In this document: positions 1 to 64,000 of the stretch, piece after piece
Numbering within the stretch: position 1 is the first letter of the stretch
Layout: every line of letters begins with the position of its first letter
Source: Pelomonas sp. Root405
GTDB lineage: Bacteria; Pseudomonadota; Gammaproteobacteria; Burkholderiales; Burkholderiaceae_C
Length of the DNA: 64,000 bases
Reading direction: 5' to 3'
Assembly: GCF_001425165.1 (NCBI RefSeq)
Contig: NZ_LMDU01000015.1
Coordinates: 62,001 to 126,000 of the forward strand
Made by a program: the position numbers and the translations under genes
Notes under the pieces: generated by a model
What the model was told of the DNA's origin: nothing
Database searches by the model: none
The model's input: the letters and a program-made list of their open reading frames with translations, nothing else

Positions 1-1264
1 TGCCGAGGTAGCCCAGAACCAGGAAGAACACGACGAAAACGGCATACAGGTACTTGTGCCATTCCGGGCGGTAGCGGATCGACTTGACCAAGCTGTGATC
101 CAGCCAGGGCAGGAAGAACAGGATGACGACCGCACCGCCCATGACGACGACGCCCCAGAACTTCGCGTCAAAGACTTTCAGCAGGAAGATCAGCACGGCC
201 GCAGCCACCAGCAGGGCGATCTTGGCCACGCCACCGAACTTGCCCTTGAGGAAGCTCACGATGGCCGCGAGGGCGATCACGCCGCACAGCACGTTGACCA
301 TGGTGTCGGTCGTCGCGCGCAGCATCGAGTAGTAGGGCGTGAAGTACCAGACCGGCGCGATGTGCGCAGGCGTCTTCAGCGGATCGGCCGGAATGAAGTT
401 GTTGTACTCCAGGAAGTAGCCGCCCATCTCCGGTGCGAAGAAGATGATGGCGGTGAAGGCCATCAGGAAGATGCAGACGCCGTAGATGTCATGCACCGAA
501 TAGAACGGGTGGAACGGAATGCCGTCGAGCGGGATGCCGGTCTTCGGGTCCTTGTGCTTCTTGATCTCGACGCCATCGGGGTTGTTCGAGCCAACATCGT
601 GCAGCGCCAGCAGGTGGGCAACCACCAGACCCAGCAGCACCAGCGGCACCGCGATGACGTGGAAGCTGAAGAAGCGGTTCAGCGTCGCATCGCCGACGAC
701 GTAGTCGCCACGAATCATCAGCGCCAGGTCTTCGCCGACGAACGGCACGGCGGCGAACAGGTTGACGATGACCTGGGCGCCCCAGTAGGACATTTGACCC
801 CAGGGCAGCAGATAGCCCATGAAGGCCTCGGCCATCAGGCACAGGAAGATCGCGCAACCGAAGATCCAGACCAGCTCACGCGGCTTGCGATAGCTGCCGT
901 AGATCAGGCCACGGAACATGTGCAGGTAGACGACCACGAAGAAGGCCGAGGCGCCCGTGCTGTGCATATAGCGGATCAGCCAGCCCCAGGGCACGTCGCG
1001 CATGATGTACTCGACCGACGCGAAGGCCAGCGCCGCGTCGGGCTTGTAGTGCATCACCAGGAAGATGCCGGTGACGATCTGGATCACCAGCACCAGCAGC
1101 GACAGCGAGCCGAAGATGTACCACCAGTTGAAGTTCTTCGGCGCGTAGTACTCCGACATGTGGACCTTGTAGGCGTCGAACGCGGTCGGAAACCGGTTCT
1201 CCAGCCAGGTCATCGTCTTCACGCCAACCGAGGCGCCTGCGGGAGCTTCTTTGAATTCAGCCAT
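1..1264 (-). CDS. petB: Cytochrome b of the bc1 complex (partial, 3' end beyond left edge)
   Basis: This is the quinol-oxidising membrane subunit of respiratory complex III in the inner membrane. About 421 residues are visible from an ATG ending at 1264 and the frame stays open to the left edge, so the C-terminus is missing. The first haem-ligand His pair sits 14 residues apart in the segment starting RYMHSTGAS and ending YLHMFRG. A second pair lies in FHVIAVPLVLLGLVVAHL. The Qo-site motif appears as PVWYFTPYYSMLR, a common proteobacterial variant of PEWY. Many hydrophobic helices follow one another. It lies 18 bp downstream of petA, and petC (cytochrome c1) would be expected just outside the window. 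The identification is secure. Confidence 0.96.
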   Translation of the reverse strand, partial: MAEFKEAPAGASVGVKTMTWLENRFPTAFDAYKVHMSEYYAPKNFNWWYIFGSLSLLVLVIQIVTGIFLVMHYKPDAALAFASVEYIMRDVPWGWLIRYMHSTGASAFFVVVYLHMFRGLIYGSYRKPRELVWIFGCAIFLCLMAEAFMGYLLPWGQMSYWGAQVIVNLFAAVPFVGEDLALMIRGDYVVGDATLNRFFSFHVIAVPLVLLGLVVAHLLALHDVGSNNPDGVEIKKHKDPKTGIPLDGIPFHPFYSVHDIYGVCIFLMAFTAIIFFAPEMGGYFLEYNNFIPADPLKTPAHIAPVWYFTPYYSMLRATTDTMVNVLCGVIALAAIVSFLKGKFGGVAKIALLVAAAVLIFLLKVFDAKFWGVVVMGGAVVILFFLPWLDHSLVKSIRYRPEWHKYLYAVFVVFFLVLGYLG

Positions 1265-1282
1265 GTCTCGTCCCGTTTCCTG

Positions 1283-1879
1283 TTAGGCCTTCTTGTCCTC
1301 GCCGATCAGCAGCTTGGCGTCGGAGAGGTACATGTGGGGCGGCACTTCGAGGTTGTCGGGCGCGGGCTTGTTCTTGAAGACGCGGCCGGCCATGTCGAAA
1401 GTGGATCCATGGCAGGGGCACAAAAAGCCACCGTTCCAGTCATCCGGCAACGAGGGCTGGGCGCCGGTCGCAAACTTGTCGCTCGGTGAGCAACCCAGGT
1501 GCGAGCAAATGCCGACAGCGACGAAGTACTCCGGCTTGATCGACCGGTAGTCATTCTTGGCGTAATCCGGCGTCGGATAGGCCTTGCGGTCGGAGTTTGG
1601 ATCCGCCAGCTGACCATCGAGCTTCTTGAGGGCTTCGAGCTGTTCGGGCGTCCGGCGCACGATCCAGACGGGCTTGCCGCGCCATTCGACAGTCAGCTTC
1701 TCGCCGGGCTTGATGCTCGAAATGTCGACCTCGACGGGCGCGCCGGCGGCTTTGGCGCGTTCACTGGGCGCGAAAGTGCTGACGAAAGGCACAGCGGTCG
1801 CAACGCCACCAACGGCACCGGCACAGCCGGTCGCAATCAACCAGGTGCGTTTGCCTTGGTCCACTTGCTGGTCACTCAT
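1283..1879 (-). CDS. petA: Rieske iron-sulfur subunit of cytochrome bc1
   Basis: The 2Fe-2S subunit of complex III carries electrons from ubiquinol to cytochrome c1. The protein has 198 residues. An N-terminal anchor with a twin-arginine-like start precedes one membrane segment (about residues 12-36). The cluster-binding motifs are CSHLGC (Cys125, His127, Cys130) and CPCHGS (Cys154, Cys156, His157), where two Cys and two His bind the cluster and the other two Cys form the disulfide. The start ATG at 1879 is preceded by an AGAGGA ribosome-binding site. It is the first gene of the petAB operon. Rieske proteins are classic Tat substrates, and tatABC lies about 9 kb away. Confidence 0.97.
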   Translation of the reverse strand: MSDQQVDQGKRTWLIATGCAGAVGGVATAVPFVSTFAPSERAKAAGAPVEVDISSIKPGEKLTVEWRGKPVWIVRRTPEQLEALKKLDGQLADPNSDRKAYPTPDYAKNDYRSIKPEYFVAVGICSHLGCSPSDKFATGAQPSLPDDWNGGFLCPCHGSTFDMAGRVFKNKPAPDNLEVPPHMYLSDAKLLIGEDKKA

Positions 1880-2042
1880 GAGGGTCCTCTAAAGAGACTT
1901 CTGATCAGGGGCAGCCCAGGATTCTAGCGGACGCTTGTCAGAGGACGGAGCGACGCGGGCCAGCCACCGCAGGTTTACCCGCTTCAAGCGTCACCGACTT
2001 GGCGCCAACATCGGCCGAGTTATCTCAATCCAGGAGTTCTGC

Positions 2043-2462
2043 ATGAGTTTTATTTCCGAGTTCAGGGAGTTTGCCGTCAAGGGCAATGTGGTCGACCTGG
2101 CGGTCGGCGTGATCATCGGCGGCGCCTTCGGCAAGATCGTCGACTCCCTGGTCGGGGACGTCATCATGCCGGTGGTGAGCAAGATCTTCGGCGGCCTCGA
2201 CTTCAGCAACTACTTCATCCCGCTGGCCGGTCAGACGGCCACGACGCTGGTCGAAGCGAAGAAGGAGGGCGCGGTGCTCGCCTACGGCAGCTTTGTCACC
2301 GTGTCCTTGAATTTCATGATCCTGGCATTCGTCATCTTCCTGATGATCAAGCAGATCAATCGCCTGAAACGTGAACCGGCAGCAGCTGCAGCGGCCGAGC
2401 CGGCGGCCACCCCCGAGGACATCCAGCTGCTGCGCGAGATCCGGGATTCGCTGAAGCGCTAA
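2043..2462 (+). CDS. mscL: Large-conductance mechanosensitive channel
   Basis: This inner-membrane channel opens under membrane tension to release solutes during hypo-osmotic shock. The protein has 139 residues, normal for MscL. The N-terminal amphipathic helix and TM1 carry the family signature ([20 protein letters not shown]). TM2 is near residues 75-100, followed by an Ala/Pro linker and a charged C-terminal helix ([15 protein letters not shown]). The ATG at 2043 has an AGGAG site at 2032-2036 with good spacing, so the longer frame starting at 1935 is rejected. It is divergent from petA and ends in a strong terminator. Confidence 0.97.
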
Positions 2463-2480
2463 GCTCCGCCCCGCCCCGCC

Positions 2481-2513
2481 GCCCGGTAAGCAATGGTTAC
2501 CGGGCTTTTTTTT
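2481..2513 (+). terminator. Rho-independent terminator of mscL
   Basis: A 9-bp stem (gcccggtaa at 2481-2489 pairing with ttaccgggc at 2497-2505) with a 7-nt loop is followed directly by eight T residues. It ends the mscL transcript and argues against the DUF1631 gene starting before it. Confidence 0.93.
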
Positions 2514-2589
2514 GCCACCAAGTTGGCAACCTGCTGAAAACCCGTGCTTGTGCCAAGCGCGATACTTTGGATGTAACCCTCCAACGTTG

Positions 2590-5025
2590 ATGAACGCCCC
2601 AGAGATACGTCTGAATCCGCACCTCGAAGCTTCGCTGACCCGCATCCGGTTGGCGGGCGAGCAGGCGGGCGAGCGCTGCGCGGAGGGGTTGGGCTTGTCA
2701 GCGTTGTCGGCCGGCCAGATCAGGCGCCGCGATGCCCTGCTGGCGGCGCAATTCGTTTTCCGGCAGCAACAAGGCGTCTTCTCGCAGCGGTTTGTACAGA
2801 GCTTGCGCAAACAGGTGGCGGCCGAACAATCTGATACCAAGCCAGCGGCCGCACCAACGGCCAAAAAGGATTGGGGCGAGTTGTCGTTGATGGACGACGA
2901 CCAGGTCAACAACCTCGTCGCCGCGGACCGCATCGGCTTGGCCATCGGTCATCACTGCGAGTGGGAACTGCGCGAGGTCGAGTCATACGTGGCCGGCATC
3001 CAGATCGGCGAGCGCAACCCACTGCGGCCCGAGCTCATTGGTCAGGGCTTGCTCGACGCCGTCCAGACCATTACCGACGATCCGCAGACCCGGCAGACCC
3101 TGACCGACGAGCTGACCCGCGCGCTGGCTCAGGAAATGCGCGGCTGCTATGCCGATATCGCGGAGCTGCTGCGTTCGCGCGGCCTGCGCCCGCAGGATCT
3201 GCGCGTGCGCGCCAAGCAGGACGGCGCCGCCTCGCGCCTGGGTGGCCTCGGCGGCGCCACCGAGCCGGGCGGGTTGGACTCCAGCCACGGCGGCATGTCG
3301 ACGCGTGGCGGCTACGGTGGCTATGGCGGCTCAGGTCATGGCGGCCTGGGCCAAAGTGGCGGCCAGAGTAGCCGCGGCAGCGGCTTCGGAAGCACAGGCG
3401 GTGGCGGTTTTGGCGGTCGAGGCGGCGGTCCAGGCGGTGGTGGCACGGGCGGCCTTGGCCGTGTCGACCCGCAGATGATGGAGCTGCTGCGCCGACTTGC
3501 TCAGGCTCCGGGCGCCTACGACGGCGGTGGCGGCTACGACGGCGGCCATTCCAGCCGCATGGGACTGGACACCCTCAGCGGCGAGCCGAGCGCCTGGGGC
3601 CAGATGCCGCTGCCGACCAACCTGATCAGCCTGCACCGCGACGAGCTGCGCCAGGCTTCGACGGGCCGGCTGGACCACATGGTCATCGACGTCGTCGGCA
3701 GCCTGTTCGACCAGATTCTGTCCGATCCCAAGGTGCCGCCGCAGATGGCGCGCCTGCTCGCCCGCCTGCAGTTGCCGGTGCTGCGTGTGGCACTCGGGGA
3801 CGAGACCTTTTTCTCGTCGCGCCGGCATCCGGTGCGCCAGTTCGTCAACCGCATGGCCTCACTGGCCTGCGCCTTTGAAGATTTCAGTGACGACCCCGGC
3901 CGCTCCTTCCTCGCCCACGTGCGCGACCTGGTGCAGGACGTGGCGAGCGGCGACTTCGACCGCATGGACGTGTACACGGCCAAGCTCGACGAACTCGAGA
4001 CCTTCATCGCCGAGCAGACCCGCAACACGCTGAAGGCAGCGGGCGACGCTGCCGCCGTCGTCGAGCGTCGCGAGACCGACCTGCGCCTGCAGCAGCGCTA
4101 TTCGCTGTTGCTGCAGCAGCAGCTGGCCAAGGTGCCGATGCAGGACTTCCTGCGCATCTTCCTGGCCCAGGTCTGGAGCCAGGCCATCGTGCTGGCCTCA
4201 CGCGAAGGCGCTCCAGAGCGCGCGCTGCGCCTGCGCCAGCTCGGCCGCAGCCTGGTCATGAGCGTGCAGCCTAAGGGCGGTACCGCCGCACGGGCCGACT
4301 TCCTGCGCGAGCTACCGAATCTGATGCGCACCCTCAACGAGGGGTTGGACCTGATCCGCTGGCCAGACGCGCCGCGCAAGGATTTCTTCGGCGCGCTGCT
4401 GCCCGCACATGCCGAGTCTCTGAAAGGCCAGGCGCCCAGCCCGCTTGACACCAATCTGCTGGTCAAGCAGCTCGACCAGATCTTCGGCGTGGCCCCTCCT
4501 GCCGAGGTCGACCTGGCCAAGCCGATTGCCGGCGAGACCGCGCCCGGCGAACTCGACGCCAGCCAGCGGCTGACGCCGGCCGAAGCCAAGAGCCTGGGCC
4601 TGGTGGAGGAATCGGGCGTCGACTGGAACGGCGAACTCGACCTTGACCTGTCCGGCAATGACGCTCAGGCGGCCGCCGAGCCGCTGCAGGCGGTAGACAT
4701 CTCCATCGATGGTCTGCCGGCCGCAGAGAGCGCTGTCGAGGCGAGCAGCGGCGCCCTGCTGCTGGAGACCATGGAACTCGGCTTCGCCTACCAGATGCAC
4801 ACCGGCGAGCACTGGCAGAAGGTGCGCCTGGCCCACGTCAGCGCCGGCCGCAGCTTCTTCATCTTCACGCATGGCAACCGCCACCAGGAGACGGTCACGA
4901 TGACGGCTCGCATGCTGAGGAAGCTCTGCGAGGCCGGCCGCATGCGCGCCTTTGAGCCCGCTCATCTGCTTGAGCGCGCGACCGCGCGCGCCCGCGCACA
5001 GCTCGCCGCCCTCGGCGGCCGCTAG
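2590..5025 (+). CDS. DUF1631 family protein with glycine-rich insertion
   Basis: This 811-residue protein matches the DUF1631 family of Burkholderiales, which has no firmly known function and is sometimes mislabelled thymidine phosphorylase. The N-terminal half (to about residue 210) and the middle (about 325-640) are helical and polar with no signal peptide or membrane segment. Residues of about 215-320 form a striking Gly/Ser-rich, low-complexity insertion. The C-terminal end (GEHWQKVRLAHVSAGRSFFIFTH) resembles the conserved tail of the family and recalls PilZ-like beta segments. I chose ATG 2590 because upstream starts fall in the mscL terminator; the ribosome-binding site is weak. Its end overlaps the convergent pdxA gene by 4 bp. 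It is likely cytosolic and its role is unknown. Confidence 0.85.
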   Translation: MNAPEIRLNPHLEASLTRIRLAGEQAGERCAEGLGLSALSAGQIRRRDALLAAQFVFRQQQGVFSQRFVQSLRKQVAAEQSDTKPAAAPTAKKDWGELSLMDDDQVNNLVAADRIGLAIGHHCEWELREVESYVAGIQIGERNPLRPELIGQGLLDAVQTITDDPQTRQTLTDELTRALAQEMRGCYADIAELLRSRGLRPQDLRVRAKQDGAASRLGGLGGATEPGGLDSSHGGMSTRGGYGGYGGSGHGGLGQSGGQSSRGSGFGSTGGGGFGGRGGGPGGGGTGGLGRVDPQMMELLRRLAQAPGAYDGGGGYDGGHSSRMGLDTLSGEPSAWGQMPLPTNLISLHRDELRQASTGRLDHMVIDVVGSLFDQILSDPKVPPQMARLLARLQLPVLRVALGDETFFSSRRHPVRQFVNRMASLACAFEDFSDDPGRSFLAHVRDLVQDVASGDFDRMDVYTAKLDELETFIAEQTRNTLKAAGDAAAVVERRETDLRLQQRYSLLLQQQLAKVPMQDFLRIFLAQVWSQAIVLASREGAPERALRLRQLGRSLVMSVQPKGGTAARADFLRELPNLMRTLNEGLDLIRWPDAPRKDFFGALLPAHAESLKGQAPSPLDTNLLVKQLDQIFGVAPPAEVDLAKPIAGETAPGELDASQRLTPAEAKSLGLVEESGVDWNGELDLDLSGNDAQAAAEPLQAVDISIDGLPAAESAVEASSGALLLETMELGFAYQMHTGEHWQKVRLAHVSAGRSFFIFTHGNRHQETVTMTARMLRKLCEAGRMRAFEPAHLLERATARARAQLAALGGR

Positions 5026-6047
5026 GCGGCCAAACGGCGTGCCATTGCGAGTGCCGCCGCAAGGCTGGCCGGGTCCGCGACGCCGCGGCCAGCGATATCG
5101 AAAGCCGTGCCGTGGTCAGGGCTCGTGCGCACGAAGGGCAGGCCCAGCGTCACGTTGACGCCCTGCTCCACGCCGAGGTATTTCACCGGGATCAGCCCGT
5201 GGTCGTGGGTCATCGCGACGACGACATCGAACTCACCGCGGCGAGCCCGCATGAAGACGGTGTCCGGTGCGAATGGACCGCTGGCATCCATTCCGGCGGC
5301 CCGCGCATCGGCGATGGCCGGCGCGATATGCCGGATCTCCTCGTCGCCGAACAGCCCACCTTCGCCCGCATGCGGATTCAGCCCGGCCACCGCGATACGC
5401 GGCATCACAAAGCCCATGCGCTTGAGCGCCGCGTCGGTGATGCACAGCGTCTCCAGCACGGCCTCGCGCGTCACGCGAGCTATGGCGTCGCGCAGCGAGC
5501 AGTGGATGGTCACGAGAACCGTGCGCAGCTCCTCGTTGGCCAGCATCATGCGCACGGGCGGCACCTCGCCATCGGCGCCAGCCAGGGCCTGCAGCATTTC
5601 GGTGTGGCCGGGAAACACCGAGCCCGCGGCATGCAGCGCCTCCTTGTGGATGGGCGCCGTGACCAGACCGCAGGCGCGGCCGGCCTGGATCAAGGCGACG
5701 GCCGCCTCGATGCAAACCACCGCAGCCGCACCAGCGCGGGCATCGACACGGCCCAGCGGCGCGTCGGTCAGCCGGGACGGCAGCGCCGACGGCTGCCAGA
5801 CCGGCAGGCAGCGCGGCGGCACGCGGCCTAACTCCTCAGGCCCATGCAACTCGGCGACGGCCAGCCCGCCGCCGATGACCTCGACAGCGCGCCTCATGAC
5901 GGCGACATCAGCCACAACCAAGGCATCTTGCGGCGCCTCGCGCTGCCAGAGCCTGGCAATGATCTCCGGCCCGATGCCACAGGCATCGCCCATGCTGACG
6001 AGGATGGCGCGACCGAGCGGGCCGTCTAGGGAGTTGTCCGGGGTCAT
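5022..6047 (-). CDS. pdxA: PdxA-family 4-phosphohydroxythreonine dehydrogenase
   Basis: The PdxA family oxidises 4-phosphohydroxy-L-threonine with NAD in pyridoxal phosphate synthesis; a PdxA2 branch acts on four-carbon sugar-acid phosphates. The protein has 341 residues from ATG 6047, with alternatives ATG 6062 and GTG 6065. Family motifs are SMGDACGIGPEI near the N-terminus, APIHKEAL, FPGHTE, a metal-site NPHAGEGG and the C-terminal RTSPDHGTAFDIAG. The usual GDPAGIGPE is GDACGIGPE here. It is not next to surA or rsmA, the common pdxA partners, so either the biosynthetic or the PdxA2 role is possible. It is divergent from the DUF885 gene. Confidence 0.85.
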   Translation of the reverse strand: MTPDNSLDGPLGRAILVSMGDACGIGPEIIARLWQREAPQDALVVADVAVMRRAVEVIGGGLAVAELHGPEELGRVPPRCLPVWQPSALPSRLTDAPLGRVDARAGAAAVVCIEAAVALIQAGRACGLVTAPIHKEALHAAGSVFPGHTEMLQALAGADGEVPPVRMMLANEELRTVLVTIHCSLRDAIARVTREAVLETLCITDAALKRMGFVMPRIAVAGLNPHAGEGGLFGDEEIRHIAPAIADARAAGMDASGPFAPDTVFMRARRGEFDVVVAMTHDHGLIPVKYLGVEQGVNVTLGLPFVRTSPDHGTAFDIAGRGVADPASLAAALAMARRLAA

Positions 6048-6108
6048 GCGCCATTCTTTCATCACGTGCTGCGGCGCACTGGCAGACTGCCGGCCGGCCC
6101 ATCAAGCC

Positions 6109-7926
6109 ATGGAGACTCTCTTGCGCATCACCCTTGCTGCCGCCCTGATCGCGGGCCTGCATATTTCCACGCCCGCCGCCGCTCAGCCGGCGCCCAGGCC
6201 CGCGGCCAATGCCGCTGCCGCTGCCGACGCCTCGGTCAAGGCGCGCCAGGCCTTGCAGGCTCTGTTCGACGAAGCCTGGGACAGCGAGGCTCGCGCGGCG
6301 CCCGAACGGGCCACGCTGCGTGGCGACCTGCGCTTCAACGACAAGCTCAGCGATCGCTCAGCCGCCGGCCTCGCCGACCGTGACGCGTTCGCACGCGACA
6401 TGCTCAAGCGCGCCCAAGGCTTTGACGTGAGCGCGCTGAGCGACACCGACCGCGTGTCGCTGGCCCTCTTCATCAACCGCTACCAGCAAGATGTCGCCAT
6501 GCAGGGCTTTGCCGGCTGGCGCACGCTGACGCTGGGCACTCTCTCGGGCGCGCAATCGGCGCTTGCAGGCTTTGCGCGCAACGTGCCGGTCAACAACGAG
6601 ACGCAAGTGAAGCAGTGGCTGGCACGCCTGGCCGCCTATCCCGCCCGGGTGGACCAGGAGATCGCCATCCTGCGCCAGGGCCTGGCGCTCGGTTGGGTCA
6701 CGTCCAAACCGGTGCTGGCCCGCGCCATCGCGCAAGTCGAGGGCCAACTGCCCGATGACGTCACGAAGAGCCCGGTCTACGAACCCTTCAACCGCATGAC
6801 GGTGGATACCGGCGTCAAGGCCAATTACCAGGCGCAGGGCCAGGCGGCGTTGCGCGAGGTCTTCTACCCGGCCCAACGCAAGCTGCTCGCCGTACTGAAG
6901 GACGAACTGGCACCCAAGGCGCCCGACAGCGGCTCGCTTTCCGGCTATCCCGGCGGTGACAAGGTCTACGAAGCGTTGATCCAGCGCAATGTGACCCTGC
7001 CACTCGCGGCCGGCGACATCCACACCACCGGCTTGCGCGAAGTCGCGCGACTGCGTGGCGAGATGGAAAAGGTCAAGGTCGAGGCAGGCTTTGATGGCGA
7101 CCTGGCGGCCTTTAAGAAGTTTCTCTACAGCGAGGCTCGGTTCTTCAACCAGAACGCTGAAGAACTGCTCGATGGCTACCGCGCCATCGCCAAGCGCATC
7201 GACCCCGAACTGCCCAAGCTGTTTGCCCAGTTGCCGCGTTCGCCCTATGGCATCCGCGGCATGCCCGCCTATACCGGCGAGGGCGCGGCCGACAACTACA
7301 ACGGTCCATCGCTGGACAGCACGACGCCCGGCTGGTTCAACGCCAATGCGATCGCCTTCAAGCGCCGGCCCAAGTGGGCGATGGAAACGCTGGTGGCGCA
7401 TGAAACCGTGCCCGGCCACCACCTGCAGATCTCGCGCCAGGTGGAGCTCGGCGAGTTGCCCAAATTCCGGCGTCAGTCGCAGTACTCGGTCTTCAGCGAA
7501 GGCTGGGCCCTGTATGCCGAAACGCTGGGCCCGCAGCTCGGCCTGTTCCGCGACCCCTACACACGCTTCGGCCACCTGCAGGCGCAGATGTTCCGCGCTG
7601 CCCGCCTGGTCGTCGACACCGGCCTGCATGCCCTCGGCTGGAGCCGCGACAAGGCCATCGCCTACATGATCGAGCAGACCGGCCATGACTCGGTCTTCAT
7701 GACGGCCGAGGTCGACCGCTACTACGCGCAGCCCGGCCAGGCGCTGAGCTACATGATGGGCGCGCTGAAAATCAAGGAGTTGCGCGCCCGGGCAGAAGGC
7801 ATGCTGGGCGGCAAGTTCGACCAGCGCCGTTTCCACAATGCCCTCATCGACGAGGGCGCCATGCCGCTGCCACTGCTGGAGCAGCGCATCACCGCATGGA
7901 TCGCCAGCGAGAGGGCCAGGCCATGA
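6109..7926 (+). CDS. DUF885 family secreted metallopeptidase-like protein
   Basis: This is a 605-residue exported protein of the DUF885 family, members of which look like zinc peptidases. A Sec signal peptide covers residues 1-26 and ends in AAAQPA. The putative metal motif is HETVPGHHLQ, followed about 30 residues later by SEGWALYAE, the family's conserved pair. The real start is ATG 6109; the frame stays open far upstream only because it runs antisense through pdxA. Its stop TGA overlaps the start of the M14 peptidase gene (ATGA), so the two are likely co-translated. That pairing suggests successive steps in peptide breakdown, but the substrate is unknown. Confidence 0.85.
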   Translation: METLLRITLAAALIAGLHISTPAAAQPAPRPAANAAAAADASVKARQALQALFDEAWDSEARAAPERATLRGDLRFNDKLSDRSAAGLADRDAFARDMLKRAQGFDVSALSDTDRVSLALFINRYQQDVAMQGFAGWRTLTLGTLSGAQSALAGFARNVPVNNETQVKQWLARLAAYPARVDQEIAILRQGLALGWVTSKPVLARAIAQVEGQLPDDVTKSPVYEPFNRMTVDTGVKANYQAQGQAALREVFYPAQRKLLAVLKDELAPKAPDSGSLSGYPGGDKVYEALIQRNVTLPLAAGDIHTTGLREVARLRGEMEKVKVEAGFDGDLAAFKKFLYSEARFFNQNAEELLDGYRAIAKRIDPELPKLFAQLPRSPYGIRGMPAYTGEGAADNYNGPSLDSTTPGWFNANAIAFKRRPKWAMETLVAHETVPGHHLQISRQVELGELPKFRRQSQYSVFSEGWALYAETLGPQLGLFRDPYTRFGHLQAQMFRAARLVVDTGLHALGWSRDKAIAYMIEQTGHDSVFMTAEVDRYYAQPGQALSYMMGALKIKELRARAEGMLGGKFDQRRFHNALIDEGAMPLPLLEQRITAWIASERARP

Positions 7927-8834
7927 GCTACTCAATCGGCACAGCCGGGCAGCCCTGGGGCCCCGCCGAGGTGCGGGCTTGGCGCGGGCGCCTGGTCAAG
8001 CACCGCAGCTATGCGCAGGACGTGCTGGCCGCCATAGCGCCCATGCGCGAAGGCTTCGATGTCAGCGAGTACGGCGTCATCGAGTACGAGTCCGAGCGGT
8101 TCCCACTGCTCGCCATCTGCAGCCGCGGCTGGAACGACACGTTGCCCGTCATCGTCGTGACCGGTGGCGTGCATGGCTACGAAACCAGCGGTGTGCACGG
8201 CGCTCTCCAGTACGTACAGCGGCACGGCCTTGAATTGGCGGGCCGCGCCGACCTGCTGGTGGCCGCTTGCGTCAGCCCCTGGGCCTACGAGCGGGTGCAA
8301 CGCTGGAACTTCGATGCACTCGACCCCAACCGCAACTTCCGCGCGGGCAGCCCGGTCGGCGAGTCTGCCGCCCTGGTGGCCCTGCTTGCGCCGCTGCGCG
8401 GGCGGGTGCTGCTGCACATCGACCTGCACGAGACGACCGACTCGGACGAATCGGAGTTCCGGCCGGCCCTGGCCGCGCGCGACGGTGAGCCCTTCGAGCC
8501 CGGAACCATCCCCGATGGCTTCTACCTCGTCGACGACGCCGAACATCCACAGCCCGAATTCCAGCGCGCCGTCATTGACGCAGTCGCCCGGGTCACCCAC
8601 ATCGCGCCGGCAGATGACGACGGGCGGATCACCGGCTGCACGTTGCAGTCACCCGGCGTGATCGCCTTGGCTGTCGCGCGGCGCCACCTGTGCGCGGCCA
8701 TCACCGGCGCGCGCTTCAGCACGACCACCGAGGTCTACCCCGACAGCGCGCGCACGACGCCACAGCAGTGCATCGACGCCCAGGTGGCCGCCGTGCAGGC
8801 AGCAATCAGCTACGCCCTTGCACACGCCGGCTAG
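7923..8834 (+). CDS. M14-family metallocarboxypeptidase
   Basis: This zinc carboxypeptidase-like enzyme of 303 residues has no signal peptide, so it probably acts in the cytosol. The first zinc motif HGYE gives His84 and Glu87. The third ligand is a His in HIDLHET (165-169). DPNRNF matches the substrate-binding DPNR(N)F motif of the family, and the Glu of TTEVYP fits the catalytic glutamate. The start overlaps the DUF885 stop by 4 bp, which chooses ATG 7923 over an upstream in-frame start at 7896. The 3' end overlaps the convergent Nif3 gene by 4 bp. Confidence 0.87.
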   Translation: MSYSIGTAGQPWGPAEVRAWRGRLVKHRSYAQDVLAAIAPMREGFDVSEYGVIEYESERFPLLAICSRGWNDTLPVIVVTGGVHGYETSGVHGALQYVQRHGLELAGRADLLVAACVSPWAYERVQRWNFDALDPNRNFRAGSPVGESAALVALLAPLRGRVLLHIDLHETTDSDESEFRPALAARDGEPFEPGTIPDGFYLVDDAEHPQPEFQRAVIDAVARVTHIAPADDDGRITGCTLQSPGVIALAVARRHLCAAITGARFSTTTEVYPDSARTTPQQCIDAQVAAVQAAISYALAHAG

Positions 8835-9577
8835 GCCGGGTTGTCGACGTCGATGAACTGCCAGCTCAGCCCCAGGTCCTGAGCCACCCACGCGCCCACG
8901 CCCTGCACGCCATAGCGTTCGGTCGCATGGTGGCCGGCCGCAACGAAGGCCACGCCGGTCTCGCGGGCGTAGTGGGCCTGGGGCTCCGAGATCTCACCCG
9001 TGATGAAGACGTCGGCGCCGGCCGCTATCGCCGACTCGAAGTAGCCCTGCGCGCCGCCACTGCACCAGGCAACGCGCCGCAGCGGGCGGCCGTCGCCAGA
9101 CACCACCGTGACCTCCCGGTCCAGCACGTCACGCAGTTGGCCGGTCAGCGTGTCCAGGCTGGTCGGCTCGACGGCGGCGCTGAATCCCAGGTCCTGCTCC
9201 CCGAAGCGGGCATCCGCCGTCCAGCCCAGGCGCGCGCCCAGCTGCGCGTTGTTGCCCAGCGTCGGGTGGGCGTCCAGCGGCAGGTGGTAGGCAAAGAGGT
9301 TGATGTCATGCTGGATCAAGCGGGCCAGGCGCTGCTTCATCCAGCCGGTCACGCGACCGTCCTGACCGCGCCAGAACAGGCCGTGGTGCACGAGGATGGC
9401 GTCGGCCCTGGCCGCGATGGCGGCGTCGATCAACGCGAGGCTGGCAGTGACCCCGCAGACGAGATGGCCGACCTCGGCGCGCCCCTCGACCTGCAGACCG
9501 TTCGGCCCATAATCCTTGAACCGTGCGGGCTCCAGCAACTGGGTGAGGCTGAGTTCCAGCGCAGCGCGATCGGTCAT
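8831..9577 (-). CDS. Nif3-like dinuclear metal centre protein (YbgI family)
   Basis: This 248-residue protein belongs to the widespread Nif3/YbgI family, hexameric toroids with a two-metal site, often labelled GTP cyclohydrolase I type 2 although the true role is unsettled. Metal-site motifs are seen: VHHGLFW near residue 64, YHLPLDAH near 97, and GHHATERYG near the C-terminus. It is normal in length. It is divergent from the DegS-like gene with only 14 bp between the start codons, so their promoters must overlap the coding regions. The position next to degS-tatC is the usual one in Burkholderiales. Confidence 0.9.
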   Translation of the reverse strand: MTDRAALELSLTQLLEPARFKDYGPNGLQVEGRAEVGHLVCGVTASLALIDAAIAARADAILVHHGLFWRGQDGRVTGWMKQRLARLIQHDINLFAYHLPLDAHPTLGNNAQLGARLGWTADARFGEQDLGFSAAVEPTSLDTLTGQLRDVLDREVTVVSGDGRPLRRVAWCSGGAQGYFESAIAAGADVFITGEISEPQAHYARETGVAFVAAGHHATERYGVQGVGAWVAQDLGLSWQFIDVDNPA

Positions 9578-9591
9578 GGCTTGATGGGGAT

Positions 9592-10757
<1,166 letters not shown>

Positions 10758-10770
<13 letters not shown>

Positions 10771-11558
10771 TCCGTCGCCTGCTCGGTCTCGTCGGGCGCC
10801 TTGGTGTGGCGCACGAAGTAGGTCGCCGCAAACAGCCCCACCTCGTAGAGCAGGCACATCGGGATGGCCAGCGCCAGTTGCGAGACGACATCGGGCGGCG
10901 TGATGACGGCCGCGATGACAAAGGCGACAACGATGAAATAGCCGCGCCACTCGCGCAGCTTCTCGACAGACACGATGCCCATGCGCGCCAGCACGACGAC
11001 GACGACAGGCACCTCGAAGGCCGCGCCGAAGGCGATGAACATGTTCATGACGAAGCCGAGGTAGGCCTCGATGTCAGGCGCGGCCGTGATGCTCTTGGGC
11101 GCAAAGCTCTGGATGAAGGCGAAGACCTGGCCGAAGACGAAGAAATAGCAGAACGCCACGCCCGCGAAGAACAGCAGCGTGCTGGACAGCACCAGCGGCA
11201 CGACGAGACGTTTCTCGTGCGAGTAGAGACCCGGGGCGACGAAGGCCCAGGCTTGGTAGAGCACCACCGGCAGCGCCATCATGAAGCCGGCGAGCATGGT
11301 GATCTTGATGGGCACGAAAAACGGTGCGATGACGTTGGTGGCGATCATCGTCGTGCCGGCCGGCAGGTGGGCCACCAGCGGGGCGGCGAGCAAATCGTAG
11401 AGCGCGCCCGGGCCGGGATAGAAGGCCAGCGCGCCAAAGCAGACGGCCACGGCGATGAAGGCGCGCAGCAGCCGATCGCGCAATTCCATCAGGTGGGCGA
11501 CGAAGGGCTGTTCTGTACCGGCCAGTTCGTCGTGGTCGGGTTTCTGGAAAGAGCTCAT
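10758..11558 (-). CDS. tatC: Twin-arginine translocase subunit TatC
   Basis: TatC is the multi-spanning core of the Tat translocon and, with TatB, recognises the twin-arginine signal of folded cargo. The protein has 266 residues with six hydrophobic helices and the signature [15 protein letters not shown] near the N-terminus, plus the conserved FxPK-like periplasmic loop ([18 protein letters not shown]). ATG 11558 is chosen because it overlaps the tatB stop by 4 bp; the longer frame to 11645 lies inside tatB. Likely cargo in this window includes the Rieske protein and RR-signal proteins of the glucan locus. Confidence 0.97.
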
Positions 11559-12031
11559 CGATGAATGCCCGGAGGCCTGAATCTGGCCACGCGAGCCGCG
11601 CCGGACTGGGTATGTCGCTTCACACCCGCCTTCTGCTTGAACCACATCGGCGTGGCACCGCGCTTGAGGCGCCAGTTCTTCTTGGGATGCCGGTACTCGG
11701 GCGGCGGCGCCGCGAGCGAGGTCGATTCGTAGGATGAATCACTCGTCACGTCGCGCCAGGACTGGTCGAAGGCCTGGGTGGCCGAATCCACTTCCTGCCG
11801 CACGCTCTGCTCGACGTCCTGCACCGCGCTCTGGAACTGGGTCTTCATCTTCTGAAGCTCCTCCAGCTCGATGGAACGGTTGACTTCGGCCTTCACGTCG
11901 GACACATAGCGCTGCGCCTTGCCGAGCAGCGTCCCCACCGTGCGCGCCACACGCGGCAGCTTCTCGGGGCCGATGACGATCAGGGCCACCGCGCCGATCA
12001 GCGCGATCTTGTCGAAACCAAAATCAAGCAC
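11555..12031 (-). CDS. tatB: Twin-arginine translocase subunit TatB
   Basis: TatB works with TatC in signal-peptide recognition at the inner membrane. The protein has 158 residues: one N-terminal membrane helix ([21 protein letters not shown]), the TatA/B hinge with Gly-Pro-Glu, a long amphipathic helix to about residue 100, and a disordered, basic tail. The Glu after the GP hinge (GPEKLP) favours TatB over TatA. It lies 15 bp after tatA and overlaps tatC by 4 bp. Confidence 0.95.
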
Positions 12032-12046
12032 TCGTCAGGCTCGACA

Positions 12047-12289
12047 TCAGGACTTGGTCTTGGCGTCGACGTCAACCGTGTTCGGGTCGTTGACCTTGTG
12101 GGCGGTGACTTGCTGGGGCGGCGTGGCGGGCGTCGTTTCCGACGTGGTGCCACCGTCCTTGATGCCATCCTTGAAACCCTTGACGGCGCCCCCCAGATCC
12201 TTGCCGATGTTGGTGAGCTTCTTGGTGCCAAAGACGAGGACGATGATCAGCAGCACGATCAACCAATGCCAGATGCTGAATGAACCCAT
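12047..12289 (-). CDS. tatA: Twin-arginine translocase subunit TatA
   Basis: TatA forms the size-variable translocation assembly of the Tat system. The 80-residue protein begins [25 protein letters not shown], where a short membrane helix, an FGTKKL hinge and an amphipathic helix ([18 protein letters not shown]) are diagnostic; an acidic/polar tail follows. ATG 12289 has a GGAGAAAC site just upstream, so the longer in-frame start at 12370 is rejected. It is first of tatABC and 120 bp downstream of hinT; that gap holds no gene and only a weak 6-bp dyad at 12380-12395. Confidence 0.96.
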
Positions 12290-12409
12290 GATGTTTCTCC
12301 GGTGAGGACTGTCTGGAATTCTAGGTGAGGCCCTTGTGCGCGCCGACTCCCATTCGGGGAGCCGCGTCAAAAGCGCTCCTAGTGCGCAGGCACTATGTGT
12401 GGTCCCGGC

Positions 12410-12757
12410 TCAGCCTTTCAACCAGGGGCGGGGGCCGCCCATCACGTGCAGATGCAAATGATGGACTTCCTGGCCGCCGTCGTGGCCGGTGTTGATGACA
12501 TGGCGGAAACCATTTGTCACCCCCAACTCCCTCATCAGCCGCGGGCCGAGGGCCGCCATGCGACCCAGCAGCGGCGCCTCGGTCTCGGTCACCTCGGCCA
12601 TGGACGCGATGTGGCGCTTGGGGATGATGAGGACGTGCACCGGCGCCCACGGATGGATGTCGTGGAAGGCGAGCAGTTCCTCGTCTTCGTAGACCTTCTT
12701 GCTCGGGATCTGGCCGGCGACGATCTTGCAGAAGAGGCAGTTCGGGTCAGCGCTCAT
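12410..12757 (-). CDS. hinT: HIT-family nucleotide phosphoramidase (HinT)
   Basis: HinT proteins hydrolyse purine nucleoside phosphoramidates such as AMP-lysine in the cytosol. The 115-residue protein has the N-terminal [20 protein letters not shown] signature and the C-terminal histidine triad [11 protein letters not shown], where the middle His is the nucleophile. Its start overlaps the hisE stop by 4 bp, so it is translated with the histidine genes. The hisE-hinT-tat order is a familiar Burkholderiales arrangement. Confidence 0.95.
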
Positions 12758-13080
12758 GGCTGGTTTCCTCGTTGGGCGAATTCAGTCAGGCCCGACAGGC
12801 CTTCACGGCGTGCAAGCTCGGCCAGCACGTCCTCAGGCTTCAGGTCGAAATGGGCCAAAGCGACCATGCTGTGGAACCACAGGTCGGCCACTTCATAGAC
12901 CACTTTCTGCGGGTCGCCGTCCTTGGCGGCCATGACCGTCTCGGTGGCTTCCTCACCGACCTTCTTCAAGATCGCATCCAAGCCCTTGTCGAAGAGCTTG
13001 GCGACATAACTGGTCGAAGGATCGGCACCCTTGCGGGATTCGATGGCCGCGCCGACGCGGCGGAGGATGTCGTCACTCAT
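12754..13080 (-). CDS. hisE: Phosphoribosyl-ATP diphosphatase
   Basis: HisE removes pyrophosphate from phosphoribosyl-ATP, the second step of histidine biosynthesis. The 108-residue protein is an all-helical MazG-like enzyme. The conserved core [18 protein letters not shown] and [13 protein letters not shown] provides the acidic Mg-binding residues. It overlaps hisI by 8 bp and hinT by 4 bp. In this organism HisE and HisI are separate proteins, not the fused enterobacterial HisIE. Confidence 0.95.
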
Positions 13081-13462
13081 AGATCTTGTTGGGGTCTTTC
13101 AGCACGGGCTCGGTGATGCCCCAGACGCCGTTCTCCAGCTTCTGGAAAAAGCAGCTGTGGCGGCCAGTATGGCAAGCGATGCCTGGATCATGGCCGAGTT
13201 GCGTGACGGTCAGCAGCACCACGTCGTTGTCACAGTCCATGCGGATGGCATGCACCTGCTGGAAGTGGCCGCTCTCCTCGCCCTTGTGCCAGAGCTTGGC
13301 GCGCGAACGGCTCCAGTAGACAGCCTGGCCGCGCTCCGCCGTCAGCGCCAAAGCGTCGCGGTTCATCCACGCAAACATCAGCACGTCGCCCGTGCCCTGC
13401 TCCTGGGCGATGACGGGCACCAGGCCCTTGTCGTCCCACTTCACTTCGTCAAGCCAACTCAT
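13073..13462 (-). CDS. hisI: Phosphoribosyl-AMP cyclohydrolase
   Basis: HisI opens the purine ring of phosphoribosyl-AMP, step three of histidine synthesis. The 129-residue protein starts [13 protein letters not shown]. It holds the Mg site MDCDND and the zinc ligands in [10 protein letters not shown], all intact. ATG 13462 matches the usual N-terminus of relatives and leaves 4 bp to the mutT stop; a further in-frame ATG at 13498 would overlap mutT by 32 bp and is less likely. The other his genes that often precede it are not adjacent here. Confidence 0.95.
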
Positions 13463-13466
13463 GTTT

Positions 13467-13892
13467 TCAATCCAGGTGAGTGGGGCCGACGTATTCACGT
13501 TCTTCGGCGAACCACTTCAGCACGGGAATGGTGCCCGGCAACACGGGGACGACCTGCACCGGCAGGTTGGCCCAGGCCATCTGCTGGCCTTCCAGCATCT
13601 GGAATTCACCCTGCCAGTCGAACACCTTGCAGAAGTTCAGGCGTACGCGCGCATGGGGATAGTCCATGACCAGCGTCTGCCACGGATGAGCCGCACCGAT
13701 CTGCACACCAAGCTCCTCGCGCAGTTCGCGGGCCAGCGCCTGCTCGACGCTTTCGCCGGCCTCGACCTTGCCGCCCGGAAACTCCCAGTAGCCGGCGTAG
13801 ACCTTGCCCTCGGGGCGCGATGTCAGCAGGAACTGGCCGTCAGGTGCAACGAGAACGCCGACGGCGACTTCAGTGATTTCGCGCTCGGTCAT
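13467..13892 (-). CDS. mutT: NUDIX hydrolase, MutT-like 8-oxo-dGTP diphosphatase
   Basis: MutT-type enzymes cleanse oxidised dGTP from the nucleotide pool to prevent transversions. The 141-residue protein has a full Nudix box, beginning [20 protein letters not shown] and ending ELGV. The flanking [11 protein letters not shown] is typical of MutT rather than other Nudix enzymes. Its start overlaps the DUF815 ATPase stop by 4 bp, a pairing usual in Burkholderiales. Its downstream join to hisI is unusual. Confidence 0.88.
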
Positions 13893-14755
13893 TCGGCGCG
13901 CCCCGCCATGTCACGTGCGAACTGGTAGGCCACCCGGCCCGAGCGGGAGCCGCGCTCCAGCGCCCAGATCAGCGCCTGCTGTCGAGCGCCGGCTATGGCC
14001 CCGTCATCCAGCCCGAAGTGCCGCAGCCACTGCGCCACGATGGCCAGGTACTCGTTCTGACTGAAGGGGTAGAAGCTGATCCACAGCCCGAAGCGCTCCG
14101 ACAGCGAAATCTTTTCCTCCACGGCCTCGCCAGGGTGGATCTCCCCATGCTCGCCGTGCGAGCCCGCCAGGTTGTCGACCATTTTTTCGGGCAGCAGGTG
14201 GCGGCGGTTGCTGGTGGCGTAGATCAGCACGTTGTCGCCGGCGGCGGCCACCGAGCCGTCGAGCACGCTCTTCAACGCCTTGTAGCTGGCCTCACCTTCG
14301 TCGAAGCTCAAGTCATCGCAGAAAACAACGAAGCGCTCCGGCCGCGCAGCGACCTGCTCGACCAGGTCCGGCAGGTCGACGAGGTCGGCTTTGTCGACCT
14401 CGATGAGGCGCAGGCCCTGGCCAGCAAACTCGTTGAGCACGGCCTTGATCAGCGAGCTTTTCCCCGTGCCCTTGGCGCCCGTCAGCAGCACGTTGTTGGC
14501 CGGCCGACCGGCGACGAACTGGGCCGTGTTGCGCAGCAGCCTCTCCTTCTGCGGTTCCACCTCCTGCAGGTCCGACAGGCGAATGCGGCTGACGGCACGC
14601 ACCGGCTCCAGCACGAGGGCACCATGGCGGCGGCGGGCGCGGAATGCGGTCGACGCAGCCCAATCGGGCGGCGTGGCGGCATGGGGCAGCACGGCTTCAA
14701 GCCGGGTCAGCAGGCCCTCGGCGCGGGCGAGAAAGGATTCCAGAGCGGCAGACAT
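13889..14755 (-). CDS. DUF815 family P-loop ATPase
   Basis: This AAA+-like ATPase of unknown cellular role has 288 residues. Walker A is GAKGTGKSS (about residue 96) and Walker B is FVVFCDDLSFDEGE. A sensor-like YATSNRRHLLPE segment follows, then FGLWISFYPFSQNEYL, characteristic of DUF815. No signal or membrane segment is seen. It is first of the DUF815-mutT pair, and its start region is 13 bp beyond the slmA stop, on the same strand. Confidence 0.9.
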   Translation of the reverse strand: MSAALESFLARAEGLLTRLEAVLPHAATPPDWAASTAFRARRRHGALVLEPVRAVSRIRLSDLQEVEPQKERLLRNTAQFVAGRPANNVLLTGAKGTGKSSLIKAVLNEFAGQGLRLIEVDKADLVDLPDLVEQVAARPERFVVFCDDLSFDEGEASYKALKSVLDGSVAAAGDNVLIYATSNRRHLLPEKMVDNLAGSHGEHGEIHPGEAVEEKISLSERFGLWISFYPFSQNEYLAIVAQWLRHFGLDDGAIAGARQQALIWALERGSRSGRVAYQFARDMAGRAE

Positions 14756-14768
14756 GCCGCCAGTGTAG

Positions 14769-15392
14769 TTAGCCGATGCTTCTCAGAGAGGCTTCCAACT
14801 GCTCCGTCGGCAGCCGCTTGAACCCTGAGCGTGCATAGCGCTGCAGCCGGCCGATGATGAAGCTGACCCAGACCGACGCCTGGGCGTTGGCCTGCACCGT
14901 CGGCGTCATCGAACCTTGAGCCTCAGCCGCCGTGCGCAGCACTTGGCGCAGCGACGACTCGATGCGGTCGAAGAACTGGTTCATGCGTGCCACCAGCCGC
15001 TCGTTCTCGTAGACCAGCGCATCGCCCACCATGACACGCGCCATGCCGGGGTTCTTTTCTCCGAACTGCAGGATGACGCTGGCGATGCGCGCGGCCTTGC
15101 CGGGCAATGGCAACGGAAGCGGCGAGTCCGCGATCTGGTTGACCAAGCCGAAGACGCTGCCTTCGATGAAGTCGATCAGCGCCTCGAACATCTGCGCCTT
15201 GCTGGCGAAGTGGCGGTAGAGCGCCGCCTCGCTGACATCCAGCCTGGCCGCCAGCGCCGCCGTCGTGATGCGGTCGGCGCCGGGTTGCTCCAGCATGCCG
15301 GCCAGCACCTGCAGGATCTGTGTGCGGCGCTCGCCCGGCTTGGGGCGTTTCCTGGGAGCGGTGCTGTCGTCAGGCGGGGCGGCGGCGTCCAT
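14769..15392 (-). CDS. slmA: TetR-family nucleoid occlusion factor SlmA
   Basis: SlmA binds specific chromosomal sites and stops FtsZ assembly over the nucleoid. The 207-residue protein has an N-terminal helix-turn-helix (RRTQILQVLAGML, ITTAALAARLDVSEAALYRHF, SKAQMFEALIDFIE), matching SlmA better than generic TetR proteins. An N-terminal basic, Pro-rich extension is present. The position near a pyrimidine 5'-nucleotidase and argB is the usual betaproteobacterial neighbourhood for slmA and supports the name. Confidence 0.9.
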   Translation of the reverse strand: MDAAAPPDDSTAPRKRPKPGERRTQILQVLAGMLEQPGADRITTAALAARLDVSEAALYRHFASKAQMFEALIDFIEGSVFGLVNQIADSPLPLPLPGKAARIASVILQFGEKNPGMARVMVGDALVYENERLVARMNQFFDRIESSLRQVLRTAAEAQGSMTPTVQANAQASVWVSFIIGRLQRYARSGFKRLPTEQLEASLRSIG

Positions 15393-15402
15393 GCGGCGGA
15401 TG

Positions 15403-16089
15403 CTAATCGCGCAGCCAGCCGAGGCGGCGTGCCTCGTAGATCGCCTCGACCTTGGAGCGCACGTGCAGCTTGCGATAGACGCGCTTCACATAGGTCATCA
15501 CCGTGTGCGGCGACACCTGCATGAACTGCGCGATCTCGTCGAAGGTGAAGCCCTTGGCAGCCAGATGCAGCACCCGCGACTCCTGCTCGGACAGGGCGAC
15601 CACTTCCTCGTCCGCCATCGTCGCGGCCATGGCTTCCGGCGAAGGGCCGGTGGAACCTTGCGCGCCGGGCGCCAGACGAACCAGCAGGCGGCGGGCAATG
15701 ATGGGGCTGATAGGGCTGCCACCGGCCCGCAGGGAGCGCAGTTGGCCGGGCAGGTCCAGCGCCAGGCTGTCCTTGAGCAGATAGCCGGTGGCGCCGGCCT
15801 CGATGCTGGCCACCACATGCTGCTCGTCACCGAACACCGAGATCACCATGACCTCGCACTGCGGCCGCGTTTGGGCCGCATGGCGGATCAGCTCGATGCC
15901 GCTGCCGCCGGGCAGGTCCAGGTCGACCAGCAGCACGTCGGGCTGCAGTTGATCGAACATGCGCCGGCCCTGGGGCAGGTCGGGCGCAATGCCCAGCAGC
16001 TCGATATCGGGCACATTGCCCAGCGCATGCGTGAACGCGTCGCGGAAGCGAGCTTGGTCTTCGACGATCAGGACCGAGAACGGGGACAT
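15403..16089 (-). CDS. Orphan LuxR/NarL-type response regulator
   Basis: This two-component regulator has 228 residues. An N-terminal receiver domain (1-120) has acidic residues VEDQ, phospho-acceptor Asp56 in LLVDLDLPGGSG and Lys in YLLKDS. The C-terminal LuxR helix-turn-helix (about 165-225) contains LSEQESRVLHLAAKGFTFDEIA and SPHTVMTYVKRVYRKL. No histidine kinase gene is nearby, so the partner is unknown. ATG 16089 gives the standard receiver start; the frame continues upstream only as shadow sequence. It sits between slmA and the nucleotidase gene, which normally adjoin. Confidence 0.88.
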   Translation of the reverse strand: MSPFSVLIVEDQARFRDAFTHALGNVPDIELLGIAPDLPQGRRMFDQLQPDVLLVDLDLPGGSGIELIRHAAQTRPQCEVMVISVFGDEQHVVASIEAGATGYLLKDSLALDLPGQLRSLRAGGSPISPIIARRLLVRLAPGAQGSTGPSPEAMAATMADEEVVALSEQESRVLHLAAKGFTFDEIAQFMQVSPHTVMTYVKRVYRKLHVRSKVEAIYEARRLGWLRD

Positions 16090-16166
16090 GGACTCTGTGG
16101 ACTTTCCAAACGCGAGGAAGTCGTATTGTCGGGCGAGGATAACCCCTTGCCTCCCGCCGCCTTCCT

Positions 16167-16847
16167 TCAGAAATGGGGAGAGCGTAACAAGGCCGCCAAG
16201 GACCGCACGCGCCGGCTCACATAGACGGGCCGCCGGTGCAGGCCCGCCGCACCCGCACCGCGCAGCCAGCGCTGCATCCAGACGGTTCGCAGGCCCAGGC
16301 CGCGGGCGGTCTTCTGGTGCACCAGCGTGTCCTCGACAAGGATGCAGCGCCGCGCCGGCACGCCGAGGCGGGCCAGCACGATGCGGAACATGCGCGCATC
16401 CGGCTTGGGGCGAGACTGGCCGAAGCAGCTCATGTCCTCGATGCAAACCAGGCCTTCGAAGACGTCGCGCAGGCCCAGCTTGGCCAGCACGCGCTCCGCA
16501 TAGACGCGCGGCGCATTGGTCATCAGGAACTTGCGGCCCGGCAGCCGGCGCAGCGCCGCCAGGTCATGCGCATGGCCGTGCAGATGGGCGTCCAGCCCCG
16601 GCAGCAGATGCGTCTCGTGCAGGAAGTGCGCCGCTTTGACGCCATGGTGGCGTTGCAACCCGGTCAGCGTGGCCCCATAGCGCAACCAGTAGCGGTGGCG
16701 CAGCGCCACAGCCTCGTCCTCGGGCAGCCCGAGGTGGGTGACGATGTAGGCCGTCATCGACGCGTTCAATTCCTTGAACGCCCGGTGCGAGGCGTTGTGC
16801 AGCGTGTCGTCGAGGTCGAACAGCCAGACCTGGTCGCGGGGGTTCAC
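16167..16847 (-). CDS. HAD-family pyrimidine 5'-nucleotidase
   Basis: This HAD phosphatase likely dephosphorylates pyrimidine nucleoside monophosphates. The 226-residue protein has motif [12 protein letters not shown], motif II FLMTNAP, Lys motif [10 protein letters not shown] and motif IV ILVEDT. The helical cap and length match the pyrimidine 5'-nucleotidase (SDT1/PPM-like) group that commonly sits beside argB in Burkholderiales. Its start overlaps the argB stop by 4 bp. The C-terminal 30 residues are basic. Confidence 0.87.
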
Positions 16848-17749
16848 CGGGAGGAAATCATCGTGCCATACGCCTGGTCCGTCAGCACTTCCAGCAGCAT
16901 GGAGTGCGGCACCCGGCCGTCGATGATGTGGACGGCGTTGACGCCGCTCTTGGCCGCGTCGATGGCACCGGCGATCTTGGGGATCATGCCGCCGCTGATC
17001 GTGCCGTCGGCCACCAGTTCGTCGATGCGGCGTGGGGTCAGCTCGGTCAGCAGCTCGCCGTTCTTGTCCAGCACGCCGCGGATGTTCGTCAGCATCAGCA
17101 GCTTCTCGGCCTGCAGCACGGTGGCCAGCTTGGCGGCCACGACGTCGGCATTGATGTTGTAGCTCTCGTTGTGCTCGCCGAAGCCGATAGGACTGACGAC
17201 CGGGATGAACTGGTCATCCTGCAGCGCCTTCACGACGCTGGGGTCGATGGCGACGATGTCTCCGACCTGGCCGACGTCGTGCTCCTTGGCCGGGTCGTCC
17301 TTGTCCATCATCTTGAGCTTCTTGGCGCGGATCATGCCGCCGTCGCGCCCCGTCAGGCCCACGGCCTTGCCACCGGCGGCATTGATAAGTCCGACGATGT
17401 CCTGCTGCACCTGGCCGGCCAGCACCCATTCGACGACTTCCATGGTCTCCTCGTCGGTGACGCGCATGCCCTGCACGAACTCACCCTTCTTGCCCAGGCG
17501 GCTCAGGGCGCCCTCGATCTGCGGCCCGCCGCCGTGCACGACGATGGGGTTCAGGCCGACCAGCTTCAGCAACACCACGTCCTCGGCGAAGTCCTGCTGC
17601 AGGGCCGGGTCGGTCATCGCATTGCCGCCGTATTTGATGACGATGGTCTTGCCGTGGAACTTGCGGATATAGGGCAAGGCCTGCGAAAGGATCTCGGCCT
17701 TCTCGCGCGGCGCGATGTGGGAGACGTCGGTGGTGTGGGGGGTGGTCAT
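16844..17749 (-). CDS. argB: Acetylglutamate kinase
   Basis: ArgB phosphorylates N-acetylglutamate, the second step of arginine biosynthesis. The 301-residue protein carries KYGGNAM (phosphate-binding Lys), [27 protein letters not shown] split across the substrate site, and a C-terminal [15 protein letters not shown] segment. The N-terminal helix ([20 protein letters not shown]) is the kind found in arginine-inhibitable hexameric enzymes. ATG 17749 fits the family start. It is co-transcribed with the nucleotidase gene and divergent from the cation efflux gene. Confidence 0.96.
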
Positions 17750-17838
17750 GCGCGGGCTCCGAGGGAATGCGCGGCATTCTAGGAAGAGCCGGCCCTCCTC
17801 GGGTCGATAGACGGCGCGCACCCCTGGAGAATGGCGCC

Positions 17839-18732
17839 ATGCAGGCCCGCTCCTACCTCAAGCTCTCCGTCGCGACCGCTGTCGTGACGATTGCGCTGAA
17901 GACGGCCGCCTGGTGGTGGACCGGCTCGGTCAGCCTGGCGGCCGATGCACTGGAGTCGCTCGTCAATCTGGCCGGCGCGGTCTTCGCGCTCGCGATGGTG
18001 ACGCTCGCTGCCCAGCCGGCGGACGACAACCACCCCTACGGCCACCACAAGGCCGAGTACTTCTCCAGCGGCTTCGAGGGCATCCTCATCATCGCGGCGG
18101 CACTGGGCATCCTGTGGGGCGCGGTGGACCGCTGGCGCCACCCGCAGCCGCTTGAAGCCCTCGGCCTGGGCGTGTCCCTGACCATCATCAGTTCAGTGCT
18201 GAACGGCGCGCTGGCCTGGGCCATGTTGCGCAAGGCGCGGGAAGTGCGGTCGGTTGCGCTGGAAGGTGACGCGCGGCACCTGATCACCGACGTCTGGACC
18301 TCGGCGGGCGTCGTCGCCGGCCTGATCGGCGTCATCGCGACGGGCTGGCAGTGGCTGGACCCGCTGCTGGCCGGCCTCGTCGCGTTGAACATCCTGCGCG
18401 AAGGCGTGCACCTGCTTCGCAAGTCCACCGGCGGGCTGATGGACGAGGCACTGGACGCCGAATCGCTGGCCAACGTGCAGGCGGTGCTGGACAGCCATGG
18501 CCAGCCACAGACGGTGCGCTTCGACCACGTCTTCAGCCGCGTGGCCGGCCAGCGTCGCTTTGTGGACCTGCACATGCATGTACCGGCGCGCTGGACGCTG
18601 AGCCGCGCTGCCGCCGTGCGCGGCGAGGTCGAAGAAGCGCTGATGCGTGCGGTGCCCGGATTGCGGGTCAGCATCCAGCTGCTGCCCATGGATGTGGAGC
18701 CCCACATGCTGGATGAGGAGGACTTGGTGTGA
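17839..18732 (+). CDS. Cation diffusion facilitator (Zn/Fe/Mn efflux)
   Basis: This CDF-family antiporter has 297 residues, about six membrane helices and a cytosolic C-terminal domain. The transport-site residues are visible as [12 protein letters not shown] in TM2 and [15 protein letters not shown] in TM5; the [13 protein letters not shown] loop is typical of FieF-like members. The first site reads DALES rather than the more common DSLVD/DGLHS, so metal preference cannot be called. It starts at ATG 17839 and overlaps dtd (GTGA). Confidence 0.9.
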
Positions 18733-19169
18733 TCGCGGTGTTGCAAAGGGTGCGCGAGGCGCGCGTGGAAGTGGGTGGCGAGGTCATCGGCGCCATCGGC
18801 CCGGGCCTGTTGATGCTGATCTGCGCCGAGCCGGCCGACACCGTGGCGACGGCCGAAAAGCTCATCGCCAAAGTGCTGAAGCTGCGCATCTTCAGCGACG
18901 CCGCCGGGAAGATGAACCGCAGCCTGCAGGACGTGGGTGGCGGCCTGCTCATCGTCAGCCAGTTCACGCTGGCGGCGGACGTCAGCGCCGGCAACCGGCC
19001 CAGCTTCACCGGCGCGGCGCCGGCTGAAGCAGGCCGGCGGCTCTACGAGCACACGCTGGCGTTCGCGCGCCAGCAGCACCCGGTGGTCGCGAGCGGCGAG
19101 TTCGGCGCGGACATGCAGGTGCACCTGGTCAACGACGGGCCAGTCACCATCCCGATGCGAATGGCCTAA
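18729..19169 (+). CDS. dtd: D-aminoacyl-tRNA deacylase
   Basis: Dtd hydrolyses D-amino acids wrongly attached to tRNA, for example D-Tyr-tRNA. The 146-residue protein begins [15 protein letters not shown] and has the active-site SQFTL motif and the C-terminal NDGPVTIPM (NxGPVT) motif. Translation starts at GTG 18729, overlapping the CDF stop. In this window it may be functionally relevant that a D-amino-acid catabolic locus lies 28 kb away, though dtd is a general housekeeping gene. It overlaps the convergent GH94 gene by 4 bp. Confidence 0.95.
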
Positions 19170-22100
19170 CCCAGCTCGATGGTCCAGCGGCAAACGCTGC
19201 CCGGCGCGGGTCGGTCCAGAGCCAGGGCGCCCAGGCGATAGGCATGCGCGCGCCGGGTGGCAACCAGTTCGGCGCCCGCGTCATCCAGCACGCGCACCAC
19301 GCCTTGCCCGCGCGGGCCGACGCGGTAGGTCAGCTCCAGGCGCAGGTCGGCCAGCATCAGCTGCACCCTCAGTCCATCCAGCACCTCGGGCATGACGGGG
19401 TCGACGACCAGGGCGCCCTGCTCCAGCCGCAGGCCGAGCAAGGACGTGATGACGAGCCCGAGCGCGATGCCGGGGCCGCTGGAATAGATGCGCCAACCAC
19501 CGTCCAGCGCGACGTCACCCGCCAGCGCGCGGCCGTATTCGGCCTGGGCGACATAACGGTCCGCAAACGCGGCGTCGGAGCTGGAGTAGTAGCAGTTGGC
19601 CTGGCGCCGGCTGGCGCTGGGTACGCGGTCGCCCAGCGCAACCGGGTGGGCCAGCGTGAGCGCATGCAGGAAGGCCTCGGCCTGGCCGAGATGGGCCAGC
19701 ATCTGCGCGTAACGCAGATGGGCATGCATGTACATGATGCCGATCTCGCGGCCGAAGAAGGCGCTGGTTTCGGCGCGCTGGAACAACTGCGACGGCCCGC
19801 CGCGATAGGGCAGCGGCGCATCGAACAGCCGCGCGCCGTCGGGGCCCTTGAGATGCTGCTCGATCAGCGCGGCCTGCAACGCCGCCTGCTCGGGCGTGAA
19901 CAGCTCGTCGATGACGGCATGCATCATCGGCAGCAGGCTGTAGCGCAGCCCCGTGCGCGTGTCGCGCGGATGAATCCACAACTCGCGCTCGCCCTGTTCA
20001 GGGAAAAGCGCATAGCCCGCCACCACATCGTCCTGCACCAGCAGGCGGTGGAACTCGGCGCGCACGCCCACGGCCTCGGCCGCCAGCGCGGCGGCTTCGT
20101 CGGCGCGGCCGATCTGCGTGAACGCCGTCGCGAGCGTGTGCAGCATCTGGTGGTGCAAGGTGACCGTCCAGGCACTGCACAGGCGCTCGCGCAGTGCCCG
20201 GTCGGCCGGTTGCAGCGAGTCGTTCCAGTCGCCATGCCAGTAGGCCGCCAGGCCGGTGCCGGGCACCACGCGCTGGCGGATCAGCGCGAGTGCACGCTCC
20301 ACATGCGCCGCCAAGGGCGCCGCCTCACCGCCGTGGAAGGGGGCCACCTCGTCGAGCAGGCCGACATCGCCGCTGGCGACGAGGTACTGCGCCAGACCTA
20401 GCAGCGGCCAGAAGACGATGTCGCCATGCGAATCGCCCGCGCGGATGCCGGCCTCGCGCTCGAAGAACATGAACCACTGCGGCCAGTCGCCGTCGGGGTT
20501 CTGGGCGCTGAAGACTCGCAGAAGCAAATCGCGCACCGGCGCGGTCTGGCCCAGGGCCAGCAGCATTTCCAGCGGCCCCTGGCAGACGTCGCGCGTGCCC
20601 CAGCCGCCGCCGGAATACTGCTCCAGCCCGCGCGGCGACAGGTAGTGCACCAGCGCGTTGTGGGCATACCAGGGCAGGATGTCGCGCAGCTGCGCGAGCG
20701 CAGGATGCGCCAGCTGCCATTGCGGCAGCACAAGCGCCTGCGGTGCGGGCGGCGCGGCGGTGACGAGCTCGCCGCGCAAGGTCAGTGCGAAGGCCGCCGC
20801 CGGCGCGAAGTCCAGGCACAGCAGCGGCTCGCCGCGGCTCACGCCGTCGTCGTACAGCCGGCCGTCGTCGCCAACTATTGATACGCCGGGTGCGCCGATG
20901 ACCAGGGCGCCGTCGGGGAAGCGTTCGGCCAGCTCGCTGCCCTCGGGCGGCGTGATGCGCAGGCGGTCGCCACTGTGCGCCCAGGCCGGCCTGGGCGCCG
21001 TGGCGCCGTCGTCACCGCCGAGTGCCAGGTTGAGGCAGGCGCGAAGGCGCAGCGGGCCGCCCTGCAGCACGTTGACCACGAGGCTCATCGCATCCGGCGC
21101 GGCACCGGCTTCGGCCAGCACTTCGATCACGCCGCCATCATGCGCATACAACCAGCGGCAGCGCTGCGGCCGAATCTCGAAGGCCGACGGCAGGCCGAGC
21201 AGCTGCCAGTCGCCGCCCTCGGCTTGCATGAAGAGCCGCAGGCCGGCGGTGCGGAACAGGCCGAGCAGGCTGCGCTGAGTCGACAGCAGGCGATTGATGC
21301 TGACGTGACCCTGGGTCAGCATCGAATGGAAGACGCCGCCCATCCAGCAGGTGGACGTCAGCGCACCCTCGTCGGGCACGAGGTGGTCGCCACTGCGCAG
21401 GATGTGGCCGTGCGGGCGTTGCACGACCAACTCCTTGGCGCGCAGCACGACGTGGCTGGCGTCGTCGGTGAAGAAGCTCAGCAGCCGGCCGTCCTGCCAT
21501 TCCTCGTGGCGTCGCTCGCCGGCAAAAAGCTGGCGGCGGGCCTCGGCGCCGAGGTCGTGGCTGGCGAGCAAAGGCGCGCTGGCGAACAGGCTCGGCGCGG
21601 GCGCATGGCCGGGCTCATCGAGCGGCTCCGAGGGCTCGGCCTCGGGCAGCGCCAGCAGAGCCGGCAGGCGCGACAGATCGGGGTCGCTGCTCGCCTCGGG
21701 GTGGTGCGCCTGCATCGACAGGAAGAACCCCGCCGCCGCGCGTCCGCCGGGCGCGAGCGTGATGGTCTCGTCCTGAAGCGCGACGAGAGCATGCTCGCGC
21801 TGCAGACGCTGGCTGGGCAGGCCGGCCAGCAGTGCCGGCGCCGTGGCGCCTTCACGGGCGGCATGTCCCCAGACCTGGACCGCGTCTGTCGCAAACGCCT
21901 CGGAACGGCGCAGCGAACCGGCCAGCAACCAGGGGTGCTGGCCGTCCTGCGCCTGGTTCTGGCGTGCCGCCAGCAGCACACCGCCGTCGGCGTCGTACAA
22001 CGGCTGCAGGTCGATGTAGTGGCTGACGTAGAACTCGTTGGTACGCACGGCGCCGTAGCTGGCCAGACCGACGTCCTGCACGAGGACGGGCGCGATGTCG

Positions 22101-22462
22101 CAGGCCGCGCCGCTGCGGTTCTCGGCCTGCAGATGCCAGAACAGCGTCGCCTCGTTGGCGGCCAGGCGCAGTTGCAGTCGCAGCGCCAGGCCGTCCCAGT
22201 CGCCGCGCATCTCAAAGGCGCCTTCCGCGGCATGCACGCTCAGCGGCGACCGCGGGCCGAGCAGCGGCGCGACCCGCCAGCCGCCACCGGCATCACGCCC
22301 GTCCCGACGACGGAGCCAGACATTGGCCGGCCCGCCTTCCAGTTCGTTGCCGGGGAAGAGATTGAGCATCAATGCCGGCCCGCACATCAGCCGGCGCAGC
22401 GCGCCGTGGGACAGCAGCTCGGCCTGCAGGCCTGCGGCGTTGCTCAGGATGTGAAGGCTCAT
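19166..22462 (-). CDS. GH94 phosphorylase, likely 1,2-beta-oligoglucan phosphorylase
   Basis: This 1098-residue cytosolic enzyme has no signal peptide. Its size and layout (N-terminal beta-sandwich domains, then an (alpha/alpha)6 barrel from about residue 600) fit the large GH94 sophoro-oligosaccharide phosphorylases. These release alpha-glucose-1-phosphate from beta-1,2-glucans and leave sophorose. The barrel carries [37 protein letters not shown] and [12 protein letters not shown]; Asp748 of GDWND is the expected general acid. The C-terminal [20 protein letters not shown] is also typical. It is the last gene of the ten-gene glucan operon and overlaps the esterase gene by 4 bp. Cellobiose or laminaribiose specificity cannot be excluded, but the GH144 partner supports beta-1,2 linkage. 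Confidence 0.84.
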
Positions 22463-23193
22463 GCTCGTTTCTGTGCCAACAGCCAGGGAATCAGTTCAGG
22501 GTCTTGGTAGGCCGGGGTCCAGGAGTCGTGGCCGACGCCGGGGTAGACGGTCAGTGACGCCGTGCCGCCGGCCGCCTTCAGGGCTTCGACGCAGGCCACG
22601 TGCGGCGCCAGCGGCACGGCGCGGTCCTGGTCGCCGTGATAGCCGCGCACCGGCACGCCCCGCATGGCGGCGACCTTGCCCGGGTCGCCGAAGCCGCAGA
22701 CCGGCGCGATGGCCGCCAGGTCGCGCGGGTAGGTGGTGGCCCAGTGCCACATGCCGTAGCCGCCGAGGCTCAGGCCCGTGCCGAGGCAGCGTTGCGCGTC
22801 GATGTGCAGCTGGGCCTGCAGCCCGCCCAGCAGCTTGTGCAGGCGCTCGGGGTCCCAGCGCACGCCGTCCTCGAGCTGCGGGCTCACGATGATGAGCTGC
22901 TGGTTGACACCGCGCGCCACCCAGGACGGCGGGCCGTGGACCTTGACCTTCTCCAGGTCGGTGCCGCGCTCGCCGGAGCCGTGCAGGAAGATCAGCAGCG
23001 GCCAGCGCTGCCGACGCTGCGTGTACGCCGACGGCAGTGACACCCACATGCGTTCACCTCCCAGCGCCCACGGGCGCTGCTCGCCGGCAGCCAGGCCGTT
23101 GGGGGGCGTGGGCGGCAGTGCCGCGCAGGCGCTCAACAGCGGTGCAGCGAGGGCGGGCGTCGTCAACAGCAGTTGGCGGCGGTTCATCGTCAT
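22459..23193 (-). CDS. Lipoprotein alpha/beta-hydrolase (esterase-like)
   Basis: This 244-residue protein is probably membrane-anchored in the envelope. An RR-containing signal (NRRQLLLTTPALAAPLLSAC) gives a lipobox ending at Cys23 and could use the Tat pathway. The alpha/beta-hydrolase core has LLIFLHGSGERG (oxyanion region), nucleophile Ser142 in GLSLGGYG, an acid in GYHGDQDRAVP and His in YPGVGHDSW. It resembles the CE1/dienelactone-hydrolase-like peptidase group. Overlaps of 4 bp on both sides tie it to the 989-aa protein and the GH94 gene. A role in removing acyl groups (for example succinyl or acetyl) from substituted periplasmic glucans is my inference. Confidence 0.75.
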   Translation of the reverse strand: MTMNRRQLLLTTPALAAPLLSACAALPPTPPNGLAAGEQRPWALGGERMWVSLPSAYTQRRQRWPLLIFLHGSGERGTDLEKVKVHGPPSWVARGVNQQLIIVSPQLEDGVRWDPERLHKLLGGLQAQLHIDAQRCLGTGLSLGGYGMWHWATTYPRDLAAIAPVCGFGDPGKVAAMRGVPVRGYHGDQDRAVPLAPHVACVEALKAAGGTASLTVYPGVGHDSWTPAYQDPELIPWLLAQKRA

Positions 23194-26159
23194 GGTGTGG
23201 GCTCCAGTTGGATCGTCGTGGCGCCTGCCGGCAGCGGCAGCTCGCGGCCCTGCCAGGTCAGCCGCTGGGTTGTGACTTCGGTTGTAGCGTTAGGCAGTGT
23301 GCCGCCTCCTGGCCAGGCCAGGCGCAAGTCACCGGGCAGGCGTTCGGGCCGGCGGTCGATGTGCAGCGTCCAGCCGCCGTCGGCGCGCTTGAGCAAGCGG
23401 TAGTCCAGCCGGCCCCAGGCGGTGGACAAGCCGGTCACGCCGATGTCCCCGGCACTGCGCCAAGCCGGGGACAGGCCGGCGCCCAGCACGAGGCTACCGG
23501 TCGACTCACGCTCATAAGCCAGCAGGTCCAGCGCCGCGCGCAGGTAGTCCGATGAGATCCAGGCATGCGGCATGTCGCCGAGGAAGCGCGGCTCGCGTGC
23601 ATCGGGCAGCACCACCTCGGCCCACTGGTTCCAGCCCGCCGGCCGCTGGTGGGTGAAGAACCAGGCCAGCAGGCGGTGCGCGTCATCGACGCGGCCCAGG
23701 CGCGCCAGGGCGCTGACATTGCGCAGCTCGTAAGGCGTGTAGTCCTTCCAGGCCTTGCTGCCCTTGATGCGCGCATCGGCCTCGGCGACGTAGCGGTCAA
23801 AGGTACCGCGCAGCAGCGCGGCCGGCAGCTTGTCCTCGGCCTGGGCGGGGTTCAGCGCCATCGTCGTGGAGGTCGCGTCGAAGTCGCCGCGGTCGGCGGC
23901 GCCGGCAATGTGGTCCAGCTTGAAGTGCTGGGCCGTCGCAGTGATGGACGCACCCAGGTCGGCCTCGAACTCGTCGCGCGACACGGCCCAGCGGACGGCG
24001 CTGGCCGTGTCACCCAGTGCCTGCGCGATCTGCACGGCGTCCTTGTAGCCACGCAGCGCCCAGAAGTCGTCCCAGTAGGAATAGGCGGGCTTGTCGCTGT
24101 AGCCCTCGTGGCTGATGGAGGGCGGCATCAGGCCCTTGAAGCGCGGATCGGCGCCGGGCTTGCGTTCGCTCAACCGCAGGCTTTCCATCCACGCGACGAC
24201 GCGCTGGACATGAGGCCAGTGGCGCTCCAGCAGCGCGCGGTCCTGGCTGTGGCGCCACAGCTCGGCGACGGAAAAAAGGTACTGCCCGTGGCTGTCGTTC
24301 TCGACGACCGGGTCGGCGCCTCGCTGGTCCACGCAGCAGGGCACCTTGCCGGACTCGAAGATGTAGCCGGCATACCAGTCGACGAACTCGCGCGCCGCCT
24401 GCGCCTCGCCCATGCGCACCAGGCCGGCCACCATCATGGCGCCGTCGCGCACCCAGGAGCGGGCGTATGAGCGTGTGCCCGGGCGCAGCGCCGGACCCTC
24501 GCGCGACATCAGCATCTGCGCCAGCGCGCTGCGCATGGTGTCGGCGATGAGCTGGGCCTGCGGCGGCAGGCGCAGTTCGAGCGTGCCGAGGCGCTCACGC
24601 CAGTGCGCGGCGGCGACGGCGAGCCGGGTATCGAGGGCCGTGGCGTCGCCGCCCGTGACCCAGCCGAGGGTGCGCGCCTGCCCGGGCGCTAACTCGACGT
24701 CAAAGCGCATCAGCGCCGACGGCAGCTGTTCGGCGTCGGTCATCTGGGTCAGCGGCGGCGCTTGCAGCAGCGATGCGAGGCCGGGGCCGGCGCTCCACGG
24801 TGTGGCGCGCACTTCAGCGGGCGTCTCGCGTGGCTTGACGGCCAGCCCGGCAGCGCTGAGCTGGCCGTCGGCCCAGGCCAACGCGGGCAGCAGACTGATG
24901 CCGCCGGGCGTCGACAAAAACTGCTGCGGCGGGTTGACCTGCCAGGGCCGCAATGCCAGCAACAGCGAGTAGCGTTGCGGCCGGCTCGTCGGGTTGCGCA
25001 GCGTGTAGCGAGCCAGCAGCTGCGGCGCCTTGGCCGTGCCGTCAGCGCCGGCCTCGATGCGCAGCTCCACGTCGGCGTGCCTCCACTGCACGACCGGCAG
25101 GGCCTGCTCGACAAGGCTGTGCTCAGTGCGCACCTGCGCCCAGGTGACGACGCGGCCATCGGCCAGTCGCACAGCGGGCTCGATGCTCGGCCCACCACGT
25201 GTCAGTTCGATGGCCCCATCCTCGCTGACCAGGCCAGAGCGCTGTGCGCCGCCGTCGACGCCAACGACGGTCCAGTAGTTCTGCTCGCCGATGAAGGCGC
25301 GCGGCAGCTCGCCGCGCGGCAGCGACTTGGCGACCTCGGCGACGGCGGCGTTGCGGTCGGGCCAGTGCGCGGCGTCGCGCAGTTCGACGTCGGGCGGCTT
25401 CTTGCCCTCGTAGCTCAGGCGCAGCCAGCGCCATTCCTGCTCGCCGAGGAAGAGCGCGCGGCCGGGGCGGCTGGACAGCAGCTTCCAGCGCCGGTTGTCG
25501 TCTGACACCTCGACGCGCGTGGCCGCGCCGATGGCGAACCACAGGCCGTTGAACTCGCGCAGGCGCTGGAAGTCCAGCGTCAGCTCGCCGCCGCCGAGCT
25601 TGCGGCGCGGCTCAGGCCAGGTCTTGGGCGCCGGTTCGCGCGGCTGCAGCTCCAGCCGGCCAACGCACAGCTCCCCCGCGCCGCCGCCGCCCTGCTGGCC
25701 GGCGACGACGACGAACTCGATGAACTGGCTGCGCGCGAGGCTGCGGTTCTCGGTCGGGCCCCACGCGAAGGCGACGTGGCGGCGCTTGAAGGTCGTTTCC
25801 GTCAACGTGTCGGGCAAGGGCATTGCCGGGCGGTTGATCCACCAGACGTTGTCGCCGCTCGCGTCGACGAACTTGATCTGGACGTCGTTGGCCTTGCCGC
25901 TGCCCTTGAGCTGCGTCGTCAGCGCAAAGTCGGCAGGCCAGTCCAGCGGCAGTTCGCGGCGCAGCACGGCGTAGCCGGAGACGCCGGAGAAGTCGTAATC
26001 GAGGCAGAGGCTGTCGTCACGCACGTCGCGGCGGACGGTCACCTTGACCTGGTCGGAGGCGCTGGCCTTCCAGAGGGCGGCGTCCTTCATGTCGTCGAGG
26101 ACGGCGGCGTTTGCCAGTTGCATCGCGCAAAACGCCAGCGCGAAGAGAAGCTGCTTCAT
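23190..26159 (-). CDS. Exported (alpha/alpha)6-barrel glycosidase-like protein, family unrecognised
   Basis: I do not recognise a named family. The 989-residue protein has a Sec signal peptide (MKQLLFALAFCAMQLANAA). N-terminal beta-rich modules (about 25-290), reminiscent of carbohydrate-binding or discoidin-like domains, are followed by a sandwich region. A helical-barrel domain (about 540-870) contains SYARSWVRDGAMM near 564, VENDSHGQYLFSVAELWRH near 620 and SYWDDFWALRGYKDA. Such motifs occur in inverting glycosidases of the GH15/GH63/GH94 fold type. A small beta domain ends the protein. It lies between the permease and esterase genes in the glucan operon. It probably acts in the periplasm on the same glucan, perhaps on branches or chain ends. 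The start is ATG 26159; ATG 26186 is an alternative. Confidence 0.72.
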   Translation of the reverse strand: MKQLLFALAFCAMQLANAAVLDDMKDAALWKASASDQVKVTVRRDVRDDSLCLDYDFSGVSGYAVLRRELPLDWPADFALTTQLKGSGKANDVQIKFVDASGDNVWWINRPAMPLPDTLTETTFKRRHVAFAWGPTENRSLARSQFIEFVVVAGQQGGGGAGELCVGRLELQPREPAPKTWPEPRRKLGGGELTLDFQRLREFNGLWFAIGAATRVEVSDDNRRWKLLSSRPGRALFLGEQEWRWLRLSYEGKKPPDVELRDAAHWPDRNAAVAEVAKSLPRGELPRAFIGEQNYWTVVGVDGGAQRSGLVSEDGAIELTRGGPSIEPAVRLADGRVVTWAQVRTEHSLVEQALPVVQWRHADVELRIEAGADGTAKAPQLLARYTLRNPTSRPQRYSLLLALRPWQVNPPQQFLSTPGGISLLPALAWADGQLSAAGLAVKPRETPAEVRATPWSAGPGLASLLQAPPLTQMTDAEQLPSALMRFDVELAPGQARTLGWVTGGDATALDTRLAVAAAHWRERLGTLELRLPPQAQLIADTMRSALAQMLMSREGPALRPGTRSYARSWVRDGAMMVAGLVRMGEAQAAREFVDWYAGYIFESGKVPCCVDQRGADPVVENDSHGQYLFSVAELWRHSQDRALLERHWPHVQRVVAWMESLRLSERKPGADPRFKGLMPPSISHEGYSDKPAYSYWDDFWALRGYKDAVQIAQALGDTASAVRWAVSRDEFEADLGASITATAQHFKLDHIAGAADRGDFDATSTTMALNPAQAEDKLPAALLRGTFDRYVAEADARIKGSKAWKDYTPYELRNVSALARLGRVDDAHRLLAWFFTHQRPAGWNQWAEVVLPDAREPRFLGDMPHAWISSDYLRAALDLLAYERESTGSLVLGAGLSPAWRSAGDIGVTGLSTAWGRLDYRLLKRADGGWTLHIDRRPERLPGDLRLAWPGGGTLPNATTEVTTQRLTWQGRELPLPAGATTIQLEPTP

Positions 26160-26227
26160 GCAACGACGTCCTTGCGCCACCCGCATGCGCCTCGCCACCA
26201 AGCCGCAGCAACGCGAAGCGAGACCAA

Positions 26228-27034
26228 TCACTTCACGCTTCCCATCAACAACCCCTGCATGTAATACCTCTGTAACGCCACAAACAACACCAGCACCGGC
26301 AACACCGTGATCACCGCCCCAGCCATCATCAGTTCACTGTCCTGCACATGCTCCCGCGACAGCGCCGCCAATGCGACTGGCAGCGTATGCATCTCCCCAT
26401 CGGTCAGCACGATCAACGGCCACATGAAGTCGTTCCAGCTTCCCAGAAAAGCGAACACCGCCAACGTCACCAGCACCGGCTTCAACGTCGGCAGCACGAT
26501 GTTCCAGAAGATGCGCCACTCCCCCGCACCGTCCAGCCGCGCCGCCTCCAGCAACTCGTCCGGCACGCCGCGCGCGTACTGCCGCACGAGGAAGATGCCG
26601 AAGATGCCGGCCATGCTCGGGATCAGCACGCCCATCCAGGTGTTCACCAGGCCCATGCCCTTGAGCATCAGGAACAGCGGCAGCATGGCCACCTGGCCGG
26701 GGATGACCAGCGCTGCGATCAGCAGCCCGAACACGCGCTCGCGATGCCGGAAACGCAGCTTGGCGAACGAGTAGCCGGCCAGGGTGTTGAAGCTGACCGA
26801 GATGAAGGTGCTGACGATGGCCAGGCCCAGGCTGTTGATGAAGGCGCGCTTCAAGCCGCCATCGCCCAGCAGCTTCTCGTAATGCGCAAAAGTCGGCTCA
26901 CGGGGGATCAGCGGCGGCGGCAGGCTGGAGGCGCTGCCGGCCGGCATCAGCGACACGCACACCATCCACACCAGCGGGAAGATCGCCAGCGCCGCGAACG
27001 CCCACAGCAGGCCGTTGATGAGCAAACGCTTCAT
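26228..27034 (-). CDS. Carbohydrate ABC transporter permease, MalG type
   Basis: This inner-membrane permease of a CUT1 sugar ABC importer has 268 residues and about six helices. The MalG-type EAA loop reads ELLEAARLDGAGEWRIFWNIVLPTLKP, which docks the ATPase. ATG 27034 overlaps the stop of the MalF-type gene by 4 bp. It follows the binding protein and the other permease. No ATPase gene is present in the operon, so a shared MsmK/UgpC-like ATPase encoded elsewhere is expected. A 68-bp gap separates it from the 989-aa protein gene. Confidence 0.9.
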   Translation of the reverse strand: MKRLLINGLLWAFAALAIFPLVWMVCVSLMPAGSASSLPPPLIPREPTFAHYEKLLGDGGLKRAFINSLGLAIVSTFISVSFNTLAGYSFAKLRFRHRERVFGLLIAALVIPGQVAMLPLFLMLKGMGLVNTWMGVLIPSMAGIFGIFLVRQYARGVPDELLEAARLDGAGEWRIFWNIVLPTLKPVLVTLAVFAFLGSWNDFMWPLIVLTDGEMHTLPVALAALSREHVQDSELMMAGAVITVLPVLVLFVALQRYYMQGLLMGSVK

Positions 27035-27924
27035 GCGCCCTCCCCCGTCAGCCGCCGCTGCAGCGCGATCAGCCCCTTGCTGACCACGACGATGATGATG
27101 AAAAGCACGAAGGCGACGGCCGAGGCCAGGCCCAGGTTCCACCACTTGAAGCCTTCGTCGTACATCAGGTAGAGCACGCTGACCGTGCTCTGCAGCGGCC
27201 CGCCCTGGGTCATCACATAGGGCTCAGCGAAGAGTTGGAAGTAGCCCGCCGTCGTCAGGATGGTGACCATCAGCAGCGTCGGCGCGATGCTGGCCAGCGT
27301 GATGTAGCGGAACTGCGCCCACGATCTGGCGCCGTCCAGGCGCGCGGCCTCGTACAGGTCCTGCGGCACGGCCTGCAGCGCGGCGATGAAGATGATCATG
27401 TTGCCGCCGAAGTTCTTCCACGCGGCGAAGCCAATGATGGTCGGCATCGACCAGTGCGGATCACCCAACCAATCGATGGGGTCGACACCGAAGGACTGCA
27501 AGGTGTAGTTCACGAGGCCGTACTTCACGTGGAAGAGATAGCGCCAGATCACCGCGACCGCCACCAGCGTGGTGACGACGGGGGCGAACAGCGCCGTGCG
27601 CAGCAGCGGCTTGAAGCGGACGAGCTTCGACTGCAGCAACACGGCGGCGGCAAGAGACAGCGCGATGGACAGCGGCACGCCCAACACGACGAAGTAGGCG
27701 GTGTTGCCCAGCGCCTGCCAGAACAGCGGCATGCTCAGCACATGGACATAGTTGTCCCAGCCCTGCCAGCGCAGGTTGCGCAGGTCGGCGAGTGCGTAGA
27801 TGTCGAAGTCGGTCAAGCTCAGCGCCAGGCCGGCAAACACCGGCACGCCGAAGAACAGCGCGATGACGATGAGCGCCGGGGCGGCGAAGGCCCAGGCGGC
27901 GAGGGATTCGCGACCCGCCCTCAT
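27031..27924 (-). CDS. Carbohydrate ABC transporter permease, MalF type
   Basis: This is the partner permease of the sugar importer, 297 residues with six predicted helices beginning ESLAAWAFAAPALIVIALFF. The EAA loop is DLYEAARLDGARSWAQFRYITL. ATG 27924 overlaps the stop of the binding-protein gene (ATGA), so a much longer upstream frame is rejected. With its MalG-type partner it should import sophoro-oligosaccharides produced by the GH144 enzyme; substrate identity is inferred from the operon. Confidence 0.9.
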   Translation of the reverse strand: MRAGRESLAAWAFAAPALIVIALFFGVPVFAGLALSLTDFDIYALADLRNLRWQGWDNYVHVLSMPLFWQALGNTAYFVVLGVPLSIALSLAAAVLLQSKLVRFKPLLRTALFAPVVTTLVAVAVIWRYLFHVKYGLVNYTLQSFGVDPIDWLGDPHWSMPTIIGFAAWKNFGGNMIIFIAALQAVPQDLYEAARLDGARSWAQFRYITLASIAPTLLMVTILTTAGYFQLFAEPYVMTQGGPLQSTVSVLYLMYDEGFKWWNLGLASAVAFVLFIIIVVVSKGLIALQRRLTGEGA

Positions 27925-29192
27925 GCCTGCACCTTGCGGTCGAGCATCCAGCGTCGCTTTTCCAGGATGCCGTTCACGCGCGCATCGAGGTCGCGCACGG
28001 CCACGTCGATGCTGTCGCGCCCGCCGACCACGCGCGCGGCCGCCAGCTGCATCTCGTTGGCGATGCGCTCCCATTCCGGCACGGCTGGTGGCGGGCGCAC
28101 ACGTTCGAGCTGGCGGTAGAAGGCAGCGGCGTGGCGGTCCTCGGCCAGCGTGGCGCCGGCCGGCAGCGGCATGGCCCAGCTGCTTCGGCGGGGTGGCAGG
28201 TCCCCGGTCAGGCGGTAGAACTGCAGCTGCACATCGGGCCGGCTCAGGTAGCTGATCAGCGCCCAGGCTTCGGGCTTGTGGCGCGAGCGCTTGAACACGC
28301 CCAAGCTGGCGCCGCCGGCGATGGAGGCGCCCAGGCCGCTGGGGCCGGGCAGCTCGGCCGTCGTCCACGCATCGCCCAGTTCGGGCGGCAGGCGGCGCTT
28401 GAATTCGCCGATGTTCCAGGGACCCGAGATGTAGAACGCAAAGGTGCCGCGGCCGAACTCCTGCCAGAGATTGGCGATCTGGTTGTTGGTGAGGCCCGGC
28501 GCATCGCCGACCCGGAAGCGCTCGGCGTAGAAGGAGAGTGCGCGCCGGAAGTCGTCAGACGAGAAGTTGCCAAAGCGCCCGCCATCGCGCAGCACCGGGG
28601 CGGGCTGCTGCAGGGCCAGGGCCAGCAGCGGCTCGAACTCGTTGGTGGGCAGCAGCAGCGGTGTGGCCATGCCGTGCTCGCGCAGACGGGCCAGCGCGTC
28701 ACGCCACTCGTTCCAGGTCTGCGGTATGCGCGGGATGCCGGCCTTGGCGAGCAGGTCCTGGCGCACGAACAGCAGCCGCGTATCCACATACCAGGGCAGG
28801 CCGACACGCTCGCCGCCCGGCGCATTGGTGGCCCAGATGCCGTCGAAGTAGTCGGCCGCCTGCAGCGTCGGCGTGCGGGCGATCCAGGGCGCGAGGGGCT
28901 CCAGCGCGCCCAGGGCCTGCATCTCGGGCAGCCAGGTGTTACCGACCTGGGCAAGGTCGGGCGTCGCATCGCCGGCAAAGGCGGTCAGCAACTTCTCGTG
29001 CGCGGCCGACCAGGGCAGCTGCTCGACCTTGACGCGGACCTTGGGCTGCTCGCGCTCGAAGCCGGCGATCAGCTCGGCCGCCACCTCGGCCTCGCGACCC
29101 ATGGCCCAGAAGCGCAGCGTCGTCGTGCCGCTGTCGCGAGCGCAGCCGGCGAGGGCAGCGGCGCCAGCAGTGAGCAGGCTGCGACGGTGCAT
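27921..29192 (-). CDS. Sugar ABC transporter substrate-binding lipoprotein
   Basis: This periplasmic binding protein of the CUT1 importer has 423 residues. The short signal MHRRSLLTAGAAALAGC has a lipobox with Cys17 and a twin-Arg near the start. The mature protein shows the usual extracellular solute-binding family 1 features: LRFWAMGREAEVAAELIAGF at the N-terminus, GLPWYVDTRLLFVRQDLL, and GGASLGVFKRSRHKPEAWALISYL. It lies 7 bp downstream of the GH144 gene, as expected for capture of its products. Confidence 0.9.
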   Translation of the reverse strand: MHRRSLLTAGAAALAGCARDSGTTTLRFWAMGREAEVAAELIAGFEREQPKVRVKVEQLPWSAAHEKLLTAFAGDATPDLAQVGNTWLPEMQALGALEPLAPWIARTPTLQAADYFDGIWATNAPGGERVGLPWYVDTRLLFVRQDLLAKAGIPRIPQTWNEWRDALARLREHGMATPLLLPTNEFEPLLALALQQPAPVLRDGGRFGNFSSDDFRRALSFYAERFRVGDAPGLTNNQIANLWQEFGRGTFAFYISGPWNIGEFKRRLPPELGDAWTTAELPGPSGLGASIAGGASLGVFKRSRHKPEAWALISYLSRPDVQLQFYRLTGDLPPRRSSWAMPLPAGATLAEDRHAAAFYRQLERVRPPPAVPEWERIANEMQLAAARVVGGRDSIDVAVRDLDARVNGILEKRRWMLDRKVQA

Positions 29193-29199
29193 CGAGCGA

Positions 29200-30618
29200 T
29201 CAGCCCAGCCAGCCGCCGGTGAACCCCGCGCGCTTGAGGCCTTTGACGAGGTGGGCGTTCTTGCGCATCACCTGCCACACCAGCTCGCCGCGGTGGTTGC
29301 CCATCATCGCGAGCATGGGTCCCTGGTCGATGCCTAGCATGTCGGTGTCGACCCAGCCCTTGCCCGGCTCGATGCGGCCGTGTGTCAGGCGCACGTCGGG
29401 ATAGTTGAAGCTCGGGTTGAAGGCGTCCCAGAAACCATAGCGGCCCCAGGTGTGCGGGTGGCGCTCCTTGATGGCCATCAGCGCGGGGATGACGATCTCG
29501 GGCGCAAAGGCGATGGAGCTGCCCGCCGCGTAGGGCGCCAGCGTGCCATCGTCGTGCAGGCCCATGCCGCGGCCGGCATAGCTGATGAAGCGGCGCTTCT
29601 CGATCTTGCCGCGGGTCGTCTTGTACGGCAGCGTGATGTCGGCCGGCCCGTCGCTGGCACTGATGCCCCAGACCTCGGCGCTGTAGCCCTGCCAGCCCAG
29701 CGGGTTGGCGGCGGCGTAGGCCTGCTGCGCATAGGTGGCGCGGCGGGAGTTCTCGAAATAGTCCAGGCCGCGCTGCTTCATGTAGGCGTCGTGGATGCCG
29801 CGGAAATCGACCCAGCAATGCGTGAACTGGTGGCCGAACAACGGCGGAAAGCGCAGCAGCGTCTGACCGTAGCTGTCGCCCCAGCTGTCGCGGTCATAGG
29901 TGCTGGTCCAGGCATCGTAGGCATCGGGCTTGAGCGGCCGCGTCGGCGAGCCAAGTGCCAGCAGATAGACCAGCATGGCCTCGTTGTACCCCTTCCAGTC
30001 GCTGGGGATGTGGCCTTTCTCGGGCGTCCAGCCGTGGCCGATGGACGGCGGCCGCACTTGCGCCCAGGCCCAGTCGACGCGACCGTACAGCTCGTCGACC
30101 AGCCCGCGGATGCTGGCCTCCTCGGCCTGCTCACCGTCGAAGAAGCTTTGCGCGTGCAGCGCGCCCATCAGCAGCAGGCCGGTGTCGACCGTGGACAGCT
30201 CGCAGCGGCCGAAGCGCAGGCCTTCCTTCATGTCGAGGAAGTGATAGAAAAAGCCCTTGTGGCCGGCCACGCCGGTCTTGCCCGGGCCTTGCGGCAGGTT
30301 GGCGAAGAAGCGCAGCGTCGTCAGCGTGCGGTCGCGGGCCTGGTTGCGGGTGATATAGCCCCGCGCCACGCCCACCGGGTAGGCGCTGAGCGCAAAGCCG
30401 ACGGCGGCGATGCTGGCGAAGGACGGCGTCGGCCAGCGGTCAGGCGCGAGGCCAGTGCGGGCGTCAGTCGTCTCCCAGAAGAAGTCGAAAGTGCGGCGTT
30501 CGAGGTCGGCTAGAAAGGTAGAGGCCGATGCCGACGCCTCTGCCCAGCTGGGCAGGTGCGCCGCCAGCGCCAGGCCGGCGCCGTGGGCAAGTACCGCGCG
30601 TCGTGTCAGGGAATCCAT
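29200..30618 (-). CDS. GH144-type glucoamylase-family protein, likely endo-beta-1,2-glucanase
   Basis: This exported enzyme of 472 residues belongs to the 'glycoamylase' Pfam group that includes GH144 endo-beta-1,2-glucanases. The N-terminal signal (LTRRAVLAHGAGLALAAHLPSWAEA) contains a twin-arginine motif, so Tat export is likely. The (alpha/alpha)6 barrel shows FLADLERRTFDFFWETTDARTG split over its first helix, GFFYHFLDMKEGLRFG, ELSTVDTGLLLMGAL, DWKGYNEAMLVYLLALGSPT and FGHQFTHCWVDFRGIHDAYM. These match the family's conserved barrel, but I cannot name the catalytic acids with certainty. It should cut linear or cyclic beta-1,2-glucan into sophoro-oligosaccharides in the periplasm. A stem-loop lies 15 bp before its ATG, and no clear ribosome-binding site is seen. 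Confidence 0.86.
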   Translation of the reverse strand: MDSLTRRAVLAHGAGLALAAHLPSWAEASASASTFLADLERRTFDFFWETTDARTGLAPDRWPTPSFASIAAVGFALSAYPVGVARGYITRNQARDRTLTTLRFFANLPQGPGKTGVAGHKGFFYHFLDMKEGLRFGRCELSTVDTGLLLMGALHAQSFFDGEQAEEASIRGLVDELYGRVDWAWAQVRPPSIGHGWTPEKGHIPSDWKGYNEAMLVYLLALGSPTRPLKPDAYDAWTSTYDRDSWGDSYGQTLLRFPPLFGHQFTHCWVDFRGIHDAYMKQRGLDYFENSRRATYAQQAYAAANPLGWQGYSAEVWGISASDGPADITLPYKTTRGKIEKRRFISYAGRGMGLHDDGTLAPYAAGSSIAFAPEIVIPALMAIKERHPHTWGRYGFWDAFNPSFNYPDVRLTHGRIEPGKGWVDTDMLGIDQGPMLAMMGNHRGELVWQVMRKNAHLVKGLKRAGFTGGWLG

Positions 30619-30633
30619 GGTGGGCGTGATTGT

Positions 30634-30667
30634 GGGAGCCGCCCCGTATCACTGGGCAGCGGCTCCC
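30634..30667 (-). promoter_or_regulatory. Intercistronic stem-loop between TonB receptor and GH144 genes
   Basis: Arms gggagccgc (30634-30642) and gcggctccc (30659-30667) form a perfect 9-bp stem, extended by three more G-C pairs across a 2-nt bulge. There is no T-run on the minus strand, so it is more likely an mRNA processing, stability or partial attenuation element than a full terminator. It sits just after the receptor stop at 30681 and just before the GH144 start. Confidence 0.55.
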
Positions 30668-30680
30668 GTGCTTCAGGAGA

Positions 30681-33623
30681 TCAGAACGAGTAGCTCGCGC
30701 CCAGCTTGAACTGCCGCATCGTGCCGCGCACGCCGGTGCGGGTGTCGAAGTTGCCGTTGTCACCGCCGAGCGCGTTCTTCGGCGGTGTGGAGGGGCCGCC
30801 AACCCAGTCATCGTAGAAGCCCCAGTTGGCGGTGTTGAACAGGTTCAGCACGTCGATGCGGACCTGCAAGTCGCCGCCATAGACCTTGAAGTTCTTGGCC
30901 AGGGCCAGGTCGAGCTGCTTGAAGGTGTCGGAGCCGCGCGCGACGGCCCGGCAGCCGTTGGGGCCGGAGAAGCCGGTGTGGCAGTCCACCACTCGGCGCG
31001 GCTGGCCGTCGCCGACGGTCAGCTTGCCGGACAGCTGCATGCCCCAGGGCAGCTTGTCCATCAGGCCGCCGACCACGAGGCGGTGCTTCTCGGCATCCTT
31101 GGCAGGGCGGAAACCGTAGGTGCCCTTGCCATAGGTCCAGTCGAAGATGTCATCCGACCATTCGTTGTTGGTGGTTTCGGCATCCGTGTAGGTGTAGGCC
31201 ACCGTCATGCTCCAGCCGCTGGCCTGTGTGTAGGGCTTGTCCAGCGACAGGAAGAGGCTGGTCGCCTTGTTCTGGCCGACAAAGTCGCCGAGCACCACGG
31301 TGCCGAAGTTACGCGGCGCGCCGCCCCACAACGGGTCCACCGAGTTGGAATTGCCGAAGCCGCCGTTGGGGTCGCGGTTGCCGTTGAACCAGATGAACTG
31401 GTTCTTGGCGTGGATCTTGGAGACCGCGACGTCCATGTTCCACATGCCCAGCGCCTGGCGCACGCCCAGACTCATCTGGTCGGCGAACGGCATCTTGAAG
31501 TCGTTTTTGATCATCCAGATCTCGCCGCCCGGCGCGGCGTTCTTCTGCAGCTCGTCCAAGGTGTTGTTGGCCATCTTGCGGTCGTAGCTGCGGCCCCAGC
31601 CGCCGTAGACCACGGAGGCCTTGTTGCCGAAGATGTCGTAAGAGGCGCCGACGCGCGGTGCGAACGCGCCCTTGAAGGGCTTGCGCGAGTTGCCGGTGGA
31701 GATGTAGTCGGCGATGTTGATGCCACCCTTGGCGAGCGACTGCGCATACGTCTGGCCGGGCGGCGCCGTGATGCCGTCGACGGTGCGGCCGTCCAGCGCA
31801 TTCAGCCCCGCCACGCGGTCGGCCGGCGTCACGTAGTCGTTGTTGAGCATGTTGTCTTCATAGTCCCAGCGTGCGCCGAGATTGAGTTCCAACTGCTTGG
31901 TCAGCTTCCAGTCGTCCTGCAGGTAGATGCCGAACTGGTTGTTCTTGAGATTGGCCGACGCTGTCGGGATGGGCAGGCGGATGTTGCACTGGTCACTGGA
32001 CAGGCCGTTGCTGCTGACGTTGGTGCCGGTGCAGGCCAAGCCGTTGAAGTAGGGCTGACCTGTCGTCGTGTTCAGCACGGTGTCGATGGCCGCGACGCGA
32101 AAGGCGGTGCCGCTCAGGTCGTACTTCATCGCCTTGAACTGCACGCCGCCCTTGATGACGTGGCCGGCCAAGCCCGTGTAGCTGAGGTCGTTCTTGAAAT
32201 ACACGCCGCTCTGGCGCCGGTCCTGGGCATTGGGCGATCCACCCGTGAAGAAGATGTCCTGGACGTTGTTGATCGCGTTGGTGGGCGAGTACTTGTAGCG
32301 CACCAGCGGATCGGCCGAGTCGGACTGCGGGTTCCATTTGGAGCTTTCCCAACCGACGCGCGCCTCGTTGAGCCAGCGGTCGCCCGTGTACTCGTGCGTG
32401 ACGTCGACGCGATAGGCGTTGTTGTTGTTGTTGATGGCCGTGCTCGGCGCAAAGCGGTCGCCATCGACCGAGTAGCCGGTCTCCTTGCGCAGCGTGGTGG
32501 AGATGTCCAGGCGCTGGCGGTCGTCGATCTCCGCGGACAGCTTGCCGAAGACGAGGTGCTCCTTGAACGAGCCCTTGAACGCGCCCTGCTGGGCAGCGAG
32601 GGACGGCACGACACCGGGGCTGCCGGGGTACTTGTCCAGGTTCATTGCGGTCAGCTGGCGTGGCTTGTCGAGCGACTTGCCGTCGTAGGCGAAGAAGTAG
32701 TGCAGCTTGTCGGGCACGATCGCGCCACCGAGGCTGAAGCCGGCTTCGATCTGCTTGTTGGACGGCGTGGCAATGCCATTGGCTTCATCCCGTTTCTGGA
32801 TGGGGCTCAGCGAGGTCCAGTTGCTGCCCGTGCGGTTGACGTAAACGTTTCCATGCGTTTCATTGCCGCCGGATTTGGTGACTGCGGCGATCGCCACGCT
32901 GGAGACTTGGTCGAACTCGGCCTTGTAGTTCTGCGTCAGCACGCGGTACTCGGCGATGGCGGCCTGCGGGAAGGGGTTGCCACGGCTGGTGTCCTGGCCG
33001 GCGACGCCGCCGCGCAGGATGTTGTTCTTCTGGCCGACGCCGTCGATGAAGACGTTGACCGAGTCGATGTTCTGCGAGCCGCCGCGCAGCCGCGTGTTGC
33101 CGCTGGCGTCGGTGTCGAAGCGCACGCCCGGCGCAAAGTCGGCAGCCGACAGGAAGTTGCGCGACGCCTGCGGAATCGCCTCGATCATGCGGTTGGACAC
33201 GGTCGTGCCAACCTGGGAGTCGATCACCCCTTGCCGCTGCGAGCTGCCCTCGACAACGACAGTGCCGAGCTGATTGGTGGCAGCACCACCGGCGGCGAGG
33301 TCGACCGTGGCGTTCTGACCGACCGACACCGTGACAAGGCTGCCCGTCGTGGCGCCGCCGACCCGAACCTCGTAGGTGCCCGGCGTCAGGCCGACCAGCA
33401 CATAGCTGCCGTCAGCCAGCGTGGTGGTGCGATAAATGTTGCCGTTGGCCTTGTTGACCGCGATGACATCGGTGCCCGCCGGCGCTGCCGCGCCCGCTGT
33501 GGTGATGGTGCCGCGCACGGTGGCGTTCGAAGTCTGGGCCGAAGCGGCGCCTGCCAAGGCAAGGAAGACGGCCGTGGCCAGTGCCTGGCGGCGCCAGGGC
33601 CTGCGAGTGGATGTGATGCTCAT
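30681..33623 (-). CDS. Oar-like TonB-dependent outer-membrane receptor
   Basis: This 980-residue outer-membrane transporter has a Sec signal (ending AGAASAQ). A carboxypeptidase-regulatory-like beta-sandwich (about 30-110: ATVRGTITTAG, GSYVLVGLTPGTYEVRVGG) precedes the TonB box region, the plug (about 125-260, with DSVNVFIDGVG) and a 22-strand-type barrel ending in an aromatic residue (KLGASYSF). This Oar/SusC-like layout is common for large glycan uptake. Placed between lacI and the GH144 gene, it probably imports beta-1,2-glucan or cyclic glucan. A LacI-operator-like sequence lies inside the gene at 32840-32853. Confidence 0.9.
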   Translation of the reverse strand: MSITSTRRPWRRQALATAVFLALAGAASAQTSNATVRGTITTAGAAAPAGTDVIAVNKANGNIYRTTTLADGSYVLVGLTPGTYEVRVGGATTGSLVTVSVGQNATVDLAAGGAATNQLGTVVVEGSSQRQGVIDSQVGTTVSNRMIEAIPQASRNFLSAADFAPGVRFDTDASGNTRLRGGSQNIDSVNVFIDGVGQKNNILRGGVAGQDTSRGNPFPQAAIAEYRVLTQNYKAEFDQVSSVAIAAVTKSGGNETHGNVYVNRTGSNWTSLSPIQKRDEANGIATPSNKQIEAGFSLGGAIVPDKLHYFFAYDGKSLDKPRQLTAMNLDKYPGSPGVVPSLAAQQGAFKGSFKEHLVFGKLSAEIDDRQRLDISTTLRKETGYSVDGDRFAPSTAINNNNNAYRVDVTHEYTGDRWLNEARVGWESSKWNPQSDSADPLVRYKYSPTNAINNVQDIFFTGGSPNAQDRRQSGVYFKNDLSYTGLAGHVIKGGVQFKAMKYDLSGTAFRVAAIDTVLNTTTGQPYFNGLACTGTNVSSNGLSSDQCNIRLPIPTASANLKNNQFGIYLQDDWKLTKQLELNLGARWDYEDNMLNNDYVTPADRVAGLNALDGRTVDGITAPPGQTYAQSLAKGGINIADYISTGNSRKPFKGAFAPRVGASYDIFGNKASVVYGGWGRSYDRKMANNTLDELQKNAAPGGEIWMIKNDFKMPFADQMSLGVRQALGMWNMDVAVSKIHAKNQFIWFNGNRDPNGGFGNSNSVDPLWGGAPRNFGTVVLGDFVGQNKATSLFLSLDKPYTQASGWSMTVAYTYTDAETTNNEWSDDIFDWTYGKGTYGFRPAKDAEKHRLVVGGLMDKLPWGMQLSGKLTVGDGQPRRVVDCHTGFSGPNGCRAVARGSDTFKQLDLALAKNFKVYGGDLQVRIDVLNLFNTANWGFYDDWVGGPSTPPKNALGGDNGNFDTRTGVRGTMRQFKLGASYSF
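32840..32853. promoter_or_regulatory. Operator-like site inside the TonB receptor gene
   Basis: The 14-mer CGTAAACGTTTCCA matches the operon operator (TGTAAACGTTTTCA) at 12 of 14 positions, with the same AAACGTTT core. It lies in the coding sequence for NVYVNRTG. It could be an auxiliary repressor site or chance. Confidence 0.35.
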
Positions 33624-33665
33624 GATGTCCTTGTCTCCTGGTTGTTTACTGTGGTCTGGACGGGA

Positions 33666-34673
33666 TCAGGGCTTGGCCGCGCCGCAGGAGCGGCGCACGA
33701 CGAGTTGCACGGGCATGACGGTGGCGCTGGCGTCGGGCAATTGGCTCTCCAGCGTGTCGGCCAGCGCGTCGAGCGCTTGCTGCCCAAGGGCAGCGATGGG
33801 CACGTGCATGGTGGTCAGCGCAGGGCTGACATAGCGGGCGATGGGGATGTCGTCGAAGCCGGCGAGCGCGATGTCGTCGGGCAGGCGCACGCCGCCCGCC
33901 TGCAGCACGCCGAGCAGACCGATGGCCATGATGTCGTTGGCGGCGAAGACGGCGTCGGGCCGTGCGGCCGGCGGCATCGCCAGCAGCGCCTCGCCCGCGC
34001 GCTGACCGCCGGCTTCGGAGAAATCGCCTTCCAGCAGCCAGGGTGCGACGCCCGCAGGCAGGCCCGCGCGGTAGCCGCGCTCGCGCTCGCGGGCCTCGAA
34101 GTTGGTGGCCGGGCCGCCCAGGAAGGCGATGCGCCGGCGGCCGCTGGCAACGAGGTGGCGGGCCATCTCGCGCGCGCCGCCAAAGTTGTCGACCGCAAAG
34201 ACGCGCTGCGTCGGCCGCCGCACGCCGGAGTTCAGCAGCACGGCCGGCAGGTTGAGTGGCAGGTTCTGCGACAGGAAATCGTCGTCGGCATGCGGCGACA
34301 TGACGAGCAGGCCATCGACGCGGCCGTTCATCGCGCGCAGCGCGGCGGCGGCCTCGTTGGCGTCGTCGTGGGAGCTGGAAAGCAGCAGGTGCAGGCCGCG
34401 CGAGCGGGCCGCTTGGTCGATGCCGCGGATCAGTTCGGAAAAGAACTCGCCGTGCAGGTCGGGCAGCAGCGCGCCAACGGTGTCGGTGCGGCGCGTGATG
34501 AGGCTGCGCGCAGCGCCCGACGGGCTGTAGCGCAGCTCGCGGGCAACGTCGAGGATGCGTTGCCGGGTGTCGGGCAGCACGTTCTCGGCGCCGTTGAGTG
34601 CACGCGAGACCGTGGCGACGGACACGCCAGCGACGCGGGCGACATCCTTGATGGTGGCGGGGCTGGCGCTCAT
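33666..34673 (-). CDS. LacI-family repressor of the glucan operon
   Basis: This 335-residue regulator has an N-terminal helix-turn-helix typical of LacI (ATIKDVARVAGVSVATVSRALNG), the hinge helix YSPSGAARSL and a periplasmic-binding-like effector domain (about 62-330: VGALLPDLHGEFFSELIRG, AVFAANDIMAIGLL, LAGFDDIPIARYVSPALTT). ATG 34673 begins at the standard position; the open frame upstream is antisense-like shadow within the GH1 gene. It is second in the operon, so it should repress its own synthesis. A sophorose or short sophoro-oligosaccharide inducer is inferred. Confidence 0.93.
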   Translation of the reverse strand: MSASPATIKDVARVAGVSVATVSRALNGAENVLPDTRQRILDVARELRYSPSGAARSLITRRTDTVGALLPDLHGEFFSELIRGIDQAARSRGLHLLLSSSHDDANEAAAALRAMNGRVDGLLVMSPHADDDFLSQNLPLNLPAVLLNSGVRRPTQRVFAVDNFGGAREMARHLVASGRRRIAFLGGPATNFEARERERGYRAGLPAGVAPWLLEGDFSEAGGQRAGEALLAMPPAARPDAVFAANDIMAIGLLGVLQAGGVRLPDDIALAGFDDIPIARYVSPALTTMHVPIAALGQQALDALADTLESQLPDASATVMPVQLVVRRSCGAAKP

Positions 34674-34680
34674 GTTTTTC

Positions 34681-36024
34681 TTAGAGGTTGGCGCCGTGCG
34701 CGGCGATGACCTCAGCATAGAAGCGTGCACTGGCCTTGGGCGTGCGCTGCTGTGTCTGGAAGTCCACATGCACCAGGCCGAAGCGCTTGGCATAGCCCAG
34801 CGACCATTCGAGGTTGTCGAACAGCGACCAAGCGAAATAGCCACGCATGTCGGCACCGCGCGCCATCGCGTCCTGCACTGCGGCGATGTGGGTGCGCAGG
34901 TAATGCACACGCAGCGGGTCGTCGACGCGACCGTTTATTGCCGTTGGCGGGTCGTAGAAGGCGGCGCCGTTCTCGGTCACGTAGAGCGGCAGGCCGCCAT
35001 AGCGCTCGTGCATCCAGACCAGCGTGTCGGCGAGGCTTTGCGGATGCAGCTCCCAGCCGGTCTCGCTATAGATCCCGCCGGGCTGGCGCTGCGGCGCTGC
35101 GGGCACCGGCCAGGCCTTGACGTCGTGGCGGACGACAGCGCGGGTGTAGTAGTTCAGGCCCAGGAAGTCGATGGGCTGCTTCAACGCCTCGACCTCCGAC
35201 GCTGGCCAATCGGGCCAAGCCTCGCCGAAAACGTCGCGCAGCTCTTCGGGATAGCTGCCGAGCAGGGCCGGGTCGAGGTACTGCCGGTTCATGTAGGCGT
35301 CAGCCAGGCGCGCCGCATGGCGGTCGTACTCGCTGGCGTCCGGCGGCAAATGCTTCGGCTCGATGTTGACGACGAGGCCGATCCTGTTCTTGCCGATGGC
35401 GCGATAGGCCTGCACGCCTTTGGCATGCGCCTGCATCAGGCGGTGCGCGACGATGGCCGCCTCGTAGGCGCTCCGGTGGCCCGGCGCCAGCGTGCCCTGC
35501 ATGAAGCCGCCGTCGGCCACAACCCAGGGCTCGTTGATCGTCACCCACAGCGGCACGCGGTCGTCCAGCGCGTTGAAGCAGACCTGGGCGTAGTCGGCAA
35601 ACCAGTCCGGCATGTCGGGGTTGAGCCAGCCGCCGCGATCGTCCAGCGCGGCGGGCAGGTCCCAGTGATGGAGCGTCGCCATCGGCGTGATGCCGGCGGC
35701 CAGCAGTTCATCGACGAGGCGCTCGTAGAAGCCGAGGCCAGCGGCGTTCACGCGGCCACGGCCGTCGGGCTGGACCCGGTTCCAGGCGATGCTGAAGCGG
35801 TAGGCGGTCAGGCCCAGCTCGCGCATCAGCGCGACGTCGTCCTTCATGCGTCGGTAGTGGTCGCAGGCGACATCACCCGTGTCGCCGCCAATCACCCGAC
35901 CAGGCGTGCGCACGAAGCGATGCCAGTTGCTCACCCCGGCGCCATCGGCCAGCGGCGAGCCTTCAATCTGATAGGCGGAAGTCGCGCAGCCCCACAGGAA
36001 GCCAGGCGGGAACGGTTGTCTCAT
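34681..36024 (-). CDS. GH1 beta-glucosidase
   Basis: This 447-residue cytosolic retaining beta-glucosidase has no signal peptide. The family start is FPPGFLWGCATSAYQIEG. The acid/base is Glu165 in TINEPW and the nucleophile is Glu351 in YVTENG. RFSIAWNRV and the C-terminal FAWSLFDNLEWSLGYAKRFGL are also GH1 hallmarks. It is the first gene of the operon, 7 bp before lacI. It likely cleaves sophorose left by the GH94 phosphorylase, though GH1 enzymes are often broad. Confidence 0.94.
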   Translation of the reverse strand: MRQPFPPGFLWGCATSAYQIEGSPLADGAGVSNWHRFVRTPGRVIGGDTGDVACDHYRRMKDDVALMRELGLTAYRFSIAWNRVQPDGRGRVNAAGLGFYERLVDELLAAGITPMATLHHWDLPAALDDRGGWLNPDMPDWFADYAQVCFNALDDRVPLWVTINEPWVVADGGFMQGTLAPGHRSAYEAAIVAHRLMQAHAKGVQAYRAIGKNRIGLVVNIEPKHLPPDASEYDRHAARLADAYMNRQYLDPALLGSYPEELRDVFGEAWPDWPASEVEALKQPIDFLGLNYYTRAVVRHDVKAWPVPAAPQRQPGGIYSETGWELHPQSLADTLVWMHERYGGLPLYVTENGAAFYDPPTAINGRVDDPLRVHYLRTHIAAVQDAMARGADMRGYFAWSLFDNLEWSLGYAKRFGLVHVDFQTQQRTPKASARFYAEVIAAHGANL

Positions 36025-36068
36025 CCGTATGCCGGCGCCGCTTGCGCAGGCCGGTTGTTATGTCGTCA

Positions 36069-36082
36069 TGAAAACGTTTACA
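36069..36082. promoter_or_regulatory. LacI-type operator upstream of the glucan operon
   Basis: TGTAAACGTTTTCA (minus strand) is a near-perfect palindrome around AAACGTTT, the classic shape of LacI/GalR-family operators. It lies 45-58 bp before the GH1 start and overlaps the predicted transcription start, so repressor binding would block initiation. Confidence 0.75.
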
Positions 36083-36085
36083 TGC

Positions 36086-36114
36086 ATTCTTTCGATGAAC
36101 GAGGATCGAGTCAA
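36086..36114 (-). promoter_or_regulatory. Sigma-70-type promoter of the glucan operon
   Basis: On the minus strand TTGACT (36114-36109) and AAGAAT (36091-36086) are separated by 17 bp. The -35 matches consensus at 5 of 6 positions and the -10 at 4 of 6. The expected start falls inside the adjacent LacI operator. This is the only clear promoter found for the ten genes downstream. Confidence 0.65.
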
Positions 36115-36254
36115 CAACGTGTTTACCCGGCGCAACACGCGCTGCGTGACCGCGCATTCACGTGACCTTCTTCCCGGCCGCCTGTACTCGGCGGGTAACC
36201 CGGCGCCCCCAGCCGCGTGGCAGCATGCGCGCCCATTGCCACCGAAGGGACGAG

Positions 36255-36746
36255 ATGCTGGATCAACCTGCTGGACATGTCTTTGAAGCCAGTGCTCGCG
36301 ACGCACTGTCGCCGCGCCAACGCCTGCATCTGGTGCTGCTTGGCGTCGCCAGCGTCGAGCGCTCGACGGCGTTCTATGAAGCGTTGGGCTGGGCCAAGTC
36401 GCCCACGGGCAACACCGGCTTTGCGAAGTTTGATCTGGGTGGCTACGCGCTCTGCCTGATCTCGCGTGCGGACTTGGCGAAGGACGCCGGCTTTGAATCG
36501 CCAACGGGCAGCGGCTTTGCGGGCATGGCGCTCATCTACATCGCCCAGTCACCGGATGAAGTTCCGCGCATACTCGCCAAGGCGGTGGAGGCCGGCGGCC
36601 GCCTCGTCAAGCCCGCCACGCGCACGCATTGGGGCGTGGCCGGCTATTTCGCCGACCCCGACGGCCATCTCTTCGAGGTGGACTACGAGGACGTCTGGGT
36701 CCTCGACGCCAGCCACCGGCTGGTCGTCGACCAAGTCAACGCCTGA
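36255..36746 (+). CDS. VOC (glyoxalase/bleomycin-resistance fold) protein
   Basis: This 163-residue protein has the vicinal-oxygen-chelate fold: HLVLLGVASVERSTAFYEALGW in the first half and GVAGYFADPDGHLFEVDYEDVW in the second, as in small glyoxalase/dioxygenase-like proteins. The substrate is unknown. ATG 36255 has a GAAGGGA site before it, which rules out the longer start at 36162. It is divergent from the glucan operon, with about 230 bp between the genes holding that operon's promoter and operator. Confidence 0.85.
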   Translation: MLDQPAGHVFEASARDALSPRQRLHLVLLGVASVERSTAFYEALGWAKSPTGNTGFAKFDLGGYALCLISRADLAKDAGFESPTGSGFAGMALIYIAQSPDEVPRILAKAVEAGGRLVKPATRTHWGVAGYFADPDGHLFEVDYEDVWVLDASHRLVVDQVNA

Positions 36747-36800
36747 GACACCCCGGCCTTTCGGGCCGAGCGCCGGGCCGCTCCCAAGCCGGCCCGCTTT

Positions 36801-36837
36801 GGCGATGTGCTTGCCGGACAACCCGGCAAGCATCGCC
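36801..36837. terminator. Bidirectional stem-loop between convergent genes
   Basis: The arms ggcgat..gcttgccgg (36801-36817) and ccggcaagcatcgcc (36823-36837) pair over 15 bp with a 2-nt bulge and a 5-nt loop. It lies between the VOC gene and the convergent tctC gene. There is no T-tract, so it is a likely transcript-end structure rather than a proven terminator. Confidence 0.5.
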
Positions 36838-36904
36838 GTCCCCCAGAGAGACCGGCCAGACGCGCCCGCGTTCAGCGAGGCGCGACTGGACGAGGGGCTC
36901 CATT

Positions 36905-37873
36905 TCAGTCGGCGTACACCCCAGCCGCCTTGATGACAGGGCCCAGCTTGTTGATCTCGGCCTCGACGAACTTCTTGTGTTCAGCCGGCCCGACGCGGGC
37001 GTCGGTCACGATCACGGCGCCCAACGCCTCCTGGCGCTTCTGGAAGTCGGCGTCCTTCAACGCGGCGCGCAACGCCGTGTTGACCTTGTCCAGCACGGCC
37101 TTGGGCGTGCCCTTGGGCGCGTACAGGGCATGCCAGATGGTCAGGTTGAAACCCTTCAGGCCGGACTCGTCCGCCGTCGGCAACTTGGCCAGTGGGCCGC
37201 TGGTCAGGCGCTTGGAGGACATCACGGCGAAGGCCTTGACCTTGCCGGCCTCGATCTGGCTGGTGGTGTTGGTGGTCTGGTCGCACATGATGTCGACCTG
37301 GCCGCCGAGCAGGTCGTTCATCGCCGGCGCAGTGCCCTTGTAGGGCACGGTGGTCATGTCCGACTTGACGGCTTGCTGGAACAGCAGACCGCACAGGTGC
37401 GAGGCCGAGCCGACGCCGGCATTGGCCAGGTTGACCTTGCCCTTGTTGGCCTCCAGCCACTTGGCCAGTTCAGCATAGTTGGCGGCCGGCATGGTGGGCC
37501 GGCTGATGAGCGTCATCGGCACCTCGTTGACCATGCCCAGGTACTCGAAGTCCTCCAAGGTCTTGAAGGGCAGCGTGCGGTACAGCGACGGCGCCGTGGC
37601 CATGCCGATGTGGTGCAGCAGCAGCGTGTAGCCATCGGGCGCGGCCTTGGCCACCTTGTTGGCGCCCAGGGTGCCGCCGACGCCACCGACGTTCTCGATG
37701 ATGAGCGTCGCGTTCATCGGCTTGCGCATGGCCTCGGCCAGGTCGCGCGCCACCTTGTCGGTCGGACCGCCCGCCGTGAACGGCACGACGATGGTGACCG
37801 GCTTTTCCGGGTACTGGGCAAAGGCGGGCAGGCAGGCCATCAGGCCAGCGGTGAGCAACAGGGTACGGCGCAT
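36905..37873 (-). CDS. Bug/TctC-family periplasmic substrate-binding protein
   Basis: This 322-residue periplasmic binding protein has a Sec signal (MRRTLLLTAGLMACLPAFAQ). It starts YPEKPVTIVVPFTAGGPTDKVAR and contains GGVGGTLGANKVAKAAPDGYTLL, diagnostic of the Bug family expanded in Burkholderiales. Ligands are usually carboxylates. No tctA or tctB permease lies nearby, a usual state for Bug genes. It is 16 bp downstream of the PaaK-like ligase gene, so it is probably the last gene of the liv-ligase operon. Confidence 0.9.
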   Translation of the reverse strand: MRRTLLLTAGLMACLPAFAQYPEKPVTIVVPFTAGGPTDKVARDLAEAMRKPMNATLIIENVGGVGGTLGANKVAKAAPDGYTLLLHHIGMATAPSLYRTLPFKTLEDFEYLGMVNEVPMTLISRPTMPAANYAELAKWLEANKGKVNLANAGVGSASHLCGLLFQQAVKSDMTTVPYKGTAPAMNDLLGGQVDIMCDQTTNTTSQIEAGKVKAFAVMSSKRLTSGPLAKLPTADESGLKGFNLTIWHALYAPKGTPKAVLDKVNTALRAALKDADFQKRQEALGAVIVTDARVGPAEHKKFVEAEINKLGPVIKAAGVYAD

Positions 37874-37889
37874 TGGGTGTCTCCAGCGG

Positions 37890-39137
37890 TTAACGACGGT
37901 CTTCGATCAACCTGCCGTCGTTGGGCAAGCTGCCAGGTGGCAGCGGTTCTACTTCAATGCGCAGTTTGGTCAGGTCGCGTGCGGTCTGCATCAGGCTTTC
38001 CACGAGGCCGGGGGTTGTGGATTCCCACATTTCGGCCTGCAGCAGAACGTAGTCCTGCGCCAGCTCGCCGCTGACGACAAGACGGGCGCGCCGCACCTCA
38101 GGGTGGCGCTTGACCAGCTCGGCCACCTGGCCCGCATGCACAAACATGCCGCGCACCTTGGCCGACTGGTCAGCCCGGCCCAGCCAGCCGCGCAGGCGCT
38201 GATTGCTGCGGCCGCAAAGGCTCTTGCCAAGCGATGCAGGCATGACCGCCGACAGGTCGCCGGTGGCGAAGCGGATCAGCGGATAGCCGGAGCTCAGCGT
38301 CGTCACGACCACCTCGCCGACCTCGCCCTCCGGCAACGGCTCGCCGGACCCGGGGCGAACAATCTCGACGATGACGCCCTCGTCGACCACGAGGCCCTCG
38401 CGCGCCGTCGTCTCGTAGGCAATGAGGCCAAGGTCGGCCGTCGCATAGCACTGGTAGGCAGCGACACCACGTTCGGCAAACCAGGCCACCAGGGCCGGCG
38501 GGCAGGCCTCGCCGCTGACGAGGGCCCGCTGTAGGTAGGGCAGCGAGTGGCCACCCTCCACTGCCTTGTCGAGCAGGATGCGCAGCAGGCTGGGTGTGCC
38601 GGCATAGGCCTCGGGCTGCAGGTCCAGCAGCGCCTGCAACTGCAGTTCGGTGTTGCCCACGCCGCCGGGGAAGCTGGCCGCGCCGATGGCGCGCAGGCCG
38701 GCTTCCATCATGGCGCCGGCGGGTGTCAGGTGATAGCTGAAGCCCACATGTGCCAGCTGCCCGGCACGCACACCCGCTGCATGCAGCGCGCGGCCGATGC
38801 GCCAGGGGTCGGTGCCGTCGGCATCGGGCTCGGGTTCATAGAGCGGTCCCGGCGACTGGAAGATGCGCCGCGGCATGCCAGTCGCAAAGCCACCCAGGCG
38901 CAGCGTGCGCCGAGCTGCCTGCGCGGCGGCGAGGCTGCTCTTGCGAGTCAGCGGCAACGTGGCCAGCGCGGCACGCGAAGTGATGGCCGGCGCGTCGACG
39001 CCCGCCAGCAGGTCGGCGTAGGCGGGGCTGCTGGCCTGGGCGTGCTCCACCTGCAGCGGCAGCGCGGCCATCAGCGCCGACTCGCGCTCGGCCGGGTCGC
39101 GGGCCTCCAGCGCGTCGTAGAAATCCGCGCCACTCAC
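37890..39137 (-). CDS. PaaK-like adenylate-forming CoA ligase
   Basis: This 415-residue protein is related to phenylacetate-CoA ligase and other adenylate-forming enzymes. Visible elements are the N-terminal alpha-helical start, the SYHLTPAGAMMEAGLRAIGA region, the AMP-site segment YQCYATADLGLIAYE, SSGYPLIRFATGDLS and the C-terminal RGMFVHAGQVAELV. The start is GTG 39137, overlapping the stop of the upstream 99-aa gene (GTGA). Next to a liv-type importer it likely activates an imported aromatic or other carboxylic acid; the exact substrate is not evident. Confidence 0.85.
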   Translation of the reverse strand: MSGADFYDALEARDPAERESALMAALPLQVEHAQASSPAYADLLAGVDAPAITSRAALATLPLTRKSSLAAAQAARRTLRLGGFATGMPRRIFQSPGPLYEPEPDADGTDPWRIGRALHAAGVRAGQLAHVGFSYHLTPAGAMMEAGLRAIGAASFPGGVGNTELQLQALLDLQPEAYAGTPSLLRILLDKAVEGGHSLPYLQRALVSGEACPPALVAWFAERGVAAYQCYATADLGLIAYETTAREGLVVDEGVIVEIVRPGSGEPLPEGEVGEVVVTTLSSGYPLIRFATGDLSAVMPASLGKSLCGRSNQRLRGWLGRADQSAKVRGMFVHAGQVAELVKRHPEVRRARLVVSGELAQDYVLLQAEMWESTTPGLVESLMQTARDLTKLRIEVEPLPPGSLPNDGRLIEDRR

Positions 39138-39433
39138 TCTTCGTCCTTCCAACGCACGAGGCGCCGTTTGACCTCGTCCTGGACCTTGCGCAGCTCGGTG
39201 GCCGACTTCAGTGTGAACGTGTCCCACTCGGGCGTGCGCGCCGGGCGCTTGGCAAGCTGGACCTTCACCGTCGCACCGTCCACCGCCAGCTTGAGCACCA
39301 CATCGGCGCCCAACGTCCAGCCCTCGCCACGCTCGGCCAGCACACGCTGGTCGCGGGCAAAGCGCTTCATCGTCAGCAGCGCCGAGTCCGAGTTGAAAGG
39401 CGGGGGCGCCATCTCCCAGCTGTCATCACTCAT
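39134..39433 (-). CDS. Conserved-position hypothetical protein (99 aa)
   Basis: I do not recognise this 99-residue protein. It is polar, without a signal or membrane segment, begins MSDDSWEMAPPPFNSDSAL and ends in a basic/acidic helix (RKVQDEVKRRLVRWKDEE). It overlaps livF by 4 bp (ATGA) at its start and the ligase gene by 4 bp (GTGA) at its end, which supports it as a real translated gene of the operon. ATG 39433 is chosen by that overlap. Confidence 0.75.
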   Translation of the reverse strand: MSDDSWEMAPPPFNSDSALLTMKRFARDQRVLAERGEGWTLGADVVLKLAVDGATVKVQLAKRPARTPEWDTFTLKSATELRKVQDEVKRRLVRWKDEE

Positions 39434-40239
39434 GCGAGCCACCTCTTCCTTCGCTTGTAGCTCTTCACATCCTTGAAGCTGCGCCGCCCTTCTCCGCCGA
39501 CGCCGAGATAGAACTCCTTGACGTCCTCGTTCTCGCGCAGCTCGGCGGCGGCCCCGTCCATGACGACGCGGCCGTTCTCCAAGATGTAGCCGTAGTCGGC
39601 ATAGCGCAGCGCCATGTTGGTGTTCTGCTCGGCAAGCAGGAAGGTGACGCCCTCGCGCTGGTTGAGGTCGCGCACGATCTCGAACACTTCCTCGACGATC
39701 TGCGGCGCCAAACCCATCGACGGTTCGTCCAGCAGCACCATCCTCGGGTTGGCCATCAGCGCGCGGCCGATGGCGCACATCTGCTGCTCGCCGCCCGACG
39801 TGTAGGCCGCCTGGCTGCTGCGGCGCGTCTTCAGGCGCGGGAAGTAGTTGTAGACCTTGTCCAGCGTGTCGCGCACCGCCGCCTTGCCGTCCTTGCGCGT
39901 GTAGGCGCCGGTCAGCAGGTTCTCCTCGATGGTCAGGTGCGCGAAACAGTGCCGCCCCTCCATGACCTGCACCACGCCGCGCTGGACCATGGCCGAGGTA
40001 GACAGCCTCTCGATGCGCTCGCCGCGCAGCTCGATGCTGCCCTTGGTCACTTCGCCGCGCTCGCCTTCGAGCAGGTTGGACACCGCCCGCAGCGTCGTCG
40101 TCTTGCCGGCGCCGTTGCCGCCGAGCAGCGCGACCACGCGACCCTCCGGCACCTGCAGGCTCACGCCCTTGAGCACCAGGATCACGTGGTTGTAGATGAC
40201 CTCGATGCCGTTGACATCGAGCAGCGGCTTTGGACTCAC
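39430..40239 (-). CDS. livF: Branched-chain-type ABC transporter ATPase LivF
   Basis: This ATPase of a hydrophobic amino acid uptake (HAAT) type importer has 269 residues. Walker A is GGNGAGKTTTL, the signature is TSGGEQQMCAIGRALM and Walker B is MVLLDEPSMGL. The start is GTG 40239, overlapping the binding-protein stop (GTGA). The C-terminal tail is unusually basic (SFKDVKSYKRRKRWLA), about 25 residues longer than typical LivF. In this operon the importer probably moves an aromatic or fatty carboxylate, not an amino acid. Confidence 0.93.
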   Translation of the reverse strand: MSPKPLLDVNGIEVIYNHVILVLKGVSLQVPEGRVVALLGGNGAGKTTTLRAVSNLLEGERGEVTKGSIELRGERIERLSTSAMVQRGVVQVMEGRHCFAHLTIEENLLTGAYTRKDGKAAVRDTLDKVYNYFPRLKTRRSSQAAYTSGGEQQMCAIGRALMANPRMVLLDEPSMGLAPQIVEEVFEIVRDLNQREGVTFLLAEQNTNMALRYADYGYILENGRVVMDGAAAELRENEDVKEFYLGVGGEGRRSFKDVKSYKRRKRWLA

Positions 40240-41552
40240 GACTGACAGTCGGCGGGTGTGCGCCGCTCGAGCTTTTTCTCGGCCGCGTACTTGTCGGCCG
40301 CCTGCTTCACCATCGGCTTGATGATCTGCTCGTCGGCCTGGTACCAGTCGGAGCTGAACTTCCACTTCGCGCCGTCCCAGGTCTGTACCCGCGCCCAGGC
40401 CGAGCCCATGTGGTCGATGCAGCTGGTCGACACCGGGCGCATGACGCCGGCCAGGCCGAGGCCATCGAGCTTCTTCTGGTCGAGCGCCAGGTTCTCCAGG
40501 CCCCAGCGCACCTGCTCGCCCGTCATGACTTTGCCCTTGCCATAGCGCTCCTGCGCGCGCTTGACGCCTTCGACCGCCAGCATGGCCGAGATCAGGCCGC
40601 GCATGTAGAGCACCTGGCCAACCTCTTCCTTCGGCCCCGTGCCCTGCCCCTTGGCATGCAACAGCTTCAGGACGTCCTGCGACACCTTGGCGTCCGGGTG
40701 CACGCCGTGCTGCATCGTCAGCGCCGAATAGCCCTTGGCGCCATCGGCCACGTCCTTCACGTCGGGCTCGGCACCGGCCCACCAGATGCCGAACATCTTG
40801 TCGCGCGGGTATCCAGTGGCCTGGGCTTCCTTCAGCGAGGTGGTGTTCATGACACCCCAGCCCCACAGCAGCACGTAGTCCGGCCGGCTCTGGCGGATCT
40901 GCAGCCACGCGCTCTTCTGTTCAACGCCGGGATGGGTGACGGGAATCGTCGCGAGCTCGAAGCCATGCGTCTTGGCCCGCTCGGTCAGCATCGGGATGGG
41001 CTCCTTGCCGTAGGGGCTGTCGTGATAGACCAGCGTGATCTTCTTGCCCTTGAGCTTATCCAGCCCGCCGTTGACCTTGCCCAAGTGCTGGATCAGCACG
41101 TCGGCGCCCATCCAGTAGGTGCCGATCAACGGGAAATTCCACTTGAAGACACCGCCGTCGGCGCTCTCGCTGCGGCCGTAGCCCGCCGTGATCAGCGGGA
41201 TCTTGTCGGCCGGCGCCTTCTCGGTCAGCGCGAATGTGACGCCCGTGGACAGCGGCTGGAAGACGGTGGCCCCGCCGTTCTTGCCCTTCAGGCGCTCATA
41301 GCACTCGACACCGCGGTCGGTCGCGTAGCCGAACTCGCATTCCTCGAAGCTGATCTTCACGCCATTCATGCCGCCCTGGGCGTTGACGAGCTTGAGGTAG
41401 TCCACATAGCCATTGGCCCAGGGCGCGCCGTTGGGGCCGTACGCGCCGGTGCGATAGACCAGCACCGGGAAGAACTGCTCTTTGGCTTGAGCCCATGCGG
41501 AGCCGGCCGAGGCGAGTGCGGCCAGCGTGAGTGCGAGTGCCTTGAACTTCAT
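40236..41552 (-). CDS. Liv-type ABC transporter periplasmic binding protein
   Basis: This periplasmic ligand-binding protein of the HAAT importer has 438 residues, longer than LivK. The Sec signal is MKFKALALTLAALASAGSAWAQ. The type I periplasmic-binding fold shows YVDYLKLVNAQGGMNGVKI, PLITAGYGRSES and KKITLVYHDSPYGKEPIP. This long group is seen beside CoA ligases in aromatic-acid gene clusters of Burkholderiales. ATG 41552 gives a clean signal peptide; longer upstream starts do not. Confidence 0.9.
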   Translation of the reverse strand: MKFKALALTLAALASAGSAWAQAKEQFFPVLVYRTGAYGPNGAPWANGYVDYLKLVNAQGGMNGVKISFEECEFGYATDRGVECYERLKGKNGGATVFQPLSTGVTFALTEKAPADKIPLITAGYGRSESADGGVFKWNFPLIGTYWMGADVLIQHLGKVNGGLDKLKGKKITLVYHDSPYGKEPIPMLTERAKTHGFELATIPVTHPGVEQKSAWLQIRQSRPDYVLLWGWGVMNTTSLKEAQATGYPRDKMFGIWWAGAEPDVKDVADGAKGYSALTMQHGVHPDAKVSQDVLKLLHAKGQGTGPKEEVGQVLYMRGLISAMLAVEGVKRAQERYGKGKVMTGEQVRWGLENLALDQKKLDGLGLAGVMRPVSTSCIDHMGSAWARVQTWDGAKWKFSSDWYQADEQIIKPMVKQAADKYAAEKKLERRTPADCQS

Positions 41553-41574
41553 CGTTGTCTCCGTGATGTGCTGC

Positions 41575-42651
41575 TTAGTGAGGGAAGGGCCAGAGACGCA
41601 GCTTCTCTTTGCCCGTGGACCAGAGCTTGGCCAAGCCATGCGGCTCGACGATGAGGAAGAACACGATCAGCGCGCCGAAGATCATGAACTCGACATGGCT
41701 GACCATGGCGGTGTCGACCTGCAGGCCGACGAGCCCGCCCAGCACCGGCAGCAGCTGCGCCAGCGCAATCGGCAGCACGACGATGAAGGCGGCGCCGAAG
41801 AAGGCGCCCATGATGGAACCCAGGCCGCCGATGATGACCATGAAGAGCAGCTGAAAGCTGCGGTCGATGCTGAAGGCTGCTGGCTCCCAGGAGCCCAGGT
41901 AGACAAAGCCCCACAGCCCGCCCGCCACGCCGACGATGAAGCTGCTGACCGCAAAAGCGCTGAGCTTGGCGGCCACCGGCCGGATGCCGATGACGGCAGC
42001 GGCCACGTCCATGTCGCGCATGGCCATCCACGAGCGCCCGATGTGGCCACGCACCAGGTTCTTGGCGATCAGCGCGAAGACGACGACGAAGGCCAGGCAG
42101 AACAGGTACTTCTGCAGCGGCGTGTCGATGGGCTGGCCCAGCACCTGAAGGTTGGACACGCTCACCGAGCCCGAGGCCGAATCCAGCGTGAACCACTTGA
42201 TGCGCAAAAAGGCCCAGTCGGTGAAGAACTGCGCCGCCAGCGTCGCGACCGCCAGGTACAGGCCCTTGATGCGCAGCGACGGCACGCCGAAGAAAACGCC
42301 CACCACCGTCGCGCACACGCCGCCCAGCAGCAGCGCCGCGATCAGCGGCATGCCGTCGACGCGGGCGAAGAAGTTGTAGGCCGCATAGGCACCCACCGCC
42401 ATGAAGGCGCCCGTGCCCAGCGAGATCTGGCCGCAGTAGCCGACGAGGATGTTCAGTCCGATGGCCGCCAGCGACAGGATCAGGAAGGGGATCAGGATGG
42501 CGCGCAGCATGTACTCATCGGCCAGCAGCGGCACGCCGATGACGGCAAAGGCCAGCAGCAGCGCGATGCCGACGCGGTCCTGGCGGATCGCAAAGATCTG
42601 CGAGTCCGCCGCGTAGGACGTCTTGAACTGGCCGTTCTCGCGGTAAAGCAT
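41575..42651 (-). CDS. livM: Branched-chain-type ABC transporter permease LivM
   Basis: This inner-membrane permease of the same importer has 358 residues and eight to ten helices. Family segments include NILVGYCGQISLGTGAFMAVGAY, GVPSLRIKGLYLAVATLAAQ and GGLGSIMGAFFGAAFIVVLP. An N-terminal 25-residue polar extension precedes the first helix. It lies 22 bp before the binding-protein gene and 27 bp after livH. Confidence 0.93.
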   Translation of the reverse strand: MLYRENGQFKTSYAADSQIFAIRQDRVGIALLLAFAVIGVPLLADEYMLRAILIPFLILSLAAIGLNILVGYCGQISLGTGAFMAVGAYAAYNFFARVDGMPLIAALLLGGVCATVVGVFFGVPSLRIKGLYLAVATLAAQFFTDWAFLRIKWFTLDSASGSVSVSNLQVLGQPIDTPLQKYLFCLAFVVVFALIAKNLVRGHIGRSWMAMRDMDVAAAVIGIRPVAAKLSAFAVSSFIVGVAGGLWGFVYLGSWEPAAFSIDRSFQLLFMVIIGGLGSIMGAFFGAAFIVVLPIALAQLLPVLGGLVGLQVDTAMVSHVEFMIFGALIVFFLIVEPHGLAKLWSTGKEKLRLWPFPH

Positions 42652-42678
42652 CAGCCCTCCACCCGCAACGAAAGAGCC

Positions 42679-43608
42679 TTAGACGCGATCAATGATCTTC
42701 TCCCCGAACAAGCCTTGAGGTCGCACCAGCAAGAACACCAAAGCCAGCACATACGCGAACCAGATCTCGATGCCGCCCCCCAGCATCGGGCCAAGATAGG
42801 CCTCCGACAGCTTCTCTCCCACGCCGATCAACAGCCCGCCAACGATGGCGCCCGGCACGCTGGTCAGCCCGCCGAGGATGACGACCGGCAGCGCCTTCAA
42901 AGCGACAAGAGACAGCGAGAACTGCACGCCCAGCTTGCTGCCCCAGATGATTCCAGCCACGAGCGCGACGAAGCCCGCCACGCTCCAGACGATGACCCAG
43001 ATGCGCGCCAGCGGAATGCCGATGCTCTGCGCGGCCTGGTGGTCGTCCGCCACGGCGCGCAGCGCGCGGCCGGTGCCGGTGTACTGGAAGAACAGGCTCA
43101 GCACGCCCACCAGAAGCGCCGCGATGCCGGTGGCGATCAGGTCCTCCTGGCCGACGAGGATGCCGCCCGGGAAGGTCTGCTCCAACAGGAACAGCGGGTC
43201 CTTGGGCATGCCGACGTCAATCTTGTAGATGGCCGAGCCGAACAGCGTCTGGCCGAAACCGTCGAGGAAATAGGTGATGCCCAGCGTGGCCATCAGCAGC
43301 GTGATGCCCTCCTGGTTGACGAGGCGCGACAGCACCAGCTTCTGGATGGCCCAGGCCAACGCCACCATCAGCGCCAGCGCCACCGCAAACGCCAGCACGT
43401 TGACCAGCACCTTGCCCTGCAGCCCCGTCCAAAGCGGGATCCATTCCGAGAAGCGTGCCATCGCCAGCGCCGCGAAAAACACCATCGCGCCCTGGGCGAA
43501 GTTGAAGACGCCGCTGGCCTTGAAGATCAGCACGAAGCCGAGGGCGATCAGCGAATACAGCATGCCGGACATCAGGCCGCCGATGAGGGTTTCGAGGAAC
43601 ATGCCCAT
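42679..43608 (-). CDS. livH: Branched-chain-type ABC transporter permease LivH
   Basis: This is the second permease of the importer, 309 residues. It shows LMSGMLYSLIALGFVLIFKASGVFNFAQGAM, broken here only by reading, then LLMATLGITYFLDG, GTGRALRAVADDHQAAQSIGI and ILGGLTSVPGAIVGGLLIGVGE, all LivH hallmarks. ATG 43608 (MGMFLETL) is preferred over the shadow start at 43638. A palindromic repeat fills the gap to livG. Confidence 0.92.
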   Translation of the reverse strand: MGMFLETLIGGLMSGMLYSLIALGFVLIFKASGVFNFAQGAMVFFAALAMARFSEWIPLWTGLQGKVLVNVLAFAVALALMVALAWAIQKLVLSRLVNQEGITLLMATLGITYFLDGFGQTLFGSAIYKIDVGMPKDPLFLLEQTFPGGILVGQEDLIATGIAALLVGVLSLFFQYTGTGRALRAVADDHQAAQSIGIPLARIWVIVWSVAGFVALVAGIIWGSKLGVQFSLSLVALKALPVVILGGLTSVPGAIVGGLLIGVGEKLSEAYLGPMLGGGIEIWFAYVLALVFLLVRPQGLFGEKIIDRV

Positions 43609-43631
43609 GGTCAGCTTTGCACGATGAAAAT

Positions 43632-43709
43632 CAACCACAGAGGCACTGAGGCGCTGAGAACAGCCCCAGGCCTATGCATTTCCTCTGTGTCTCTGTGCCT
43701 CTGTGGTTG
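43632..43709. repeat. REP-like palindromic repeat between livG and livH
   Basis: CAACCACAGAGGCAC (43632-43646) and its exact reverse complement (43695-43709) are the outer arms. The pairing continues imperfectly inward through CACAGAG-type units to a loop near 43665-43675. The unit ACCACAGAGGCAC and its CTCTGTG complement recall intergenic palindromes that occur in many copies in diverse bacterial genomes. It lies inside the operon, so it will form a strong hairpin in the mRNA. Confidence 0.8.
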
Positions 43710-43722
43710 CATTTGGATTGCC

Positions 43723-44502
43723 TCAATGCGACGTACCGAGATACGCGGCGATCACATCGGGATTGGCCCGCACCTCATCCGGCGCGCCGTCGCCGATCTT
43801 CTTGCCGTAATCCAGCACGACGACGCGGTCCGAGATGTCCATGACCACGCCCATGTCGTGCTCGATCAGCACGATGGTCGTGCCGAACTCGTCGTTCACG
43901 TCCAGCACGAAGCGGCACATGTCCTGCTTTTCTTCGACGTTCATGCCGGCCATGGGTTCGTCCAGCAGCAAGAGGCTCGGCTCCATTGCCAGCGCGCGGC
44001 CGAGGTCGACGCGCTTTTGCAGGCCGTAGGGCAGGCGGCCGACCGGCGTCTTGCGGTAAGCCTGGATCTCCAGGAAATCGATGATGCGTTCAACCGCCTC
44101 GCGCTGCTCGCTCTCCTCGCGTCGCGCGGGGCCGACATGCAGGGCCTGCCAGAACAGGCCGCGCTTCATGCGCAGGTTGCGGCCCGTCATGATGTTGTCC
44201 AGCACGCTCATGCCCTTGAAAAGCGCCAGGTTCTGGAAAGTGCGCGCCACGCCCATCTCGGCGACCTGGCGCGGGCTCATGCCCTTGAAGGTCTTGCCGC
44301 GCAGCGTGATTGCACCGTGCTGCGGCTGGTAGACGCCGTTGATGCAGTTCAGCATCGAACTCTTGCCCGCGCCGTTAGGGCCGATGATGGCGCGCACCTC
44401 GTGCTCGCGCACATCGAAGCTGATGTCGGTCAGCGCCTTCACGCCGCCGAAGGCCAGCGATATGTTCTTCACGTCGAGGACGACGTCGCCGATTTTCTTC
44501 AT
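43723..44502 (-). CDS. livG: Branched-chain-type ABC transporter ATPase LivG
   Basis: This 259-residue ATPase starts VVLDVKNISLAFGGVKALTD. Walker A is GPNGAGKSSM, the signature region is LPYGLQKRVDLGRALA, Walker B is LLLLDEPMAGM, and the long insert after the Q-loop is the LivG pattern. It overlaps the acyl-CoA synthetase gene by 4 bp at its start. It pairs with LivF as the two ATPases of the importer. Confidence 0.94.
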   Translation of the reverse strand: MKKIGDVVLDVKNISLAFGGVKALTDISFDVREHEVRAIIGPNGAGKSSMLNCINGVYQPQHGAITLRGKTFKGMSPRQVAEMGVARTFQNLALFKGMSVLDNIMTGRNLRMKRGLFWQALHVGPARREESEQREAVERIIDFLEIQAYRKTPVGRLPYGLQKRVDLGRALAMEPSLLLLDEPMAGMNVEEKQDMCRFVLDVNDEFGTTIVLIEHDMGVVMDISDRVVVLDYGKKIGDGAPDEVRANPDVIAAYLGTSH

Positions 44503-46448
44503 GCCGCCTGCCCTTCGACAGCCGGGAAGGTGCGCGCCTCGGCGATGCGCAGGTCCGCCGCGACCATCGACGTGCGGCCGTCCTCGAACTTCACTTGCGT
44601 CTCGATGTACTGCGAGACCTTGCCCGCATAGAGGGCCTCGATCAGGACGCCGTACTTCTCGGCAATCGCACCGCGCCTGACCTTGCGAGTGCGTGTCAGC
44701 TCGCCGTCATCAGCGTCCAGTTCCTTGTGCAGCACGAGGAAGCGGCTGACCTGGCTGCCAGCCAGCAAGGCCTCCTGCGCCAGGTCGGCATTGACCTTTT
44801 CCACGCAGTCCAGGATCAGTTCATAGACCTCTTTGCGCTGCGCCAGGTCGGTGTAGCCGGCATAAGCAAGGTTGCGGCGCTCGGCCCAGTTGCCGACGGC
44901 TTCGAAGTCGATATTGATGAAGGCGCAAACCTTGTCACGCCCATCACCAAAGCACACCGCCTCCTTGATGTGCGGGAAGAACTTCAGCTTGTTCTCGACG
45001 TACTTGGGCGCAAACATCGCGCCGCCGAAGGCGCCGCCCGAGAGCCGCCCTACATCCTTGGCGCGGTCGATGATCTTCAGGTGCCCACCGGGCGTCAGGA
45101 AGCCAGCGTCGCCGGTGTGGAACCAGCCGTCCGTTGTCAGCGCCTCGGCCGTCGCGGCCTCGTTCTTGTAATAGCCCTTGAGCAGGCCGGGCGAGCGCAC
45201 CAGCAGTTCGCCGCTGTCGGTCAGCTTGATCTCCACGCCGTCGATGGGCACGCCCACCGTGTCGGCGCGCGCCTCGTGGTCGGGCTGCAGGCAGACGAAG
45301 ACGGCGGTTTCCGTTGAGCCGTAGAGCTGCTTCAAGTTGATGCCAATGGCGCGGTAGAAGCTGAACAGGTCCGGCCCGATGGCCTCGCCGGCCGTGTAAG
45401 CGACGCGCACCCGCGAGAAGCCCAGCGTGTTGCGCAGCGGGCCGTAGATCACCAGGTCACCGAGCGCGTAGGCCAGCCGATCCAGCAAACCGACGGGTTG
45501 CCTGTCCATCCGCCTCGGGCCGACGCGGCGGGCCAGCGTCATGCAGCGTTCGAACAACCAGCGCTTGGGCGCCGAGGCGTCCTCCATGCGGATCATGACC
45601 GTCGTCAGCAGGCCCTCGAAAACACGTGGCGGCGCGAAGTAATAGGTCGGGCCGACCTCCTTCAGGTCGATGCTGACGGTGGATGCCGACTCCGGGCAGT
45701 TGACGACATAGCCGCAGGCCAGCCACTGCGCAAAGCTGAAGATGTTCTGGCCGATCCATGCCGGCGGCAGATAAGCCAGCACCTCTTCCTCGGAGGTCAG
45801 CCTGTCAAAGCGCTGCCCGGCCTGGGCGCGGTCGATCAGCGTCGCATGCGTGTGGATGACACCCTTGGGATTACCCGTCGTGCCCGAGGTGAAGAACAGC
45901 GCGGCCACATCGCCAGGCTGACCAGCCGCGACCTCGGCCGCGAAGAAGTCGGGCCGCTGGCCTTGCGCCGCGCGGCCCTGCTCGATCAGCGCATCCAGCG
46001 ACGCAAGACCTGGCTCGTCGTAGTTGCGCAGGCCGCGCGGGTCGTCGAACCAGATGCGCGTCAGCTGCGGGCACTGCTCGCGCAGCTCCAGCATCTTGTC
46101 GACCTGCTCCTGATCTTCGACCACGGCAAAGGCAATCTCGGCGTTGTTGATCGGGAAGACGAACTCGCCCGCCACGGCGTCCTGGTAGAGCGGCACCGGC
46201 ACGGCACCCAGGCATTGCGCGGCCAGCATGCCGGCGTAGAGGCGCGGCCGGTTCTCGCCGACGATGACGATGTGGTCACCGCGCTTCAGGCCGGCTGCCG
46301 CCAAGCCCATTGCCAGCTCCTGCACCAGCGCCGCCAGCTGCGCCCAGCTCAGCGTCTGCCACACGCCATAGGCCTTCTCGCGCAATGCGGGCGCGCCGGG
46401 CCGTCGAGCGGCATGGTCGAGCAAGAGCCGAGGAAAAGTCGCCGTCAA
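44499..46448 (-). CDS. Long-chain-type acyl-CoA synthetase (AMP-binding)
   Basis: This adenylate-forming ligase has 649 residues. The AMP-binding motif is FFTSGTTGNPKGVIHTH, followed by YGSTETAVF and WFHTGDAGFLTPGGHLKIIDRAKD. The LACS-like length and C-terminal half suggest an acyl or aryl carboxylate substrate. Translation apparently starts at TTG 46448, since GGAG is well placed upstream (GGAGACAGGC) and no in-frame ATG precedes the domain. It is first of the operon acs-livG-livH-livM-SBP-livF-orf99-paaK-tctC and divergent from the Crp/Fnr regulator. Confidence 0.9.
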   Translation of the reverse strand: MTATFPRLLLDHAARRPGAPALREKAYGVWQTLSWAQLAALVQELAMGLAAAGLKRGDHIVIVGENRPRLYAGMLAAQCLGAVPVPLYQDAVAGEFVFPINNAEIAFAVVEDQEQVDKMLELREQCPQLTRIWFDDPRGLRNYDEPGLASLDALIEQGRAAQGQRPDFFAAEVAAGQPGDVAALFFTSGTTGNPKGVIHTHATLIDRAQAGQRFDRLTSEEEVLAYLPPAWIGQNIFSFAQWLACGYVVNCPESASTVSIDLKEVGPTYYFAPPRVFEGLLTTVMIRMEDASAPKRWLFERCMTLARRVGPRRMDRQPVGLLDRLAYALGDLVIYGPLRNTLGFSRVRVAYTAGEAIGPDLFSFYRAIGINLKQLYGSTETAVFVCLQPDHEARADTVGVPIDGVEIKLTDSGELLVRSPGLLKGYYKNEAATAEALTTDGWFHTGDAGFLTPGGHLKIIDRAKDVGRLSGGAFGGAMFAPKYVENKLKFFPHIKEAVCFGDGRDKVCAFINIDFEAVGNWAERRNLAYAGYTDLAQRKEVYELILDCVEKVNADLAQEALLAGSQVSRFLVLHKELDADDGELTRTRKVRRGAIAEKYGVLIEALYAGKVSQYIETQVKFEDGRTSMVAADLRIAEARTFPAVEGQAA

Positions 46449-46519
46449 GCCTGTCTCCGTTGCAAGGGCTGGAGCCCCTGTCTGTGCGCCCCATTCTGAG
46501 CAGGACTTTGACGCCCATC

Positions 46520-46535
46520 TGTCGGTGCGACGACA
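46520..46535. promoter_or_regulatory. Crp/Fnr-type dyad in the divergent promoter region
   Basis: TGTCG-N6-CGACA has the same 5-6-5 geometry as Crp/Fnr-family sites (TGTGA-N6-TCACA). It lies between the acyl-CoA synthetase start (46448, minus) and the Crp/Fnr-family gene (46569, plus), so it is a good candidate for that regulator's own operator. Confidence 0.5.
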
Positions 46536-46568
46536 ATTTACGGGTCTTCACGGCCCAGACTTTCCCGC

Positions 46569-47285
46569 ATGGCCGACGCACCACTGCCTTTGCGCCAACG
46601 CGCGCGCCGGCCGACGCCGGCTGAACTCGATGCCATTCCCTGGCTCAAGCTGCTCGAAGGCGGTCAGCGCGAACTGGCCGTCAGCACGCTGGAGGTGGCC
46701 GACGCCGAGCCGGGTGAACGCCTGTGCCGCATCGGCCGGCCGGCGACCTTCTGGTTCGGCGTCGTCGACGGCCTGTTGAAGATGAACAACGACGACTCGC
46801 TGGGCCAGGCCGTCACCTTCACCGGCATCCCGCCGGGCGGCTGGTTCGGCGAGGGCACGCTGCTCAAGCGCGAGGTCTACCGCTACAACATCCAGGCCCT
46901 GCGGCCCAGCGCCGTAGCCGGCTTGCCTGTCGACAGCTTCCACGCGCTGCTGGACGGCAGCATTGCCTTCAACCGCTTCGTGCTGAATCAGCTCAACGAG
47001 CGGCTCGGCCAGTTCATCGCTGCGCGCGAGACCGACCGCATCCATGACCCCGACATGCGCGTGGCCCGCAACCTGGCCGCCCTCTTCCACCCGACGCTCT
47101 ACCCAGGCGTGGGCAGCTGGCTGCGCATCACGCAGGAGGAGCTGGGCTACCTCGTCGGCCTGTCACGCCAGCGCGTCAACCAGGCGCTGCACCGCTTGAG
47201 CGACGCACGCCTGATCCGCATCGAGTACGGCGGTTTGCGGGTGCTCGACCTGCAGGGCCTCAGGCGCTTCCCCGCATTGCCCTGA
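46569..47285 (+). CDS. Crp/Fnr-family transcriptional regulator
   Basis: This 238-residue regulator has an N-terminal cyclic-nucleotide-binding-like beta-roll (about 30-145, with PPGGWFGEGTLL), a dimer helix and a C-terminal winged helix (about 165-235: ITQEELGYLVGLSRQRVNQALHRLSDARLIR). It lacks the FNR-type N-terminal Cys cluster. It is divergent from the liv-ligase operon, which it probably controls. The 3' end overlaps the convergent dauA-like gene by 26 bp. Confidence 0.9.
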   Translation: MADAPLPLRQRARRPTPAELDAIPWLKLLEGGQRELAVSTLEVADAEPGERLCRIGRPATFWFGVVDGLLKMNNDDSLGQAVTFTGIPPGGWFGEGTLLKREVYRYNIQALRPSAVAGLPVDSFHALLDGSIAFNRFVLNQLNERLGQFIAARETDRIHDPDMRVARNLAALFHPTLYPGVGSWLRITQEELGYLVGLSRQRVNQALHRLSDARLIRIEYGGLRVLDLQGLRRFPALP

Positions 47286-48426
47286 AACGTTGCGGGGACA
47301 GGTCTTGCGCGGAGATGCCCATGTCGGCCAGGTCCTGCGGCAGCGCGCGGGCGAGCGTCAGCGCGGCGGCGGCGCGGCCGAGGGCCGGCGAGGTCTGGAT
47401 GCCGTAGCCGCCCTGGCCGGCGCACCAGAAGAAGCCCGGCGCTGCTACATCGAAGCCCACGACGGGTGAGCGGTCGGGGCTGAACACGCGAAGCCCTGCC
47501 CAGCTGTGGCGCACGCGGCGCACGGACTGGCCGGTCAATGTCTCGAAGCGGTCGACAGCGATGGCGATATCCAGCTCTTCGGGCTGCGCATCGCACGGCG
47601 GGCTGGGCGTTTCGTCGGCCGCCGAGATCAGCAGCAAGCCGGCATCGGGCTTGAAGTACTGGCTCTCGTCGATGGCAACGACCGCCGGCCACTGTGAGGC
47701 GTCCACGCCGTCCGGCAGGTCAATCAGCACGGCGGTTCGGCGCAGCGGCTGCAGCGGCACCGGCGCCAGGCCCGCGAGTGCGGCGACGTCATCGGCCCAG
47801 GCGCCCGCCGCATTGATGACGATGCCGGCGCGGAAGCTGCCGGTGGCCGTGTGGGCCAGCCAGCCGTCGCCCTCGCGCTCCAGCGCCTGCAGCCCGGCAC
47901 CCAGGTGCAGCTGAGCCCCTGCGGCGCGTGCCTGGCGCAGGAAGCCCTGATGCAGCAGGTCGACGTCGATGTCGGCGGAAGTTGCGTCCAGCAGCGCGCC
48001 GGCAATGCGCTCGCGCTGCAGCAAGGGCACCCGGGCCAGCACCTCGTCGGCGCTCAGGGCCGAGGTGCGCTCGCGAACGTCGGCATCGGCCGTGAAGCCC
48101 TCGACCAGGCCCTCCTGCCCAGCGCCGACGAGAAAGAGCGTGTGCCGCTCGCGCAGCAGCGCCTGCTTGACCATGCCTTGCGACGGCGTCCTGAAGTAGC
48201 CGAGGCTGGCGCGCGTCAGCGCGCGGATCGTCGCGTTGCCATAGAGCGCCGAGTACAGCGCGGCCGAGCGGCCCGTCGAGTGGTAGCCCGCCTGGGCCTC
48301 GGCTTCCAGCAGCGCCACACTCGCCTCACCCGCCAGCGCCGCCGCCACGGACACACCCGCGATGCCCGCACCGATGACGATGCAGTCCACATTCTTCGTT
48401 GTCGCTTGACCCACGGGTAGATGCAT
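47260..48426 (-). CDS. FAD-dependent D-amino acid dehydrogenase, DauA-like
   Basis: This 388-residue flavoenzyme of the DAO family has N-terminal dinucleotide-binding VIGAGIAGVSVAAAL, then GYHSTGRSAALYSALYGN and a C-terminal WAGLRVFSPDRSPVVGF and GGYGIQTSPALGRAAA. From memory these segments line up closely with Pseudomonas aeruginosa D-arginine dehydrogenase (DauA), which deaminates many D-amino acids. It is cytosolic or membrane-associated. It is divergent from the POT transporter gene with a shared operator; a 5'-UTR of about 16 nt is predicted. I infer a role in oxidising D-amino acids released from imported peptides. Confidence 0.84.
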   Translation of the reverse strand: MHLPVGQATTKNVDCIVIGAGIAGVSVAAALAGEASVALLEAEAQAGYHSTGRSAALYSALYGNATIRALTRASLGYFRTPSQGMVKQALLRERHTLFLVGAGQEGLVEGFTADADVRERTSALSADEVLARVPLLQRERIAGALLDATSADIDVDLLHQGFLRQARAAGAQLHLGAGLQALEREGDGWLAHTATGSFRAGIVINAAGAWADDVAALAGLAPVPLQPLRRTAVLIDLPDGVDASQWPAVVAIDESQYFKPDAGLLLISAADETPSPPCDAQPEELDIAIAVDRFETLTGQSVRRVRHSWAGLRVFSPDRSPVVGFDVAAPGFFWCAGQGGYGIQTSPALGRAAAALTLARALPQDLADMGISAQDLSPQRFRAMRGSA

Positions 48427-48430
48427 GTAG

Positions 48431-48445
48431 TTTCCAATTTGGAAA
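48431..48445. promoter_or_regulatory. Operator 1 of the peptide locus (TTTCCAATTTGGAAA)
   Basis: A 15-bp dyad has perfect 7-bp arms around one central base. It lies 5-19 bp before the dauA-like start. It covers the predicted start of that gene's promoter (TTGCTC 48477-48472, 17 bp, TACATT 48454-48449) and the -35-like TTGGAA (48439-48444) of the divergent transporter gene. It is the likely site of the XRE-cupin regulator. Confidence 0.72.
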
Positions 48446-48518
48446 ATAAATGTACCATCACGAAAAATGTTGAGCAACGCTGAAATCTACCGCCTGGCGC
48501 AGCCCTGAGGAGAACCCC

Positions 48519-49820
48519 GTGGACGCTTCCCTGCACCCCGCATCGCATTCCCGCCCGACGGCCCAGTGGTTCGGCCAGCCGCGCGGCCTGGTGGTGCTCT
48601 TCCTGACCGAGATGTGGGAGAAGTTTTCCTTCTTCGGCATGAAGGCGCTGTTGATCTATTACATGATCCGGCACCTGCAGTTCGCGCAAGCCGATGCATC
48701 GCTGATCTACGGCGCCTACGCGGGCGGCGTCTACCTCACACCCATCTTCGGCGGCTACATCGCAGACCGTTGGCTGGGCCGGCGCCGCGCCATCCTCATC
48801 GGCGGCGCGTTGATGGCACTCGGGCATTTCACGCTGGCTTTCGAGTCGGCCTTCTTCCCGGCGCTGGTGCTGATCGCCCTGGGCAACGGCCTGTTCCTGC
48901 CCAGCCTGCCCAGCCAGGTGGGCGACCTCTATGACGAGGCCGACCCGCGTCGCGGCGGCTCGTACAACATCTACTACGTCGGCGTGAACCTCGGCGCGCT
49001 GCTGGCGCCGCTGGTGTGCGGCACGCTGGGCGAGGTCTACGGCTGGCATGTGGGCTTCGGCGCGGCAGGCATCGGCATGTGCATCGGCCTGGCCATCTAT
49101 GTGCTGGGTGGGCGCCACCTGCCGCCAGACCGGCCGCGCGCGGCAGAACCCGCCAGCGCCCGGCCCGCCAAGCTGTCGAGCGGCGCCTTCGTGCCGCTGC
49201 TGCTGGTGGGTCTGGCGGTTGTCGTTTTCCGCGCCGGCTACGAGCAGAGCGGCAACACGTTGGCCGTCTGGGCCGAAACCAGCGTCGACCGCGTGGCCTG
49301 GGGCATGACGGTGCCCGTCACCTGGATGCAGTCGCTCAACCCGCTGTTGGTTTTCCTGTTCACACCTTTCGTCGTGGCCGGCTGGCGGCGCGCGGCGCAG
49401 CGCGGGCGCGAGCCCTCGTCGCTGGCCAAGATGGCCCTGGGCGCGGCCGGCGTGGCGCTGGCCTATCTGATGCTTGCGCTGCTGGCCGCTTCGCATGGCA
49501 GTGCGCCGGTCAGCATGGCGTGGGTGGGCGCCTTCTTTGTGGTCTACACGCTGGCGGAGCTGTACATCCTGCCGGTGGGGCTGGGCCTGTTCGCGCGCCT
49601 TGCGCCCGCCGGCATGGGCGCGACCATCATCGCGGCCTGGTTCCTGGCCTCCTTCGGCGGCAACCTGCTGTCGGGCGTGGTGGGGCGCTACATGGCTCCG
49701 CTGGGCGCTGCGGGCTTCTTCGCGCTGCTGGCCGGCATCACCGGGGCCGCCGCGCTGGCGCTGTTCGCGCTGCGGCCGCTTCTGCGCCGCGTCGAGGCCC
49801 CGATGGCTAACGCGGCGTAA
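48519..49820 (+). CDS. POT/PTR2-family proton-peptide symporter
   Basis: This 433-residue inner-membrane transporter has about 12 helices and belongs to the proton-coupled oligopeptide family (as DtpA or MlrD). The POT signature ExxE(R/K) appears in TM1 as EMWEKFSFFGMKALLIYYM, and GGYIADRWLGRRRAILIGG is the conserved loop. GYEQSGNTLAVWAE is the TM7 motif. The start is GTG 48519 with GGAG upstream. It probably imports di- to oligopeptides made by the periplasmic hydrolase of this locus. The 3' end overlaps the convergent regulator gene by 14 bp. Confidence 0.9.
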   Translation: MDASLHPASHSRPTAQWFGQPRGLVVLFLTEMWEKFSFFGMKALLIYYMIRHLQFAQADASLIYGAYAGGVYLTPIFGGYIADRWLGRRRAILIGGALMALGHFTLAFESAFFPALVLIALGNGLFLPSLPSQVGDLYDEADPRRGGSYNIYYVGVNLGALLAPLVCGTLGEVYGWHVGFGAAGIGMCIGLAIYVLGGRHLPPDRPRAAEPASARPAKLSSGAFVPLLLVGLAVVVFRAGYEQSGNTLAVWAETSVDRVAWGMTVPVTWMQSLNPLLVFLFTPFVVAGWRRAAQRGREPSSLAKMALGAAGVALAYLMLALLAASHGSAPVSMAWVGAFFVVYTLAELYILPVGLGLFARLAPAGMGATIIAAWFLASFGGNLLSGVVGRYMAPLGAAGFFALLAGITGAAALALFALRPLLRRVEAPMANAA

Positions 49821-50538
49821 CCCTGGGCTTGGCCTTGGGCTGCGGCTTGAAGGCCCGCGCCGCCTTGGCGGGGGCCGCGGGCTTTGTCGCCGGCGCGGCC
49901 AGGCGCTGCGAGGCCTCGACGAAGTGCTGGGTCATCTCGTCCTGGCCATTGCGCGGCGCGCAGGTCGCGACCAGCCGGCAGGTACCTTCGGACGCCTTCA
50001 GGTAGGCGTGGCCCATCTCGCTGTCGAAGAAGATGGAGTCGCCAGGCTTCAGCGTGACGGGCGCATACAGCTCGGAGTGGAAGGCGACTTCGCCCTCGAT
50101 GACGAAGGCGAACTCCTCGCCCGGGTGGCGGATCAGGTCGCCGAACTCCGCCTTGAACTCCTCCAGCGTGCGCGCCCGCACCTCGGCGATCAGCGGCGTG
50201 AAGCGCTTGTTGAGCAGCTCGGACGCGAGGTACGTCTGCTTGTAGCTCTGCGTGTCGACCACCTGCCCCTCGCCCGCGCGGTGCACCACGCGCCGGCCGC
50301 CGCCGCTGGGCGCGGGGCGGGCGCCCTGGGTGTCGTGCAGCAGTTCGGCCATGTCCACGCCGAGGCCGCGGCTCAGCAGCATCAGCTTGTCGTAGGACAG
50401 CGAGACATTGCCTTTTTCCAATTTGGACAACGTTGAAACCGCCAGGCCGGTGCGCTCGCCCACCTGGCTCAAGGTCAGGCCGAGCCGCTTGCGGATGCCG
50501 CGGATGTGTTCGCCGGGAGTGATGGGGGAAGTGGCCAT
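49807..50538 (-). CDS. XRE-cupin transcriptional regulator
   Basis: This 243-residue regulator combines an XRE helix-turn-helix (about 10-65: IRGIRKRLGLTLSQVGERTGLAVSTLSKLEKGN) and a C-terminal cupin (about 125-205: HPGEEFAFVIEGEVAFHSE, LKPGDSIFFDSEMGHAY). This PuuR/SutR-like type usually senses a small amine or amino acid. The tail is Ala/Pro/Lys-rich. It lies between the POT and TonB-receptor genes. A near-perfect copy of the locus operator is embedded in its own helix-turn-helix codons, suggesting autoregulation. Confidence 0.9.
   Translation of the reverse strand: MATSPITPGEHIRGIRKRLGLTLSQVGERTGLAVSTLSKLEKGNVSLSYDKLMLLSRGLGVDMAELLHDTQGARPAPSGGGRRVVHRAGEGQVVDTQSYKQTYLASELLNKRFTPLIAEVRARTLEEFKAEFGDLIRHPGEEFAFVIEGEVAFHSELYAPVTLKPGDSIFFDSEMGHAYLKASEGTCRLVATCAPRNGQDEMTQHFVEASQRLAAPATKPAAPAKAARAFKPQPKAKPRVTPR
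50415..50429. promoter_or_regulatory. Operator 3, inside the XRE-cupin regulator gene
   Basis: TTTCCAATTTGGACA matches operator 1 at 14 of 15 bases. It overlaps codons of the recognition helix (LSKLEKGN) about 110 bp into the gene. The TTG and AAA codons that create it are unusual in this GC-rich gene, which favours selection over chance. Confidence 0.5.
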
Positions 50539-50653
50539 TTCGCTGGGGGAAGTGCGATTCGATCTTAGGTCACGGCCTGCAGAGGGCCGCCCTCTCGCTT
50601 GCCCCTAGACCGGCTTGTCATTACATCTAAGGTTTACACCAATGGGAAAGATT

Positions 50654-50668
50654 TTTCCAAAATGGAAA
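50654..50668. promoter_or_regulatory. Operator 2, upstream of the TonB receptor gene
   Basis: TTTCCAAAATGGAAA has 6-bp arms with a 3-bp centre and matches operator 1 at 13 of 15 bases. It lies 44-58 bp before the receptor start. A -35-like TTTACA (50633-50638) sits upstream, and the likely -10 (CAAAAT, 50658-50663) is inside the operator. An overlapping GGAAA/TTTCC dyad extends to 50645. Confidence 0.68.
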
Positions 50669-50711
50669 CTTCATTCATCAAACAACCCAAACCTCTGACT
50701 CAGGAGATGCC

Positions 50712-52970
<2,259 letters not shown>

Positions 52971-52983
52971 CCCGGGAACCCGC

Positions 52984-54948
52984 ATGAAGACCCTGCTCAC
53001 CCGCCTGCATGCGCTGGCCCTGGCGCTGGCCGTGGCGGCGCCCGCTTGGGCCCAGACCGGGCCCGCGCCCGCCCTGACGCCACCGGCCGCGGTCACTGCG
53101 CCCGATGCCACCACGGCCAAGCCGACGCCCAAGGCGGGCGTCGCGTTGACCGCCGCCGATGCCGAAGCCTTCATCGACGGCTTGATGCCCACGGCGCTGC
53201 GCACCGCGCGCGTGCCGGGCGCCGTGGTCGTCCTCGTCAAGGACGGCCAGCCGCTGCTGCAGAAGGGTTATGGCTATGCCGACTGGGACAAGCACCTGCC
53301 CGTCGACCCGCAGAAGACGTTGTTCCGCCCCGGCTCGGTGTCCAAGCTGTTCACGTGGACGGCCGTCATGCAGCTCGTCGAGCAGGGCAAGCTGGACCTG
53401 GACGCGGACCTGAACAAGTACCTCGACTTCACGATCCCGGGCCGCAACGGCAAGGCGCTGACGCTGCGCCACGTGCTGACGCACACGACCGGCTTCGAAG
53501 AGACGGCGCGGGACCTACTGACCTACACGCCCGCCACGCCTGACCTCGGCAAGGTGCTCAAGGGCTATATCCCGCCGTACGTCTACGACCCCGGCACGAC
53601 GCCCGGCTACTCCAACTACGCCACCGCGCTGGCCGGCTACATCGTGCAGCGCGCCAGCGGCAAGTCCTTCGACGACTACATGGACCAGCAGGTTTTTGGA
53701 CCGCTGGGCATGAAGCAGTCCACCTTCCGCCAGCCGCTGCCGCCGGCGCTAGAGCCGCAGATGTCGCAGGGCTACATGACCTGGGACGAGAAGCCCAAGG
53801 GCTTCGAGATCATCAGCATGCCGCCGGCCGGCAGCATGTCGGCGCCAGGCAGCGACATGGGCCGCTTCATGCTGGCCATGCTGCAGCAGGGCCAGCTGGG
53901 CGGGGCGCAGATCCTCAAGCCCGAAACGGTCAAGCAGATGTTCGGCCAGCTGACGCGGCCGCTGCCTGCACTCTCGGGCATCGGCCTGGGCTTCTACGAA
54001 CAGAACATCAACGGCCGCCGCGTGCTGGCGCATGGTGGCGACACGGTGCTCTTCCACAGCGACCTGCTCCTGTTCGTGGACGACGGCATCGGCCTGTATG
54101 TGTCGGTCAATGGAGCCGGGCACGAGCGCCAGGGCGCCTGGTTGCGCGACAAGCTGTTCGAGGCCTTCGCCGATCGCTATTTGCCCGATGCCCGCCCGGC
54201 CACCAAGCCCGAAGTGGACGAGGCCACGGCCAAGCAGCATGCGCAGCAGATGGCCGGCGCCTACCGCAACACGCGCCGCGAGGACTCGACCTGGCTGTCG
54301 GTGCTGCAGCTACTGAGCCCGCTGAAGGTACAGGCGCTGGAGGACGGCCGCCTGAGCATTGACCTGGCCGGCGCACGCAGCACCTACCGTGAAGTGAAGC
54401 CCTATCTGTGGGAGGAGGAGCATGGCAAACGCCGGCTGCAGGCCGCGGTGGAGAACGGCAAGGTCAAGCACTGGGGACTGGAGCCCTTCGTCTTCGCCTT
54501 CATCTTCGAGCCGGTGCCCTTCATGGCCAGCCCGACGGTGCTGGTGCTGGCGGGCCTGGCCATCGTCACGCTGCTGTTGACGGCGCTGTTGTGGCCGGTC
54601 GCCGCGGTGCTGCGCCGCCGTCACCACGTGGCTGTCGCACCGCCCAAGCAAGTGACGTGGGTGCGCGGCGCCAGCGTGCTGGCCTTGGTGGCACTGGGCC
54701 TGTGGGGCTGGGTCGTGGCGCTGCTGGAAAGCCTGGGCGATGCGTCGCTGCTGCTGCCCATCGCGCAGCTGACGCTGGCCGGGTCGGTCATCGGCGGCCT
54801 GATCGTGGCAGGCCTGCATGCTCGCAGCGCGTTGAAGGTCGGCGACAAATGGGGCAAGGCGCTCGCCATCGTCTGGCTGCTGGCCTTCGCCGTCCTGCTG
54901 GTCGTGGCGCTGTACCACCACCTGATTGGCTTCAACCAGAACTATTGA
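52984..54948 (+). CDS. Beta-lactamase-fold serine hydrolase with C-terminal membrane domain
   Basis: This 654-residue exported enzyme has a Sec signal (ending APAWAQ). The penicillin-recognising fold (about 60-390) has nucleophile Ser118 in SVSK (SxxK), YSN (YxN motif) in TPGYSNYA and HGG in RVLAHGGDT. After an alpha/beta spacer, about four membrane helices (about 515-645) anchor it. This catalytic type includes D-aminopeptidases, class C beta-lactamases and MlrB of microcystin degradation. It lies 13 bp after the receptor gene and 12 bp before the M81 gene. I infer hydrolysis of D-residue-containing peptides in the periplasm. Confidence 0.85.
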   Translation: MKTLLTRLHALALALAVAAPAWAQTGPAPALTPPAAVTAPDATTAKPTPKAGVALTAADAEAFIDGLMPTALRTARVPGAVVVLVKDGQPLLQKGYGYADWDKHLPVDPQKTLFRPGSVSKLFTWTAVMQLVEQGKLDLDADLNKYLDFTIPGRNGKALTLRHVLTHTTGFEETARDLLTYTPATPDLGKVLKGYIPPYVYDPGTTPGYSNYATALAGYIVQRASGKSFDDYMDQQVFGPLGMKQSTFRQPLPPALEPQMSQGYMTWDEKPKGFEIISMPPAGSMSAPGSDMGRFMLAMLQQGQLGGAQILKPETVKQMFGQLTRPLPALSGIGLGFYEQNINGRRVLAHGGDTVLFHSDLLLFVDDGIGLYVSVNGAGHERQGAWLRDKLFEAFADRYLPDARPATKPEVDEATAKQHAQQMAGAYRNTRREDSTWLSVLQLLSPLKVQALEDGRLSIDLAGARSTYREVKPYLWEEEHGKRRLQAAVENGKVKHWGLEPFVFAFIFEPVPFMASPTVLVLAGLAIVTLLLTALLWPVAAVLRRRHHVAVAPPKQVTWVRGASVLALVALGLWGWVVALLESLGDASLLLPIAQLTLAGSVIGGLIVAGLHARSALKVGDKWGKALAIVWLLAFAVLLVVALYHHLIGFNQNY

Positions 54949-54960
54949 AGCAGGCGCGAC

Positions 54961-56451
54961 ATGAGACTCTTCCTCGGCGGGCTGGTGCACGAGACCAGCA
55001 GCTTCTCGCCACTGCCGACCAGCGTGCAGTCCTTCCGCGACGGCGTGCTGATCCACCGCAGCGATGCTCGCGCGCTGCAGCAGCTGGTGGCCCAGCCCAA
55101 CCTGGTCGGTGTCATCGCCGCCGCGGCGCGCCAGGGCGACACGCTGCTGCCGGGGCTGTACGCCGAGGCGCAGCCATCCGGGCCGCTGTCGCGCGCCGAC
55201 TACGAGCGGCTGCGCGACGAATTGCTGGCCGACCTGCAGGCAACCCTCAGCCTGGGCGCGGTCGACGCCGTGCTGCTGGTGCTGCACGGCGCCATGCTGG
55301 CTGAGGGCTACCCCGACTGCGAGGGTGACCTGCTGGTGCGCGTGCGCGAGCTGGTCGGGCCGCGCGTGCCGCTGGGCGCGCTGCTGGACTTGCACTGCAA
55401 CCTGAGCCCGTCGATGGTCGAGTCAGGCGCCGTGCTGGTGGCATGCAAGGAGTACCCGCACATCGACTACGCCGCCCGCGGCGAGGAGCTGCACGCGATG
55501 CTCGGCGCGATGGCGCGCGGCGAGCTGGCGGTCCGTGCGCAATGGCGTCGCGTGCCCATGCTGGGCATCTTCGGCACGACGCAGCCGCCGATGCGCGACT
55601 TCGTGCAACAGCTGCAGGCCAGCGAACAGACGGTGCCGGGCGTGCTGTCGGTGTCAGCGCTGCACGGCTTTCCGTGGTCGGACACGCCGCACACGAGTGC
55701 GGCTGTGCTGGTGCTGTCACAGGACACGCCGGCCGCGGCCAAGGCCGCCACGCAGCTGCTTGGCGAACTCGCCGAAACTTTCTATGGCCTGCGTGAGCGC
55801 GCCGCCGCCAACCGCCTGCCGTTGCACTTGGCGCTGGACGAGGCGGTGGCCGCCATGCAACAGGCCCAGGGCCGTCCGGTCGTGCTGGCCGACACGGCGG
55901 ACAACGCCGGCGGCGGTGCGGCGGGCGACAGCACCTTCGTGCTGCGTGCGCTGCTGGAGCGCGGCATCCAGGAGGTCGCGCTCGGCATGATCTGGGACCC
56001 GCAGGCGGTGGCCATCGCGACGTCGGCCGGCGTCGGCGCGCGGCTGCCGCTGCGCATCGGCGGCAAGGTCGGGCCGATGTCGGGCGACCCCGTGGACCTG
56101 GAAGTGGAGGTGCTGGCCTGCCGCGCCGACGCGCGGCAGCGCAGCCTGACGCCGGGTGGCACCGACCCGCTGGGCGCCGCCGTGGCAGTGCGCGCGCAGG
56201 GCATCGAGATCGTGCTCAACAGCATCCGCCAGCAGGTGTTCTCGCCGGCGTGCTTCACGGAACTGGGCATCGACCCCGCGGCCAAGCGACTGGTTGTCGT
56301 CAAGTCGACGCAGCACTTCCGTTCGGGATTCGATGCGATGGCGGCGGCGGTCGTGTACGCAGACACGCCGGGCAGCCTGGCGTCCGACCTGGGCCGGCTG
56401 CCCTACCGGTATCTGCCTCGGCCGGTCTGGCCGCTGGACAGGGCCTGTTAA
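54961..56451 (+). CDS. M81-family metallopeptidase (MlrC family)
   Basis: This 496-residue protein has no signal peptide, so it is presumably cytosolic. M81 metal-site segments are visible: LLDLHCNLSPSM (Asp143, His145), KEYPHIDYAARG and DTADNAGGGAAGDSTFVLRALLE, all hallmarks of the MlrC/DUF1485 group. MlrC cleaves linear microcystin fragments; most M81 members have unknown substrates. It is last of the receptor-hydrolase-peptidase run. Its stop codon TAA lies inside the left terminal repeat of the 267-bp element, so the last residues (DRAC) may have been changed by that insertion. Confidence 0.87.
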   Translation: MRLFLGGLVHETSSFSPLPTSVQSFRDGVLIHRSDARALQQLVAQPNLVGVIAAAARQGDTLLPGLYAEAQPSGPLSRADYERLRDELLADLQATLSLGAVDAVLLVLHGAMLAEGYPDCEGDLLVRVRELVGPRVPLGALLDLHCNLSPSMVESGAVLVACKEYPHIDYAARGEELHAMLGAMARGELAVRAQWRRVPMLGIFGTTQPPMRDFVQQLQASEQTVPGVLSVSALHGFPWSDTPHTSAAVLVLSQDTPAAAKAATQLLGELAETFYGLRERAAANRLPLHLALDEAVAAMQQAQGRPVVLADTADNAGGGAAGDSTFVLRALLERGIQEVALGMIWDPQAVAIATSAGVGARLPLRIGGKVGPMSGDPVDLEVEVLACRADARQRSLTPGGTDPLGAAVAVRAQGIEIVLNSIRQQVFSPACFTELGIDPAAKRLVVVKSTQHFRSGFDAMAAAVVYADTPGSLASDLGRLPYRYLPRPVWPLDRAC

Positions 56452-56706
56452 CACGACGGCAATGGATCGCGAAGGCCTGCCGCCAGGGGCCAATCAAGGC
56501 GCGACACGCCGCCCGGACTGATGTGCGGGCAAGTGGCGCAACGCCGAGTGGCCCCTGGCGGCAGACCTTCCCTTCGGGTTGCGGCCAGAAAGGCCGCGCG
56601 CGGCGTTGCAAATGCTCGCCGGGTGTCCAACCCTGCTCCGCTCTGCGCCTTGCTCGCGGGCTTTCTGGCCACAACGCGACCCGTTGCCGTCGTGTTAACA
56701 GGCCCT
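56440..56706. repeat. 267-bp terminal-inverted-repeat element without coding capacity
   Basis: Perfect 23-bp ends, AGGGCCTGTTAACACGACGG plus CAA (56440-56462) and its reverse complement (56684-56706), bound a 267-bp segment. Inside are further inverted pairs: one built on CTGCCGCCAGGGGCCA, one on GGCCAGAAAG. There is no transposase gene. It separates the convergent M81 and GNAT genes and supplies both their stop codons. A MITE-like or large REP-type element, possibly also a bidirectional terminator, is the best description. A partial diverged copy lies at 57421-57532. Confidence 0.82.
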
Positions 56707-57313
56707 AGGCCGCGAAGGCGATCGCTTCGGGCTCGCAGCGCGGCAACGTCGCCCAACGGCTGGCGCTCAGTTCGTACAGCAGAGCTGCGGCGCTGCCCGG
56801 CCCGTCGGCGAGGCTGCCCTTGAGGCGCAAGCCCAGGCACTCCAGCGTCTTGCGCGTGGGGGCGTTGCTGGGCAGCACGGCGGCAACGACGGAGGATTCG
56901 CGGTGCTGCTCGAACGCCTGCGTGAACGCGTATTGCGCCATTTCGGACGCCAGGCCGCGGCCCCAGGCCTGGGGCGTGATGCGGTAGTAAAGATAGAGGC
57001 CCACATGGCCGGCCACGCTGCGGTGCATGAGCCCGCCAAAGCCGATCAAGCTGTCGGGCTGATCACGTTCGGCGATGGCCCAGTGACCGAAGCCGCGCGC
57101 CTGCCAATGGTTGATCCACGTCTGCAGCTGGGCTTCGGTGGCCGCGCGGCCGTGCGGCGTGGCCGCGGCGCAAAAGCGGTTCACCGCTGGATCGGCATTC
57201 AAGCCGGTCAGGATATCCAGATCGCTGTCCCGGGGCGGGCGCAGCACCAAGCGGCGGGTGACCATGGCGGCCGGAACGGCGGCGACGGGCTCACTAAACT
57301 CACTCTGGACCAT
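56705..57313 (-). CDS. GNAT-family acetyltransferase (RimJ/RimL-like)
   Basis: This 202-residue acetyltransferase has TRRLVLRPPRDSDLDILTGLN at the start of the domain, GFGHWAIAERDQPDSLIGFGG, and the acetyl-CoA site YYRITPQAWGRGLASEMAQYAF, as in RimJ/RimL-type enzymes. The target is unknown. ATG 57313 is likely, with ATG 57265 (MVTRRLV) as an alternative. Its TAG stop overlaps the end of the 267-bp repeat element by 2 bp. It is flanked on both sides by repeat sequence. Confidence 0.85.
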   Translation of the reverse strand: MVQSEFSEPVAAVPAAMVTRRLVLRPPRDSDLDILTGLNADPAVNRFCAAATPHGRAATEAQLQTWINHWQARGFGHWAIAERDQPDSLIGFGGLMHRSVAGHVGLYLYYRITPQAWGRGLASEMAQYAFTQAFEQHRESSVVAAVLPSNAPTRKTLECLGLRLKGSLADGPGSAAALLYELSASRWATLPRCEPEAIAFAA

Positions 57314-57420
57314 GTAGCTCACAGAACTCGGTAAAAACCCTAGCAGGGTATCCGTGTACTGCCCGCGACGGAAGCCCGGGGGCAAGGGTTTGTCGCAAAA
57401 CCGTCACAAACCCACAGCGT

Positions 57421-57532
57421 GGCGCGCCGCGTTGGAAATGCTCGCCGGGTACCCAACCCGGCTCCGCTTTGCGCCTTGCTCGCCGCCTTGTCCGCCGCAG
57501 CGCGGCCTATCGCCGTGGCGTGAACAGGCCCA
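57421..57532. repeat. Diverged partial second copy of the terminal-repeat element
   Basis: This about 112-bp stretch aligns without large gaps to the right part of the first element (about 56595-56706). The best conserved core is aaatgctcgccgggt, followed by a shared gctccgct-tgcgccttgctcgc block and an end reading gtgaacaggccca against gttaacaggccct. It fills most of the 269-bp gap between the GNAT start and the htpG stop. Confidence 0.72.
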
Positions 57533-57570
57533 AGGCCGGCTCGGACCGTGACGATCCGGGCTCGGCCTTG
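57531..57570 (-). terminator. Stem-loop downstream of htpG
   Basis: CAAGGCCG (minus 57570-57563) pairs with CGGCCTTG (57538-57531), with further inner pairing CGGA/TCCG. There is no T-run, so this is a probable 3'-end structure for htpG rather than a proven intrinsic terminator. Confidence 0.5.
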
Positions 57571-57582
57571 CGCTGAAGAGGC

Positions 57583-59466
57583 TCAGCCAATCAGCAACGC
57601 GTTGACGCGGCGAACGTAGGCGGCCGGGTCTTCCAGGTGGCCGCCTTCGGCGAGCACGGCCTGGTCGAACAGCACCTGGGCCAGATCGTCGAAGTGCGCG
57701 CTGCCATCGAGCTTCTTCACCAACGCGTGCTCGGCATTGATCTCCAGCGTCGGCTTGCTCTCCGGCGCGGTCTGGCCGGCCTGCTTCAGCAGACGCGCCA
57801 GGTGGCCGCTCATGTCGCCCTCTTCCACGACGATGCAGGCGGGCGAGTCGACCAGGCGGGTCGTCACGCGCACGTCCTTGGCGCGGTCCTTCAGCGCGTC
57901 CTTGAGCTTGTCCAGCAGCGGCTTCAGGCTCTCGGCGGTCTCGTCCGCCTTCTTCTTCTCGTCCTCGTCCAGCAGCTTGCCCAGGTCGACGGCGCCCTTG
58001 GCGACGGACTGCAGCGTCTTGCCCTCGAACTCGTAGAGGTGGCTCAACATCCACTCGTCGACGCGGTCCACCAGCAGCAGCACCTCGATGCCCTTCTTGC
58101 GGAAGATCTCCAGCTGCGGGCTGTGCTTGGCGGCGGCCAGCGAATCCGCGGTGATGTAGTAGATGACCTCCTGGCCATCCTTCATGCGGCCGACGTAGTC
58201 CGCCAGGCTGACGTTCGCATCAGCATGCGTGGACGCGAAGCGGAACAGCTTGGCCAGGCGCTCCTGGTTGGCGTGGTCTTCGCCGATGCCTTCCTTCAGC
58301 ACCTGGCCGAAGTCGGTCCAGAAGGCGGCGTACTTGTCCTTGTCGGCCTGCTCCTCGCTGTTGGCCAGGCTCTCCAGCATGCCCAGCACGCGCTTGGTGG
58401 AGCCTTCGCGGATGGCCTTCACGTCGCGGCTTTCCTGCAGCAGCTCGCGGCTGACGTTCAGCGGCAGGTCGGCCGAGTCAATGACGCCCTTGACGAAGCG
58501 CAGGTAGACCGGCATCAAGGCTTCAGCGTCGTCCATGATGAAGACGCGCTTCACGTACAGCTTCACGCCGCCGCGCTTGTCGCGGTTCCACAGGTCGAAC
58601 GGCGCCTTCTGCGGGATGTAGAGCAGCTGCGTGTACTCGCTGCGGCCTTCCACGCGGTTGTGCGTGTAGGCCAGCGGCGCCTCGCTGTCGTGGCTGATCT
58701 GCTTGTAGAACTCCTGGTACTGCTCCTCGGTGATCTCGCTCTTGCTGCGGCTCCACAGCGCCGAGGCCTTGTTGACCGGCTCCCACTCGTCGGTGACGAC
58801 CTGCTTGGCGTTGTCCGCGTCCCAGGTCTCCTTCTTCATCAGGATGGGCAGGGAGATGTGGTCGCTGTACTTGCTGATGGTCGACTTGACGCGCCAGGTC
58901 TTCAGGAACTCTTCCTCGCCGTCGCGCAGGTGCAGGATGACGTCGGTGCCACGGCCCGGTTTGGTGATGGTCTCCAGCTCGTACTCGCCGGTGCCTTCGC
59001 TGCTCCAGCGCACGCCCTGGTCGGCCGGCAGCCCGGCGCGACGGGTCTCGACGGTGATGCGGTCGGCGACGATGAAGCCCGAATAGAAGCCCACGCCGAA
59101 CTGGCCGATCAGCTGGGCGTCCTTCTTCTGGTCGCCTTCCAGCTTGGCCATGAACTCGCGCGTACCGCTCTTGGCGATGGTGCCGAGGTGGGACGCCGCC
59201 TCTTCGGCGCTCATGCCGATGCCGTTGTCGCTGATGGTCAGCGTCTTGGCGTCCTCGTCGAAGCTGACGCGCACTTCCAGGTTCGGGTTGTCCTCAAACA
59301 GCGCGGCGTTGTCCAGCGCCTCGAAGCGCAGCTTGTCGCAGGCGTCGCTGGCGTTGCTCACCAACTCGCGCAGGAAGATCTCCTTGTTGGAGTACAGCGA
59401 GTGCGTGACGAGATGGAGGATCTGCTTGACTTCGGCCTGGAAGGCGTGGGTTTGCTTGGAGCTCAT
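57583..59466 (-). CDS. htpG: Hsp90 chaperone HtpG
   Basis: HtpG is the bacterial Hsp90, an ATP-dependent cytosolic chaperone. The 627-residue protein has the N-terminal GHKL ATPase ([43 protein letters not shown]), the middle domain ([22 protein letters not shown] split by the client loop, NVSRELLQ) and the C-terminal dimer domain. The length is normal. It follows aroG on the same strand after a 75-bp gap containing the aroG terminator and a sigma-32-like promoter, so heat-shock expression independent of aroG is likely. Confidence 0.97.
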
Positions 59467-59481
59467 GGGAGGGATTCCGGT

Positions 59482-59512
59482 GAAACGAAAACGCGGCCCA
59501 TCTGGGGCCGCG
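59482..59512 (-). terminator. Rho-independent terminator of aroG
   Basis: On the minus strand CGCGGCCC (59512-59505) and GGGCCGCG (59499-59492) form an 8-bp GC stem with a 5-nt loop, followed by TTTTCGTTT. It separates aroG from htpG. Part of the 5' arm and loop doubles as the htpG heat-shock -10 element. Confidence 0.8.
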
Positions 59513-59528
59513 CGGTCGAAAGTTCAAG
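59500..59528 (-). promoter_or_regulatory. Sigma-32 (heat-shock) type promoter of htpG
   Basis: CTTGAAC (59528-59522), a 14-bp spacer and CCCCAGAT (59507-59500) closely match the RpoH consensus CTTGAAA-N11-16-CCCCATNT. Start of transcription is expected near 59493, about 27 nt before the htpG ATG. RpoH control of htpG is established in many proteobacteria. Confidence 0.75.
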
Positions 59529-59541
59529 AGTCGCGATTGTG

Positions 59542-60666
59542 TCAGCGGCTTGCCTTGACGGCTTCTGACAGCACGTCCAGCACTGCCAGCGAGTCGTCCC
59601 AACCCAGGCAAGCGTCGGTGATGCTCTTGCCATACTCGAGTTTCGTGGCGTCATCCTGCCCCGGCGTGAACTTCTGGGCGCCGTCGTTCAGGTGGCTTTC
59701 CACCATGACGCCAAAGATGCTCCTGCCGCCCTCGCGCAGCTGGCCGGCGATGTCGCGCGCGACGTCCAACTGGCGCTGGTGCTGTTTGCTGCTGTTGGCA
59801 TGCGAGCAGTCCACCATCAGCCGCTGCGGCAGCTTGGACTTCGCCAGGTCCGCGCAGGCCGCCGCCACGTTGGCCGCGTCGTAGTTCGGCGCCTTGCCGC
59901 CACGCAGGATGACGTGGCAGTCGGCATTGCCGCGCGTCTCGACGATGGCGACCTGGCCATTCTTGTGCACCGACAGGAAATGGTGGCCGCGGGCCGCCGC
60001 CTGGATGGCATCGGTCGCGATCTTGATGTTGCCGTCCGTGCCGTTCTTGAAGCCGATGGGCGCCGACAGGCCCGAAGCCAGTTCGCGGTGCACCTGGCTC
60101 TCGGTCGTGCGCGCGCCGATGGCGCCCCAGGCGATCAGGTCGCCGATGTACTGCGGCGAGATGACGTCCAGGAACTCGCTGCCGGCCGGCACACCCAGGC
60201 GGTTGATCTCCAGCAGCAGCTGGCGGGCGATGCGCAGGCCCTCGTCGATGCGGTAGCTCTCGTCCAGGTAGGGGTCGTTGATGAGACCCTTCCAGCCGAC
60301 CGTCGTGCGCGGTTTTTCGAAGTAGACGCGCATGACGATTTCCAGCGTGCCGGCGTACTTCTCACGCTCGGTCTTGAGCTTGCGTGCGTACTCGAGCGCG
60401 GCCACCGGGTCATGGATCGAGCAGGGGCCGATGACGACGAGCAGCCGGTCGTCCTCGCCGCTCATGATTTTGCGGATGCGCTGTCGGGTCTGGCCGATCA
60501 ACGTCTCCATCGCGGTGCCGCGGATGGGGAAGAAGCGGATCAGGTGCTCCGGCGGCGGCAGCGGCGTGACGTCGACGATGCGCTCGTCATCGGTCGCGCT
60601 GGTCTTGTCATCCTGGGAGTACCAGCGCTGGGCTTCGGGTTCGTTCGTCGAGACTTTGGCATTCAT
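59542..60666 (-). CDS. aroG: 3-deoxy-7-phosphoheptulonate (DAHP) synthase, type I
   Basis: This enzyme condenses phosphoenolpyruvate and erythrose-4-phosphate, the first step of the shikimate pathway. The 374-residue protein has the class I pattern: RIRKIMSGEDDRLLVVIGPCSIHDP, YFEKPRTTVGWKGLINDP, GARTTESQVHRELASGL, GFKNGTDG, RGGKAPNY, MVDCSHANSSK and GKSITDACLGWDDS. ATG 60666 follows a GAGGTGCC region. The upstream leader peptide rich in Phe codons and the attenuator suggest a Phe-responsive isozyme, so I use aroG; aroF or aroH would be alternative names. Confidence 0.94.
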   Translation of the reverse strand: MNAKVSTNEPEAQRWYSQDDKTSATDDERIVDVTPLPPPEHLIRFFPIRGTAMETLIGQTRQRIRKIMSGEDDRLLVVIGPCSIHDPVAALEYARKLKTEREKYAGTLEIVMRVYFEKPRTTVGWKGLINDPYLDESYRIDEGLRIARQLLLEINRLGVPAGSEFLDVISPQYIGDLIAWGAIGARTTESQVHRELASGLSAPIGFKNGTDGNIKIATDAIQAAARGHHFLSVHKNGQVAIVETRGNADCHVILRGGKAPNYDAANVAAACADLAKSKLPQRLMVDCSHANSSKQHQRQLDVARDIAGQLREGGRSIFGVMVESHLNDGAQKFTPGQDDATKLEYGKSITDACLGWDDSLAVLDVLSEAVKASR

Positions 60667-60681
60667 CGTTGGCACCTCGGG

Positions 60682-60717
60682 AATAAAAAAACCGCCGGGC
60701 TTTGAGGCCCGGCGGTT
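60682..60717 (-). terminator. Attenuator terminator in the aroG leader
   Basis: On the minus strand AACCGCCGGGC (60717-60707) and GCCCGGCGGTT (60700-60690) form an 11-bp stem with a 6-nt loop, followed by a run of T. It lies between the leader peptide and the aroG ATG, so full termination would prevent aroG expression. An alternative antiterminator pairs its 5' arm with ccccggcggt at 60767-60758 inside the leader reading frame. Confidence 0.88.
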
Positions 60718-60745
60718 CTGGGGAGTCTGGGTTCAGCGCGCGCGC

Positions 60746-60808
60746 TCAGGACTCTCCACCGCCGGGGCGGGGAAAAAACCAGAAGCTAAAAAATGCGGCG
60801 CGGGACAT
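60746..60808 (-). CDS. aroG leader peptide (20 aa, Phe-rich)
   Basis: A 20-codon open frame from ATG 60808 to TGA 60746 encodes MSRAAFFSFWFFPRPGGGES. The core FFSFWFF has five Phe and one Trp in seven residues. Its Pro-Gly-Gly codons contain the sequence that can pair with the terminator 5' arm. Stalling of the ribosome at Phe codons would leave that arm free, form the antiterminator and allow aroG transcription, as in pheA-type attenuation. No Shine-Dalgarno sequence is seen, but an extended -10 element lies only 9 nt upstream, so translation may be leaderless. It is too short for routine gene finders. Confidence 0.8.
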   Translation of the reverse strand: MSRAAFFSFWFFPRPGGGES

Positions 60809-60816
60809 GGGAGCGG

Positions 60817-60825
60817 AATCTAGCA
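60817..60825 (-). promoter_or_regulatory. Extended -10 promoter element of the aroG leader
   Basis: TGCTAGATT on the minus strand combines a TGn extension with TAGATT (4 of 6 to TATAAT). No good -35 is seen. The predicted start at about 60809-60811 is at or next to the leader-peptide ATG (60808). Confidence 0.45.
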
Positions 60826-60866
60826 CGCTGGCCGGCGCCGTCGTTCGTCAGACGCCAAGGCTGGCT

Positions 60867-62330
60867 TCAGGCCGTACCACCAACGGTCAGCCCTTCGATG
60901 CGCAGCGTCGGCTGCCCCACCCCCACCGGCACGCTCTGGCCTTCCTTGCCGCAGACGCCCACGCCGGTGTCCAGCGCCATGTCGTTGCCGATCATGCTGA
61001 CGCGGGTCAGCGCATCCGGCCCGTTGCCAATGATCGTGGCGCCCTTGACCGGGTACTGGATCTTGCCGTTCTCCACCCAGTAGGCCTCGCTCGCCGAGAA
61101 CACGAACTTGCCGCTGGTGATGTCCACCTGACCGCCGCCGAAGTTGGTGGCGTACAGGCCCTTCTTGATGGACGCGACAATCTCCTTGGGGTCGTCATTG
61201 CCGCCCAGCATGTAGGTGTTGGTCATGCGCGGCATCGGCACATGGGCGTAGCTCTCGCGGCGGCCGTTGCCAGTCGGGGCGGTCTTCATCAGGCGCGCAT
61301 TCATCGCGTCCTGGATATAGCCCTTCAGGATGCCGTCCTCGATCAGCACATTGCGCTGGCTGGCGCAGCCCTCGTCGTCGACGTTGAGCGAGCCGCGGCG
61401 GTCGGGCAGCGTGCCGTCGTCCAGCACCGTGACGCCCTTCGCGGCGACTCGCTGGCCGATGCGGCCCGCGAACGCGCTGGAGCCCTTGCGGTTGAAGTCA
61501 CCTTCCAGCCCATGGCCAACAGCCTCATGCAGCAGCACGCCGGGCCAGCCCGGGCCGACGACGACTACCATCTCACCGGCGGGCGCCGGGCGGCTTTCGA
61601 GATTTGTCAACGCGGTGCTGACGGCCTGCTCCACATAGCTGGCGATCATCTCGTCGGTGAAATAGGCCAGGCCGAAACGGCCGCCACCGCCACCCGAACC
61701 CACCTCGCGACGGCCATTGCTCTCGGCGATGACGGTGATGGACAGGCGCACCAGCGGCCGCACGTCCGCGGCGATGGTGCCGTCGGCGCGGGCGATCAGC
61801 ACCACCTCGTGCTCGGCGGCCAGGCCGGCCATCACCTGCGCCACGCGCGGGTCCTTGGCGCGCGCCATCTTCTCGGTGCGTTCCAGCAGTGCGACCTTGG
61901 CGGCGCTGTCGAGGCTGGCGATGGGGTCGGACACGCCATACAGCTCGCGGCTGCCGGCCACGCGGCTGGTGCCAGGCACCTTGACTCGTCTGCTTTGCCC
62001 GGCCGCGGCGATAGTGCGCACGGTGCGCGCAGCGTCCAGCAGCGACTCCAGCGAGATGTCATCCGAATAGGCAAACGCCGTCTTCTCGCCGGCCACGGCG
62101 CGCACGCCCACGCCCTGGTCGATGCTGAAGGAGCCGCTCTTGACGATGCCCTCCTCCAGGCTCCAGCCCTCGGCGCGCGTGGTCTGGAAGTAGAGGTCGG
62201 CATCGTCGACGCGGTGCTCGGTGATGACGCGCAGCGCCTGCGAGAGCGAGGCCTCGGTCAGGCCGAAGGGCTCCAGCAGTTGCGAGCGGGCGGTGGCCAG
62301 GCGGGCCAGGGTGGGTTCGACGGCGATCAT
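60867..62330 (-). CDS. tldD: Metalloprotease TldD
   Basis: TldD with TldE (PmbA) forms a cytosolic heterodimeric zinc protease that degrades unfolded or modified peptides. The 487-residue protein has DADLYFQTTRAEGWSLEEGIVKSGS across the N-terminal domain, the catalytic VLLHEAVGHGLEGD (HExxxH), and C-terminal TNTYMLGGNDDPKEI, FGGGQVDITSGKFVF and GNDMALDTGVGVCGKEGQ. It is full-length with the active site intact. It is upstream of the aroG leader on the same strand, and no terminator is seen in the 40-bp gap. Confidence 0.96.
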   Translation of the reverse strand: MIAVEPTLARLATARSQLLEPFGLTEASLSQALRVITEHRVDDADLYFQTTRAEGWSLEEGIVKSGSFSIDQGVGVRAVAGEKTAFAYSDDISLESLLDAARTVRTIAAAGQSRRVKVPGTSRVAGSRELYGVSDPIASLDSAAKVALLERTEKMARAKDPRVAQVMAGLAAEHEVVLIARADGTIAADVRPLVRLSITVIAESNGRREVGSGGGGGRFGLAYFTDEMIASYVEQAVSTALTNLESRPAPAGEMVVVVGPGWPGVLLHEAVGHGLEGDFNRKGSSAFAGRIGQRVAAKGVTVLDDGTLPDRRGSLNVDDEGCASQRNVLIEDGILKGYIQDAMNARLMKTAPTGNGRRESYAHVPMPRMTNTYMLGGNDDPKEIVASIKKGLYATNFGGGQVDITSGKFVFSASEAYWVENGKIQYPVKGATIIGNGPDALTRVSMIGNDMALDTGVGVCGKEGQSVPVGVGQPTLRIEGLTVGGTA

Positions 62331-62500
62331 GGGGTCATTCTAGGAAGCGGCGGCGCGCCTGCCGCCAGCGACGACCACGCCGGCGCAGGGGCAATGACGA
62401 AATGACCCCTTACAGCTCATCACAAGTTCGGCTCAACTAGGGATCGCAGGCCAGGGGGAGCCGCCGCGAGCATCCGCCGACAACTCGCTGGAGACCCTGC

Positions 62501-63685
62501 ATGAAGCCCCTGCTCGCCTCGCTTTCCCTGGCCATCGCCGCTGCCGCAACCAGCCCCGCCGCGGCGGCGACGCAAGTCGGCTCGGGCTACACACAGCCCG
62601 TCTTCCTGACAGCACCGGTGGGCGACAGCCGCCTCTTCGTCGTCGAGAAGGGCGGGCTCATCAAGACGCAGCAGGGCTCGACCGTGTCCACCTGGCTCGA
62701 CATCTCGACGCTGGTCGACACCGCCGGCGAGCGCGGGTTGCTGGGTCTGGCGTTTGATCCCGCCTTCTCCAGCAACGGCCGCTTCTACGTCGACTACATC
62801 GACAAGACGACGTTGAACACCGTGGTCGCCAGCTACACCGTCAACTCGTCCGGCGCCGTCGACATGGCCAGCGCCAGGACGATCATCACGGTCGCCCAGC
62901 CCGCCGGGCGCAACAACCACAAGGCCGGCTGGATTGGCTTCAGCGCCGCCGACCCGGGCAACCTCTACATCGCCACCGGCGACGGCGGCGGCAGCAACGA
63001 CCCGGACAACAACGCCCAGAACCTCGGCAGCAACCTGGGCAAGCTGCTCCGTGTCACGCCGGGTGCGGACGGCGGCTACACGGTCCCGGTGGACAACCCC
63101 TTCGTCGGTACGGCCGGCAACGACGAGATCTGGGCCTATGGCCTGCGCAACCCCTACCGCAACAGCTTCGACCGCCAGACGGGTGACCTCTGGATTGGCG
63201 ACGTGGGCCAGGGCGCGCGCGAGGAGGTCAACTTTGCGGCCGCCGCAGCGGGCCTGGGCCGCGGCGCCAACTACGGCTGGCGCCCGCGCGAAGGCAGCAT
63301 CGACAACCCGGGCGTGGGCGACCCCGCGCCGCCCAACCTGACCGAGCCCTTGTTTGACTATGGCCGCGACGTCGGCGGCACGGTCATCGGCGGCTATGTC
63401 TACTACGGCGCCGATGCGAGCCTGAACGGCAAATACGTCTTCGGCGATTTCGTCGAGGGCACGATCTGGAGCTACAGCAACGGCACCACCACGGCGATGG
63501 ACTCGCCTTTTGCCGGCTTCCAGCTGACCAGCTTCGGCGAGGGTGGCGACGGCTCCCTCTATGCGGTGGGCATCAACGGCAATATCTATTTGCTCGCCGC
63601 CGCCGTGCCGGAACCGACGTCCGCCCTGCTGCTGGCGCTTGGCCTGGCGGCCGGCGGTCTGCTCACTCGTCGCCGCCGCGCTTGA
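62501..63685 (+). CDS. PQQ-type sugar dehydrogenase-like protein with PEP-CTERM anchor
   Basis: This 394-residue exported protein has a Sec signal (about 1-22). A six-bladed glucose/sorbosone dehydrogenase-like propeller shows RLFVVEKGGLIK, GERGLLGLAFDPAF, GRNNHKAGWIGF, YIATGDGGGSNDPDNNAQN and IWAYGLRNPYRNSFDRQTGDL. The C-terminus is a PEP-CTERM sorting signal: VPEPTSALLLALGLAAGGLL followed by TRRRRA. The tail would be processed by an exosortase (EpsH/XrtA) not encoded here. The enzyme substrate is unknown. It overlaps the convergent rsmI end by 23 bp. Confidence 0.88.
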   Translation: MKPLLASLSLAIAAAATSPAAAATQVGSGYTQPVFLTAPVGDSRLFVVEKGGLIKTQQGSTVSTWLDISTLVDTAGERGLLGLAFDPAFSSNGRFYVDYIDKTTLNTVVASYTVNSSGAVDMASARTIITVAQPAGRNNHKAGWIGFSAADPGNLYIATGDGGGSNDPDNNAQNLGSNLGKLLRVTPGADGGYTVPVDNPFVGTAGNDEIWAYGLRNPYRNSFDRQTGDLWIGDVGQGAREEVNFAAAAAGLGRGANYGWRPREGSIDNPGVGDPAPPNLTEPLFDYGRDVGGTVIGGYVYYGADASLNGKYVFGDFVEGTIWSYSNGTTTAMDSPFAGFQLTSFGEGGDGSLYAVGINGNIYLLAAAVPEPTSALLLALGLAAGGLLTRRRRA

Positions 63686-64000
63686 GTGCCAGGCCGGCCT
63701 CGTAGAGCCGGTTGCGCGGCGCGCCGCTGATCTGCGCCGCCAGGGCCACCGCCTGTTTCAGCGGCAGCTCGGCCGCCAGCAGCGCCAGCACGCGCAGCGC
63801 CTCGCCCGGCAGCGCGTCGTCTGCGGCGGCCTGCGGCGCGCCGGCATGCAGCACCAGCACGAACTCGCCGCGCTGGCGCTGTGCGTCAGCCGTCAGCCAC
63901 GCCGGCAGCGTCGCCGCCTCGGCGGTGTGCACGGTCTCGAACTGCTTGGTCAGCTCGCGGCAAACCGTCACGCGCCGCTCGGGCGCCAGCTCGGCCAGCA
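63663..64000 (-). CDS. rsmI: 16S rRNA 2'-O-methyltransferase RsmI (partial, C-terminal part)
   Basis: RsmI methylates C1402 of 16S rRNA using SAM. Only the last 112 codons are in the window; the gene enters from the right edge. The visible part begins LAELAPERRVTVCRELTKQFE and continues TVHTAEAATLPAWL, EFVLVLHAG, and ends with a helical domain (LLAAELPLKQAVALAAQISGAPRNRLYEAGLAL) typical of the RsmI C-terminus. Confidence 0.92.
   Translation of the reverse strand, partial: LAELAPERRVTVCRELTKQFETVHTAEAATLPAWLTADAQRQRGEFVLVLHAGAPQAAADDALPGEALRVLALLAAELPLKQAVALAAQISGAPRNRLYEAGLALKRGGDE

Follow-up and report, generated by a model that had tools for sequence, protein, structure and literature searches.

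A six-gene unit of Pelomonas sp. Root405 as a probable regulon for D-residue peptides, related to parts of the microcystin pathway

In the 64,000-nucleotide stretch of Pelomonas sp. Root405 DNA analyzed here (the window), genes for a DauA-like dehydrogenase, a POT transporter, an XRE-cupin regulator, a TonB receptor, an S12 serine hydrolase and an M81 peptidase form one unit, given their conserved grouping and the presence of a palindrome at both divergent promoter regions (Table 1). We consider it fairly probable that this unit is a single regulon for the uptake and catabolism of small peptides containing D-amino acids, and it shares ancestry with parts of the microcystin (mlr) pathway without being that pathway. 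Profile and structure-sequence searches of the window placed all six genes, and confirmed every family that a previous sequence-only reading had assigned to the block, the SxxK hydrolase included.

Table 1. Features of the six-gene unit and their coordinates in the window.
Feature	Position	Strand	Basis
DauA-like FAD D-amino-acid dehydrogenase	47260..48426	-	PF01266; 306 bits to DauA 3nyc
Putative XRE-cupin operator 1, palindrome TTTCCAATTTGGAAA	48431..48445	.	Dehydrogenase/transporter intergenic
Short POT-family peptide transporter, GTG start	48519..49820	+	PF00854, TIGR00924; groups with MlrD
XRE-cupin transcription regulator, probable local repressor	49807..50538	-	HTH_3 + Cupin_2; palindromes in adjacent regions
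Third palindrome copy, 1 mismatch	50415..50429	.	Within regulator gene
Putative operator 2, palindrome TTTCCAAAATGGAAA	50654..50668	.	Regulator/TonB receptor intergenic
TonB-dependent outer-membrane receptor	50712..52970	+	PF00593 + PF07715
Membrane-anchored, probably periplasmic S12 serine hydrolase	52984..54948	+	PF00144; motifs, hydropathy
M81 zinc peptidase	54961..56451	+	PF07364 + PF07171; 283 bits to MlrC 7ylq; residue mapping

The receptor is the first gene of a run in which the hydrolase and the M81 gene follow at gaps of 13 and 12 bp, and the dehydrogenase is predicted to start probably at ATG 48426 rather than at TTG 48477. The G+C content of the block is 69.5%, compared with 67.3% in the remaining window. 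A search for the same gene set in other genomes, suggested by the sequence-only reading, was successful: with the best 80 of 565 relatives taken, four loci (L068, L069, L070, and L033) presented a gene order identical to that of the window, the L033 dehydrogenase being clipped by the contig end, and two loci (L112 and L124) carried six of six genes in a rearranged order.

Across the 5.81-Mb genome, the palindrome TTTCCANNNTGGAAA has exactly two copies, one per divergent promoter region of the locus, and both recur with 0-1 mismatch in the four loci of identical order. The third copy, inside the regulator gene, could be retained for its coding sequence, and a promoter scan of the two intergenic regions returned no site. 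The regulator combines an XRE helix-turn-helix with a cupin domain and has the palindrome in the adjacent intergenic region, and it is probably a local repressor acting at the two palindromes as putative operators. In the available excerpts of previous studies, P. aeruginosa XRE-cupin regulators act as local repressors, mostly of one or two neighboring targets (PMC7901475), and a D-amino-acid oxidase operon of P. putida is repressed by such a regulator (PMC12724383). The dbu locus of P. putida, for D-branched-chain amino acids, resembles the window in its divergent XRE-cupin gene (DbuR) beside a D-amino-acid oxidizing enzyme and a transporter, and in having a palindrome as operator; unlike the window, it acts on free D-amino acids, has a Rid2 protein and, as far as the operon is described in the excerpted text, includes no peptidase or TonB receptor, and its palindrome is a different one (PMC12724383). 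As for the doubt that the genes might not be co-regulated, raised along with the initial proposal, the shared palindrome favors one regulon, with operators that are putative. The XRE-cupin protein would repress both promoter pairs until its cupin domain binds a ligand, probably a peptide or a D-amino acid.

In the pathway that we propose, the TonB receptor would bring an oligopeptide into the periplasm, where the membrane-anchored S12 hydrolase would cleave it at a D-residue; the POT symporter would import the di- or tripeptide product, the cytoplasmic M81 zinc enzyme would hydrolyze the X-D-residue bond of this product, and the freed, probably neutral, D-amino acid would be turned into a keto acid and ammonia by the DauA-like dehydrogenase. 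Both the zinc site of the M81 protein and the D-amino-acid carboxylate site of the dehydrogenase are intact. It counts against the pathway reading that both S12 enzymes and TonB receptors cover a wide range of functions. The idea of D-peptide scavenging, already put forward from the sequence alone, is supported by the neighborhood, operator, and active-site evidence, whereas two of the substrates suggested for it are disfavored, namely D-Arg dipeptides, on account of the dehydrogenase, and linearized microcystin, on account of the M81 protein and the hydrolase (see below). The remaining candidate substrates are other D-dipeptides and peptides of nonribosomal or cell-wall origin.

The M81 protein matched DUF1485 (265 bits) and MlrC_C (193 bits), and is predicted by family to be a zinc peptidase. 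Its zinc ligands are all kept (4/4; E11, D143, H145, and H167, equivalent to MlrC E39, D167, H169, and H191), as they are in 138-140 of 140 aligned M81 rows, including the window protein and six Sphingomonadales rows. A signal peptide was not seen by eye. Of the 44 close M81 places, 22 have a listed DauA-like gene at a distance of 10 kb or less, as against 0 of the 69 distant ones in the same 200 genomes, where uniform placement would give 0.25 and 0.23 by chance, respectively; these figures are based on 113 of 117 M81 places (four of at most 84 bits were left out) and on 87 DauA-like places of at least 260 bits, from a listing that scored up to nine candidates per genome and omits the weakest matches. 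On the M81 tree (FastTree), the dehydrogenase label requires 23 changes, so that the link does not reflect a single inherited event. The other 22 of the 44 close M81 places lack a listed DauA-like gene at that distance, and none scores over threshold in 50 of the 80 named loci (the best 80 of 565 relatives, some of the loci being short). The dehydrogenase is not tied to M81, since a close M81 gene lies within 10 kb of only 18 of the 87 listed DauA-like places, and since five of seven DauA-like loci examined away from M81 gave no match to any other gene in the search.

Further genes related to D-amino acids were detected near close M81 genes. DgcA was present in seven and DgcN in three of 36 family loci, which cover every close place but that of the window (43 of 44), while the 80 named loci, again the best 80 of 565 relatives and having some genomes in common with the former, held DgcA in three, DgcN in two, the M55 D-aminopeptidase family in five, and DadA-like genes in two. 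Six loci were left out at collection, their genomes being already in the named set. In the 20 distant-M81 loci, which cover 21 of the 69 distant places, one DadA-like gene was the only one of these four types. ABC peptide permeases were rejected as a specific M81 neighbor, being no commoner near close M81 genes (10/36 loci) than near distant ones (4/20). The Fisher values calculated for the counts take no account of relatedness. In a plasmid search, 492 records with M81 were recovered, all with less than 60% identity.

The dehydrogenase matched PF01266 (DAO) with 179 bits, and its best solved relative is P. aeruginosa DauA. Along with the FAD fold, the DauA substrate-binding residues R222, R305, Y53, and Y249, which include those for the carboxylate, are kept, as is E246, whereas Glu87 and His48 are replaced by Thr and Leu. 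Among 40 unique M81-linked relatives, Arg222 is found in 39 (one gap), Arg305 in 40, and Glu87 in none (one gap); Glu87 is likewise absent from 7/7 DauA-like rows away from M81, so that its loss is no mark of the M81 link. According to the excerpted account of DauA, the guanidinium is contacted by both Glu87 and Glu246 (PMC11193025). Hence, D-arginine was rejected as the likely substrate, being disfavored and short of excluded, because Glu87 is lost, in the window protein and in all unique M81-linked relatives, while Glu246 is kept. The DauA-like assignment of the earlier reading holds for the family and fails at Glu87.

In Sphingomonadales (L222-L236), all 15 loci with a window-type transporter also hold a window-type hydrolase and a DgcA/epimerase-like gene, accompanied by an XRE-cupin gene in 14, a TonB receptor in 14, and DgcN in eight; in none of them did an M81 or DauA-like gene pass the threshold. 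These loci have the transporter, hydrolase, regulator, and receptor types in common with the window, and differ in that the palindrome is not at matching places (a single off-place copy, with one mismatch) and in that the DgcA/epimerase-like gene replaces M81 and dehydrogenase; the two kinds of locus may solve one D-residue problem by different means. Four of the DgcA/epimerase-like genes (from three Sphingomonadales loci and L124) scored 325-372 bits against the N-acetyl-D-Glu racemase DgcA model (cut-off 400) and 195-242 bits against the L-Ala-D/L-Glu epimerase model (cut-off 343). Two ORFs of these Sphingomonadales loci (L224:4655-5818 and L231:10908-12134) had no Pfam match. The DgcA/epimerase-like gene and DgcN next to window-type transporters and hydrolases would fit scavenging of the cell wall, in which a peptidoglycan-derived peptide (L-Ala-D-Glu, D-Ala residues) is the substrate, with D-Ala ends attacked by the S12 enzyme and the D-residue dipeptide handled by the M81 enzyme or an epimerase; the DD-carboxypeptidases among the S12 relatives of the hydrolase point the same way. 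However, the Root405 genome has no DgcN match and only weak partial DgcA matches, on which grounds a D-glutamate route for the window was also rejected, and a TonB receptor should not be needed for cell-wall fragments of such size. Furthermore, D-Glu is not oxidized by DauA itself in the excerpted study (PMC11193025), and we regard this alternative as unlikely.

The hydrolase, to which the proposed D-peptide regulon assigns the periplasmic step, belongs to the beta-lactamase fold family and presents the motifs SVSK (118-121), YSN (209), and HGG (350); KTG is absent, and we take the third S12 motif to be either HGG or KTG. Four hydrophobic stretches lie toward the C-terminus (about 510-651), and the N-terminus, judged by eye, resembles a signal peptide. 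The protein weakly matches 7uda/7u1b, presumably ClbP. In the accessible parts of the literature, ClbP is a D-specific peptidase whose S12 domain precedes membrane helices at the C-terminus (PMC9889268), and D-stereospecific peptidases that hydrolyze nonribosomal peptide antibiotics with D-residues are known (PMC9541196). The locus could accordingly serve detoxification of such antibiotics rather than nutrition, in which case the S12 enzyme would be a D-stereospecific resistance peptidase, a role that its ClbP-like architecture would suit; nevertheless, the TonB receptor, importer, cytoplasmic peptidase, and dehydrogenase suit uptake and catabolism, and the regulator class is metabolic as presented in the excerpts of PMC7901475, which leaves detoxification quite improbable.

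Among NCBIfam models, those of siderophore and heme receptors matched the receptor best, though none reached its cut-off, and solved siderophore receptors matched weakly. Although these matches would agree with recycling of a peptide siderophore, 0/6 genes belong by family to siderophore synthesis or iron release, and the dehydrogenase and M81 protein would have no clear part, so that we give this explanation very little credence.

In microcystin, the Glu of Adda-Glu and the Ala of Ala-Leu are D-residues. These are the bonds cleaved by MlrC and MlrB, respectively, as described in the excerpted source (PMC12474180). The window has the S12 hydrolase, M81 metallopeptidase, and short POT transporter family types in common with mlrBCD of Sphingomonadales, a resemblance that the sequence-only reading had emphasized and that is clearest for the transporter. 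This protein (PF00854, 187 bits; TIGR00924, 300 bits, cut-off 130) has a PTR2 domain with an ExxEKF motif at residue 31, in agreement with ExxE[RK]F, which we take to be the POT-family motif, and is 45% identical to MlrD over 420 aa. In the tree, it lies with MlrD, itself a long branch, on one side of a branch with support 99/96, opposite 18 other POTs chosen by similarity to the window transporter, after removal of five POTs that were long-branch rows or lay next to such rows. One transporter relative (L154), at a contig end, has a TonB receptor alone nearby.

For the M81 protein, the resemblance stands at subfamily level only: MlrC nests inside the close M81 set on the FastTree tree, while the window protein is 36% identical to it, scores 300.8 bits against NF041767 (cut-off 999; MlrC from L150/L153 reaches 1172), and keeps MlrC D341 and S392 and not W59, F67, F96, E70, Q468, or R492. 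For the hydrolase, the resemblance fails, since it belongs to another S12 group: it scores 57-58 bits with MlrB, which is closer to the S12b group (31 rows at 114-164 bits and one short row at 57), and orthology was rejected on these scores. The rows nearest to MlrB in the S12 tree were likewise S12b-like, with no starred set for MlrB, in a comparison set picked by similarity to the window protein from which rows below 280 residues and then two rows below 450 residues were dropped. The window block also adds the dehydrogenase, TonB receptor, and XRE-cupin regulator; mlrA was not found, the MlrA query (from L153) giving no match in the Root405 genome at E up to 1 in a search that, lacking a positive control, shows little. 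Direct mlr membership was thus rejected on the M81 score, the MlrC substrate residues mostly lost, and the hydrolase, and an mlr-like pathway for linearized microcystin, nodularin, or other cyanopeptides is, despite the grouping with MlrD and the nesting of MlrC, the least probable of the explanations considered.

In brief, the new general point is that this M81 subfamily is linked to DauA-like dehydrogenase genes, a link that distant M81 genes do not have. M81 peptidases apart from MlrC are nearly undescribed in the literature collection that was searched. Through this subfamily-specific association with D-amino-acid genes, M81 acquires a testable general role, and the locus provides a regulon whose candidate operator is exactly defined. 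Peptides with D-residues contribute to long-lived organic matter and to many stable natural products. Tentatively, and at somewhat less than even confidence, the M81 subfamily that contains MlrC may be at root one of D-residue-specific peptidases, with members inside and outside Proteobacteria, and parts of D-peptide scavenging loci may have been assembled into the microcystin pathway; in these loci, one S12 and POT front end would be followed by either of two interchangeable cytoplasmic endings, hydrolysis and oxidation by M81 and dehydrogenase or epimerization by the DgcA/epimerase-like enzyme. In this context, the M81 subfamily link points to a source from which the mlr transporter and peptidase could have come.

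Between a Crp-family regulator and a GNAT acetyltransferase, the host genome (5.81 Mb, 18 contigs) carries all six genes that the sequence-only reading had placed in one block (table below). The likely dehydrogenase start and the transporter start are separated by 92 bp, the regulator start and the TonB receptor start by 173 bp, and the 3' ends of the transporter and regulator genes overlap by 14 bp.

Features of the six-gene block and its borders
Feature	Coordinates	Strand	Remark
Crp-family regulator	46569-47285		one border of the block
DauA-like dehydrogenase (P0001)		-	first gene; likely start ATG 48426
Palindrome TTTCCAATTTGGAAA	48431		first divergent intergenic region
POT transporter (P0002)		+	second gene
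XRE-cupin regulator		-	third gene
Palindrome TTTCCAAAATGGAAA	50654		second divergent intergenic region
TonB receptor		+	fourth gene
S12 hydrolase (P0005)		+	fifth gene; genes four to six separated by gaps of 13 and 12 bp
M81 peptidase (P0006)		+	sixth gene
GNAT acetyltransferase	56705-57385		other border of the block

The gene set was also found elsewhere, in identical order in Pelomonas sp. Root1217 (locus L068), a Roseateles MAG (L069), R. violae (L070) and a genome of the window's family (L033, its dehydrogenase truncated by the contig end), and complete but rearranged in Scleromatobacter humisilvae (L112) and a Rhizomicrobium MAG (L124). Root1217, the nearest named relative at the locus among the loci fetched, showed, for each of the six proteins, 80-91% identity in its best segment, with flanking genes identical in kind; the host is accordingly probably a betaproteobacterium of the Roseateles/Pelomonas type. 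Since the four flanking genes tested adjoined the block solely in Root1217 among eight such loci, the block stays together in differing surroundings. No M81 match was detected in two same-genus genomes of the sample, and in one further locus (L154), where the contig ends, a P0002-like transporter had only a TonB receptor nearby.

An M81 match was present in 57 of 200 family genomes. A DauA-like gene (≥260 bits) lay within 10 kb of 22 of the 44 close M81 places (≥329 bits to P0006) and of none of the 69 distant ones (110-260 bits), against 0.25 and 0.23 places expected by uniform placement (Fisher 1.4e-11, relatedness ignored); the reverse direction was weaker, a close M81 gene being found within 10 kb at 18 of 87 DauA-like places. 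The dehydrogenase label required 23 changes on the M81 tree, so the link has been made or lost many times. Wider neighbourhoods gave the same picture: a DauA-like, DadA, DgcA, DgcN or M55 gene accompanied 21/36 close-M81 family loci, 1/20 distant-M81 family loci and 34/80 named close-M81 loci (the best 80 of 565 relatives); for the same three sets, S12 genes gave 23/36, 0/20 and 20/80, TonB receptors 22/36, 0/20 and 15/80, and XRE-cupin genes 9/36, 0/20 and 28/80, while ABC permeases did not discriminate between the family sets (10/36 vs 4/20). Family scans of neighbour representatives recovered SBP5 and permease proteins, S12, an Amidohydro_3 protein, a DadA-like protein and the M55 D-aminopeptidase family, as well as DgcA (417 bits, cut-off 400) and DgcN (448 bits, cut-off 480). 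A class-A-beta-lactamase-like protein (L088:7615-8532) recurs in 5 of 110 M81 loci. In each of the loci L040 and L147 (Stenotrophobium), two M81 genes occur alongside S12 hydrolases, a DauA-like gene and DgcA/DgcN (one pair and two pairs, respectively), and L040 has a TonB receptor as well as an MFS transporter; both are rich places for the study of M81 function.

At the residue level, P0001 shares R222, R305, Y53, Y249 and E246 with DauA and lacks its E87 and H48, E87 being kept in 0/40 unique M81-linked dehydrogenases (one gap) and 0/7 others. According to an excerpt of PMC11193025, from which the residue roles are taken, DauA accepts every D-amino acid except D-Asp and D-Glu. We infer that P0001 is a dehydrogenase of D-amino acids with neutral side chains; D-Arg may still be a substrate, because E246 is kept.

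The block had been likened to mlrBCD without mlrA. True MlrC (1172 bits) was found in 1 of 396 Sphingomonadales genomes, in a cluster (L153) whose MlrA, MlrB and MlrD labels are based on gene order, length and family type, following descriptions of mlr clusters. The resemblance holds for the transporter, which shares 45% identity with MlrD across 420 residues and falls, together with 21 other transporters, on MlrD's side of a branch that separates them from 18 other POTs (99/96; the MlrD branch is long), but not for the hydrolase, which scores 57-58 bits to MlrB. Of 32 further S12 proteins from M81 loci (the S12b group), 31 score 114-164 bits to MlrB and the remaining short one 57. A D-aminopeptidase was the structure nearest to MlrB in a modelling study (PMC11070527, in excerpt). 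For the M81 peptidase the resemblance reaches only the subfamily level: MlrC's four zinc ligands are kept in P0006, an alignment of 140 rows, with P0006 and six Sphingomonadales rows among them, shows them in 138-140, and MlrC is nested in the close M81 set, but P0006 is 36% identical to MlrC, belongs to a different supported set, of 13 members, and has most substrate residues replaced. D341 and S392 are retained; in place of W59, F67, F96, E70, N41, Q468, S485 and R492, P0006 carries I, L, E, L, S, H, T and L, respectively (roles as in an excerpt of PMC9982164). Many of these positions vary across the whole M81 subfamily too.

Within the window's family, one M81 protein (L065:4475-5908; genome G062, contig C16) shares about 50% identity with true MlrC, of which it is the nearest neighbour in the tree and a possible source or cousin. 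In the mlr cluster, an Amidohydro_3-type protein (L153:892-2340; NF006560 163 bits, below cut-off) lies close to mlrB, and proteins like it are found in the neighbourhood of M81 in further loci. The genome with this cluster (G383) also has a POT/S12/epimerase-like locus (L223) with a second MlrD-group transporter.

Among 296 Sphingomonadales genomes, 15 transporters scored 390-495 bits to P0002. All 15 loci carried a P0005-like long S12 hydrolase and a DgcA/epimerase-like gene, with an XRE-cupin gene in 14, a TonB receptor in 14 and DgcN in eight; neither an M81 nor a DauA-like gene reached the threshold in any of them. Five weaker POT loci of the order had no S12, XRE-cupin or epimerase-like gene, and a TonB-receptor match, weak each time, was present in all five, which makes the receptor uninformative for these loci. 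The epimerase-like proteins of three of the 15 loci and of L124 fell below the cut-offs of DgcA and L-Ala-D/L-Glu epimerase. L124 carries both endings, M81 plus dehydrogenase and the epimerase-like gene, which would be alternative routes for the D-residue of an imported peptide.

Each divergent intergenic region contains one palindrome. The pattern TTTCCANNNTGGAAA occurs genome-wide at exactly these two places, and its reversed control at none in the whole genome; allowing one mismatch raises the number to nine, of which three lie within the locus. Both sites recur with 0-1 mismatch in L068, L069, L070 and L033. A third copy (one mismatch), inside the regulator gene, is also present in L068, L069 (perfect) and L070 and absent in L033, and may be kept for coding reasons. 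In P. aeruginosa, as excerpted from PMC7901475, XRE-cupin regulators inhibit transcription and occupy one or more regions next to the gene that encodes them; the majority have one or two targets, and the three determined motifs are palindromic and mutually different. The XRE-cupin regulator of the locus would bind these putative operators, and the six genes, with a candidate palindrome at both divergent promoter regions, are probably one regulon; the doubt that they might not be co-regulated is eased by these candidate sites.

Among the matches listed in a partial coverage of the literature on mlr/TonB receptors, M81, mlrC/D-amino-acid enzymes, Roseateles/Pelomonas and dipeptide epimerase, judged by title and opening lines of the abstract, neither a tie between M81 and D-amino-acid catabolism nor a description of this six-gene set was found. 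In sum, the locus is conserved, a new combination of known parts, probably jointly controlled and most likely serving D-residue peptides, and the neighbourhood link hints, across the family, at what M81 does.
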